Shown here: one piece after another, positions 1-43,739 of the stretch | Position numbering within the stretch: position 1 is the stretch's first letter | How the letters are laid out: each line of letters opens with the position of its first letter | NCBI GenBank assembly: GCA_025927415.1 | Contig: JAICLK010000003.1 | Span: forward strand, 1-43,739 | Length of the DNA: 43,739 bases | From: Candidatus Saccharimonadota bacterium | GTDB lineage: Bacteria; Patescibacteriota; Saccharimonadia; Saccharimonadales; UBA4665 | Direction of reading: 5' to 3' | Translations under genes and position numbers: made by a program | Notes under the pieces: model-generated | Told to the model about the DNA's origin: nothing | Databases searched by the model: none | What the model saw: only the letters and a program-made list of their open reading frames with translations

Positions 1-4
1 CATT

Positions 5-610
5 GTGTTCGCACGGAACGCTGGCTTTGATGCGACGACGAGTGATATCATCGGCCGCATCGACGCGGATACACGCCTGCCGAAAAATTGGGTTGCTCGG
101 GTGAGGCGCTTTTACCAAGAAGATAAACATTTCGAAAAGTACGCATACACCGGCGGCGGCTATTTCTATAACATTCGTTTGCCACATCTTAACGGTTGGG
201 TACAGGGGCAGCTAGCTTTCCGTATCAACCGCTTTGTTGCTGGTTATTACATACTTTGGGGATCGAATATGGCACTTCCACAGAGCATGTGGCGGGTGGT
301 TCGCCCACACGTTTGCACGCGAACGGACATTCACGAAGACATGGACTTGGCAATTCACTTGCACGACCTTGGTTACCGTATTGCCTACAAAGAAAATTTG
401 CGAGTTGGTGTGTATCTAAAACGCGCCCTCAGTAATCGGAACCAATTGCGCAAACATATGAGACGTTGGCCAAACACGTTGCGCGTGCATCGGTTTACGT
501 TTTGGTGGATGGGTGTGCTTGGCAATATATTTCTGTGGTATGTAGTGCAGCCTTTTTTCTATGCAGCAGAAATGCTGGCGCGTCTACAGGGAAAACGGCC
601 GATGAGCTAG
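5..610 (+). CDS. Glycosyltransferase family 2-like protein (5' end outside window)
   Basis: Open at the window start; RIDADTRLP (DxD-like) and THIHEDMDLAIHLHDLGY-type region (read as RTDIHEDMDLAIHLHDLGY) typical of GT2; C-terminal hydrophobic segment. Confidence 0.75.
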   Translation: MFARNAGFDATTSDIIGRIDADTRLPKNWVARVRRFYQEDKHFEKYAYTGGGYFYNIRLPHLNGWVQGQLAFRINRFVAGYYILWGSNMALPQSMWRVVRPHVCTRTDIHEDMDLAIHLHDLGYRIAYKENLRVGVYLKRALSNRNQLRKHMRRWPNTLRVHRFTFWWMGVLGNIFLWYVVQPFFYAAEMLARLQGKRPMS

Positions 611-1117
611 GCTTGTCAAAAGGTCTGCAACTGTTTGGCCGGTGACACCGATGCCCTCGACTTGGATGTGGGGCTCATCGTCGTGCGGTGGCTCGAGGTG
701 GTTGGACATGCGCTCAAAGTCGTGTTCGGGCAAGGTGAACTCGTAGCCGTTGCGTGTGAGCCGGTCGTGCACGGCGCGTTGTTTGGCAATCTGTTTTGGG
801 GTGGTCACCCAAACCACAATAGTTTGCGCACCATGCTTTGCCGCTATGGCTCGCAGCTTTTCGCGGTCACTATAAAAGTTAAAGTTAGTGTCGTAAATTA
901 CGCTTTTGCCTTTGGCTAGCAGGTTTTCGACAACTTGGTTGAGGTGCGCGTACAGTTTTTGACTTTCTGCATGCGAATGGGTGGGTATGTCGAACATTTG
1001 CCGACGTTCGTAGTCTGCCCACACGTGCACAGCATCAGTTTGCTGATGAATGAGACGTGCGGTGGTAGTCTTCCCTGCTCCCGGGAATCCCAGCATCAAA
1101 AATAACGTTTGGCGCAT
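584..1117 (-). CDS. P-loop ATP-binding protein / kinase-like (AAA_33 type)
   Basis: MRQTLFLMLGFPGAGKTTTARLI Walker A; start chosen at the internal Met (1117) rather than the ORF-track start 1246, which would overlap the upstream gene. Confidence 0.75.
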   Translation of the reverse strand: MRQTLFLMLGFPGAGKTTTARLIHQQTDAVHVWADYERRQMFDIPTHSHAESQKLYAHLNQVVENLLAKGKSVIYDTNFNFYSDREKLRAIAAKHGAQTIVVWVTTPKQIAKQRAVHDRLTRNGYEFTLPEHDFERMSNHLEPPHDDEPHIQVEGIGVTGQTVADLLTSLAHRPFSL

Positions 1118-1136
1118 TGGTTCATTGTACTGCATG

Positions 1137-2567
1137 CTAGGCAGGCTTGGGCAAATCGGTACGCCAATAATCGTCCAAGTGGATGATAGTTTTATAGTCG
1201 CGGGTAAGCTTGTTCCAGGTGATGTCCTCAAATCTGCCACTGGCAACGGCTGCGCCGCGAGCGACGGCGCGTGAAGCTGGGTCTATTGCCTCGTCTGGCA
1301 TTTGATGGAGCGGGTCGAGCTTGGCATATTTGTGCAGGCCGATCGAATCTTCATCTGCACTGTGCCACAACAGGTGATACCACGCCGCATCTTCGAGTTT
1401 TTGCTGGGCGATGTTGTCGCCGGTGTACTGTTTGTGTGCTTGCTCCAGACCGAGGTAGTGCTCTTTTGCCGCCCACTCAACGTCACGTACCAAGGGCCGC
1501 AGTGCTTTGTCGACCAAAAAGCTGCCCAGTTTTTGATTGATGCGCACCAGTTCGTGGCCGGCTGTCAGTTCGCTTTCGTGTAGGGGTTCGCGTTCGCCAA
1601 AGTTTAGCGCCGCGGTAAAATAGTATTCCTGCAGCCCGGCTGCCGTAATGGTTTTTGTCTCGCCATTTACGGTATGTGTTAGCAAGCCGCGGCCGTGGTT
1701 CTTGTTGAGTTCGTGCAATGTTTCGATGGGATCTTCAGCGATGATGAACTCGTGCTCGTTATCCTCGTTAATATAGTCTTGCTCGACGAGTCGCATTAGC
1801 AGCGATGTGCCGGCGAGGCTTACGAACGTGCGCGTCTGCGACATATGTACATCGGCCGAGCGGATCTCCAGCAAGCCCCAGCCTGGCGACAGCTTGTCAC
1901 GTGCACCTTCATGGCTATTGTTGCCATTGTGCATAGCGGCCAGCGGTTTGTTGCCGTGTGCAGTGCGGCTGCCGTAATTTTCTACCGTAACTGTCGCGCC
2001 GATGCCCGGCGCTTTTTGCGAGAGCAGGTAGTTGCCTTTTACCGGCATGCCGGCGCCATCCCAGATCAGCCGTGTAGCCAGATAGCTGTCCATGACGCGT
2101 TTTAGGCGCTGTACTTTTGCCACATCCTTTGGCCAAGGGAACAGCAGGTTTTGGTGGTAACCACGAGTGTTGACTCTGTCCTCTTTTGGATCATACGAGC
2201 CGCTTAGGCGCAAGACAGGAAATTGCCGTTTCTGTTCGAATGCACGCTGCTCTTTGCTCATCGTTGCCCACTCTTCGGCCGAGATTTTGGGAATATTGGT
2301 AACGGCGCGCATGATGTCAATGCCCTTGAATTCGGCCTTAGCGGTGGTTTTGGGATTGGTGCATTCTGGCGTGCAAAGCTCTAATCCGTCGTATTCGTAT
2401 AATCTGCCGCCATTCGACAAAAACGTAGAGACAATAGCGATGCCTATTTCTTGCAGGTACTCTATTCTGGTAGCCTCAGGCAGCTTGCGTCCCTCTTGCA
2501 CATGATATTCCACCTCGGTTCCGCTGGGCCGTGGTGTGTTACTGCCAAACTCAGCTGGTTTGAGCAT
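1137..2567 (-). CDS. PafA/Dop-family (Pup ligase/deamidase fold) carboxylate-amine ligase-like protein
   Basis: GTEVEYHV near the N-terminus, GGRLYEYDGLELCTPECTNP (compare RLYxD..HPEYxTPEC in PafA/Dop), RVNTRGYHQNLLFPW, and a C-terminal DPASRAVARGAAVASGRFEDITWN region. Confidence 0.7.
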   Translation of the reverse strand: MLKPAEFGSNTPRPSGTEVEYHVQEGRKLPEATRIEYLQEIGIAIVSTFLSNGGRLYEYDGLELCTPECTNPKTTAKAEFKGIDIMRAVTNIPKISAEEWATMSKEQRAFEQKRQFPVLRLSGSYDPKEDRVNTRGYHQNLLFPWPKDVAKVQRLKRVMDSYLATRLIWDGAGMPVKGNYLLSQKAPGIGATVTVENYGSRTAHGNKPLAAMHNGNNSHEGARDKLSPGWGLLEIRSADVHMSQTRTFVSLAGTSLLMRLVEQDYINEDNEHEFIIAEDPIETLHELNKNHGRGLLTHTVNGETKTITAAGLQEYYFTAALNFGEREPLHESELTAGHELVRINQKLGSFLVDKALRPLVRDVEWAAKEHYLGLEQAHKQYTGDNIAQQKLEDAAWYHLLWHSADEDSIGLHKYAKLDPLHQMPDEAIDPASRAVARGAAVASGRFEDITWNKLTRDYKTIIHLDDYWRTDLPKPA

Positions 2568-2623
2568 GATACCACCATTATGAAACCATAGTGCTTATGT
2601 AACAAGCACACTTTTTGGTTGGT

Positions 2624-3193
2624 TTAAAAATCGATGCCCTTGTTGGCCAGGAATTTGTCGTCGAAGTGGTGTTTGAGTTTGCTCATGTTGGTGGCGATGT
2701 CGGTGAGCGGCAACAGGTCTTCAGGAAAGTTGCGGCCAGTCAGGCACAAGCTAGTCCCTGGCGCGCGGGTTTCGATGAGTTTTTTGAGTTGAGCTTTGGT
2801 CAGGAGACGATCATGCACGGCGTTGTTTATTTCATCGCAAATTACCAGCTCGTACTTGCCACTCGTCGCAGCCTTTAGCGCTTCTTCGTAGGTTTCCAGC
2901 GCAGCTTGTTTGTGCTGAGCTTTGGTGATGTCGGTAGCCGACAATTCGCCGGCGCCATAAAAGCCTTTGCCACCTTTATAAAAATAGAGCTGATCTTTAA
3001 ATAGCGGCATAATGTCGCGGATAAACACGTGCTCGCCCACGCCCCAATATTTGATGAACTGGATAAACGCCACGTTCCAGCGGTTGCCCAGCGCGCGTAC
3101 CAGCAAACCGAGGCTGGCGCTGGTCTTGCCCTTGCCCTCGCCGGTATACACAACAACTACCGACTGCTTGGTCTGAAAATCCTCAAACGCCAT
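2624..3193 (-). CDS. cobO: Cob(I)yrinic acid a,c-diamide adenosyltransferase (CobA/CobO/BtuR family)
   Basis: VVVVYTGEGKGKTSASLGLLVRALG P-loop, ELVICDEINNAVHDRLL, LTGRNFPEDLLPLTDIATNMSKLKHHFDDKFLANKGIDF C-terminal signature. Confidence 0.85.
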   Translation of the reverse strand: MAFEDFQTKQSVVVVYTGEGKGKTSASLGLLVRALGNRWNVAFIQFIKYWGVGEHVFIRDIMPLFKDQLYFYKGGKGFYGAGELSATDITKAQHKQAALETYEEALKAATSGKYELVICDEINNAVHDRLLTKAQLKKLIETRAPGTSLCLTGRNFPEDLLPLTDIATNMSKLKHHFDDKFLANKGIDF

Positions 3194-3204
3194 TACTCGA
3201 GCGA

Positions 3205-3465
3205 CTACTTGCCTTTTTTCTCGGCCAAAACTGCATCAATTTTCGGGCGGTCAAAGCCAATAATAATAGTGCCGTCGATATCGATCACCGGAATGCCCGT
3301 CTGTCCAGATTTATCCATCGCTTCTTTAGCACTGGCCAGATCTGTCTCCACGTTTTTGTCGACGTACTGGATGCCCTTTTTGTCCAAATAATCCTTCGCC
3401 GCGTGGCAAAACGCGCACCAATCGGCGCTGTAAATCGTAATCGGAACCGTGCTTGCGTCACTCAT
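3205..3465 (-). CDS. Glutaredoxin-like protein
   Basis: MSDASTVPITIYSADWCAFCHAAKDYLDKKGIQY...TGIPVIDIDGTIIIGFD; CxxC (CAFC) and TGIPVI cis-Pro motif; start at internal Met 3465. Confidence 0.85.
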   Translation of the reverse strand: MSDASTVPITIYSADWCAFCHAAKDYLDKKGIQYVDKNVETDLASAKEAMDKSGQTGIPVIDIDGTIIIGFDRPKIDAVLAEKKGK

Positions 3466-3591
3466 ACATTTAGTATAGCATTGCCAACAGAAACTTGCAC
3501 AAATCAACTTTTGTGACACTATACTTTTCGCCTTCCACGAATGTGCGTTCGTGCTGACGAGCTCGAACAGATGAAAAAGCAAGAACAAGAA

Positions 3592-3620
3592 TTGTAAATA
3601 ATATAGAATTATGTTAAAAT
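3592..3620 (+). promoter_or_regulatory. Predicted sigma70-type promoter of module A (TTGTAA-17-TAAAAT)
   Basis: TTGTAA 3592-3597, 17 nt spacer, TAAAAT 3615-3620. Confidence 0.65.
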
Positions 3621-3822
3621 TTTGCTAATCTTTGTGAGTTTGACTCCGAGGATGGAACATTGGCAAGCACACAGATACAAAGTGAGGTATATTGGTAAAC
3701 CATGTTTTTGGTTTGTTGCTACGCCTCACTTTGTGCGAGTTCATAAGGGACCGGACAACATCCTCATCATGTGGATGGAGCAGATACTGCTCGGTGTGGC
3801 GAATGAAAGGTGGCTTTTAGCC

Positions 3823-4449
3823 ATGCGATTCAACTTCAACTCCGCTCTGACGGCGCTGCCCGATGGCAAGTTCGAGGAGAAGGCGCACAACCAACTCGTG
3901 CAGCCTATCCGGCGGCACATCATGGACATCGACGGCGTCACCGGATGCAACATCCAGCGGTACTTCGTCGAAGTGCAGTTCACCAACGACGTGGTTTCGC
4001 GGGCCGAGGTAACCCAGGGGGTGCGGTTCATCTTCCAGGTGATGGCTGAGGCCCAAGAGTACAACTTCTTCCCGAACCTGGGCAACAAGACCCTCAAGGT
4101 CACGCCGGTGCAGGAGAGCCGCTCGACCAGCTATTGGGTCTACGCGGACCTGGGTACGGCACTCGTCGACTTCTTCCCGGACCACGCCAACGAAGGCTGG
4201 GACAAGCAGAAGTTCCGCGAGGTCACGGCGCCCATCGTCAACGAGATGGTCAAGCACGACGGCGTGCTCGACTACGTGATCCGACCCTTCCAGGTTGGTC
4301 TGCGAGTTGACGTCCGGGTCACCACCATCCAGGCGACGAAGGACCACCTTCGTGAGGTGCTAACCCAGGTACGCCAGCTTCTCAGTACGTATCCGTTCCT
4401 CGAGGACGACGCGGAGCTGAAGCTCAAGCTCTGGCACCGCGCCTACTAA
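3823..4449 (+). CDS. Hypothetical protein with two similar alpha/beta halves (module A cargo)
   Basis: AAAGGTGG SD about 9 nt upstream of ATG 3823; no recognised family. Internal similarity DIDGVTGCNIQRYFVEVQF..AEVTQGVRFIFQVMAEAQEYNFFP versus KHDGVLDYVIRPFQVGLRV..ATKDHLREVLTQVRQLLSTYPFLE. The ORF track begins upstream at 3622, inside the structured leader. Confidence 0.75.
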   Translation: MRFNFNSALTALPDGKFEEKAHNQLVQPIRRHIMDIDGVTGCNIQRYFVEVQFTNDVVSRAEVTQGVRFIFQVMAEAQEYNFFPNLGNKTLKVTPVQESRSTSYWVYADLGTALVDFFPDHANEGWDKQKFREVTAPIVNEMVKHDGVLDYVIRPFQVGLRVDVRVTTIQATKDHLREVLTQVRQLLSTYPFLEDDAELKLKLWHRAY

Positions 4450-4599
4450 TATTCGACACCCTCGCCGGGCGTGGCATGCTTTTACAGTGCCACGCCTCGG
4501 CGTGTCGTTTCCCCTTCCTCGCCTTTTCCTGTTCGCTGCCAATGTTCCTATTTTTTATTAACGAATGCAACAAAATTTCCTGCTCTGTCTGCCCGTGTC

Positions 4600-4649
4600 C
4601 GCTCCGTGAGTGCGTGTTCACGCTGATGAGTCCAAAAGGACGGAAAGCG
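4600..4649 (+). ncRNA. Hammerhead-ribozyme-like motif (type III topology)
   Basis: CGCT|C, stem I CGTGA(4605-4609)/TCACG(4618-4622), CTGATGA 4623-4629, stem II GTCC-AAAA-GGAC, GAAA 4643-4646, AGCG closing stem III. One extra G between stem II and GAAA. Confidence 0.6.
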
Positions 4650-4669
4650 AGCTTTATCTATAAACTGGG

Positions 4670-4699
4670 TTGCGCTATAGGGGTGCGGGCTGTTATAAT
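4670..4699 (+). promoter_or_regulatory. Predicted promoter of the ATP synthase operon
   Basis: TTGCGC-18-TATAAT; -10 ends 11 nt before the ATG of the first gene (4710). Confidence 0.6.
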
Positions 4700-4709
4700 T
4701 GGACCAGTA

Positions 4710-5069
4710 ATGGAAAAAGCTTCCCTAGCGCCAAAACGGTCGCCTTACCAGGAAAGTGCAAAAAGCAAAAACGAATCGCTGAGTTCGATGGCCTCGACGC
4801 AGCGCAGTGTTTTCTTAACTCTCGCACTCAACATGAGCTGGCAGCTGGCACTCGCTGTGCTGGTGCCGACTGTTGGCGGCGTGGAGCTGGATAAGAAGCT
4901 GCACAGCGGCAGCGTATTCTTGTTCGTTGGCCTCGCACTCGCCGTTATTCTTTCGACGGTTGTAATGTGGCACGCCATGCAAACGGCCAACAATTTGCCG
5001 GCGCCAAAACTTACAGAAGCCCAAAAACGCGCTGTTAAAAAGAGTTATGAAGATGAGGACGACGAATGA
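4710..5069 (+). CDS. AtpI/AtpZ-like small membrane protein at the head of the ATP synthase operon
   Basis: Two hydrophobic helices (LTLALNMSWQLALAVLVPTVGGVELD; VFLFVGLALAVILSTVVMW), position before atpB; start chosen at ATG 4710. Confidence 0.6.
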   Translation: MEKASLAPKRSPYQESAKSKNESLSSMASTQRSVFLTLALNMSWQLALAVLVPTVGGVELDKKLHSGSVFLFVGLALAVILSTVVMWHAMQTANNLPAPKLTEAQKRAVKKSYEDEDDE

Positions 5070-5920
5070 GCTTCTTGAGCGTCTTTGCCGATAGCGGCCC
5101 ATCCATCCACGTCGCGCCCGGCGTCGACTTTGTGTACCACGGTTTCAACGTCACCAACTCCATGGTTTGGGGCTGGTTTATTATTCTCATTATGGCCGTT
5201 GGCCTTGGCACGCTTGCTCGCCGCGTTTCGGTTCATCCGAAAGGCGGCATTGTTCAATATGTCGAGGCGGTTGTCTCGTTTGTTGTCGACTTGGTCGAGA
5301 ACGCCTTTACCGACAAAAAGATTGGCCGTAAGTACGTGCCGTTTTTCGTAACGCTCTTTTTCTTCGTGCTGCTCAACAACTGGTCGGGGCTGATTCCTGG
5401 CGTGGGCGATGGCATTCAGGTGCACGGCCACCCGCTGCTCCGGCCAATTACCGGCGACCTGAACATGACACTGGCCATGGGTTTGGTGACGATGATCGTT
5501 GTCTACGCGGCTTCTATTAAAGAGATTGGTGGCTTCGGCAAATACATTCGCCACTTCTTTATCGGCAGCCCGCTCAACCCGCTGTATTTGATTATTGGGT
5601 TGATTGAGATGATTACCGACCTCACGCGTGCGCTGTCCTTGGCGCTTCGACTTTTCCTGAACGTGACCATCGGCGAGATCGTGATTGCCGTGTTTGCGTA
5701 CCTCGGCGGCCTGCTCGCTCCGTCCAGTATTTTGTCGCCAATTACGGCGCTGCCGTTCACCCTGCTGGAACTGGGTGTGGGCGCGCTGCAGGCATATATT
5801 TTCGTTATCCTTGGCGTCAACTATCTGGCTATTAGCGTGAACAGCGCACACGACCACGATGAGTTGACGGAAGTTGAATCTGTTGCAGCTCCCAAGAAAG
5901 TTGTCGCGGCCAAAGGATAA
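5066..5920 (+). CDS. atpB: F0F1 ATP synthase subunit a
   Basis: ADLTRALSLALRLFLNVTIGEI-like (TDLTRALSLALRLFLNVTIGEI) subunit a signature, NWSGLIPGVG, hydrophobic helices. Confidence 0.95.
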   Translation: MSFLSVFADSGPSIHVAPGVDFVYHGFNVTNSMVWGWFIILIMAVGLGTLARRVSVHPKGGIVQYVEAVVSFVVDLVENAFTDKKIGRKYVPFFVTLFFFVLLNNWSGLIPGVGDGIQVHGHPLLRPITGDLNMTLAMGLVTMIVVYAASIKEIGGFGKYIRHFFIGSPLNPLYLIIGLIEMITDLTRALSLALRLFLNVTIGEIVIAVFAYLGGLLAPSSILSPITALPFTLLELGVGALQAYIFVILGVNYLAISVNSAHDHDELTEVESVAAPKKVVAAKG

Positions 5921-5947
5921 TTTAATTAAGTAAAAGGAGAAATTAAT

Positions 5948-6187
5948 ATGTTACCAACAGTATTCGCAAGTTCTATCACCCCGATGCAGTCGCTCGCACA
6001 TGGCATTATGATCGGCGGCGGCTTCATCGGCCCAACCATCGGTATTGGCCTGGTTGGCGCAAACTACCTCAGCGCAGTTGGCCGCAACCCGGAAGCTAGC
6101 AAATTCTTGGGTCAAGCGCTAGTCTTTGTGGGCCTCATTGAGGTTTACGGACTTCTCGCGTTTGCTTCAACATTTTTCGTAAAATAA
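5948..6187 (+). CDS. atpE: F0F1 ATP synthase subunit c
   Basis: 79 aa two-helix protein, Gly-rich first helix, VFVGLIEVYGLLAF with the ion-binding Glu. Confidence 0.93.
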   Translation: MLPTVFASSITPMQSLAHGIMIGGGFIGPTIGIGLVGANYLSAVGRNPEASKFLGQALVFVGLIEVYGLLAFASTFFVK

Positions 6188-6188
6188 C

Positions 6189-6308
6189 GAGGTTATGCAG
6201 ATGGCACATTTTGACGATTTTTCTCCGCTCCGCGCTCACCGCACCGAAAAGTGCGGTTCGCTTGCGGTGCTCGAAACAATCGCCAAACTGCACTCATCTG
6301 CAAAACCT
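6189..6308. repeat. Palindromic intergenic element, copy 1 (atpE-atpF gap)
   Basis: AGGTT..GCAGATG / CATCTGC..AACCT outer stem; core CTCCGCGCTCACCGCACCgaaaaGTGCGGTTCGCTTGCGGTGCTCG. Confidence 0.75.
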
Positions 6309-6334
6309 CTTAACAGTGGAAATCGTAAGTAGTA

Positions 6335-6862
6335 ATGATTAGTAACCTAACAACATTCGCAGACAGTAGCTCCGGTATCGGGGCGCTGGGCATTGACGGC
6401 AAGGCGCTGATTATTCAGCTCGTCACTTTCTTGCTGGCGTTTCTCGTGCTGCAGCATTGGGCATTCAAGCCTATCGTGAAGATGATGGACCAGCGCCGCG
6501 AAACCATCGAAAAAGGCGTGAAACTGGGCGAGCAAATGCAAAAAGAAAAGGTGGAGCTGGAGCAAAAAGTTGCTGCGGCTTTGCAGAACGCGCGCAAAGA
6601 AGCTGACGGTATTATTGCCGAGGCGAAAGACCAAGGTCGCCAGGCTATCGCCGACGCCGAGGAAAAAGCTAAGTCCAAGGCCGAAGGTGTTTTGAGTGCC
6701 GCGGACGAGCGCATCAAACTCGACGCAGCCCGCGCTCGCAAGGCGATGGAGGGCGAACTCACCAACCTGATTTCTGACGCGACCGAAGCCATCATCGGCG
6801 AAAAGGTCGACGCCAAAAAAGATGCTGCGCTCATCGACCAAGCCTTGAAAGGTCGCGCGTAA
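6335..6862 (+). CDS. atpF: F0F1 ATP synthase subunit b
   Basis: N-terminal TM helix followed by a long charged coiled coil; operon position. Confidence 0.9.
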   Translation: MISNLTTFADSSSGIGALGIDGKALIIQLVTFLLAFLVLQHWAFKPIVKMMDQRRETIEKGVKLGEQMQKEKVELEQKVAAALQNARKEADGIIAEAKDQGRQAIADAEEKAKSKAEGVLSAADERIKLDAARARKAMEGELTNLISDATEAIIGEKVDAKKDAALIDQALKGRA

Positions 6863-7284
6863 TGGCCAAAGTTTCTCGCCGTACCGTCGCTGAAGCAGTG
6901 TCTGCTCATTTGTACTACACCGACATTCACGGTACGAAGGAATACGTGCGTGACCGCAAAAAGTACATACAGTCGGTGGCGTCGTACTTGCTCGAAACCG
7001 GGCGAACGGGCGAACTGGACAGCATTTTACGCGACGTTAGCGCCGACTGGGCGCGCATTGGCTACGTGGAAGTGCTCGCCCACACCGCTTACCTGCTCGA
7101 CACAGCCGCCCGACGGACCATCGAAAAATTGGTACGTGCTGAATTTCCGCACGCCAAAAAGGTGATAGTGAACGAGCGCGTGGACGAAAGTCTTATCGGT
7201 GGCGTACGATTGGAACTTGTTGACCGTCAGCTGGATCTGACGGTTCGAGCAAAACTGAATCAATTTAAGGAGGGCGTATTGTAA
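6862..7284 (+). CDS. atpH: F0F1 ATP synthase subunit delta
   Basis: C-terminal NERVDESLIGGVRLELVDRQLDLTVRAKLNQF signature; operon position. Confidence 0.85.
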   Translation: MAKVSRRTVAEAVSAHLYYTDIHGTKEYVRDRKKYIQSVASYLLETGRTGELDSILRDVSADWARIGYVEVLAHTAYLLDTAARRTIEKLVRAEFPHAKKVIVNERVDESLIGGVRLELVDRQLDLTVRAKLNQFKEGVL

Positions 7285-7381
7285 GTGGCGCTGGTTTGAC
7301 GGTTTTTCCATCGTAAGAACCGGCAGCGAAGAATCGCCAAACTGCATCATTTACGACTCCCTCACGAACAGAAAGGAATAT

Positions 7382-8938
7382 ATGGCAGAATTATCTATCC
7401 AAGAACTTTCCGGCGACATTCGCGCGGCCATCGCCGACCTGAAAAAGCGCCCGGAGATTGAAAAAGTCGGCATCGTAACCCGCGCGGCCGATGGCATTGT
7501 GTGGATTTACGGCCTGCGAAATTGCGGCTACAGTGAAATGATTGAGATTGACGGCGTGGACGGCCGGGCCGTTACGGCGTTTGCGCTGAACCTCGGCGAG
7601 GACGAAATTGGCGCCGTGCTTCTCGGCGAGGCTGTCGATGTGGCGGCTGGCGCCAAAGCTCGCCTGACGGGCAAAGTGCTGGAAGTGCCGGTGGGTCCGG
7701 AACTCGTTGGTCGCGTGGTGGACCCGCTGGGCAACCCGCTGGATGGCGGCGAGCCGATCAAGACCAAGCAAACCAGCCGTGTAGAACGCCCGGCGCCCGG
7801 CGTGCTCGCCCGCAAAAGCGTGCACGAACCGCTGATGACTGGCTTGACTGCCATCGACGCGCTGGTGCCAATCGGCCGCGGCCAGCGTGAGCTTATCATT
7901 GGCGATCGCCAAACCGGTAAAACCGCGATTGCCGTGGACACTATGGTGAACCAAGCTCGCCAAAAAACTGGCGTTATTAATGTATATGTCGCCATCGGCC
8001 AGAAACTTTCGAAGATTGCCGCCTTGCAAGAGCGCCTGAAGCGTGAAGGTGTGATGGACCAAACCATCATTGTGGCCACTTCTCCAAGCGACCCAGCTGC
8101 TCTGCTCTACCTCGCGCCGTACGCCGGCTGCGCCATGGGCGAATATTTCCGCGACAACAAGCAGCATGCGCTGATTATTTACGACGACCTGTCCAAGCAC
8201 GCTGTTGCCTATCGCCAGATGTCCTTGCTGCTTCGCCGCCCACCGGGCCGTGAAGCGTATCCAGGCGATGTGTTCTATCTTCACTCTCGCCTTTTGGAGC
8301 GCGCCGCTAAATTGAACGACGAACTGGGCGCAGGTAGCCTCACTGCTCTGCCAATTGTCGAAACGCAAGCTGGTGAAATTTCTGCCTACATTCCAACCAA
8401 CGTTATTTCCATCACCGACGGCCAGATCTTCCTGGAAACCAACCTGTTTTACCAGGGTATCCGCCCGGCAATTTCGGTTGGTCTTTCGGTTTCTCGTGTG
8501 GGTGGCGCGGCGCAGACCAAAGCCATCAAGGCTGCCGGCGGCGGTTTGAAGCTCAGCCTCGCCCAGTTCCGCGAACTCGCCGCCTTTAGCCAGTTCTCGA
8601 CCGACATGGACGCCGAAACTCGCCAAACCATCGAGCGCGGCCAGCGTCTCACCGAACTGCTCAAGCAGCTGCAGTACACCCCGAAGGCAATTTGGGAAAT
8701 GTACGCCGCGCTGTGGGCTGTGAACAGTGGTAGTTTCGACAAGGTGCCAGTAAATAAAATCAAAGCCGCCGAAGACGCGCTGTTGAACGAGCTGAAGACC
8801 AAGCACAAAGCCCTAACCGAAGCCATCAACACCGGCAACAAACCAACCGACGAGCAAAACGCCCAACTCACCAAAGTAGCCGAAACAATCGCCAAAAGCT
8901 ACGCCGTCACCGAAAAAGCCAAGGCGGAGGCAAAATAA
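7382..8938 (+). CDS. atpA: F0F1 ATP synthase subunit alpha
   Basis: GRGQRELIIGDRQTGKTAIAVDTMVNQ, PGREAYPGDVFYLHSRLLERAAKL, strong full-length similarity. Confidence 0.98.
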   Translation: MAELSIQELSGDIRAAIADLKKRPEIEKVGIVTRAADGIVWIYGLRNCGYSEMIEIDGVDGRAVTAFALNLGEDEIGAVLLGEAVDVAAGAKARLTGKVLEVPVGPELVGRVVDPLGNPLDGGEPIKTKQTSRVERPAPGVLARKSVHEPLMTGLTAIDALVPIGRGQRELIIGDRQTGKTAIAVDTMVNQARQKTGVINVYVAIGQKLSKIAALQERLKREGVMDQTIIVATSPSDPAALLYLAPYAGCAMGEYFRDNKQHALIIYDDLSKHAVAYRQMSLLLRRPPGREAYPGDVFYLHSRLLERAAKLNDELGAGSLTALPIVETQAGEISAYIPTNVISITDGQIFLETNLFYQGIRPAISVGLSVSRVGGAAQTKAIKAAGGGLKLSLAQFRELAAFSQFSTDMDAETRQTIERGQRLTELLKQLQYTPKAIWEMYAALWAVNSGSFDKVPVNKIKAAEDALLNELKTKHKALTEAINTGNKPTDEQNAQLTKVAETIAKSYAVTEKAKAEAK

Positions 8939-8940
8939 TA

Positions 8941-9135
8941 ATGAGTGAGAAAGGGCGCATAATAGACTACGTGGCAGAGGGCCTTTTCTGGCAATCCCCC
9001 CCGGAGCGTCACCCCGATTGGGGTGAGATTGATGACGATGAACCTTCCGCACCGCCGCAAATGCAGTTGCCGGCAGCCGAAGGTTCGGCTTTCTTAACCG
9101 ATCAACCTGCACCAGAGGACTTACGGGCGGAGTAA
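8941..9135 (+). CDS. Small acidic hypothetical protein between atpA and atpG
   Basis: 64 aa ORF starting 2 nt after atpA and ending just before atpG; no recognised family. Confidence 0.6.
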   Translation: MSEKGRIIDYVAEGLFWQSPPERHPDWGEIDDDEPSAPPQMQLPAAEGSAFLTDQPAPEDLRAE

Positions 9136-9139
9136 ATCT

Positions 9140-10006
9140 ATGGCGAATTTAATTACCCTCAAGCGGCGCATCGGCAGCATCAAGAATACTCGGCAGATCA
9201 CCAAGGCGATGGAGTTGGTGAGTTCGAGCAAGCTGAAGCGCGCCCAGCGCCAGGCGCAGGCGTCGCGCGCGTACCGCGAGGCGGCAAATGCACTGCTGGC
9301 TCGTTTGAGCGAGGTGCCCGAGGTGGAGCAGCATGCTCTGTTTCGCAAGCGCCCCGTCAAGACTCGCCTGTACGTGGCTATTACCAGCAGCACTGGTTTG
9401 GCTGGGGCGTATAACGCGAACGTGCTCAAACTGCTGACGCAAAACATCAAGCGCGACCGCGACAGCAAGGTAAAAAGCCAGGTGATTACTATTGGCAACA
9501 AAGGTGCCCAGTTTGCCCGTCGCTTGCATGATGTCGAGCTGGTTTCGGCCTACCCGGCTCTCGGCGACCAGCCGACCGAGCGCGACATTTTGCCGCTTCT
9601 CGGTAGCGTTATCGAACTGTACAAAGAAGAAAAAGTGGACGAAGTACATATTTTGCACACTTTGTTTCAGTCGAGCATTGTGCAGGTTGCGACGGACATT
9701 CCGCTATTGCCCGCCACGCCGCCGGCCGACGGCAAAGCTGGCGACAGTTTGATGAACTTCGAGCCGGACGTGGACACGGTCATCAACGAAACAGCGGCGC
9801 GCCTGTTCCAAGCGCAAATTTGGCAAGCCGTGCTGGAAAGTTTGGCCAGCGAGCACGCCATGCGCGCCATCGCCATGAAGAACGCCACCGACAACGCCAA
9901 CGACCTCATCGGCGATTACACCATCGAGTACAACACGGCCCGCCAAGCCGCCATCACCCAGGAACTAGCAGAAATAACCGGCGGCGCAGAGGCACTCAAT
10001 GGCTGA
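9140..10006 (+). CDS. atpG: F0F1 ATP synthase subunit gamma
   Basis: MANLITLKRRIGSIKNTRQITKAMELVSSSKLKRAQ and the C-terminal AMKNATDNANDLIGDYTIEYNTARQAAITQELAEITGGAEAL. Confidence 0.97.
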   Translation: MANLITLKRRIGSIKNTRQITKAMELVSSSKLKRAQRQAQASRAYREAANALLARLSEVPEVEQHALFRKRPVKTRLYVAITSSTGLAGAYNANVLKLLTQNIKRDRDSKVKSQVITIGNKGAQFARRLHDVELVSAYPALGDQPTERDILPLLGSVIELYKEEKVDEVHILHTLFQSSIVQVATDIPLLPATPPADGKAGDSLMNFEPDVDTVINETAARLFQAQIWQAVLESLASEHAMRAIAMKNATDNANDLIGDYTIEYNTARQAAITQELAEITGGAEALNG

Positions 10007-10436
10007 GCAAAAACCAAAACTCGCCGTTGCAGATTGCGAAGGTTTGAATGACTGGAGCATAGAGATGTGGCGTACCCGACTGGAGCGCGGAGGCTTTGAA
10101 ACCGTTGACGCTAGTTATCGTGTTTATAACATTGTAAAGCGCGTTGAACGTGTGGCAGCGAGTGCTGGCCTAGTGGTGCTCAACCAAAACATTTTGGACG
10201 AACATAGAGGTGTATATAGGTATGGAAGTGTTGTCCCGCTGAGCGACGGTTTGATTAAGGGTGTGGAAGCGGCTCACGAACTTAAACTACCGGTATATCT
10301 TACTACCGACCCTAGCGAGGCTAGTCCTAGCGTATACCCAAATCTGAACCTTGAAGATTTTGATCCATATACGGTTATCGGAGACGACCCGAGCATTATT
10401 TGGGAACAATTACAGCAAGAGCAGCCTTATTCATAG
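9999..10436 (+). CDS. Hypothetical protein between atpG and atpD
   Basis: 145 aa ORF overlapping atpG by 8 nt; no recognised family. Confidence 0.7.
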   Translation: MAEQKPKLAVADCEGLNDWSIEMWRTRLERGGFETVDASYRVYNIVKRVERVAASAGLVVLNQNILDEHRGVYRYGSVVPLSDGLIKGVEAAHELKLPVYLTTDPSEASPSVYPNLNLEDFDPYTVIGDDPSIIWEQLQQEQPYS

Positions 10437-11842
<1,406 letters not shown>

Positions 11843-11843
<1 letters not shown>

Positions 11844-11956
11844 GCTTTCACATGTTGCACATTTTGCCCGTTCAGCTCCGCTCCGATGCTCACGTACTAA
11901 ATGTACGCTGCGCTTCGGTGCTCGCTGAACGAACAAAATGTACTAACATGAGAAAC
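11843..11956. repeat. Palindromic intergenic element, copy 2 (atpD-atpC gap)
   Basis: CATGTT..ACATTTTG..CGTTCAGC / GCTGAACG..CAAAATGT..AACATG nested stems; shares CTCCGC..GCTCAC..GCGCTTCGGTGCTCG with the other copies. Confidence 0.7.
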
Positions 11957-11979
11957 CCTTGCTACGACGAGGAAAAACT

Positions 11980-12411
11980 ATGATACATCTACAACTCGTA
12001 ACTTTATCTGGTATGAAGTTCGACGATGATGCGTACGAAGTGATTTTGCCAACGCAAGACGGCGAGATTGGCGTGCTGCCCGGTCACATGCCGCTGATTA
12101 GCGTGGCAACTGCCGGCGTCATCATGGTACGCCGGCAGCCGCGCGATGCGGACCGCGCGCGTGACTTGTTCGCTATCAGTGGTGGTGTAATTGAAGTAGA
12201 CCACAACACCTTGCGGGTAATTGTCGACGAAGCCGACCACGCCGACGACATCAACGAAGCCGAGGCCGAAGTTGCGCACCAGCGCGCGTTGGCACTCAAA
12301 AAAGGAGCGAAAGACGAAGTTAGCCTGGAGCAAGCCCAGGCGCTCATCGACCGCTCGGCTGTCCGTTTGCAAGTTGCCGGCCTGCGTCGCCGGAACCAAC
12401 ATCGAGGATAG
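11980..12411 (+). CDS. atpC: F0F1 ATP synthase subunit epsilon
   Basis: LVTLSGMKFDDDAYEVILPTQDGEIGVLPGHMPLIS; start at ATG 11980. Confidence 0.9.
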   Translation: MIHLQLVTLSGMKFDDDAYEVILPTQDGEIGVLPGHMPLISVATAGVIMVRRQPRDADRARDLFAISGGVIEVDHNTLRVIVDEADHADDINEAEAEVAHQRALALKKGAKDEVSLEQAQALIDRSAVRLQVAGLRRRNQHRG

Positions 12412-12416
12412 CAACA

Positions 12417-12692
12417 GTGAGCGAGGGGTGGGAAAGCGACTCGGTTGAACCAAACAGGAACGAGCCCGAAGAACCGCCGCCACTTGCCACTTGTTATCGC
12501 CATTATGGCAAACAGTGGGATAGATTCCTGGGTCAAGATGTTACCACTATCGTGCACGAATATTTTTGTGATGTGTCTGGCGTGATCGTCATCCGGCCAG
12601 CGCCGCGGCTAAAAGAGCCGGACAGTCGTCCGCGTTTCTTGCCGCCAGATTTCTTACATAGATTGCTGAAAGAGTGGGAGCGTCCAGACTAG
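12417..12692 (+). CDS. Hypothetical protein downstream of atpC
   Basis: 91 aa, GTG start 5 nt after atpC; no recognised family. Confidence 0.55.
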   Translation: MSEGWESDSVEPNRNEPEEPPPLATCYRHYGKQWDRFLGQDVTTIVHEYFCDVSGVIVIRPAPRLKEPDSRPRFLPPDFLHRLLKEWERPD

Positions 12693-12771
12693 CCAACTGC
12701 ATTGTCAAACGCAAGGTGTAAGCGTACAATAATTAGCGAAAATTACAATTTAACAAGAAGCCTTAATTATT

Positions 12772-13764
12772 ATGAGTATGAGTGAAATTATGCGAGGTGG
12801 TGAAATGGAACAACAATACGAACTAGTGCGTCTGAGCGACTTGATGGAGATGCGCGGGCCATTCGGCCCAACATCGGAAGAAGTGGCAAGCCCGCAAATG
12901 CAAGAATTTCAGTCGGCGCTGCTAAACCCAAAATATGAAGTTGAGGTGCCAGCGAGCCAGGTCTATGCGGCGGTTTGCGGCGATGGCCGTCTGGATAAAT
13001 TTGGTCAGCGCTTCCCTGGCGGCTATTTCGCATTTGGCGGCGGCTACATGCCAATTTTGGGCGAAGCGTTGGCCGATCCTGAGTCGGTTTTGAAACAGGG
13101 CTTGCAACTTGACACCATGGCGCACCTGCGTTTGCAGAAGATGCGTGCAGCAAATCCGGATTATCGCTTTGTGTGGCACACGGCCGATCATGTCCCTGCG
13201 AACGGTATTGGCTGCGGCTTGCTGGCCGCAAGGATAGCGGTGATTGAGCGCCTCGCCAGCAGCGAGTTCGACAGCTTCGTTGCGGCCGGTAACCGTGTTG
13301 GCCACACACGCCTGGATGCTAAGGATCCTCTGGCAAAACAGTTGCAGCATAACAGTCGAATCTTACTCGACAGTAACTTCTTACAAGTTTCTGACACTAG
13401 CTTACGCGAGGTACCTACAGACATAAAAGATTTGACCTATGAAGAGGTGCTGGCAGGCAAGCACTTCGAAAAGCTCTGGAAAGTTGAGCAGCGGCCAGGC
13501 GTCCGTACGCGCACCAGCGAAATCTGGCCACAATTCCTCGATGGCAACCAAGAAGGCGAAGAATGGAACGCGTTTGTTACCAGCGCCTGGGCGCCCATGG
13601 CGGAAGCGCAAAACTGGACGCGCATCGTGCGCGGTTCTGATGGTGCGGCGGCGTCCGATTTGCAGGAGATGGCCAACGCGCAATACAACGCCATGGGACT
13701 CATTACTATGTCGGGCATCGCTAGCCTCGGTAACACCGAACTCAACGCGCTCGTTGCAGCATAA
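12772..13764 (+). CDS. Cadmium/zinc carbonic anhydrase-like (CDCA-like) protein
   Basis: VCGDGRLDKF (CxDGR) and HTADHVPANGIGCG (HxxDH...GCG with CDCA-like spacing). Confidence 0.5.
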   Translation: MSMSEIMRGGEMEQQYELVRLSDLMEMRGPFGPTSEEVASPQMQEFQSALLNPKYEVEVPASQVYAAVCGDGRLDKFGQRFPGGYFAFGGGYMPILGEALADPESVLKQGLQLDTMAHLRLQKMRAANPDYRFVWHTADHVPANGIGCGLLAARIAVIERLASSEFDSFVAAGNRVGHTRLDAKDPLAKQLQHNSRILLDSNFLQVSDTSLREVPTDIKDLTYEEVLAGKHFEKLWKVEQRPGVRTRTSEIWPQFLDGNQEGEEWNAFVTSAWAPMAEAQNWTRIVRGSDGAAASDLQEMANAQYNAMGLITMSGIASLGNTELNALVAA

Positions 13765-13856
13765 CCACAGATTACAACAGGTAAAACGCTTGCATTCAGC
13801 AAAAGATGCGTTTATGCTAGGTGCATAACAGTTTAAATGACATACGGAGGGTTTGT

Positions 13857-14585
13857 ATGTTTTCAAGAAGAAAAGTCGCAGCAGTTGCTGGCGAGTTTTT
13901 GGGCACCGGTGTACTGACGTTCACCATGCTCGACGTGAGCCGATCAAGTATCGGTATTCCATATTTTTACGCTATTGCAGCAGGCTTAGCAGTTGCTTTG
14001 ATGGGACTGTCGGTAGCTGCCGACGTGCACCTCAACCCGGCTTTGACTATCGGCTTGTGGACTGCACGCCGCGTTAAGACGGTTCAGGCAGTTTTGTACA
14101 TTGTTGCTCAGTTCGCTGGTGCAATTGCCGCTTACGGGTTGTACAAGTACTTTGCTGGTGCCGTGCAGCACGTCAGCAGCGGCTACGAGGCGAAGACCTT
14201 GGTTGCCGAAGCAGTCGGTGCATTTGTATTCGCGCTGGTTGCATCGTACGTTCTGTACGAAAAAGTTTGGGGCGTCAGCCGCGCTGTCGTGGTTGGCCTT
14301 GCTTACACGCTTGGTATCATGGTGGCTATGGCTCACTCCAACGCGATTGTTAACCCAGCTGTGGCTTGGGGCTTTGGCTCTTGGGCTTGGGGCACGTACG
14401 CGCTTGGTCCAGTGCTTGGTGCTATCATCGGTGTGAACCTGTATGGCCTGCTGTTCTCTGGCTCTGGCCTGAAGCTAGCACGAGCTACCGCTTCTGTTGC
14501 TAGTAAGCCAGCTGCAGTTGTAGCAAGTGCTCCTGCTAAGAAGCCTGCTTCCAAGGCAAAGACCACTACCAAAAAGAAGAAATAG
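13857..14585 (+). CDS. Aquaporin / MIP-family channel with Lys-rich C-terminal tail
   Basis: Two NPA motifs: HLNPALTIGL and AIVNPAVAWG; GGAGG SD; C-terminal AKKPASKAKTTTKKKK. Confidence 0.9.
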   Translation: MFSRRKVAAVAGEFLGTGVLTFTMLDVSRSSIGIPYFYAIAAGLAVALMGLSVAADVHLNPALTIGLWTARRVKTVQAVLYIVAQFAGAIAAYGLYKYFAGAVQHVSSGYEAKTLVAEAVGAFVFALVASYVLYEKVWGVSRAVVVGLAYTLGIMVAMAHSNAIVNPAVAWGFGSWAWGTYALGPVLGAIIGVNLYGLLFSGSGLKLARATASVASKPAAVVASAPAKKPASKAKTTTKKKK

Positions 14586-14606
14586 TTTTAGGTTCTAACG
14601 TCAGCA

Positions 14607-14636
14607 AAACGCCCGTGGTTTACACGGGCGTTTTTG
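14607..14636 (+). terminator. Rho-independent terminator after the aquaporin gene
   Basis: AAAACGCCCGTGgtttaCACGGGCGTTTTT. Confidence 0.85.
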
Positions 14637-14645
14637 TTTGCCGAA

Positions 14646-15151
14646 TATTCTTTTCCAAAGAATCACATCTCTCGTACTTTTTGTTCGCAAAAAGTACCAA
14701 AAACTCTGGACTGCGTTTTGCCGCGGGGCCTATTGCAAAGCAACCCGAGCCAGGACAGCCAAACAACTCCCTCCGGTCGGCCACAAGGGCTGAGTTTGGC
14801 CGTCTTGGTCGGTCTAGTTTGCAACAGCCTCCGGTCAAAGCCGATGTCCGCCCCAACAAGCAGCTCCGCTATTAAAAAGATTACCCGCCGAAGGCGGGTA
14901 GGTAGACAACAGCGAAGCAAAACCTTTAACGGGCCTCGGCTTCGTCCCAAGCGCTGCAAGGTGCAAGCGAGCGTGCTCGGCTGGCCGCAGTTGTTTGAGC
15001 CAAGAAAATTGCTGGGTGCAGTTTTCTTGGTGAGTTCTGCGGACAAGCTTGGTTACGGCTGGAAGTACCCGGCGACGAAACGTTAGCCCAGGCTTTTTGA
15101 AATACTTTTTCTAGAAAAAGTACGAGGGATTGATTCTTTCCGAAAGAACAT
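14646..15151. repeat. ~500 bp noncoding element bounded by ~50 bp imperfect terminal inverted repeats
   Basis: Left TATTCTTTTCCAAAGAATCACATCTCTCGTACTTTTTgttcgcAAAAAGTACC versus reverse complement of the right end TGTTCTTTCGGAAAGAATCAATCCCTCGTACTTTTTctagAAAAAGTATT. Confidence 0.65.
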
Positions 15152-15206
15152 CCTCAGTTCCCTAAACCCACAAGTCAATCTGTTGAGAGACGTTGTGTGA
15201 TGCTAT

Positions 15207-16400
15207 TTAGGCTACAAATTCGGCGCAGATGGGGCAAGATTCTTCGTGGCCCATTTCTTTGGTCCATTGTTCGGCAGCGCGCCACCATGGTTGCAGGTCG
15301 CGGAAGCCTTCGAGGTCTGCCAGCTCGCGTAACAGCCATCCTAGTCGGCCGTAGAAATGGAACCTGCCCCAGTCTACGGCAGCCCACTGTGGTCCAGCCG
15401 GAATGATAGAGACGGGTTGCTTGGCGCTGTATGTCTTCTCTTTTTTGCCTTCACTCAAGCGTACCAAGTTTTCGGCTACAAATTTGCCGTCGTGCAAGGC
15501 AGTTTGGGCCATGCCGCTGAACGGTGTGGCAGCGTTGTCGCCCAGCACGTAGATGTTCGGCTCGGCCAGCAGGTGCTCGTCTACGGTCACTTTGTGGCGG
15601 TCGTTCATGGCAAAGTTGTTGGCAGTAAAGAGCGGATTGTTTGCCATGCCGGCGGTCCAGACGACCGTGTGACTTTTGAGTGGCTGCCCGTTGATGGTGA
15701 GCGCATCGGCGGTTTCGCCCTGCACTGCCTGGCCGAGCAGCAAACGGATACCAAGCTTGCTGAGTTGCCGCCGCACCGCACGCGACGTACTCTTTGGCGC
15801 GCGCGGCAAGAGCCGTGGCGCAGCTTCAACCAAGTCGATGTGGATGGCTTTGTGCTTGATGCCGTGATTTTCCATAATCGAGCGTAAGTAGCCTGGCAAC
15901 GCGCCAGCCAGCTCTATGCCAGTCGGGCCAGCGCCAATAACAACGTAGTTGAGGTCGGGTTTGCCATCGTCGGCGAGTTGTTGGTGGAGATGCTGTTTGA
16001 AGCGCTCCACTTCCTCGACCGACTTTACGCCAAACGAGAATTCCTGGATGCCCTGAATACCGAAGTAATTCGTGACAGTACCTAAGGCCAAAATGAGTTT
16101 GTCGTACTGCAAGTTGTGTTTGCTGCGGGTTACGACGACACGTTTTTCGCGGTCAATCTTCTCGGCAAAATCCTCAACCAGTTGTACGTGCTCTGGCAGG
16201 ATTTCGCGTAGTGCAATACTAGATTGCGATCGCAAACCACCGGTCGCCGTGTGATATAGCGTGGGATAATATCGAAAATCCGGCCGGTCGCTCACCAGCG
16301 TTACGGCAAAATGTTCAGGGTGTTTGGCTAGCTCTAGGGCGGTCTTCACCCCAGCAAAGCCACCACCAATAATAAGAATGTGTTGTTTTTGATTTGTCAT
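15207..16400 (-). CDS. ndh: NAD(P)/FAD-dependent oxidoreductase, type II NADH dehydrogenase (NDH-2)
   Basis: HILIIGGGFAGVKTALEL, LGTVTNYFGIQG, YVVIGAGPTGIELAGAL, NIYVLGDNA signatures. Confidence 0.9.
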   Translation of the reverse strand: MTNQKQHILIIGGGFAGVKTALELAKHPEHFAVTLVSDRPDFRYYPTLYHTATGGLRSQSSIALREILPEHVQLVEDFAEKIDREKRVVVTRSKHNLQYDKLILALGTVTNYFGIQGIQEFSFGVKSVEEVERFKQHLHQQLADDGKPDLNYVVIGAGPTGIELAGALPGYLRSIMENHGIKHKAIHIDLVEAAPRLLPRAPKSTSRAVRRQLSKLGIRLLLGQAVQGETADALTINGQPLKSHTVVWTAGMANNPLFTANNFAMNDRHKVTVDEHLLAEPNIYVLGDNAATPFSGMAQTALHDGKFVAENLVRLSEGKKEKTYSAKQPVSIIPAGPQWAAVDWGRFHFYGRLGWLLRELADLEGFRDLQPWWRAAEQWTKEMGHEESCPICAEFVA

Positions 16401-16448
16401 AATATGGCCATTGTAACAGCATAAGCGTGTACAGCAAAACGTGCTTAC

Positions 16449-16477
16449 TTGACATAAGCAGAATGAGATGGTAATAT
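16449..16477 (+). promoter_or_regulatory. Predicted strong sigma70 promoter of module B (TTGACA-17-TAATAT)
   Basis: Consensus -35 TTGACA, 17 nt spacer, TAATAT. Confidence 0.8.
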
Positions 16478-16662
16478 ATACTCATCTTGTTAATCTTTTC
16501 AGGTTTTCGAGGTACTTTAGCAGGCAGATTTTGAAACAACTTGAGCTGAACAGCGAGGTTCTGAGAAACTCCAGAGCTTTGCTATTCATCTCGAACTTCA
16601 CTGTTCAGCTCAAAATGAGCGGACCACGCAGCTAGCGTGCAGCACGACAGAAAGGAAGCCAC

Positions 16663-17424
16663 GTGGCTACCTACGGCATGACCAGCATGAAAGGCGGCCT
16701 GCGTCGCCCGCACTTCCGGAAGGTTCAGAGCAAGGTGACCGCGGTGATTTTGGCCGTGCTTCTTGCCTCGGTCATCGGTGGCACTGCAGTAGCGGTGGCG
16801 ACGCCCGGCACGGACGAAGCAACCCATGCTCCGCCCGCCGTCGTATCCACGAGTCACATGCTTCACCAGCGAGTCCAGCGAGACGCCGTTTCGCCTTGGC
16901 ATCCGCATCGTGTCATGCATCACACCAGTAATGTCGCGCATCATGTCAGCAAGCCCACCAGCTTGCCGAAGTTGACCTGCGACAACACGACCCCGAGTAT
17001 GTGCAAGGGGTACCAATCCGCTGCGGGCTACGCTAATGGTGCGTACGCTTGGTCACAGTCGGACGCAAGTAAGCACCACTATTTCAAGTGGATCGACGTC
17101 ACGGGGGATAATTCGAAGGCGAACGTCCTCGACGTCGAGCCCGGTGACGCCACCAACGCGCAGGCGCACGACTGGGTTCAGAAGGCGCACCGTCTTCACC
17201 GCGGCGAACGCGTGTGGGTGTACACCTACAGCAGTAACGCCGAGGGCCTCAAGAAGGCCGTGTCTGGCACTCCCAACGTTGGCTTCTGGATTGCGGCTCC
17301 GTCGCAGTTCGCCGGAAACTGGAAATTCCAGGACGGCAGTCACGCCGATGCCACGCAGTACAACAACCCAAGCGCACAGACCGACATATCGGTTACCAGG
17401 CCTGCGTTCTATAGCCCCTCGTAG
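16663..17424 (+). CDS. Secreted hypothetical protein with GH25/DUF1906-like C-terminal domain (module B cargo)
   Basis: GTG start with AAAGGA SD; signal/TM segment VTAVILAVLLASVIGGTAVAV; FKWIDVTGDNSKANVLDVEPGD...WVYTYSSNAEGLK...GFWIAAP...DATQYNN resembles a GH25-like barrel. Confidence 0.65.
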   Translation: MATYGMTSMKGGLRRPHFRKVQSKVTAVILAVLLASVIGGTAVAVATPGTDEATHAPPAVVSTSHMLHQRVQRDAVSPWHPHRVMHHTSNVAHHVSKPTSLPKLTCDNTTPSMCKGYQSAAGYANGAYAWSQSDASKHHYFKWIDVTGDNSKANVLDVEPGDATNAQAHDWVQKAHRLHRGERVWVYTYSSNAEGLKKAVSGTPNVGFWIAAPSQFAGNWKFQDGSHADATQYNNPSAQTDISVTRPAFYSPS

Positions 17425-17466
17425 GCTACAAAACTTGTAGTCGACTATCCGAAAGGAGGTGCATAA

Positions 17467-17505
17467 ATGGTTTGCTGGGTGCACATGGGTGCGAAAGATT
17501 TGTGA
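17467..17505 (+). CDS. Candidate 12-aa micro-ORF (MVCWVHMGAKDL) with full-length SD
   Basis: AAAGGAGGTG at 17452-17461, ATG 17467, TGA 17503-17505. Confidence 0.3.
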   Translation: MVCWVHMGAKDL

Positions 17506-17564
17506 GCCTCTTGGCCTGCTTACCTTTCGCACCCTACGCCCACCCCTTCTGTTTCAAAATCTGC

Positions 17565-17629
17565 CATTCACTTTTCCACGAATGAACCAAGTCGTGCCGA
17601 CGAGCTGTAAACAGCGAAAAAAGTGAATG
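17565..17629 (+). ncRNA. Hammerhead-ribozyme-like motif (type III topology)
   Basis: Stem III CATTCACTTTT/AAAAGTGAATG (11 bp perfect); C17576; stem I CACGA/TCGTG; CCGACGA core (consensus CUGANGA, U4C); stem II GCTG-TAAA-CAGC; GAAA. Confidence 0.65.
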
Positions 17630-17638
17630 CGCCAGAAG

Positions 17639-17667
17639 TTGATAAAACATTGGTAAAATGATAAAAT
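17639..17667 (+). promoter_or_regulatory. Predicted sigma70 promoter of module C (TTGATA-17-TAAAAT)
   Basis: TTGATA 17639-17644, 17 nt spacer, TAAAAT 17662-17667, immediately after the hammerhead-like motif. Confidence 0.75.
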
Positions 17668-17830
17668 ATATGCGACTTTGTTGAGGCGGAAGCTTCCAAA
17701 GCACCTTAACAAGCAGATTTTGAAACATACGTATGAGATGACAGCGAGCTGACGAGCTTCGTCGGTTTACTGTCATCTCATACAGAGAGATCACGCAGCC
17801 AGCGTGTGGCTATACCAGGCAAGGAGTACC

Positions 17831-18205
17831 ATGAACGTGAAGTTCAAGAGGACCATCGCAATCGCGGCTGCAGGCGCAGCCATCGGCCTTGCGGCATCGG
17901 CATGCACGGTGTCGCCGTCGCTCCCACCGACTCCGCAGCAAAGCCTAGTGGCAGCACTGCGGAATCTACCTGGCGTTACCGCTAGGGTAGCGGGATCAGT
18001 AGTGTACGCCGAAGACGGCTACGAGCAATGGGTGTGCGTTCCCGGCGACAAGCCTGAGCAGTATTCTGCGACGCAACGGAGCATCGTGTTCTTCGTCCTT
18101 TATGGATATGCATGTGACAGCACCAATCCATCAGCGGACGTGCAGTACTTCGCCAACAGTGTGGGCGGCACGATTCGCACCTACACCTACACGGTGAAGC
18201 GGTAA
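17831..18205 (+). CDS. Putative lipoprotein (module C)
   Basis: AAGGAG SD; MNVKFKRTIAIAAAGAAIGLAASAC lipobox. Confidence 0.7.
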   Translation: MNVKFKRTIAIAAAGAAIGLAASACTVSPSLPPTPQQSLVAALRNLPGVTARVAGSVVYAEDGYEQWVCVPGDKPEQYSATQRSIVFFVLYGYACDSTNPSADVQYFANSVGGTIRTYTYTVKR

Positions 18206-18249
18206 AAGACACCCGATCCATCCCTACGACTCCAGCAAGGAGAGGTTCC

Positions 18250-19008
18250 ATGCACGTCATCGACAATCCCAACATGCTGTTGTACATCGAGCCGACCGGC
18301 CCTGTCAGCGGCGAACCCGTCGACGACGAGCTGACGCTCAAGATGCGCGTGGTGTTCGCCAAGGCGGTTCCGACTGGCGAGGTCTACGAGGAATTCCATC
18401 GCTGCACTTCCTGCGGTGAGAAGAGCACCAACACGGACTACATCCTGCCTGGCGGGATGCAGACCAACTCCCTGTGCGTGCACTACCTCGAGCGTCACCG
18501 CGATGAGGTGCCCAAGAGCGAGCTCGCCAAGGTGGAGGCGCTGGACGTCGAGACCGACGACCTGTACTACTGCGCCGACGAGCGCAACGAGACGAGGTGG
18601 TCCAACTACGAATTCCTCGGTCCCGAGGAGGACTATTTCGGGAACTGGGACCACGTGCAGGAGTACCCGCTGCCACCACTGCAACCTATTGGCAAAGAAG
18701 GCGAGTTCCCCCTATTCCCTCCGCCGTTGCACTTCTACGACGAGGAATACGAGTGGCCGAACCTCAACAAGTCGCTGCCCGAGCTCAACAGGACCGAGCT
18801 TCTTGGCGACGGTCTCATCGAGCGCTTGATCGCCAGGTTCGACGAGTCACGCAGGCGCAAGCCGAACAGGGACCCGCACCGGTGGCCGCTGCACAGGTTC
18901 GACGACCTCATCAGCCGCTCCATCGGCGACCTGCGCCCCAAGCACATCGAGCCCGAACGAACCACCGACCCCGACGAAACCTCGCCGGACGACCCAACAG
19001 AGCGCTAA
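18250..19008 (+). CDS. Hypothetical protein with CTSCGEK zinc-knuckle-like motif (module C)
   Basis: CAAGGAGAGG SD; CTSCGEKSTNTDYILPGGMQTNSLCVHYLERHR. Confidence 0.7.
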   Translation: MHVIDNPNMLLYIEPTGPVSGEPVDDELTLKMRVVFAKAVPTGEVYEEFHRCTSCGEKSTNTDYILPGGMQTNSLCVHYLERHRDEVPKSELAKVEALDVETDDLYYCADERNETRWSNYEFLGPEEDYFGNWDHVQEYPLPPLQPIGKEGEFPLFPPPLHFYDEEYEWPNLNKSLPELNRTELLGDGLIERLIARFDESRRRKPNRDPHRWPLHRFDDLISRSIGDLRPKHIEPERTTDPDETSPDDPTER

Positions 19009-19042
19009 CCAGCGCACAACTCGAAGGAGCAAGGAGGCGCTT

Positions 19043-19438
19043 ATGCGCAAGGTCGTCGAAGTCGTGGAGTTTCACGAGCCCCTTCCGGGTTCGGAACTCA
19101 TCGACTATATCATCCGGTCCGCCGAGCGAACGCCTTATGCTGAGCTCCAGCTCACAGAGGAGATCGTCGGCGACATCGTGGTGGTGAGCATCGGTCTCAA
19201 GTCGGCAACGTACCCGGAGTGGAACATTCGCGTCCAGCTCAACGATGACTGGCCGATCATCTTCCACGACCGGGATTACGGCCGAGCCGAGATCATGCAC
19301 TACTTCTGGGAGGAACAGGGCGTCGTCGACACCCACTTGTTCAACAGCGTACTTGCCTGGGCGGCCACCCAGCTGCTCGGGACGAGTATCAGGACCCAGT
19401 ACCTGCTGCGTCACGGCACCGCCGTCACCAGGAGGTGA
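19043..19438 (+). CDS. Hypothetical protein (module C)
   Basis: GAAGGAGCAAGGAGG SD, GC-rich codon use matching neighbours; no recognised family. Confidence 0.65.
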   Translation: MRKVVEVVEFHEPLPGSELIDYIIRSAERTPYAELQLTEEIVGDIVVVSIGLKSATYPEWNIRVQLNDDWPIIFHDRDYGRAEIMHYFWEEQGVVDTHLFNSVLAWAATQLLGTSIRTQYLLRHGTAVTRR

Positions 19439-19442
19439 GGCA

Positions 19443-19556
19443 TTGATCTCGCTGACGCAGGTCATCACTACCATAGCGGTGGACCTTGTGTTCATCGGCC
19501 TTGCTGTAGTGGCGATATGTCTCAGGCGGCGTCTCAGGCGCAATCGCTCGGAGTAG
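19443..19556 (+). CDS. Small single-TM protein (module C)
   Basis: TTG start 7 nt after GGAGG; MISLTQVITTIAVDLVFIGLAVVAICLRRRLRRNRSE. Confidence 0.45.
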   Translation: MISLTQVITTIAVDLVFIGLAVVAICLRRRLRRNRSE

Positions 19557-19590
19557 TGTCACTCCAACATCACCATTGAGGAGGTGAAAC

Positions 19591-19884
19591 ATGGAGGTGG
19601 TAAAGTGTACCATCGTCAACATCACCGAGGCAGCCGCTGAATGGCTGGCTACACTCATCGCTGATGATGGGCGCGAGGGACTCAGGCTTCGCCTGTCGCT
19701 GCAGGGTCGAGCGTTGATGGTCAACCTGGATAACCGTAACTGGCCGGGCGATATCGTCGACTCCTCCAATGGCATCGCGGTTGTGGTCAACTGCGCGCAC
19801 ATCGATCTTCTGGTCGGTACGACCATTGGGTTCGTCCAAAACGGTGACGAGGTGGGGCTGAGTTTCTACGCACCTAGGCTGTGA
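19591..19884 (+). CDS. HesB/IscA-fold-like protein lacking the cluster cysteines (module C)
   Basis: GAGGAGGTG SD; ITEAAAEWLATLIADDGREGLRLRLSLQG...GIAVVVNCAHIDLLVGTTIGFVQNGDEVGLSFYAP follows the A-type carrier pattern without CxnCGC. Confidence 0.55.
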   Translation: MEVVKCTIVNITEAAAEWLATLIADDGREGLRLRLSLQGRALMVNLDNRNWPGDIVDSSNGIAVVVNCAHIDLLVGTTIGFVQNGDEVGLSFYAPRL

Positions 19885-20144
19885 GTCGGCGCTAGGGCGC
19901 GGGAGACTTGGTGGCTACGGCTACCTCGAACTTCCGCGCCCCGCGCGCCCTCTCCCCAAAAAATGTTTCAAAATCTGCTGTTCTCTCTATAACTTATGAA
20001 TGTGTGGCGATAATTCGACCGAGCAGGGAGAATTATATGATGAGCCCGAGCGAGCCCTACTTATGAATAATAGCGAGCCTGGCGTGAAGCTACAAAAGGC
20101 GACCAACTCTTGCGTTCTAACAGCGAAACACTTAAGCTAATGGC

Positions 20145-21809
20145 ATGGATGATATAAAACAAACACTAGATAAACTTGGTTTTGCGGGCGAGCTGGAAGA
20201 CTCAGCCGAGATGCTGCAATTTTACAGCCACGACGCCAGCATGTTCGAGCTCAAGCCGCAGCTGGTGCTCATGCCTAAAAACGCTAGCGACGTCGAAAAA
20301 ATCGTTGGCTTGGTAGCGGAAAAGAAAAAGTCGATGCCGCACCTCAGCGTTACAGCACGCAGCGCCGGCACCGACATGAGCGGCGGCGCTATCAACGATT
20401 CCATCATTGTCGACTTCAACAAGCATCTCACAAAAATTGAAACTGTCTCGAGCAGCGAAGCTCACGCCCAGCCCGGCGTGTTTTACCGCGACTTCGAAAA
20501 AGAAACGCTGAAGCACCAAGCACTGATGCCGTCCTACCCTGCCTCGCGCGACTTGTGCACCATCGGTGGCATGGTCAACAACAACTCGGGCGGCGAAAAA
20601 TCGCTGGAGTTTGGCAAAACGGAAAATTACGTCAGCAAGCTGAAGTTCGTGTTTGCCGATGGCGTGGAGCGCACGGTCAAGCCGCTCAACAAAGCCGAAC
20701 TGGTGAAGAAAATGGGCCAAAAAGATTTTGAAGGCCGTGTCTACAAAGAGGTTTTCGAGCTGTGCGAAAAGCACTATGACAAAATCAAAGCCGCCAAGCC
20801 GAACGTTACCAAGAACTCAACTGGTTATAATTTATGGGACGTTTGGGACCGCGAAACTGGCGTGTTCAATCTGTGCAACTTGATTGTCGGCGCCCAAGGC
20901 ACGCTTGGTTTTGTAACCGACATTCACTTCAAGCTGGTGCCGCACCGGCCGCACTCTGGCCTGTTGGTGCTCTTCTTGCGTGACATGGATGCACTCGGCG
21001 AAATTATTCCGAAAGTTCTGGAAAGCAAACCGGCGACCTTTGAAAGTTTCGATGACGCCACGCTGCTGCTGAGCCTCCGTTTTATGCCAAGCTTCCTGAA
21101 AATGCTGGGCCTCCTGAGGTTCATTCACCTTTTGATCAGCCTCATCCCCGATGGCTTGCAATTGTTGCGCGGCATTCCGAAACTCATTCTAATGATCGAA
21201 TTCAACGGCGAAACCGAAGACGAAGTGCGCCAGAAAATCAAAACCTTGCACCGCGAATTGAAAAAACACAAAGCCCGCTACGAAATTAACGGTTTTGAAG
21301 AGACACCGACCGAAGGCAAAAGCGAGAAGTTCTGGCTGATGCGCCGTCAAAGCTTCAACCTGCTTCGCAGCAAAGTGAAGGACAAGCACACCGCGCCGTT
21401 CATCGACGACTTGGTCGTGAACCCGCCTTACCTTACCGAATTTTTGCCGAAAATCCGCAAGATTATCAAAAAGTACGACCTGCTGGCGACAGTTGCCGGC
21501 CACATGGGCGATGGCAACTTTCACATCATCCCACTCATGAAGCTGGAAGATCCAAAAGATCGCGCCAAATTGTTGCCCGCCATGAAGGAAGTCGACAGTC
21601 TGGTGCTGAAATACAAAGGCAGTTTGAGTGGCGAGCACAACGATGGTTTAGTGCGCGGCCCGTGGCTGGAGCAAATGTATGGCAAGGAAGTGCTGCACCT
21701 TTTCCAGGAAGCCAAGCAGATTATGGACCCCGACGGCATCTTCAATCCGCATAAAAAAGCCAACGCGGATTGGGATTATTCCTTCAGCCACATCCGGCAG
21801 TCATTCTAG
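20145..21809 (+). CDS. FAD-binding oxidoreductase (GlcD/D-lactate dehydrogenase-like)
   Basis: ARSAGTDMSGGAINDSIIVDF, GGMVNNNSGGEKSLEFGKTENYV, GHMGDGNFHIIPL, SGEHNDGLVRGPWLEQMYG. Confidence 0.9.
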   Translation: MDDIKQTLDKLGFAGELEDSAEMLQFYSHDASMFELKPQLVLMPKNASDVEKIVGLVAEKKKSMPHLSVTARSAGTDMSGGAINDSIIVDFNKHLTKIETVSSSEAHAQPGVFYRDFEKETLKHQALMPSYPASRDLCTIGGMVNNNSGGEKSLEFGKTENYVSKLKFVFADGVERTVKPLNKAELVKKMGQKDFEGRVYKEVFELCEKHYDKIKAAKPNVTKNSTGYNLWDVWDRETGVFNLCNLIVGAQGTLGFVTDIHFKLVPHRPHSGLLVLFLRDMDALGEIIPKVLESKPATFESFDDATLLLSLRFMPSFLKMLGLLRFIHLLISLIPDGLQLLRGIPKLILMIEFNGETEDEVRQKIKTLHRELKKHKARYEINGFEETPTEGKSEKFWLMRRQSFNLLRSKVKDKHTAPFIDDLVVNPPYLTEFLPKIRKIIKKYDLLATVAGHMGDGNFHIIPLMKLEDPKDRAKLLPAMKEVDSLVLKYKGSLSGEHNDGLVRGPWLEQMYGKEVLHLFQEAKQIMDPDGIFNPHKKANADWDYSFSHIRQSF

Positions 21810-21811
21810 GC

Positions 21812-21892
21812 GGCTTTCGTACAACGGCACATTGCGGCCGAACTATGCGCTTCGGTGCTCGAATTTCACGCACTGTACTATTTTACGAAAAC
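21812..21892. repeat. Palindromic intergenic element, copy 3 (short form)
   Basis: TTTCGTA/TACGAAA outer stem; 27 nt CGTACAACGGCACATTGCGGCCGAACT identical to copy 4; GCGCTTCGGTGCTCG. Confidence 0.7.
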
Positions 21893-21893
21893 C

Positions 21894-22856
21894 TTAACCC
21901 AATGCCTTTTGAAATTTTGGGTTGAGCAAGGTTTTGAGCGACCACTGCAAATATAATTCAGGAAAATGCGCCAGATTTTCGGGCGCATTTTCTGTAGCAA
22001 TTTGTGCATGCTCTCGAGCAAGGTCGATGGTTTTTTGAAGCGTGCCGAGCTCCAAGAGTTTGCCGACGAGCTTGTCATGATTCGGTAGTATGGCTGCAAT
22101 ATTTTTATCTTGCTGCAGCGCAAGTATGAGCGGCAGCGTGTAAACACCTTCATGCACATCGTTGCCGACGGGCTTGCCAAGGAGCTCGGGCGTGGAAGTA
22201 AAATCGAGCACGTCGTCGAGCAACTGGAACATCATGCCAACGTGCTCGCCAAAGCGCGCGAGTGCTTCAACTTTTTGAGCACTCACACCGGCGCACAGAC
22301 CGCCAATGCGGCACGAGGCTGCAAACAATGCTGCGGTTTTGCCCCGAATGCTTAGCTGGTACGATGCTTCTGTTCGGCCGAGGTTGCCGTCGTCGGCCAG
22401 CTCGTAGGCCTGCCCCTCGCAAATTTTAGCAAACGCTTCAGCAAGCACCACGCCGACTTCTGCGCTGACGCTAGCTGCTTCGCGCAGCGCGCACGCCGTC
22501 ACAAAATCGCCCGCGATGATAGCGCTATCCACGCCTTCTTCCTTACTAATGGTTGGGATGTTCCACCGTGTCCTGGCTTCGTCGATAATATCGTCATGGA
22601 TGAGGCTGGCGATGTGCAGCAGTTCTACGGCTGCACCCGCGGCAATGGTGGGTTCGTCGGTTTTTTGTGCGGCTGCAAGTACCAGCGCTGGCCTCAGACG
22701 CTTGCCACGTACTGCCAAAAGCCGTGCTAGCGGTACGGCAATTACGGTATTGTTGGTGGCAACCGTGGTGTGCAGCCGTTGCTCAACCGCCATCAAATAT
22801 TCTGGCAAGGCGGGCATCTGTAAAGTTTTTGCGAGGTCCAGTTTCATGCCTCTCAT
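21894..22856 (-). CDS. Polyprenyl (trans-isoprenyl) diphosphate synthase
   Basis: GKRLRPALVLAA, LIHDDIIDEARTRW, MMFQLLDDVLDFTS, GKPVGNDVHEGVYTLPLI. Confidence 0.9.
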   Translation of the reverse strand: MRGMKLDLAKTLQMPALPEYLMAVEQRLHTTVATNNTVIAVPLARLLAVRGKRLRPALVLAAAQKTDEPTIAAGAAVELLHIASLIHDDIIDEARTRWNIPTISKEEGVDSAIIAGDFVTACALREAASVSAEVGVVLAEAFAKICEGQAYELADDGNLGRTEASYQLSIRGKTAALFAASCRIGGLCAGVSAQKVEALARFGEHVGMMFQLLDDVLDFTSTPELLGKPVGNDVHEGVYTLPLILALQQDKNIAAILPNHDKLVGKLLELGTLQKTIDLAREHAQIATENAPENLAHFPELYLQWSLKTLLNPKFQKALG

Positions 22857-22895
22857 TGTACACGTCGCGTAAAGTGCTATAGTTAATGGTAAGTT

Positions 22896-23792
22896 ATGCG
22901 AGGGTCAAGGCGAAAACTCATCCTTCTGTTATTGCCGGTTGTAGTGCTGGTGGTGGTCGCGGTTTGGTACTTGAGTCGCACCAACATTCCGGTGATGGAA
23001 CCCGCCGGGCAGATTGGCGCGAAAGAGCGGAATTTGATTTGGATGGGCGTCGGCTTGTCGGTGCTGGTGGTGATCCCGGTCTATGTCATGACAATCGCGA
23101 TTGCGCTGAAGTACAACGAGCGCAATCATCGCACCAAAAAGATACAATATAGTCCAGATTGGGATCGCAGCCGTTTGTTTGAAGGATTGTGGTGGGGTAT
23201 TCCAATTGTGATCATTGGCATTTTGTCGGTGATTACATGGTGTAGTTCGCACTCCCTCGACCCATATCGCCCGCTTGATGCAACGGTCCGGCCGGTTACG
23301 TTGGAAGTGGTCGCGCTGGATTGGAAGTGGCTTTTCATTTATCCCCAACAAAATGTTGCCAGTGTGAACATGCTGGAAGTGCCTGAAAATACGCCGATTA
23401 ACTTTGATATTACGTCCGATACAGTCATGAATTCATTCTGGATTCCGCAGCTTGGCAGCCAGATTTACGCCATGCCAGGCATGAGCACGCAGTTGCATCT
23501 CGAGGCCAACAAGCTCGGCACATTTGCCGGCAGCTCTGCCAACATCAGTGGCGTCGGTTTTGCACACATGACATTCACCACTAAGTCGGTCAGTGCGGCG
23601 GATTTTAACAAGTGGCTTGCGCACGCGCATGCGTCGCAACATTCGCTCGACACGGCTAGCTACAACCAACTTGCGCAGCCAACCATTGGCCATGCCGTTA
23701 CATATTATTCTTCTGTGCAACCGGGCTTGTATAATGAGCTGGTGGTTAAATATATGACACCGGCGCAGCAAGGACAGGTACAATTGCAATGA
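22896..23792 (+). CDS. cyoA: Cytochrome bo-type quinol oxidase subunit II
   Basis: Two TM helices and cupredoxin-like domain without CuA ligands: VVALDWKWLFIYPQQNVASVN...NSFWIPQLGSQIYAMPGMSTQL. Confidence 0.92.
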   Translation: MRGSRRKLILLLLPVVVLVVVAVWYLSRTNIPVMEPAGQIGAKERNLIWMGVGLSVLVVIPVYVMTIAIALKYNERNHRTKKIQYSPDWDRSRLFEGLWWGIPIVIIGILSVITWCSSHSLDPYRPLDATVRPVTLEVVALDWKWLFIYPQQNVASVNMLEVPENTPINFDITSDTVMNSFWIPQLGSQIYAMPGMSTQLHLEANKLGTFAGSSANISGVGFAHMTFTTKSVSAADFNKWLAHAHASQHSLDTASYNQLAQPTIGHAVTYYSSVQPGLYNELVVKYMTPAQQGQVQLQ

Positions 23793-25780
23793 TGTTCGCG
23801 AGCTTTCTACTAGGCCGATTGAATTTTGATGCGTTCAAACATCCGGTCGTTACCGAAGGTGCCGCCGTTGGAATGGTGGTTGGGGCGTTGCTGACACTGG
23901 CACTCGTTACCTATTTCCGAAAATGGCCGTACTTGTGGCGCGAATGGCTTACCACCACCAATCACAAAAAAATCGGCGTGATGTACCTGATTGTTTCCAC
24001 GCTCATGCTGTTGCGCGGTGGCTCGGATGCGCTGATGATGCGTACGCAGCAAGCGACGTCCGTCGGCAGTTCCCATGGCGTGCTGTCGGCCGATACGTTT
24101 CAACAAGTCGTCTCTGCACACGGCACCATTATGATCTTCTTTGTTGGCATGGGTTTTATGTTTGCGCTCATCAACCTCATTCTGCCGCTGCAACTTGGGG
24201 CTCGCGACGTGGCGTTTCCTTTCATGAACGCCACAAGCTTTTGGCTGTTTACGAGCGGTATGCTACTTGTAAACTTATCCTTGGTCGTTGGCGATTTCTC
24301 GACTGCTGGCTGGCTGGCTTATCCGCCACTCAGCGAACTTCAATATAGTCCGTCATCTGGCGTGGATTATTGGATTTGGAGCTTGCAGATTGCTGGCATT
24401 GGCTCGCTGATGAGTGGTATTAACTTTATCACGACCATTTTGCGTATGCGTGCACCGGGCATGAAGCTCATGCAAATGCCACTGTTTGCCTGGAGCGTGC
24501 TGGGCAGCATGAGTTTGGTGGCATTTGCGTTCCCTATCCTTACCGTCACGCTTGCGCTGCTGGCGCTTGATCGCACCATCGGCACCCACTTCTTCACCGC
24601 CGGCGGCGGTGCCAACGCCATGATGTACGTGAATCTCATTTGGGCGTGGGGTCACCCGGAAGTGTATATTTTGGTATTGCCAGCATTCGGCATCTTTTCT
24701 GAAATAGTGCCGACGTTCAGTCGCAAACGATTGTTCGGCTACACGTCGATGGTGGCGGCGATTTGGGGAATTGTTTTTCTTAGTTTTACCGTGTGGCTGC
24801 ATCATTTCTTCACCATGGGTGCCGGCGCGGACGTCAACGCATTCTTCGGCATCGCCACTATGATTATCGCCATCCCAACTGGTGTGAAGATTTTCAACTG
24901 GCTCTTTACTATGTACCAAGGCAAGATTCGTTTTACATCACCCATGATCTACTTTATGGGCTTCGTTTTCTTGTTCACCATGGGTGGTGTGACGGGTGTC
25001 ATGCTGGCGGTGCCGGCCATCGATTTCCAGGTACACAATAGCCTGTTCCTTGTCGCGCACTTCCACACCATGATTGTCAGTGGTGTGCTGTTTGGCTATT
25101 TTGCTGGCCTGACCTATTGGTTTCCGAAGGCATTTGGATTTAAGTTGAATGAAGCGTTGGGCAAGGCAGCCGCGTATTGCTGGATTATCGGTTTTGCGCT
25201 GGCTTTTGGTCCGCTGTATATTCTGGGATTGATGGGTGCGACGCGCCGGCTTGACCATTACGATGCTTCCACTGGTTGGCATCCGTTATTCTTGGTGGCG
25301 GGCTTTGGCGCCCTTGTCATTTCGTGTGGCGTAGCACTGCAAATCTTGCAAATTATATATAGCGTACTGACGCGCAGTTGGCACCGCGACCTCACGGGCG
25401 ATCCCTGGAACGGCCGAACGTTGGAATGGGCAACTGCATCGCCGCCACCATTCTACAACTTTGCCGTATTGCCACTGGTTCGCGAGCGCGATGATTTTTG
25501 GGCCTCCAAGCAATTAGCAAAACCCAGTAATGTTCAGCCAAAGTACGAACCATTCCTTGAACTCAAAAGTACGGGTGCGCCCATCATTATTGCCGGCTTT
25601 GCCTTTGTGTTTGGCTTCGGTATCATCTGGCATATTTGGTGGCTGGTAGCCGTTGGTTTTGTCGGCATCATCGCTACCTTGATTGCTCGTACGGGCAACG
25701 ATGATGCCGAGCGCGTTGTCTCGGTTGCAGAAATCAAAAAAGTCGAGGCAGAAATTGTGGCAAGGATGGAGCACGTATGA
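23789..25780 (+). CDS. cyoB: Cytochrome bo-type quinol oxidase subunit I
   Basis: TTNHKKIGVMYLI, WAWGHPEVYILVLPAFGIFSEI, WLHHFFTMG, HFHTMIVSGVLFGYFAGLTYWFPK. Confidence 0.97.
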   Translation: MMFASFLLGRLNFDAFKHPVVTEGAAVGMVVGALLTLALVTYFRKWPYLWREWLTTTNHKKIGVMYLIVSTLMLLRGGSDALMMRTQQATSVGSSHGVLSADTFQQVVSAHGTIMIFFVGMGFMFALINLILPLQLGARDVAFPFMNATSFWLFTSGMLLVNLSLVVGDFSTAGWLAYPPLSELQYSPSSGVDYWIWSLQIAGIGSLMSGINFITTILRMRAPGMKLMQMPLFAWSVLGSMSLVAFAFPILTVTLALLALDRTIGTHFFTAGGGANAMMYVNLIWAWGHPEVYILVLPAFGIFSEIVPTFSRKRLFGYTSMVAAIWGIVFLSFTVWLHHFFTMGAGADVNAFFGIATMIIAIPTGVKIFNWLFTMYQGKIRFTSPMIYFMGFVFLFTMGGVTGVMLAVPAIDFQVHNSLFLVAHFHTMIVSGVLFGYFAGLTYWFPKAFGFKLNEALGKAAAYCWIIGFALAFGPLYILGLMGATRRLDHYDASTGWHPLFLVAGFGALVISCGVALQILQIIYSVLTRSWHRDLTGDPWNGRTLEWATASPPPFYNFAVLPLVRERDDFWASKQLAKPSNVQPKYEPFLELKSTGAPIIIAGFAFVFGFGIIWHIWWLVAVGFVGIIATLIARTGNDDAERVVSVAEIKKVEAEIVARMEHV

Positions 25781-26382
25781 GCGAACTAGCAGAAACTGCC
25801 GTCTTGCACGAAGAGCGCCGCCATTCAGACGACAAAACTATGTTCGGTTTTTGGACGTACATCATGACCGACTGTGTGCTATTTGCAAGCTTGTTCGCAA
25901 CGTACGCTGTGCTGCACAACAACACGTTCGGCGGCCCGAGCGGCAGAACCCTCTTTAGCCTGCCCTATGTTTTAGTCGAGACACTCGCGCTGCTAACGAG
26001 CAGTTTTACGTGCGGCCTCGCCGTGCTTGCGGCGCAGCGTGGCTTCAAAAAGCAAGTACTGTTTTGGTTTGCGCTGACTGCCCTGCTCGGCCTGGTGTTC
26101 CTAGGCATGGAGTTGCACGAGTTCCACGATTTTGTGGCCCAAGGCGCCAGCTGGCGACGGAGCGGCTTTCTGTCGGCATTCTTTACATTGGTGGGCACGC
26201 ACGGAGCTCACATCACGGCTGGCCTTATTTGGATGATTACGATGATGACGCAAGTTGCTCGGCGCGGCCTGACACGTGGCACTCTTCGCCGCTTGCAGCT
26301 GCTCGGCCTGTTTTGGCACTTCCTTGATATCGTTTGGATTTTTATCTTCACCATTGTGTACCTGCAAGGAGTTTCGTTGTGA
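25777..26382 (+). CDS. cyoC: Cytochrome bo-type quinol oxidase subunit III
   Basis: GFWTYIMTDCVLFASLFATYAVL, GTHGAHITAGLIWM, FWHFLDIVWIFIFTIVYL. Confidence 0.95.
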   Translation: MSELAETAVLHEERRHSDDKTMFGFWTYIMTDCVLFASLFATYAVLHNNTFGGPSGRTLFSLPYVLVETLALLTSSFTCGLAVLAAQRGFKKQVLFWFALTALLGLVFLGMELHEFHDFVAQGASWRRSGFLSAFFTLVGTHGAHITAGLIWMITMMTQVARRGLTRGTLRRLQLLGLFWHFLDIVWIFIFTIVYLQGVSL

Positions 26383-26510
26383 GCGGGCCGTCCGTACAAC
26401 GGCACATTGCGGCCGAACTGCTGTGCTCCGCACTCACCGCACCTTTAGTGCGGCTCGCTTACGGTGCTCGCATTTCAACCACACTGCACCATTCTACGGA
26501 CGCCCTTGAA
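26383..26510. repeat. Palindromic intergenic element, copy 4 (cyoC-cyoD gap)
   Basis: GGGCCGTCCGTA (26385-26396)/TACGGACGCCC (26495-26505); core CTCCGCACTCACCGCACCtttaGTGCGGCTCGCTTACGGTGCTCG. Confidence 0.78.
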
Positions 26511-26521
26511 GGAGGTTGCTC

Positions 26522-26908
26522 ATGAGTGAACACGCAGAAGTTTCGACACAAGACAAAGGTTCTTTTGGTCTGTATAGTCTGGGGTTTTTTCTGTCTGTGG
26601 TGCTCACGCTGGCTGCATACTTTTTGGTGCAAGGTTATCTTCGCTCTGGCGGCACAGCGTTTACGCGCGACTTCCTCATTGGTGCGATAGTTGGTTTGGC
26701 TGTGTTGCAATTCTTTGTTCAGATATTTTTCTTCCTGCATTTGGGCCGAGAAACCAAACCACGTTGGAAGCTCCTAGTATTGTTCTTTATGATATTGGTG
26801 ATTTTGATTTTGGTGCTCGGCTCGCTGTGGATTATGAGCAACTTGAACTATCGCATGACACCACAGCAGATCAATCAATATATGCAAAACCAAGATGGCG
26901 GGATTTAA
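26522..26908 (+). CDS. cyoD: Cytochrome bo-type quinol oxidase subunit IV
   Basis: Three hydrophobic helices, QFFVQIFFFLHLGRETKPRW; GAAGGAGG SD; start ATG 26522. Confidence 0.9.
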   Translation: MSEHAEVSTQDKGSFGLYSLGFFLSVVLTLAAYFLVQGYLRSGGTAFTRDFLIGAIVGLAVLQFFVQIFFFLHLGRETKPRWKLLVLFFMILVILILVLGSLWIMSNLNYRMTPQQINQYMQNQDGGI

Positions 26909-27755
26909 AACCTACTACCGGCTGACTAAGCCGGAGCGCACCATGACGGGCGTGCTCACGGCGGCCGCCGGCTTTTTGTTTGCGTCGCATTGGCATGTCA
27001 TGTCATGGCGGCTGGTGGCTGCATTGGTTGGTTCGACCTTTGTCATCGGCTCCGCTTGTGTACTTAACAATTTAATGGACACGGGCTTGGACAAGCGCAT
27101 GCAACGCACTAAAAAACGCGCGCTCGTTACGGGCGAAGTGTCGAAAAATAGTGCGGTTGCTTTGGCGGTTGTGCTTGGCATTGCAGGCTTTGTGAGTCTG
27201 GCGTATACCAACTGGCTCACGTTTTTGGTGGGTGTGGTTGGTTTCCTAGGGTATGTAGCGATGTACGGATATGCTAAGCGCACCAGTGTGTGGAGTACGC
27301 TCATCGGCACTATCCCGGGCGGCGCACCAATGGTTGCTGGTTATACGGCTGTGATTGGCCGGTTCGATCTGGCTGCGCTGCTCCTGTTTGTTGTAATGAC
27401 CGCATGGCAAATGGCACATTTTTACGCCATAGCCGTTTATCGTTACGAAGATTACAAGGCGGCCAGATTACCGATTTGGTCGGTGCGGTACGGCATTCAA
27501 AACACCAAGTACCAGATTGTAGGCTGGGCTATGCTATTTGTGCTGGCGTGCGCGGCGCTCACATTGTTCGCCCCTGCTGGGTGGACATTCTTGGTCGTGA
27601 TGTGCTCGCTGGGGCTACGTTGGTTTTGGAGTGGCACGTACGGATTTGATGCGGCTGTCGATGATGTTGTGTGGGCAAAGTCAGTTTTTATGGAGTCATT
27701 AATGGTCATCATGGCATTGTCGGTGATGGTTGCTGTAGGCTCGGTTTTGCCCTAA
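26895..27755 (+). CDS. cyoE: Protoheme IX farnesyltransferase (heme O synthase)
   Basis: YYRLTKPERTMTGVLTAAAGF, CVLNNLMDTGLDKRMQRTKKRALVTG UbiA-family signature. Confidence 0.93.
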   Translation: MAGFKTYYRLTKPERTMTGVLTAAAGFLFASHWHVMSWRLVAALVGSTFVIGSACVLNNLMDTGLDKRMQRTKKRALVTGEVSKNSAVALAVVLGIAGFVSLAYTNWLTFLVGVVGFLGYVAMYGYAKRTSVWSTLIGTIPGGAPMVAGYTAVIGRFDLAALLLFVVMTAWQMAHFYAIAVYRYEDYKAARLPIWSVRYGIQNTKYQIVGWAMLFVLACAALTLFAPAGWTFLVVMCSLGLRWFWSGTYGFDAAVDDVVWAKSVFMESLMVIMALSVMVAVGSVLP

Positions 27756-27765
27756 AATAAAAATT

Positions 27766-28041
27766 ATGGTCGCTATTTTAATTACTCATATTGTTATCGC
27801 ATTTTCTGGTTTGGTCATGAGCACGGCCTCGTTGTTTGCACCCTCAGCTCGTAAAATTAGCGCTACGTTTGGCCTGATCGCACTAACTGTTGCTAGCGGC
27901 ACTCTGCTTGTGCTTGAAACGCACTCATCAATCTTGAGTTCGTGCATGAGCGGGCTCGTTTACGTTGGCTTGGCGTCATCTGGCGCGTTGGTTGCTCGCC
28001 GTAAACTGGCATACCAAAAGCAAACAAGCGGCCGCAAATAG
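27766..28041 (+). CDS. Small membrane hypothetical protein
   Basis: 91 aa, three hydrophobic stretches, directly downstream of cyoE. Confidence 0.55.
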   Translation: MVAILITHIVIAFSGLVMSTASLFAPSARKISATFGLIALTVASGTLLVLETHSSILSSCMSGLVYVGLASSGALVARRKLAYQKQTSGRK

Positions 28042-28080
28042 CTGCTACTTTTTCTAGCCGTAAAAAACAAACAAACAAGC

Positions 28081-29760
28081 TTACCGCAAACTTGTGCGTT
28101 TTGGCACGCTCAGCCGTTGCAATGCCAGGCCTATCTGAGCCGCCGAAGAAACATCGCCAGCGTAGTAGACAAAACGCGGCTCCCACGTCGGGTCAAACTT
28201 GGATTTATACTGATGCAAACCCTTGGCCGATACGAATGCGCGTGTAATTATATAGATAAAATCAAAGCGTTTTGCCTCCGAGTCTTGGCGCACGACGGGT
28301 GACAGGCCGAGATTGAATTGCTGGTAGCCCTCTGCCGCCAACTGGCGAATGAGTTCGATAAACAGATAGTCCATAGCATTTTTTGGGATGTCGCGGCGAT
28401 GGCGCATAAGGTCAATGGTTGCCTCGCCAGCCTTGAAGCTCGGAATTTCGTTCGCAAAGGCCAGCGCCTTGCCCTTCTCATCACGAAGTACAAACAGCGG
28501 TGTTTCGCGGAAGTAACGGCTTTGGAAGCGGCCAGTCAGAAACGTCCATTCTTTGCGGCCCGGTATTTTCAGCCAATCGTTTGACACACTGCGCAGTTCG
28601 CTGATGAGCTGGGGATCGTGCGGGGGCAGATGGCGTTCGCACACAGAATTACCTTTTTGGAAACGATTAACGATATTTCGGAAATACTTGTTACGCACGG
28701 TTTCGTTCAGAAACTTTTGCGTGTCGATAACAGCATCGGCACCGATATCCATCTTACTGAAGCCGAATTTTTTGAAAAGGCTGGCATGTTTGTCGCTTGC
28801 GGCAATGAAGGCAATCAGCCAGCCATTTCCAAAACAGAAATCGCGGAATTGCGCTAAAAGCGGTTCTATGGATTCGGGCTTGCCCTCCGGATCGGCCAAG
28901 CAAATTGCCACGCCACGTGCCACGCCGTACGCAATGAACGCTTGCTTGTCACTTGCAAAAAAGTACGACTTGTCATGCGGCCACAGTTTGAAAAAATCAT
29001 CGATACCACCACCGTATGTTTCCAGCAATTTCCGCGCTGCTTCTCGCTCGGCCGGCACCTCGCGCAGTGTATACTCAAGCGGTCGCAAAATGCTGTACAG
29101 ACAATACAAAATAGTAGCGATGCCCACGATGGTGAGCGAGTTAAGAAACCAATGGCTAAAGCGCGAATGCGCCATTAAGTCGCTGCTGCTGAAGGGCCAA
29201 TATTGCTGTAGCGTGTTTTCGAACGATTCGGTGAGTGAAAACGTGCGCCCAAAATCGCGCTTATCGAGCAGCCAAAACCCGATCGTTCCATATGCTAGTG
29301 CCAGGATAATGCTTGCCACGAATGCGCGGAGACCCTGTGCCAAATGTGTAACTGGTGCCTTCACAACGAACAGGTGGCGACTAGCCAGCAACATAACAAT
29401 AACAAAGAGCAAAAAGAACGCACGCACCGTCGGTGCACCGAGTGCAAATTGTGCGACGACGCTCACGCTAGATGCCCCAAGCGTAATGAACCAGGCAATA
29501 CGCTTGCGCTGCAGTAGCTCGTACGCAAGGTATGTCAGCACGAGGCCGGTAAGCAAGTTGGTAAAGTCGGCACCCTCTACGCTTGCCTTAAATCCAAAAT
29601 GCACCAATGGGTGTGGTAGTAGCGAGTGGCGTAGTATGGGCTGTAAAATTAGCAGCACACCAGTGACGAAGGTGAACAAACTGGCGAGGCGTACGAACAA
29701 TTGGCCGAACTTCAGCGCAAGCAGCAGCGGATCTCGCGTCGACATGTCGCTGGAAAGCAT
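28081..29760 (-). CDS. DUF2156 / MprF-like phosphatidylglycerol lysyltransferase-type membrane protein
   Basis: N-terminal multi-TM region; C-terminal DKSYFFASDKQAFIAYGVARGVAICLADPEG and NLGLSPV; FVYYAGDVSSAAQIGLALQRL. Start may be Met 29745. Confidence 0.8.
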   Translation of the reverse strand: MLSSDMSTRDPLLLALKFGQLFVRLASLFTFVTGVLLILQPILRHSLLPHPLVHFGFKASVEGADFTNLLTGLVLTYLAYELLQRKRIAWFITLGASSVSVVAQFALGAPTVRAFFLLFVIVMLLASRHLFVVKAPVTHLAQGLRAFVASIILALAYGTIGFWLLDKRDFGRTFSLTESFENTLQQYWPFSSSDLMAHSRFSHWFLNSLTIVGIATILYCLYSILRPLEYTLREVPAEREAARKLLETYGGGIDDFFKLWPHDKSYFFASDKQAFIAYGVARGVAICLADPEGKPESIEPLLAQFRDFCFGNGWLIAFIAASDKHASLFKKFGFSKMDIGADAVIDTQKFLNETVRNKYFRNIVNRFQKGNSVCERHLPPHDPQLISELRSVSNDWLKIPGRKEWTFLTGRFQSRYFRETPLFVLRDEKGKALAFANEIPSFKAGEATIDLMRHRRDIPKNAMDYLFIELIRQLAAEGYQQFNLGLSPVVRQDSEAKRFDFIYIITRAFVSAKGLHQYKSKFDPTWEPRFVYYAGDVSSAAQIGLALQRLSVPKRTSLR

Positions 29761-29871
29761 ACTGCAATTATACAGTTTTACCTGGCGAACCGCTTGCTAA
29801 AATTCTGGTGCAATTTTGCAGCATGCTAAAATTGGTAAAGCATATTCGATGCAAACTAACGGATGAGGTGT

Positions 29872-31110
29872 ATGGCTGAGATAGAATACGTACCACTTTT
29901 CGAGGATGAATCGCAGTACGTACGAGAGTCTATGCCCGCAATGTCACAACCACGGGTGTGGCTTCGACGAATGGTTGGCGGTATCGCGATTGTTGCTGCC
30001 GTAACGGCAGGACTCGAGGCTGTCCCTGAAATGCCCGGCCATGCGCAAACAGCGCTGGCGATCGAGCTGATCGAAGCCGATATACACGCACCGGCAAACC
30101 CATCTACTGCACCGACCTATGGCAATTTAATCACCAACTTTGCCATGCCGAACGGATTATTCCGTAACAATGATGGTAGGTTCGATGTGGAGTACGCAAC
30201 TGCTTGGCCGGTTTCTCGGGCGCTGGATGCCGAATATATCTATGCGCTAGAAAGTGGGGAGACGCCGGCGTATGCACAGTTCGATTCGAATCTTAATGCC
30301 ACAATTGAGACGTACCTGGATCGACCCTCACCCGGGTTGCCGCCAACGTATGACCAAGGCCTACGGTCGTTTCATTTTTCGGGTGATCCGCCGCTTATTG
30401 ACGATGCGGAGTGGATGGCCCGGCTTAACTTAGTCGACTACGATCGCACGCATGATTCCGACCAACTGCGCATTGCTGAGGATGTTTTTGCCGTCGCCCT
30501 GAGCCAATGGGACCCGAACGGTGGTGGCATTTTTTGGCAAATGCAGCTGCCTGATGCCAACAGTCATATCCGCGCCATGGTGTCGAATGCGACCACAGCA
30601 CGACTTGGCGCTGAGCTTTACAAACAAACTGGCAATCCACACTATTTGCAAGCCAGCGAGAAAATCGATGCGTGGGTGAAAGATACGCTCGAATACCAGG
30701 ATGGCATATATGCCGATCACATCAACCCAGACGGATCCGTTGACCACACGAGATTTACATATAATTTTGCGCTTGAGCCGCTGGCAGAAGCAACCCTGAG
30801 CACCGTTGACGCGCAAAAATATTCGTTACAGGATGCGGCCAGTCAACTCAGCCATGCTATGGCATATTTCCGTAAAAAACATTTGGCCGGTGCACCATCA
30901 TTTGATAGTATTTTTGCCGAGTCCGCTCTCTATGTCGCCAGCCTATACAAACAACCAGCCTTTACCGTTCAAGTAAAAAAGTTCATCGACGATGCTATTA
31001 CCGCCGAGCCCAAACATCCGAGCAGCTTACTGACGTTCGCCAGTGAAGTATGTTTGCAGGAACTCCAATCTCTGCCCGAAAATAAGTACAGGTATCTGTT
31101 TGCCTCGTAA
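29872..31110 (+). CDS. Secreted GH76-like (alpha-1,6-mannanase-like) protein
   Basis: TM/signal segment; DDAEWMARLNLVDYDRTHDSDQLRIAEDVFA...GGGIFWQMQ...SNATTARLGAELYKQTGNPHYLQASEKIDAWV follows GH76 helical repeats. Confidence 0.65.
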   Translation: MAEIEYVPLFEDESQYVRESMPAMSQPRVWLRRMVGGIAIVAAVTAGLEAVPEMPGHAQTALAIELIEADIHAPANPSTAPTYGNLITNFAMPNGLFRNNDGRFDVEYATAWPVSRALDAEYIYALESGETPAYAQFDSNLNATIETYLDRPSPGLPPTYDQGLRSFHFSGDPPLIDDAEWMARLNLVDYDRTHDSDQLRIAEDVFAVALSQWDPNGGGIFWQMQLPDANSHIRAMVSNATTARLGAELYKQTGNPHYLQASEKIDAWVKDTLEYQDGIYADHINPDGSVDHTRFTYNFALEPLAEATLSTVDAQKYSLQDAASQLSHAMAYFRKKHLAGAPSFDSIFAESALYVASLYKQPAFTVQVKKFIDDAITAEPKHPSSLLTFASEVCLQELQSLPENKYRYLFAS

Positions 31111-31171
31111 TAAAAAGTGCCCACCAAATTTCACGAAGCTTGCTGGACAAAACAGTCTTAACGAGAGTTTG

Positions 31172-31825
31172 CTACAGTGCTATTATTCGGTCGCGTGATA
31201 TTTCTAGGATGGTTGTGCGCGGGTAACGCACAACTTTTTCGTTCTGCAAATCTCGTATCACGAGCGATGCGCTTTCCCTGGTGATGCCGCACAAGTCGGC
31301 AATGAGCTGGTGACTTACCGTAAAGTTTACACGCCACCAGCCCGTACGTCGTTCAGTCGCATGCAGTGCCTGCAGAAATTTGATGGCAGCGAGCACTTTA
31401 TCGCGCGCGTTTGTTTTGCTCATACTACTTAGTCGCACCAGCAACTCATGCACGTCGCTGGAGAATTCATTGGTTAGCATCTCGGCTAAGTCGGGGTCAT
31501 CGTGAGTTCGGCGCTTCAATTCTGCAACTTGTAGCACGTATACATCACAATCAGTTAAGGCGGAGTAAAACCATTTTAGTGGATCCGTCATGCCTGAAAA
31601 GAATGCGAATGGGATAAGTGTCGGCGGCTTAGCGAGATGCAAGATTTTTTCGTTGCCTTGCTCGTCGATGTCATACATCTTCACAACCCCAGTCTTTAGG
31701 ATAAAAGTTTCGCGCGGCATGTCCTCTTCGTAGAGAATAATTTGGCCAGCGGGAATATGCTTCGTGCGTGCACCAGCCAACAATTTGTTAAGTGGCGCCA
31801 TGTCTGTAGATATCTCGTTTTGCAT
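31172..31825 (-). CDS. Crp/Fnr-family transcriptional regulator
   Basis: Cyclic-nucleotide-like N domain IPAGQIILYEEDMPRETFILKTGVVKMY; HTH FTVSHQLIADLCGITRESASLVIRDLQNEKVVRY. Confidence 0.9.
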   Translation of the reverse strand: MQNEISTDMAPLNKLLAGARTKHIPAGQIILYEEDMPRETFILKTGVVKMYDIDEQGNEKILHLAKPPTLIPFAFFSGMTDPLKWFYSALTDCDVYVLQVAELKRRTHDDPDLAEMLTNEFSSDVHELLVRLSSMSKTNARDKVLAAIKFLQALHATERRTGWWRVNFTVSHQLIADLCGITRESASLVIRDLQNEKVVRYPRTTILEISRDRIIAL

Positions 31826-31936
31826 CTATTTATTATATCCGTTATTACAAGATTCGTTACATATTCAGCAGCTAAACGCTTACAGCGAAGCTACAATATT
31901 GAAGCTACACTGAGCCTGATATGAAAGGAGGACTGT

Positions 31937-32485
31937 ATGACCATAAAAACTAAGAAAGTTGCTATCCTTGTGGACAACTACTTTGAACAGGCGGAGTTTG
32001 AAGAGCCACGCGCCCAGCTCCAAGAAGCCGGCGCTAACGTTACAGTAGTGGCTACAGAAAGCAAGCAACTACAGGCATTACGACATACCGACAAAGCCGA
32101 TACCTTTGAAGCAGATGTGTTGTTGGATGAAGTCAACTTCGAGGACTACGATGCTTTAGTGCTGCCCGGCGGTGTAGTCAATGCCGACAAGTTGCGTATG
32201 AACGAAAAGGCTCGTGCATGGGTTGAGCGTTTTACTGACGATGGAAAACTTATTGCTGCTATCTGTCATGCACCGTGGCTGTTGGTGTCTGCAGACGTGG
32301 TAGAAGGCCGCCGGCTCACGAGCCACTTTACGCTGCAAGATGATATTCGAAATGCTGGTGCCGACTGGATTGACCACGAGGTGGTCATGGACGCCAATCT
32401 CATTACCAGTCGACAGCCGGAAGATATGCCAGCTTTTATAGAGGCAATCGAGGCCTGGCTCGAAGGCGTGCTCCTTAAAAAATAG
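31937..32485 (+). CDS. DJ-1/PfpI-family protein
   Basis: KVAILVDNYFEQAEFEEPRAQLQEAGA, DALVLPGGVVNADKLR, IAAICHAPWLLVSADVVEGRRLTS. Confidence 0.9.
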   Translation: MTIKTKKVAILVDNYFEQAEFEEPRAQLQEAGANVTVVATESKQLQALRHTDKADTFEADVLLDEVNFEDYDALVLPGGVVNADKLRMNEKARAWVERFTDDGKLIAAICHAPWLLVSADVVEGRRLTSHFTLQDDIRNAGADWIDHEVVMDANLITSRQPEDMPAFIEAIEAWLEGVLLKK

Positions 32486-32655
32486 CCAAATTTCATTTAA
32501 TATTAAGTTTTTAGCCGCGCCGGAACGCCGGGCACTGTGAGATATTTTTAGGCTCATTGTGGAAGATCTTCCTGATATTGTGCTAACGACCTCACAGCGC
32601 TTAATTTTCTAGAGCAGTACAGTAAAAGAGTCAACGTAAAGCAAAGGAGGACGAT

Positions 32656-32847
32656 ATGGTAGACGACAATACCAGCAAGCGTGGTTTTGCGGCCATGGAC
32701 AAAGACAAGCAACGCAAAATTGCAAGCGAAGGTGGCCTAGCTAGCAGTGCCAAGCAGGATATGTCCGAGCTTGGCAAGAAAGGTGCTGCAGCCCAACCAA
32801 TTGAGGCAAAGCGTCTTGGTGGCGAACGCAGCCATCAGAACGAATAA
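32656..32847 (+). CDS. KGG-motif stress-induced small protein
   Basis: KRGFAAMDKDKQRKIASEGGLAS...GKKGAAAQPIEAKRLGGERSHQNE; AAAGGAGG SD. Confidence 0.8.
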   Translation: MVDDNTSKRGFAAMDKDKQRKIASEGGLASSAKQDMSELGKKGAAAQPIEAKRLGGERSHQNE

Positions 32848-32967
32848 TCAGTATAGTTTAATAACCCCCGCCCCACGCGGGTGAAGGTTCCCTCCTTCAC
32901 CCGCACCCTCAAACTCTATGACACAGAAGTTGGATCAAAAGAACACAAAGAATTGGAGAAAACCAAC

Positions 32968-33333
32968 ATGAAACGGCAACTTAAGAACGGTAAGCAAACC
33001 ATTATCGTCAGGCTCGATAAAGCCAGACACAGAGAGAATGACACAAAGGGTTTTGCGCAGAAGGAGTACGAGGAAATGAACCCCAAGCACAATACAATGC
33101 CATCAAACGAAGAAGAAGTAACCATCGCTCTGCCAGCTACTGCGCTTGAAGCCGCAGGAATACCGGTAGGTACCCAGCTTAGTAGCGGACATAGTGTCTC
33201 GGAGATCGGCAATTCGTTTATGGCCGCTGCGGTTGGCCGAGGCGAGCGATTTCCTTGTTTCAAGAAATTGACTGCGAGCGAGCGCTTAATTATCAAGATT
33301 ACCCGAGAGCATGCCGCTCCGGGTGCGGCTTAG
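32968..33333 (+). CDS. Hypothetical protein
   Basis: Met 32968 with upstream GGAG; no recognised family. Confidence 0.5.
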   Translation: MKRQLKNGKQTIIVRLDKARHRENDTKGFAQKEYEEMNPKHNTMPSNEEEVTIALPATALEAAGIPVGTQLSSGHSVSEIGNSFMAAAVGRGERFPCFKKLTASERLIIKITREHAAPGAA

Positions 33334-33369
33334 AGCTCCACTCTTATTTATTTGGCTAGCTGTTTTGGA

Positions 33370-33735
33370 TTATTGGTTTTGGGTCTTCTTGTAGTGCGCA
33401 AGAAATTTCTGGAGAACTACCGCGTGGTTAATGGCAGGATCTTTGGCTGCATATAATAAAGTCAGCATGGGTTTTTCGTCCACCAGTTTTTCAATGACTT
33501 TTACCGCAGCCGAGTTGTTCAATAGCTCATCAGTATATTTACGGCTGAATTCCGTAAAGCGTTCTGGCTTATGGCCAAACCAAGAGCGCAGTGTCGCCGA
33601 AGGAGCGATTTCTTTCAGCCACATATCCAAAGCCGCTCTTTCTTTGCTAATGCCTCTGGGCCAGAGCCTATCGATTAGAACCCGATAGCCATCAACCTCG
33701 GACGGATAGTCATATATACGCTTGATCTGAAGCAT
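33370..33735 (-). CDS. DUF488-family protein
   Basis: IKRIYDYPSEVDGYRVLIDRLWPRGISKERAALDMWLKEIAPSATLRSWFGH. Confidence 0.9.
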   Translation of the reverse strand: MLQIKRIYDYPSEVDGYRVLIDRLWPRGISKERAALDMWLKEIAPSATLRSWFGHKPERFTEFSRKYTDELLNNSAAVKVIEKLVDEKPMLTLLYAAKDPAINHAVVLQKFLAHYKKTQNQ

Positions 33736-33769
33736 GTATTAATTATATGACTCAATACAAAAATAAATC

Positions 33770-33792
33770 CAGTAACGCAACGTGTTACTGGA
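33770..33792 (-). terminator. Hairpin downstream of tRNA-Gln, probable terminator
   Basis: CCAGTAACgcaacgtGTTACTGG. Confidence 0.5.
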
Positions 33793-33811
33793 TGTTGAAC
33801 AGCTGCCATGG

Positions 33812-33883
33812 CTAGGGCGGAGGGATTCGAACCCCCGAATGCTGGTACCAAAAACCAGTGCCTTACCACTTGGCGACGCCCTA
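33812..33883 (-). tRNA. tRNA-Gln (anticodon TTG)
   Basis: Acceptor TAGGGCG/CGCCCTA, anticodon arm CTGGT-TTTTGGT-ACCAG, T arm GGGGGTTCGAATCCCTC-type; no encoded CCA. Confidence 0.93.
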
Positions 33884-33979
33884 CTATTAACAGATAGATT
33901 TTACTCCATTTCCGTAACTTTTACAATTGCGTCTTAGCATGGGCTGGACAAATTTGTGCTAACGCTTATACTCATATGT

Positions 33980-35515
33980 ATGAGTACGGTAAAAAATAAA
34001 AAAACTACCAAAAAAGTAAATACAGCTGCAAAGAGTCGCGCGGTTCGGGCGAGCCGGAGTCGCGCTTCGGTGAAGCGAGCGCATCCGGTCGTGCACCACA
34101 CCAAGCGGATCTTCCGCGCTACCCCTAAGTTTGTGCACGGTGCTATTGCCGGCGCGCTGGTTGGGTTGCTGCTTGTGGCGGTGCTACGCACGAACGCACC
34201 GGTTACGGCGGCAGATTGTGATTCCAACGCGGTTATTTGGTGCGGCGTCACGTCCGGGAGCAACTTGTATACCACGTATCACAAGAACGGTGGTGATGGC
34301 CATAACAGTTCTGCCAGTATCCAATCCATTTATTCATGGTTCAAGATGAACAGTACCGTGATTTCCGAAATGCGCACCAGCGCACAAACCGGCTACGTAA
34401 CCAGTAGTGGTCTAGTGTATCTCAGTAACGGCACAGAAGTTGGCAAAAATGCACTGACTGCTGGCCGCAGCTGGATTAGTGGCAGCACCACGGAAAAAGT
34501 TGGCAGTACGACGTTTTATGTGCGCAAGCCAAGCGTTTCGTTTAAGCAGTCAAAATTGGCGGCACTCATCTTGATGAAGAATGGCGTATTCCAGCACGCA
34601 GTTCTGGAAAGTTGCGGCAATCCGGTTAACGCCACACCGACGACCTCACCACCGAAAAAGCCAAGCTACTCCATCCAGAAGCAAGTTCGTATTCCGGGCA
34701 ATAACAGTTGGTCTGGCTCTGTCAGTACGTTGTCAGATACCACGGTGCAATATCGAATTACAGTAAGGAGCACTGGTGCGGTGGCTGCCAGAAATATTAA
34801 AGTCACCGATAGGTTGCCTAGTGGCGTCAGCTACAAAAACGGTTTGAATCGGAATGGTGTAGCCGTGAACCCTAGTAATTTCTTTGGCACCAAAGGCGAC
34901 ATTATTAGCCTGAACCCGGGCGCAAGCGCCACGTACACATTCAATGCAGTTGTTGGACCGAAGGACGTTCCCGCAAATTGCTCGCCGAAAATGCTCACCA
35001 ACACGGCATTCATAAGTGCTTCGGGCCTGCCGAACGAGAACAGCTCTGCCAAGGTTAACGAGGAGTGCGCGGCCAATCCCAACTATAGCTGTACTAACAT
35101 GAGTGTGATTCAGCTTTCGACTACGAATTTCAGCTTCACAACAAATGCTTCGGTTGCCAATGGCGCAAAAATCGTCAGCTACAATTACGATTTTGGCGAT
35201 GGCACAACGAAAACGGTGAACAGCAGCGCTAAGTCCAATAGCATTACGCACAATTACGCCAAACTCGGCACCTACAACGTGGCGGTAAGTCTGGCTATCA
35301 ACCTCAACGGTAAGCTGGTTACCAGCAACATGTGCCAAACGACCGTGACACCGAGCACCACAGTAGTAACGACATCGAAGATTACCAGTTTGCCAAACAC
35401 GGGTCCAGGTGCTGTGATCCTCATCGCCATTCTGTCGATTGTTGGCGGCTATGCCACGCACCACGCACACCGCCACATTCAGCGCAAACGCCGCGCCGCG
35501 CATCGTAGCGCATGA
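33980..35515 (+). CDS. Cell-surface protein with DUF11 and PKD-like domains and C-terminal LPxTG-type sorting signal
   Basis: YRITVRSTGAVAARNIKVTDRLPSGVSY (DUF11), VSYNYDFGDGTTKTV...THNYAKLGTYNV (PKD), SLPNTGPGAVILIAILSIVGGYATHHAHRHIQRKRR. Confidence 0.85.
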   Translation: MSTVKNKKTTKKVNTAAKSRAVRASRSRASVKRAHPVVHHTKRIFRATPKFVHGAIAGALVGLLLVAVLRTNAPVTAADCDSNAVIWCGVTSGSNLYTTYHKNGGDGHNSSASIQSIYSWFKMNSTVISEMRTSAQTGYVTSSGLVYLSNGTEVGKNALTAGRSWISGSTTEKVGSTTFYVRKPSVSFKQSKLAALILMKNGVFQHAVLESCGNPVNATPTTSPPKKPSYSIQKQVRIPGNNSWSGSVSTLSDTTVQYRITVRSTGAVAARNIKVTDRLPSGVSYKNGLNRNGVAVNPSNFFGTKGDIISLNPGASATYTFNAVVGPKDVPANCSPKMLTNTAFISASGLPNENSSAKVNEECAANPNYSCTNMSVIQLSTTNFSFTTNASVANGAKIVSYNYDFGDGTTKTVNSSAKSNSITHNYAKLGTYNVAVSLAINLNGKLVTSNMCQTTVTPSTTVVTTSKITSLPNTGPGAVILIAILSIVGGYATHHAHRHIQRKRRAAHRSA

Positions 35516-35567
35516 GTTGCTGCAGTTTTGCGAAAGTTGGCCACGTACGGTATAGTTTGGCTTAACT

Positions 35568-36500
35568 ATGGTTAAAAAATCCGAGCGAAAACCGGCCGAC
35601 TATATCGTGCCGCTTGACATGAACGGCTTATCGGGGCGCATGTTGTACTTGCCGCCACCGAAAGGAAAAAAGCGCGAGATATTGCTGTTATACGGCCAAC
35701 ATTCCAGCTTGGAACGTTGGTGGGGTATCGCGCAGGTGCTCAACCGTTACGGTGCGGTAACCATGCCGGATTGGCCTGGCTTTGGTGGCATGGACAGTTT
35801 TTATAAAGTTGGCAAGAAGCCAAATTTCGATAACTACGCCGACTATTTGGCGGCGTTCGTGCGCATGCGTTACAAACACAAGCGCGTCACTATCGTGGGC
35901 ATGAGTTTCGGGTTTGTATCCGCAACGCGCATGCTGCAGCGTTTCCCTGACCTTGTCAAAAAAGTTGACCTTTTCGTGAGCTTAGTTGGCTTTGCACACA
36001 AAGATGATTTTTCTGTCAGCCGAGCGACGTATTGGTTCTGGCGTATTGGCTCTACGGTGTTTGGTTGGCCTCCCCTGGCGACGTTTTTCCGATTAGCCTT
36101 TTTGCAACCTGTGGTACTACGGTTTGTTTACCAATACACCGGACATGCAAAGTTCAAAGACTTAAGCAAAGAGCAAGCCAAAGCAATGTCAGAGGTAGAA
36201 ATTTGGCTGTGGCGCCAAAACGATCTTCGTACATGGTTCTACTCGACCGTGCAAATGCTAACCCTCGACAACTGTAAGGTGAAGGTTGACTTGCCAGTGT
36301 GGCATGTTGGTGTGGCGCATGATCATTTCTTTGACAATGCAGTTATCGAGCAGCACATGCGCATCATTTTTAATGATTTCCACAGTGCGAACCTAACTCC
36401 CAACACGAGCGCCCATGCACCAACAGTTATTGCCGACGAGAAAGATGCGGCACCATTTGTGCCCTCGCAGCTTCGGCGTCTACTCTCGCGCCAACCTTGA
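35568..36500 (+). CDS. Alpha/beta hydrolase
   Basis: LLYGQHSSLERWWGIAQVLNRYGAVTMPDWPGFGGMD, VTIVGMSFGFVSATRML. Confidence 0.8.
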   Translation: MVKKSERKPADYIVPLDMNGLSGRMLYLPPPKGKKREILLLYGQHSSLERWWGIAQVLNRYGAVTMPDWPGFGGMDSFYKVGKKPNFDNYADYLAAFVRMRYKHKRVTIVGMSFGFVSATRMLQRFPDLVKKVDLFVSLVGFAHKDDFSVSRATYWFWRIGSTVFGWPPLATFFRLAFLQPVVLRFVYQYTGHAKFKDLSKEQAKAMSEVEIWLWRQNDLRTWFYSTVQMLTLDNCKVKVDLPVWHVGVAHDHFFDNAVIEQHMRIIFNDFHSANLTPNTSAHAPTVIADEKDAAPFVPSQLRRLLSRQP

Positions 36501-36533
36501 CAATCGTCGCTTGTGCTATAATGATAGATAATC

Positions 36534-37694
36534 ATGAAGATTGGACTGGTCTGTCCGTATAACATTGCCTACGGTGGCGGCGTACAAAAACTGGTGCTGG
36601 CTTACCAGGCTGAACTCGCACGGCGTGGCCACGATGCATACATTATTACTCCCGAGCCGCGGGAAATGCGCGAGGACTTCCAGCACGATCACGTCATTTT
36701 TCTTGGCAGCGGCACTGAAGTTGCCAATCCGCTGCACACAACCGGCCAAGTCTCGGCCGGCCTCAATGAAGAGATCGATGAAGTTCTGAACGAGTATAAA
36801 TTCGATGTGCTGCATTTCCATGAGCCTGGCGTGCCCATGCTTGGCCGGCAAATGCTTGCGCGCAGCAACACGGTGAATGTTGCTACGTTTCATGCTGCCT
36901 TTCCCGAAACGGTCGTTGGCCGCACGTTTGCACGCGTGGCTACGCCGTATATCAAACCATTGCTGCGCCTCATCGACGAATACGTGGCAGTTTCGCCCGC
37001 CGCAGCAGAGTATGTCCACGAGCTTACCGGTATGCCCGTCGCTATTATTCCAAATCCTATCGACACCAAGCACTACAAACCACCAAAAACCCGCGATGAT
37101 TCCGGGCTGCGCAAAACCATCCTGTATGTCGGCCGTCTGGAAGGGCGCAAGGGCGTGCATTTCTTGTTGCGAGCGTTTGCACTACTAGAGCAAAAGCGCC
37201 CAGACGTTTCGTTGTTGATTGCCGGAGATGGCACCGACCGAGAAAAATTGGAACGTCAAGCACGGCATCTCAATCTAAAAAATGTAGAATTTGTCGGCTA
37301 CGTTACCGAAGCACAGAAACTCGAATATTTGCAAACGTGCGACCTCTTTTGTGCGCCGTCGGCTTATGGCGAGAGTTTTGGTTTGGTGCTGCTTGAGGCT
37401 ATGGCAACCGGGCTCGTTACCGTGGCTGGCAACAATCCGGGTTATCGTTCGGTGCTCACCGGCCTCGGTGCCATTTCGCTGGTAAGTCCTCGCCGTGAAG
37501 ATGATTTTGCGCATCGCCTGGACATACTGTTGTACGAAAATTCTTTGCGTAAACTGTGGCGTGACTGGGCGAAAAGCGAGATCAAGCAATACAACGTGCG
37601 CGTGATCATCGATCAATACGAAGCGCTCTACGAGCGGGCAATCAAAAAACACAAGCGTAAGTACCGTACGCATAAGCCCAATGAACAAGCTTAA
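36534..37694 (+). CDS. Glycosyltransferase family 4
   Basis: KIGLVCPYNIAYGGGVQKLVLAYQAELARRGHDAYIITP, LYVGRLEGRKGVHFLLRAF, SAYGESFGLVLLEAMATG. Confidence 0.9.
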   Translation: MKIGLVCPYNIAYGGGVQKLVLAYQAELARRGHDAYIITPEPREMREDFQHDHVIFLGSGTEVANPLHTTGQVSAGLNEEIDEVLNEYKFDVLHFHEPGVPMLGRQMLARSNTVNVATFHAAFPETVVGRTFARVATPYIKPLLRLIDEYVAVSPAAAEYVHELTGMPVAIIPNPIDTKHYKPPKTRDDSGLRKTILYVGRLEGRKGVHFLLRAFALLEQKRPDVSLLIAGDGTDREKLERQARHLNLKNVEFVGYVTEAQKLEYLQTCDLFCAPSAYGESFGLVLLEAMATGLVTVAGNNPGYRSVLTGLGAISLVSPRREDDFAHRLDILLYENSLRKLWRDWAKSEIKQYNVRVIIDQYEALYERAIKKHKRKYRTHKPNEQA

Positions 37695-38826
37695 AATAGG
37701 CTTTGTGCTCGACGATTCGCTGGATACGCCGGATGGTGTACAGCAGTATGTGCTAGCGCTGGGCAGTTGGCTGAGTAAGCAAGGCCACGACGTGCACTAC
37801 CTTGTGGGCGAAACGCACCGAACTGACATTGCTAACGTGCACGCTCTAAGTCGCAACATGCACGTGCGTTTCAATGGCAACGGCATGTCTACTCCTCTGC
37901 CCGTGAACCCGCGGAAAATCCAGGCGTTATTAGCCAAAGAGAAATTTGACGTCTTGCACGTGCAGATGCCCTACAGTCCATTTTTGGCGCAGCAGATTAT
38001 CAACAAGGCGCCCTCATCGACGGCCATCATCGGCACGTTCCATATTATGCCCCAGTCGGGCTTGGCAGATGCGGCGAATCGCTTTCTTGGCTTCTTGCTG
38101 CGTGGCTCGCTGAAGCGCTTTGATCAAGTATTTGCCGTATCGAATGCCGCTGCCGGCTTTGCACGCAAAACCTTTAATGTAGACGCGGACGTTCTGCCAA
38201 ATGTCGTTGACGTAACACGCTTTGCCAGCGCCAAGCCGCTGCCGCAATATAACGACGACACGTTAACTGTGATGTTTTTGGGCCGGCTGGTGCCGCGCAA
38301 AGGTGCGCGAACGTTACTGGAAGCAGTGAGTATTCTTAATCAATTGGAAAAGCACAAGAGCCTACCGCCGTTTCGCGTCGTCATTTGTGGCAAAGGGCCG
38401 TTAGCGAGCGAGCTGCAGCAATACGCTGCGACTGAAGGCATCGAGGATTTGGTAGAGTTTGCAGGCTTTATTGCCGAAGACGACAAGCCGTCATATCTTG
38501 CCAGTGCCGACATTATGGTGTTTCCGAGTAGCGGTGGTGAGAGCTTCGGTATTGTGCTCATCGAGGCAATGGCGTCTGGCAGGCCGGTAGTGCTGGCGGG
38601 TGATAATCCTGGCTATCGGTCAGTGTTATCGCCTAAACCCGAACTACTGTTCGACCCCAAAAATGCCGTTGCACTATCCCAAAAACTTACAGAATATTTG
38701 CAAGTTAAACGTACTCGCACGGAAGCTGTAACATGGCAAAAAGCCTACGTTCCGCAATTTGATGTAGCAACCGTCGGCAAGAAGCTGCTGAAAACATACC
38801 GTGAACAGTTGCAAGAAAAGCATTAA
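37681..38826 (+). CDS. Glycosyltransferase family 4
   Basis: KIGFVLDDSLDTPDGVQQYVLALGSWLSKQGHDVHYLVGE, FLGRLVPRKGARTLLEAV, GESFGIVLIEAMASGRPVV; overlaps the upstream GT4. Confidence 0.9.
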   Translation: MNKLKIGFVLDDSLDTPDGVQQYVLALGSWLSKQGHDVHYLVGETHRTDIANVHALSRNMHVRFNGNGMSTPLPVNPRKIQALLAKEKFDVLHVQMPYSPFLAQQIINKAPSSTAIIGTFHIMPQSGLADAANRFLGFLLRGSLKRFDQVFAVSNAAAGFARKTFNVDADVLPNVVDVTRFASAKPLPQYNDDTLTVMFLGRLVPRKGARTLLEAVSILNQLEKHKSLPPFRVVICGKGPLASELQQYAATEGIEDLVEFAGFIAEDDKPSYLASADIMVFPSSGGESFGIVLIEAMASGRPVVLAGDNPGYRSVLSPKPELLFDPKNAVALSQKLTEYLQVKRTRTEAVTWQKAYVPQFDVATVGKKLLKTYREQLQEKH

Positions 38827-38843
38827 ATAGGGATAATGGCTTT

Positions 38844-39941
38844 ATGTTTAAGCTCCGACAAAAGAAAGACGACGCAGATTTAGAAATAACTATCGGCAAC
38901 CGCACGGTCATCCGGGTACTGTTTCTTGTGGTGTTGTTCATGCTTTTCTTTGCAGCCCTGCGCAAGGCGGATCATGCGCTTATTCTTATCTTCATCGCCT
39001 TCTTCTTGGCTGTGGCGTTAAACGCGCCAGTGCATTGGCTGGCCAGTCATTTGCCGGGCCGAACGCGCGGCGACCGTGGCGTGGCTACGGCTGCTTCTGC
39101 TGCAATTGTCGTGCTTGTTCTCGTAGGTTTTTTGGCGAGTGTCGTGCCACCAATTGCGCATCAGACCAGCAGTTTTATTGACGCAGCCCCAGGCTATATT
39201 AGTGATATTCAAAATCAGAACGGTCAGGTGGGCAAGTTTGTACAACGCTACCATCTGCAAGATGAAGTCAGCAAGGTTTCTGGCCAGCTGAAAGAACGAC
39301 TCAATGGCGTCGCTGGCAGCACAGTGTCTGCTGTTACGAGTTTGGGTAGCAGTATTTTTGCGGTACTTACCGTACTCGTGCTCACTTTTATGATGTTAGT
39401 CGAAGGACCGCACTGGGTTGATATTGCCACCGAACTCATTCCTACCAAAAAGCAAGGTTACGCGAGAGAGCTGGGCCACGATATGTACCACGTTATTCGA
39501 GGGTATGTGAACGGCCAAGTGATTTTGGCTGCACTGGCTTCAGCGCTTATCGTGCCGGCACTCTTTATTTTGCACATTAGCTATCCGATTGCGCTGATGT
39601 TCGTGGTATTTGTTTGCGGACTCATTCCCATGGTTGGTCATACCATCGGTGCTTTCATCGTTACCCTTGTGGCGCTCTTCCACTCCATCCCAGTAGCGAT
39701 CATCATTCTGGCCTACTACATTTTGTACCAACAGATTGAAAACTATCTTATTCAGCCACATATTCAAGCCAACACAACCAACCTTTCGCCGCTCCTCGTG
39801 TTCGTTGCCGTTGTAGTTGGGGTGAGTTTTGATGGTCTGCTGGGCGGCCTGGTTGCTATTCCGCTGATGGGTTGCCTGCGAGTAATTGTGGTTGACCAAC
39901 TCAACCGCCGCCATCTCGTTCATGAACTCGCCGAAGAGTAA
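38844..39941 (+). CDS. AI-2E family transporter
   Basis: Multi-TM; IAFFLAVALNAPVHWLA, IENYLIQPHIQANTTNLSPLLVFVAVVVGVSFDGLLGGLVAIPLMG. Confidence 0.88.
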   Translation: MFKLRQKKDDADLEITIGNRTVIRVLFLVVLFMLFFAALRKADHALILIFIAFFLAVALNAPVHWLASHLPGRTRGDRGVATAASAAIVVLVLVGFLASVVPPIAHQTSSFIDAAPGYISDIQNQNGQVGKFVQRYHLQDEVSKVSGQLKERLNGVAGSTVSAVTSLGSSIFAVLTVLVLTFMMLVEGPHWVDIATELIPTKKQGYARELGHDMYHVIRGYVNGQVILAALASALIVPALFILHISYPIALMFVVFVCGLIPMVGHTIGAFIVTLVALFHSIPVAIIILAYYILYQQIENYLIQPHIQANTTNLSPLLVFVAVVVGVSFDGLLGGLVAIPLMGCLRVIVVDQLNRRHLVHELAEE

Positions 39942-39952
39942 TACTCACACTC

Positions 39953-41359
39953 CTAAAGTCGAAACCAAAGAGCACCGTTCGGTGTGTCGCGTAGCCCAAT
40001 ACCCTGCTCTGCCAGGTTGTCACGAAGTTCGTCACTTTTCGCCCAGTCCTTGTTTGCCCTGGCTTCTTCGCGTTTGTTAATCTGGCCTTTTTGTTCGTCA
40101 GAAATGTCTTGGCTACGCAGAAGGTTAACGCCTAAGTAGTCGCGAATGCTTTCCAGGAGGTTTACCAGGCCTTTTAGGTCGGCATCCGTTAAGCTCATGA
40201 CTTCGATAGCGCTAAAAAAATTATCAATTCGCGACAATGCACTTGGTGTATCCAGATCATTTTGCAAAGTGTTCAGTAGGTCAAGCGCTGCTTTGCTTGC
40301 GCCAGCTTCGATGGTTACATCACCGCCTGGGGTTTGCGGCTGAAAACGTCGGTCGGCAACTTCCTGCCAGTGTTGTAAGCGATTCTTGGCAGCTTCGAGC
40401 GATTCCCAACTAAACTTGCTTTGGCTGCGGTAATGGCTCTCCAGCACATGCAAGCGCAAGACTTCTAGACTGTAGCCTTTGGCTTCAATGTCTTCGAGTG
40501 TGATGCCGTTGCCTAAGCTCTTGCTAATCTTTTCGCCCTCCACGGTAATGTGGTTGGTGTGCATCCAGTAGTTTGCAAACGGTTTGCCGGTTGCGGCTTC
40601 GCTTTGGGCAATTTCGTTGGTATGGTGCACGGGTACGTGGTCGATGCCGCCGGCGTGGATGTCCAGCGTTTCGCCCAGATATTTCATGCTCATAGCCGAA
40701 CATTCGATGTGCCAGCCCGGAAAACCGTTGCCCCACGGGCTGTCCCACTCCATGTCTCGTTGATGGTCGGCTGGGCTGAATTTCCAGAGGGCGAAGTCGC
40801 CTACGTTGCGCTTTTCTTTATTAAACTCTACACGCTTGCCCGCTTGCTGTTCATCGAGGTCGAGCCGAGCGAAATTGGCGTACTTCGGAAACTTGCTTGT
40901 GTCATAATAAATGCCATCGCTGGTTTTGTACGTAAACCCCTTTTCTTCGAGTTTTTGGATGAGGGCGATTTGTTCGGGAATGTGGTCGGTGGCTCGTGGC
41001 AGAAAGTCTGGCTGCAAAATATTTAAGCGCTCTAAGCCCTTTTCAAAATAATCGGCGTAAAATTTCGCGATGTCCCACGCGGTTTTGCCTTCACGTCGGG
41101 CGCCTTTTTCGAGCTTGTCTTCGCCTTCGTCGGCGTCACTTACCAAGTGGCCAACGTCCGTAATGTTCATCACCCACTTTGGCTGCAGGCCGCTGGCTTT
41201 TAGGGTTCGGATGAGAATATCTTCGCGAATGTACGTAAACCAGTTGCCAATGTGCAGATAGTCGTATACGGTTGGGCCGCAGGTGTACACCGTAACGGTG
41301 GGTGGATGTAGCGGCTGAATTTCTTCCACCTGGCGAGTGGGTGTGTTGTAGAGTTTCAT
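39953..41359 (-). CDS. cysS: Cysteinyl-tRNA synthetase
   Basis: [66 protein letters not shown] (KMSKS-type). Confidence 0.97.
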
Positions 41360-41380
41360 GGTTTTTTCTAGTATATCATT

Positions 41381-42127
41381 TTAGAGTGCGGCCAGCTCCG
41401 CGGTTCGGGCAACGGCTAGGCTGCCAACTTGGACGAACGTGTAGGTTGCATCGGTTTCGATTGGGTAAAAAGCCAGCTCGTCATGATCTTCGGGGTGAAG
41501 GGTGAGGTTGGGCGCAACGTCTATGTAACTATTGATTGCCTGGTGCGGTGGTGAATAGCGAAATTGGCTGACATTCTTTGCGGCGGCATGGTGGAGCACA
41601 TGACGGCTTTCTGGGCCGGCTTTAGCAAGATAATCGCCCTGTTGGCCGAAACTTGGATGAACTTCCAGAATGCCAATGTCGCGGCCATCTTCTGCCGCAA
41701 CAATTTGCGCGGCGCGCAGTGCAACCATGCCAGTGGCAACGTGGTCCGGGTGGTCGTGCAAGAGGCGCGAGCTGAGCAGTAGATTTATGTTGTAATGACG
41801 AATCCACTCGGCAACCGTCGGAGCTAGTTCGTTGACATGCTGTGCGACATTGCCATCTGGCGCGTAGAGTTGGGCAAACGTTTGAAACCCAAGTATTTTG
41901 GCACAGGCTCTACCCTCGGCTATGCGGCCACCATCACGTACAATTGTAGTGTGTGGCGCAAAATCTTTCGTACCAGCATCGCTGGGCGTGAGCGTGATGA
42001 CGTGCTTTGGTAACCGCAGACGTTTTGTTACGGCCTGGACGTGACCTTTGACGAGCGTATCATCAAGGTGCGCTTCGACATCACCGAGTACCACATCTTC
42101 AGTAAGTAATTCTGTAACTTGTTTCAT
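41381..42127 (-). CDS. PIG-L/LmbE-like deacetylase family protein
   Basis: GDVEAHLDDTLVKGHVQAV, TPSDAGTKDF, LHDHPDHVATGMVALRAA. Confidence 0.75.
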   Translation of the reverse strand: MKQVTELLTEDVVLGDVEAHLDDTLVKGHVQAVTKRLRLPKHVITLTPSDAGTKDFAPHTTIVRDGGRIAEGRACAKILGFQTFAQLYAPDGNVAQHVNELAPTVAEWIRHYNINLLLSSRLLHDHPDHVATGMVALRAAQIVAAEDGRDIGILEVHPSFGQQGDYLAKAGPESRHVLHHAAAKNVSQFRYSPPHQAINSYIDVAPNLTLHPEDHDELAFYPIETDATYTFVQVGSLAVARTAELAAL

Positions 42128-42257
42128 AGTCTCCTGCTGTAAGTTGCAAATAAAAAACGAGCCGGTGAGGCTCGTTTGAACGTAAAAAATCTAACCTCAC
42201 CGACAGGGTTCGGCTTGGCAACACAGATTTGCAGCGATTTGCAAAGTGTTCATATCG
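42128..42257 (-). promoter_or_regulatory. Attenuator-like 5' leader upstream of the PIG-L gene
   Basis: On the minus strand: GTCGGTGAGGTTAG...AACGAGCCTCACCGGCTCGTTTTTT; the terminator hairpin AACGAGCC/GGCTCGTT contains CCTCACCG, complementary to upstream CGGTGAGG. Confidence 0.55.
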
Positions 42258-42263
42258 GGATTT

Positions 42264-42292
42264 ATTTTACCATACCGCTTATTGTTGGTCAA
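42264..42292 (-). promoter_or_regulatory. Predicted promoter for the PIG-L leader (TTGACC-17-TAAAAT)
   Basis: Minus-strand TTGACC, 17 nt spacer, TAAAAT; overlaps the 5' flank of the leader and the 3' end of the DHH gene. Confidence 0.65.
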
Positions 42293-43286
42293 GTTGCGCA
42301 AGTAGCTCAGTTGCTTTAGCAACGCACTCTGATTTTATGTCGGCGAAAGCTCGACCCTTGGTAATTTTGAAACCGCTGGCATACGCATGACCGCCGCCAC
42401 CGAAATGTTCGGCCAATTTGTTGGCGATTGGCTTGCCGTAGTTGCTGCGGATTTTGGCAGTCACGTGACCGTCGTTGTAGAGTTTGAATGCGATGGCGAT
42501 GTCGGTGTTGGTGGTTAGGCGCATGTCGTCAATTACGAGCATGGACGGGTTGTACAGCGGGCTGTATGTTTCAATTTCTTCCCACGGAATGGTAATGGTT
42601 GCCACGCGGTTATCCGCATAATATTCGACTCGCTCCAGCAGCCGGCCTTTGTAGTGCACAAGCTCCGGTGCTTTGCGCATCATTTCGCGGCGACGTTCTT
42701 CGAGGTCGGGAATGCTCACGCCGCCATCTACCAGTTCAGCGATAATGTGGATACTGCGCGCCGTGGTGGCGGTGGTGGTGAGGCCAAGGCTGTCAGCCAG
42801 AATGCTTACCGCAAGCATTTCTTTCGTGGTGGCGTTCAGCGGCCAGTCGAGTTGCTGCGCCAATTCGTAGATAAGTTCGCCGGTTGCGACGACCGGATAA
42901 TTGCAGACAACTTTGGCAAACGGAATGGTCTGCTCGGTTTCGTGGTGGTCGAGAATGATGCATGGCTTGGCGGCAATCCAATGCTTTTGGCCAGTCTTGG
43001 TTAAGGTTTCGAGCAGGCTGTCTGCGCTGGTGTCAACGATAATGCTGGCGTCGAACTGGTGTGGCAACTCGGGATTGACTCTGTCCCAGCCGCGCAAATG
43101 CCGTAGGTAGGTTGGAATATCCACGCCGCAGTACAAAAATGGCTCTTTGCCGAGCTCGTGCAAGATTTGCTCCATCGCCAGCGCACTGCCAAGACTGTCA
43201 CCGTCCGGATTGTCGGCTTGGATAATAACAACGCGCCGAGCGTCTTGCAGCACGGCTCTAATCTGATCTGCTTCTGGATAGGTCAT
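42279..43286 (-). CDS. DHH-family phosphoesterase (NrnA-like oligoribonuclease/pAp phosphatase)
   Basis: VVIIQADNPDGDSLGSALAMEQIL, IIVDTSADSL, IILDHHETEQ, HFGGGGHAYASGFKI. Confidence 0.93.
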   Translation of the reverse strand: MTYPEADQIRAVLQDARRVVIIQADNPDGDSLGSALAMEQILHELGKEPFLYCGVDIPTYLRHLRGWDRVNPELPHQFDASIIVDTSADSLLETLTKTGQKHWIAAKPCIILDHHETEQTIPFAKVVCNYPVVATGELIYELAQQLDWPLNATTKEMLAVSILADSLGLTTTATTARSIHIIAELVDGGVSIPDLEERRREMMRKAPELVHYKGRLLERVEYYADNRVATITIPWEEIETYSPLYNPSMLVIDDMRLTTNTDIAIAFKLYNDGHVTAKIRSNYGKPIANKLAEHFGGGGHAYASGFKITKGRAFADIKSECVAKATELLAQLDQQ

Positions 43287-43291
43287 GTGCT

Positions 43292-43739
43292 TTATTTTAC
43301 ACGAGTTGCGATGATTTCGTGGAGTTTCGAATCCAGACCGTCGTATGGCGGATTGAAAGTCGGATCATTGATAAAGCTGAGTGGCTTCCATTCAAGTGCT
43401 TCAGAATCATCGTCTGGCACTGGCTCGCCTTCGCGCTTGTGGGCAATAATAACAAGGTCGCACAGAGATTCGCTCCCACCTTCCTCGTACAAACCAGAAT
43501 ATGCCGTAATGAGTTCCAGTTCGTCGATAGTCATGCCGGTTTCTTCGCGAATTTCACGCTTGGCCGCATCGAACGGATTTTCGTTGAACTCGCAAAAGCC
43601 ACCTGGCAAATCGTACAAGCCTTTGGCCGGTTCATACGCGCGCTTCGAGTAGAGAATTTCGCCTCTACTGTTGTACAGTACGACGGCGACGGTGGCCTTC
43701 GGGTTGTTATAAAAATGGTGGCCTTGGTCGCAGACATAG
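43292..43739 (-). CDS. NUDIX hydrolase, 5' end outside window
   Basis: Open to the window edge: NPKATVAVVLYNSRGEILYSKRAYEPAKGLYDLPGGFCEFNENPFDAAKREIREETGM (Nudix box). Confidence 0.9.
   Translation of the reverse strand, partial: YVCDQGHHFYNNPKATVAVVLYNSRGEILYSKRAYEPAKGLYDLPGGFCEFNENPFDAAKREIREETGMTIDELELITAYSGLYEEGGSESLCDLVIIAHKREGEPVPDDDSEALEWKPLSFINDPTFNPPYDGLDSKLHEIIATRVK

Follow-up and report, generated by a model that had tools for sequence, protein, structure and literature searches.

A variant type III hammerhead at the end of a predicted transcription unit with complementary mRNA ends in a Saccharibacteria genome

Organization of the locus

The window analysed here is a stretch of 43,739 nucleotides (contig JAICLK010000003.1, assembly GCA_025927415.1) from a Candidatus Saccharimonadota bacterium whose genome amounts to 665 kb in 51 contigs and is about 76% complete. 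Units A, B and D were delineated in it (Table 1). Unit B begins right after the hammerhead of unit A, giving a tandem arrangement in which good promoters lie directly 5' of both leaders and no intrinsic terminator or terminator-like site was found between the two units. An R1 search of the window scored no hammerhead after the 3' arm of unit B, where the local fold was no better than that of shuffled sequences. Unit D, which spans 3628–4650, ends in a hammerhead that reaches 28.5 bits with the Rfam Hammerhead_3 model, below its gathering score of 48.5.

Table 1. Features of units A, B and D in the window. Scores refer to covariance models of the hammerhead (R1) and of the leader (R2).
Feature	Position	Strand	Remarks
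Unit A promoter, sigma-70-type	16449–16477	+	TTGACA-17-TAATAT, extended -10; expected start ~16484
Unit A leader	16483–16528	+	Divergent copy of conserved 5' leader hairpin and linker; R2 16.4 bits, E 0.021 (window-wide search)
Unit A 5' arm	16523–16538	+	16 nt, fully complementary to 17550–17565
Unit A hairpin	16541–16613	+	Just 3' of 5' arm; 21-nt arms, 90% complementary
Unit A cargo ORF	16663–17424	+	253 aa; membrane/signal-like segment at the N-terminus; matched by neither Pfam nor PHROG
Unit A 3' (trailer) arm	17550–17565	+	
Unit A hammerhead, type III	17565–17629	+	U4C core variant; predicted cut between 17576 and 17577
Unit B promoter	17639–17667	+	TTGATA-17-TAAAAT
Unit B leader	17674–17717	+	R2 55.8 bits
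Unit B 5' arm	17712–17728	+	17 nt, fully complementary to 19963–19979
Unit B hairpin	17731–17783	+	After 5' arm
Unit B cargo	17831–19884	+	Four ORFs
Unit B ORF	17831–18205	+	Lipoprotein-like
Unit B ORFs	18250–19008, 19043–19438	+	
Unit B ORF	19591–19884	+	Weak Fe-S_biosyn match
Unit B 3' arm	19963–19979	+	
Degenerate hammerhead upstream of unit D	3530–3580	+	Stem II broken; R1 40.3 bits
Unit D leader	3628–3671	+	Divergent; R2 11.6 bits, E 0.38, weak alone
Unit D cargo ORF	3769–4449	+	No family match
Unit D hammerhead	4599–4650	+	CUGAUGA core, one extra G before GAAA; R1 54.3 bits

Fold of the hammerhead at the end of unit A

The element at 17565–17629 folds into three helices around a core, with stem III open-ended and stems I and II closed, which is the type III topology. 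Stem III (17565–17575 with 17619–17629) comprises 11 bp, stem I is formed by CACGA (17577–17581) and UCGUG (17592–17596), and stem II by GCUG (17604–17607) and CAGC (17612–17615) with a UAAA loop. The core segment CCGACGA occupies 17597–17603 and the GAA segment 17616–17618. A15.1 (17619) pairs with U16.1 (17575), the G10.1–C11.1 pair corresponds to G17604–C17615, and H17 is C17576, the last base of the NUH triplet UUC at 17574–17576. The core bases C3, G5, A6, G8, A9, G12, A13 and A14 are all present, and position 4 is a cytosine (C17598) in place of uracil. All parts listed in the preliminary description (three perfect stems, core, U4C at 17598 and the cleavage context at C17576) were found in the sequence.

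A strict descriptor (stems of 5, 4 and 5 bp, GAA and a NUH site) matched this element as the sole site in the real window and gave no match in 400 dinucleotide shuffles; a looser one (4, 3 and 4 bp) gave a single match in 400 shuffles. The R1 covariance model, built from relatives, scores the site at 59.7 bits (E 2e-15), the site itself being among its 25 training sequences. The models of Rfam release 15 gave no hammerhead match at 17565–17629, even at E≤10. The lack of a model hit had been named beforehand as a sign against a hammerhead and is what was obtained, yet Rfam also misses relatives with a canonical core, and so its silence does not refute the assignment. Sequence comparison confirms 17565–17629 as a genuine, slightly altered hammerhead; canonical homologues support this, on contigs C16 and C4 of this genome (without U4C) as well as in the family and the phylum.

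Relatives and distribution

The copies on C16 and C4 have a stem I identical to that of the window copy and an almost identical loop (CACGAATGAACCAAGTCGTG, with one change in C4), carry the normal core CUGACGA, and likewise adjoin a trailer arm. A DNA search of 60 genomes yielded more copies. In an alignment of 25 distinct ones, the basis of R1, all three stems vary with compensatory changes; because the descriptor required the stems, this compensation is read as consistency and not as independent proof.

With R1, 94 hammerheads were detected in 22 of 60 genomes of the family, 11 of them in the window's genome and 29 in the relative G001, and R1 matched 32 of 120 genomes at the level of the order and 21 of 196 at that of the phylum. 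An exact 23-base pattern of one half of the core occurs in at least 119 stretches of GTDB genomes; where the matches listed carry a group name, it is almost always Patescibacteria, apart from one Caldiserica and one Polynucleobacter bin. Uncultivated phage contigs contain the pattern in 53 stretches. When 20 loci with such hammerheads were scored with Rfam, none came up to the gathering score, and two relatives matched RF00008 weakly (29.0 and 28.5 bits against a gathering score of 48.5).

The R1 search that found the 29 copies of G001 found none in G064 and G079 of the same genus, and the cassettes therefore seem to be quickly gained or lost. As a separate observation, the hammerhead at G000:C44:4995-5045 (L299) has a U15.1–A16.1 pair and a U10.1–U11.1 mismatch, two variants that are also described from nature by Perreault et al. 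2011 (PMC3088659).

The U4C deviation

U4 is present in 220 of 224 related copies. The deviation of the window copy recurs in otherwise perfect copies (G068, G081 and L178) and in one of the same genome on contig C21. According to Perreault et al. (PMC3088659), cleavage is slow in some core variants and absent in others, and judged from its sequence the window copy may cut less rapidly than its canonical sisters, or be dead. The existence of these sister copies makes the family-level claim independent of the window copy.

The window copy might be a dying ribozyme, inactivated by U4C, in a unit that is turning into a relic. The near-universal retention of U4 speaks for such decay, as do the visibly degenerate hammerhead upstream of unit D and the lack of any hammerhead in unit B. 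Nevertheless, the three perfect stems and fully paired arms of the window copy speak against this, and random decay would not predict the same U4C in the otherwise perfect copies and on C21. We consider inactivation possible but somewhat unlikely; it would affect no copy other than that of the window and does not conflict with the explanation preferred for the family.

Layout of the cassettes and the 5' leader

Hammerheads of this family often end a unit of 0.5–1.2 kb made up of a promoter, a leader hairpin, a 5' arm, small ORFs, a 3' arm and the hammerhead, and the same layout is seen on contigs C7, C21 and C44. Hairpins similar to that of unit A follow the 5' arm in other units. The leader consists of a hairpin, CUUYG-UU-GAG...CUC-CRARG, followed by UACCUUGACAAGCAGA, and two of its pairs show compensatory change. 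The pattern YCRARGYACNTTRR occurs six times in the window's genome, always within these units; in unit A it matches at 16507–16520, in a divergent copy of the conserved leader that sits directly after the promoter. A leader pseudoknot between GUUGAGG and CCUUGAC was also considered; it pairs well and shows no covariation, so that only the hairpin is claimed.

R2 found 56 leaders, distributed over 19 of the 60 genomes of the family; hammerheads are present in 17 of these 19 as well (P = 9e-9). A same-strand hammerhead lies 0–3 kb downstream of 26 of the 56 leaders (median 776 nt); the corresponding numbers are 10 for an upstream position and 2 for the opposite strand. No hammerhead was found downstream of about half of the leaders, and for many hammerheads no leader was found. 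The model is specific, since in 196 genomes of the phylum its matches were confined to the window's genome and a second one from that order. G034 and G067 have leader matches and no hammerhead match; possibly the leader can act independently of the ribozyme as well.

A second conserved stretch, GATAATTCGACCGA..GGGAGAATTATATG..GGCGTGAAGCTA, is present at 20003–20092 of the window and at 5137–5226 (-) of L012, with 77% identity over 90 nt; it lies after the unit ends in C47 and C16, before a chromosomal gene.

Pairing of the leader and trailer arms

Exact copies of the arm TGTTTCAAAATCTGC are located at 16524–16538 (-), 17550–17564 (+), 17713–17727 (-) and 19964–19978 (+), and the trailer arm at 17550–17565 is therefore complementary both to its own leader arm (16523–16538) and to that of the next unit (17713–17727). 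The hammerhead had been described at first as abutting the trailer arm of a module B. A plus-strand trailer arm does adjoin it; the relevant partner, however, is the upstream leader arm of its own unit (16523–16538) and not the minus-strand copy at 17713–17727. Pairing with the latter is a possible between-unit alternative that could form within one RNA only before cleavage, by which the two would be cut apart.

In 25 units the duplexes of cognate leader and trailer arms have a mean energy of -28.9 kcal/mol, against -19.6 kcal/mol for mismatched partners, and none of 20,000 permutations was as good as the cognate assignment. The unit A arms are complementary at 16 of 16 nt (-31.2 kcal/mol), one of 48 non-cognate duplexes being slightly stronger. 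Compensatory change was observed at 9 of 14 pairs in 15 alignable units, which were partly chosen for pairing. Cells with a double change numbered 28, compared with 6.3 in shuffles (0 of 500) and at most 5 when the partner was slid. The arms of the C16 unit, ACAAAAGAAAGTGTGA with TCACACTTTCTTTTGT, are quite different in sequence and still complementary, and in G019 TTAATAAGTAGACT pairs with AGTCTACTTATTAA.

Folding of whole transcripts predicted the panhandle, that is, the pairing of the 5' and 3' arms, in 19 of 25 units, with a probability near 1 for unit A. At least 8 pairs also formed in 29 of 50 cases with trailers swapped between genomes, which share the arm core, and in 6 of 25 with shuffled trailers. 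Folding is only mildly specific, and the claim for the arms therefore rests on covariation and the permutation test. No panhandle was predicted for unit D by whole-transcript folding, and the units G001_C1, G001_C4b, G031 and G068_C18 favour pairing within their last 200 nt.

A duplex before the cut

A local hairpin of at least 6 bp directly before the cut is found in 57 of 68 phage hammerheads (84%; median gap 4 nt), in 40 of 113 GTDB loci among the matches listed and in none of 40 in the set from the window's family and order, the value for random positions being 10%. Median local folding energies rank in the same order as these frequencies. What the groups have in common, as far as predicted pairing tells, is that the new 3' end lies only a few nucleotides from a stable duplex, and the hammerhead is therefore read as a 3'-end-forming device. 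For the window's family we infer that the protecting duplex usually arises from pairing between the two ends of the mRNA.

Some family loci (e.g. in G001 and G031) have a hairpin of 20–25 bp whose partner strand lies about 90 nt upstream and which includes the stem III strand. At L024, L026, L040, L052 and others, the stem III strand forms part of the 3' strand of such a 20–25 bp hairpin. Because of this shared strand the hairpin and the ribozyme compete, and the competition could drive strand exchange after cleavage. Separately, a recurrent hairpin, GTGTCTTCAAAGACAC, precedes the hammerheads of the IMG/VR phages L197, L207, L213, L228 and L234, often several times per phage.

Proposed mechanism and alternatives

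The element at 17565–17629 is probably the 3'-end-forming hammerhead of a self-contained transcription unit (16449–17629), whose cleavage would leave mRNA ends tied together by a duplex. RNA polymerase would start at about 16484 and produce, in this order, the leader hairpin, the 5' arm, the second hairpin, one ORF, the 3' arm and the hammerhead. The latter would fold during synthesis and cut after C17576, leaving a 2',3'-cyclic phosphate 11 nt beyond the 3' arm. Pairing of this arm with the 5' arm of the same unit would place both ends in one duplex with almost no free tail, and cleavage would also part unit A from read-through into unit B. The presumed purpose is an mRNA protected from exonucleases and separated from its neighbours. 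The hammerhead fold, the homologues, the layout of the units and the complementary, covarying arms are features of the sequences themselves, from which we infer actual cleavage, formation of the panhandle in cells and the stabilising purpose. The coupling of 3' processing to the panhandle that the preliminary description had suggested gains support from the recurrence of units running from leader arm to trailer arm and hammerhead, and from the covariation of the arms.

An alternative is that the sole task of the hammerheads is to divide read-through transcripts into mRNAs of one unit each, the arms serving translation control or being incidental. Exactly this is suggested by Perreault 2011 (PMC3088659) for the hammerheads flanking prophage genes, and the tandem units in C6 of G001 and in the window would suit it. 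Many units are nevertheless single and lie between ordinary chromosomal genes (C4, C16), and both the covarying arms and the frequent duplex just before the cut are left unexplained, for which reasons we regard this as unlikely.

It is very unlikely that the units are mobile RNAs of the retrozyme or viroid kind, released at unit length, circularised and re-inserted. Their uneven occurrence, with 29 copies in G001 and none found in G064 and G079 of the same genus, and the possible presence of hammerheads on both sides of one unit (3530 and 4599) fit such a cycle; no R1 match, however, lies upstream of unit A, most units have a single hammerhead, their cargo varies from one to the next, and they have their own promoter and a leader that begins at the expected start site. 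That the arms are DNA elements, such as recombination or transposition ends, is extremely improbable: exact inverted arms of 15–17 nt do surround different cargoes, but they differ between units while remaining complementary within each, and they stand in a single orientation between promoter-leader and hammerhead.

Relation to known systems

The hammerheads resemble RF00008 type III in their open stem III, closed stems I and II and short loops, and the family shares the CUGANGA...GAAA core, the A15.1–U16.1 pair and the NUH cleavage triplet; they differ in scoring below the gathering threshold of 48.5 and, for the window copy, in U4C. Some bacterial mRNAs, e.g. ompA, are stabilised by a 5'-terminal stem-loop. 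The present units likewise have a hairpin at the very 5' end, whereas their 3' end, predicted to be ribozyme-made, would also be tied to the leader. As in retrozymes and hammerhead circular RNAs, a hammerhead ends a dispersed, RNA-producing unit, but here with its own promoter, protein-coding cargo, usually one hammerhead and paired 5' and 3' arms. Closest in arrangement are prophage hammerheads, several of which surround single genes or short blocks and for which mRNA processing was suggested (Perreault et al. 2011, PMC3088659); they belong to prophages of other bacteria, and the passages of that paper that were searched contain no 5' leader, no paired 5' and 3' arms and no Patescibacteria.

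A 2017 review (PMC6155905) treats what hammerheads do in prokaryotes as an open question. No open-access publication was found that joins hammerhead ribozymes with Saccharibacteria, Patescibacteria or CPR, and none describing units with a leader and panhandle, for which there is no name to search by. Thus, the hammerhead is known, and the cassette that combines it with a panhandle appears to be undescribed. The dozens of cassettes across Saccharibacteria genomes look like an unreported route to sealed, protected mRNA ends. Prokaryotic hammerheads are seen here in a consistent and testable arrangement, in which a duplex precedes the cut by a few nucleotides; in phages it is a local hairpin, and in Saccharibacteria it would be formed by the 5' and 3' ends of the mRNA. 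The resulting prediction is ribozyme-made, duplex-protected mRNA ends. Well over a hundred natural examples, mostly from Patescibacteria and phages and uncalled by Rfam models, are at hand.

Cargo of the cassettes

The cassette ORFs are small and led by a Shine-Dalgarno sequence, which the wider ORF survey required and the window ORFs show; 14 of 32 have a membrane-like segment and most belong to no known family, the exceptions being Fe-S_biosyn, Band_7 and the RNA polymerase alpha C-terminal domain. It is conceivable, albeit doubtful, that Saccharibacteria, which live on other bacteria, use a dedicated class of end-sealed mRNAs, with a 5' hairpin, a 5'-3' panhandle and a ribozyme-made 3' end, for dispersed, fast-changing small proteins that are often membrane-bound. 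If so, these messengers would persist unusually long and might have effects even beyond the producing cell.

GC3 of the cassette ORFs is 0.78, compared with 0.61, in the window's genome. An origin of the cargo from foreign high-GC DNA was considered and rejected; the cassettes of G007 have 33–34% GC, and high GC is therefore not general. A by-eye likeness of the 253-aa ORF to a GH25-type lysozyme was also discarded, no Pfam, PHROG or phage match being obtained. The cargo at L292 (G062) and L296 (G073) comprises a small RNA polymerase alpha C-terminal domain protein and a Band_7 protein, and an A-type iron-sulphur carrier-like protein (Fe-S_biosyn) is encoded in two cassettes of the same genome, at 5130–5480 of L011 and, with a weak match, in the last ORF of unit B.

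Follow-up and report, generated by a model that had tools for sequence, protein, structure and literature searches.

Sequence comparison across relatives indicates that many Saccharibacteria, very small bacteria of a candidate phylum, carry a family-wide gene cassette, and that the pair of units from which we started is not a local oddity. Each unit has the same order of parts: a sigma-70 promoter, a hairpin at the 5' end, a short arm, a long hairpin, small ORFs, a 3' hairpin and an arm complementary to the first, with a type III hammerhead ribozyme usually following 0–4 nt further on. The promoter, hairpins, covarying arms and hammerheads, together with their order and spacing, are well supported at the level of sequence, and from them we infer cutting, clamping in the cell and a benefit to stability. 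On balance we favour the reading that the cassette mRNA is trimmed by its ribozyme and has its ends clamped together, probably for stability.

Organisation of the modules

The window (the whole 43,739 nt stretch of Candidatus Saccharimonadota bacterium contig JAICLK010000003.1 that we analysed) contains two tandem units, module B followed by module C, which occupy positions 16440–20145 and are flanked by an NADH dehydrogenase-like gene on the minus strand and a FAD-linked oxidase gene; all window features given below are on the + strand. The module C promoter proposed in an earlier sequence-only reading of this DNA (TTGATA-17-TAAAAT) is found at 17639–17667, with a TG ahead of the -10 box and a geometry that is kept across leaders, and from its position transcription is predicted to start at about 17675. 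This position opens a 5'-terminal hairpin, HP1 (ACUUUG...CAAAGC; 17675–17702), recognised with leader model R2, which matches module C at 17659–17729 (E 3e-15). The leader arm (17712–17728) is perfectly complementary over 17 bp to the trailer arm (19963–19979), so that the pairing claimed earlier is borne out at 100% complementarity, and the arms enclose the five ORFs that had been noted, each with a ribosome-binding site. Immediately downstream of the leader arm is the long hairpin HP2 (17731–17783), whose strands extend over 17731–17755 and 17759–17783 and include the hairpin first described, followed by the small hairpin CACGC-AGCCA-GCGTG (17792–17806), which is also present in modules B and D1. 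A further hairpin, HP3 (19884–19958; folding z -5.5), precedes the trailer arm. The coordinates originally given for modules B and C were correct to within one base.

A 15-mer from the module C arm has nine matches in the window at three or fewer mismatches, a number that no shuffle out of 100 attained; it occurs exactly four times, each time in a module B or C arm. As these arms have 15 nt in common, cross-pairing between the two modules is possible in principle, as had been suggested, but it is no general feature, the arms of most modules being different. Separate promoters or termini inside module C were not found: there are just two promoter-like sites on the + strand of 16400–20200, one for each module, and no convincing internal terminator in the module B and C region (one weak match compared with 3.5 expected in shuffles). 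No hammerhead is recognisable after the module C trailer (best 2.8 bits with filters off), and judged by its sequence module C is a family member with an intact clamp whose ribozyme appears to have been lost or replaced.

Module B has a promoter (TTGACA-17-TAATAT; 16449–16477), a leader arm (16523–16538) and a trailer arm (17550–17565) which pair over 16 nt, and a single cargo ORF of 253 aa with a secreted-protein-like N terminus (16663–17424). What had been called a hammerhead-like motif at its end proves to have the fold of a type III hammerhead, its helices intact throughout (17565–17629 by alignment; model R3 match at 17569–17625, E 4e-16) and a predicted cut between 17576 and 17577. The core C3-C4(U4C)-G5-A6 at 17597–17600 departs from consensus in the U4C change alone. 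Eight of the 106 hammerheads have this change and are otherwise intact (L054, L056, L109, L139, L150, L157, L160 and position 17598 of the window). U4C is slow in vitro, yet in vivo activity is sufficient for viroid infectivity (Perreault et al., PMC3088659). Since the change recurs here and a viroid carrying it stays infectious, the module B ribozyme may, by analogy, be able to cleave.

The third unit of the window, module A (3612–4652), has a leader at 3612–3681 (R2, E 3e-4) and a hammerhead at 4597–4652 (R3, E 2e-14) whose core carries one extra base. An apparently decayed hammerhead with no leader upstream is located at 3528–3582 (R3, E 3e-9), and no arm was found for it. We note that the hammerheads at 3528–3582 and 4597–4652 bracket a cargo gene at about 3823–4449.

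Distribution amongst the Saccharibacteria

The arm motif was found again in the same genome at C9, which carries the tandem units D1 and D2, and at C4, and these units have the leader and long hairpin in common. Both D2 and C4 have a canonical type III hammerhead after the trailer, and none was detected for D1. Their arms are of other sequence and are still complementary (CATTGACA(A)GCAGAC/GTCTGCTGTCAATG for D2 and GCAGAC..GAAACA/TGTTTC..GTCTGC for C4). Leader and ribozyme models were needed to follow the cassette further because a first motif search in relatives returned only a chance match within a sugar-kinase-like gene. With R1, a covariance model built on five leaders, matches at E≤1 were obtained in 39 of the 120 related genomes examined; a single genome may hold as many as 15 copies, often in arrays. 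A strict structural scan of the fetched loci, made independently of R1, identified 29 distinct type III hammerheads, compared with 0 in an equal-size Markov control. The hammerhead model R3 built from these matched 42 of the 120 genomes, of which G001 has 29 copies and the present genome 11. In a sample of 389 genomes of the phylum R3 had matches in 44, for the most part one per genome.

The 83 fetched loci contain 106 hammerheads and 78 leaders. The hammerhead core is intact in 95 of the 106 model matches (CUGANGA...GAAA, three helices, open at stem III), and 95% of helix cells are paired with many double changes, although the rows were picked by pairing and this covariation table is therefore partly circular, which the arm tests described below are not. 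Rfam Hammerhead_3 finds the same sites in permissive searches of other loci with E down to 3.6e-7, at scores of 28–44 bits which do not reach the gathering cut-off of 48.5, and at the standard threshold no such element is reported in the window or in nine module-bearing loci.

A leader pattern scan of GTDB genomes returned 14 stretches, mostly titled Candidatus Saccharibacteria. The common forms of the leader and hammerhead strings were absent from viral contigs, and no signal of a prophage setting was seen for the modules. Significant arms in the phylum draw were found in class or order relatives only (L186, L195 and, weakly, L188) and in none of the remaining sampled Patescibacteria, and the hammerhead is thus more widely distributed than the clamp. 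Two loci from other Patescibacteria (L181, G247:C16, and L183, G293:C32) have hammerhead arrays without significant arms. It should also be noted that L225 and L235 (JARKOY010000044.1 and JARKOY010000047.1) are short contigs assigned to a Spirochaetia MAG, in which near-identical module leaders and trailers enclose diverged paralogous cargo; they are probably misbinned Saccharibacteria.

Complementary arms and constant geometry

For 53 hammerheads a same-strand leader was located 5' of the ribozyme and not separated from it by a further hammerhead, at a median distance of 703 nt (range 460–2513). The arms of these 53 modules scored a mean of 23.1 with their own trailer and 14.35 with exchanged partners (200 shuffles, SD 0.43, highest 15.4), with the trailer sequence never used as a selection criterion. 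In these statistics, and in those that follow, loci of one genome are counted separately although they are not independent. When the leader model was ignored altogether, an upstream complement at p≤0.01 was found for 42 of 105 hammerheads and for 1 of 105 random positions. The other 63 of the 105 have no significant arm within 3.5 kb, and about half of the hammerheads are without a detectable leader. Several arms that are unlike the consensus in sequence still pair. The proposal of a polycistronic cassette with paired leader and trailer is therefore backed by homologous loci, where diverged arms are still complementary and an absence of pairing was not found, and the pairing may form in the cell. 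Arm mismatches are A.C as often as G.U (13 and 11, with no G.U bias), and for this reason arm conservation alone is no proof of selection on RNA; the RNA-level argument is carried by the mRNA context and the adjoining self-cleaving motif and not by the arms alone.

The spacing of the other elements is similarly constant. Of the 54 leaders scored, 43 have their -35 and -10 boxes 17 nt apart and 43 have HP1 starting 7–8 nt past the -10 box, from which the transcript should begin at HP1 itself. HP1 also covaries, which is supportive only, as the alignment was fitted to the model. Of the 53 modules, 45 have HP2, with a mean z of -4.7, and the HP3 region ahead of the trailer arm has a mean z of -2.1 compared with -0.4 in mid-cargo. 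When the two UTRs of a unit are joined, the predicted fold has the arms paired for B, C and L235, and in tandem arrays the next -10 box begins 24–59 nt past the hammerhead. The sequence-only reading was incomplete, having overlooked the real hammerheads that end most modules, the further constant hairpins and the family-wide spread of the cassette. We considered whether the leader holds another self-cleaving ribozyme and dropped the idea, because the conserved leader starts at the predicted transcription start.

Cargo genes and alternative explanations

The five ORFs of module C are predicted to encode a lipoprotein-like protein of 124 aa (ORF1, 17831–18205), proteins of 252 and 131 aa with no family (ORF2, 18250–19008, and ORF3, 19043–19438), a membrane-like protein of 37 aa with a TTG start (ORF4, 19443–19556) and a protein of 97 aa (ORF5, 19591–19884) that is weakly HesB/IscA-like and under the Pfam cut-off. 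The N-terminal 98 residues of ORF2 (18250–18543) share 32–36% identity with proteins of the huge phages LR745206.1 and LR756501.1, and no such hammerheads were found in these phages. Across 66 units there are 93 predicted ORFs, which are short and mostly without a known family: ten Pfam families were matched among 66 cargo proteins (including Fe-S_biosyn, DUF2807, Nfu_N, Band_7 and TspO), 37 of 85 have a membrane-like stretch, PHROG matches are few, and there is no common pathway.

Cargo genes are unusual in their codon usage, with GC3 above the locus background in 21 of 22 genomes, low-GC genomes included. In each of 19 comparisons from 18 genomes it was higher than that of the background and also than that of rplB-region genes (means of 0.72, 0.49 and 0.46 for cargo, background and rplB-region genes, respectively). 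In the window, cargo codons have TTC:TTT at 38:1 and AAG:AAA at 36:3. Codon optimisation of the ribosomal-protein kind was tested as an explanation and is unsupported. The raised GC3 may reflect a foreign origin of the genes, selection that favours structured or RNase-poor RNA, or use in a special setting.

One alternative is that the units are mobile DNA cassettes in which the arms are inverted repeats read as DNA and a passenger ribozyme limits the effect on neighbouring genes. DNA mobility of the units is plausible, and the atypical cargo GC3, the tandem arrays, the lack of wobble bias in arm mismatches and a unit that adjoins an apparent tmRNA gene in G084 (L164, 5389–6660; G073, G025 and G091 are without it) are all consistent with it. 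However, the arms are not terminal, since the promoter and HP1 are outside one and the hammerhead outside the other, and a single genome holds differing arms, which is incompatible with a sequence-specific recombinase. The cargo families identified include neither a transposase nor a recombinase, and an exact junction was not seen in a comparison of congeners. We consider this explanation of the arms unlikely, though it is the strongest of the alternatives.

Somewhat less likely again is a leader switch, in which pairing of arm and trailer, or a ligand or protein acting on HP1 or HP2, controls hammerhead cleavage or translation. The positions of the parts would allow this, as the trailer arm is 0–4 nt from ribozyme stem III and HP2 is immediately 5' of the first ribosome-binding site, but the arms are clear of both the ribosome-binding site and the ribozyme core, a conserved alternative fold was not seen, and the cargo genes have no pathway in common. 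Two leaders weakly resemble Rfam RAGATH-10 (RF03147; 38.9 and 33.5 bits compared with a gathering cut-off of 41.2), an RNA of unknown function which was not detected in the window. Only the region from about where HP2 ends up to the first ORF is matched, and as the match overlaps two leaders just under the cut-off, part of the architecture may already be named.

Relation to known systems

Bacterial hammerheads beside small gene sets are known and their purpose is an open question (PMC3088659, PMC6155905). In prophages they flank single genes or short blocks, and processing into gene-length mRNAs has been proposed (Perreault et al. 2011, PMC3088659). Those clusters resemble the units described here in having hammerheads by small, non-constant genes, often several together (PMC3088659), but the Saccharibacteria units have their own promoter, a 5'-terminal hairpin and covarying leader and trailer arms, and they are set in chromosomes with no prophage signal. 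The fold and core are those of the viroid-like satellite RNA type III hammerhead (RF00008), the viroid U4C variant included, whereas the module hammerheads are found at the 3' end of protein-coding mRNAs and score under the Rfam gathering cut-off. Pairing of an mRNA leader and trailer has a precedent in Staphylococcus aureus icaR, where it covers the ribosome-binding site of one gene; the module clamp, by comparison, avoids the ribosome-binding site and recurs on many unrelated genes.

Retrozymes are likewise repeated genomic elements with type III hammerheads (PMC6155905), but a retrozyme unit lies between two hammerheads and spreads by reverse transcription, whereas the modules are protein-coding and promoter-driven with one hammerhead each. 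It is very improbable that the transcript is instead cut and ligated to a circle that spreads or works as circRNA, even though plant retrozymes and satellite RNAs do use type III hammerheads for this (PMC6155905) and the arms would draw the ends together, because there is a single hammerhead per unit, the 5' end is made by the promoter, the RtcB ligase is missing from 14 of 15 carrier genomes and, for retrotransposition, reverse transcriptase (PF00078) is missing from 12 of the 15.

Our search of the literature, chiefly of openly accessible papers, found none joining hammerhead ribozymes with Saccharibacteria or Patescibacteria. What we regard as new is the clamp and the logic of the cassette, bacterial hammerheads by small genes being already known.

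Proposed mechanism and significance

A ribozyme-trimmed and clamped mRNA is the simplest interpretation in which all constant parts of the cassette have a role. Transcription would start on the first base of the 5'-terminal hairpin, after which RNA polymerase would copy the arm, HP2, the ORFs, HP3, the complementary arm and the type III hammerhead. The hammerhead would then cut roughly 8–12 nt past the trailer arm, so that the mRNA 3' end would be produced by a ribozyme rather than a terminator. Once paired, the arms would form a duplex that makes up one compact clamp with the 5' hairpin and adjacent hairpins and joins the ends, leaving neither a single-stranded 5' end nor a free 3'-OH tail open to the usual RNases, and with no exposed ends the message should live long. 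Module B would retain a U4C ribozyme and module C the clamp without one, and, to judge by module C, a unit can do without its ribozyme. The need for the arms to meet across 0.5–2.5 kb of translated RNA counts against the clamp. As for the cargo GC3, which exceeds even that of ribosomal-protein genes, it may be that durable RNA is selected for or that the genes are used outside the normal expression programme.

This architecture offers a concrete and testable idea of what bacterial hammerheads do, as the design predicts exact 5' and 3' ends, a half-life that depends on the arms and rescue by compensatory mutation, and if true, it would be usable for durable mRNAs in laboratory bacteria. The promoter-to-ribozyme cassettes of the Saccharibacteria may represent an undescribed class of bacterial mRNA, of hammerhead-cut, clamped, quasi-circular and long-lived messages, though we stop a little short of calling this probable. 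If it is true, some bacteria would form the 3' ends of their mRNAs by ribozyme and shield them by end-to-end pairing.
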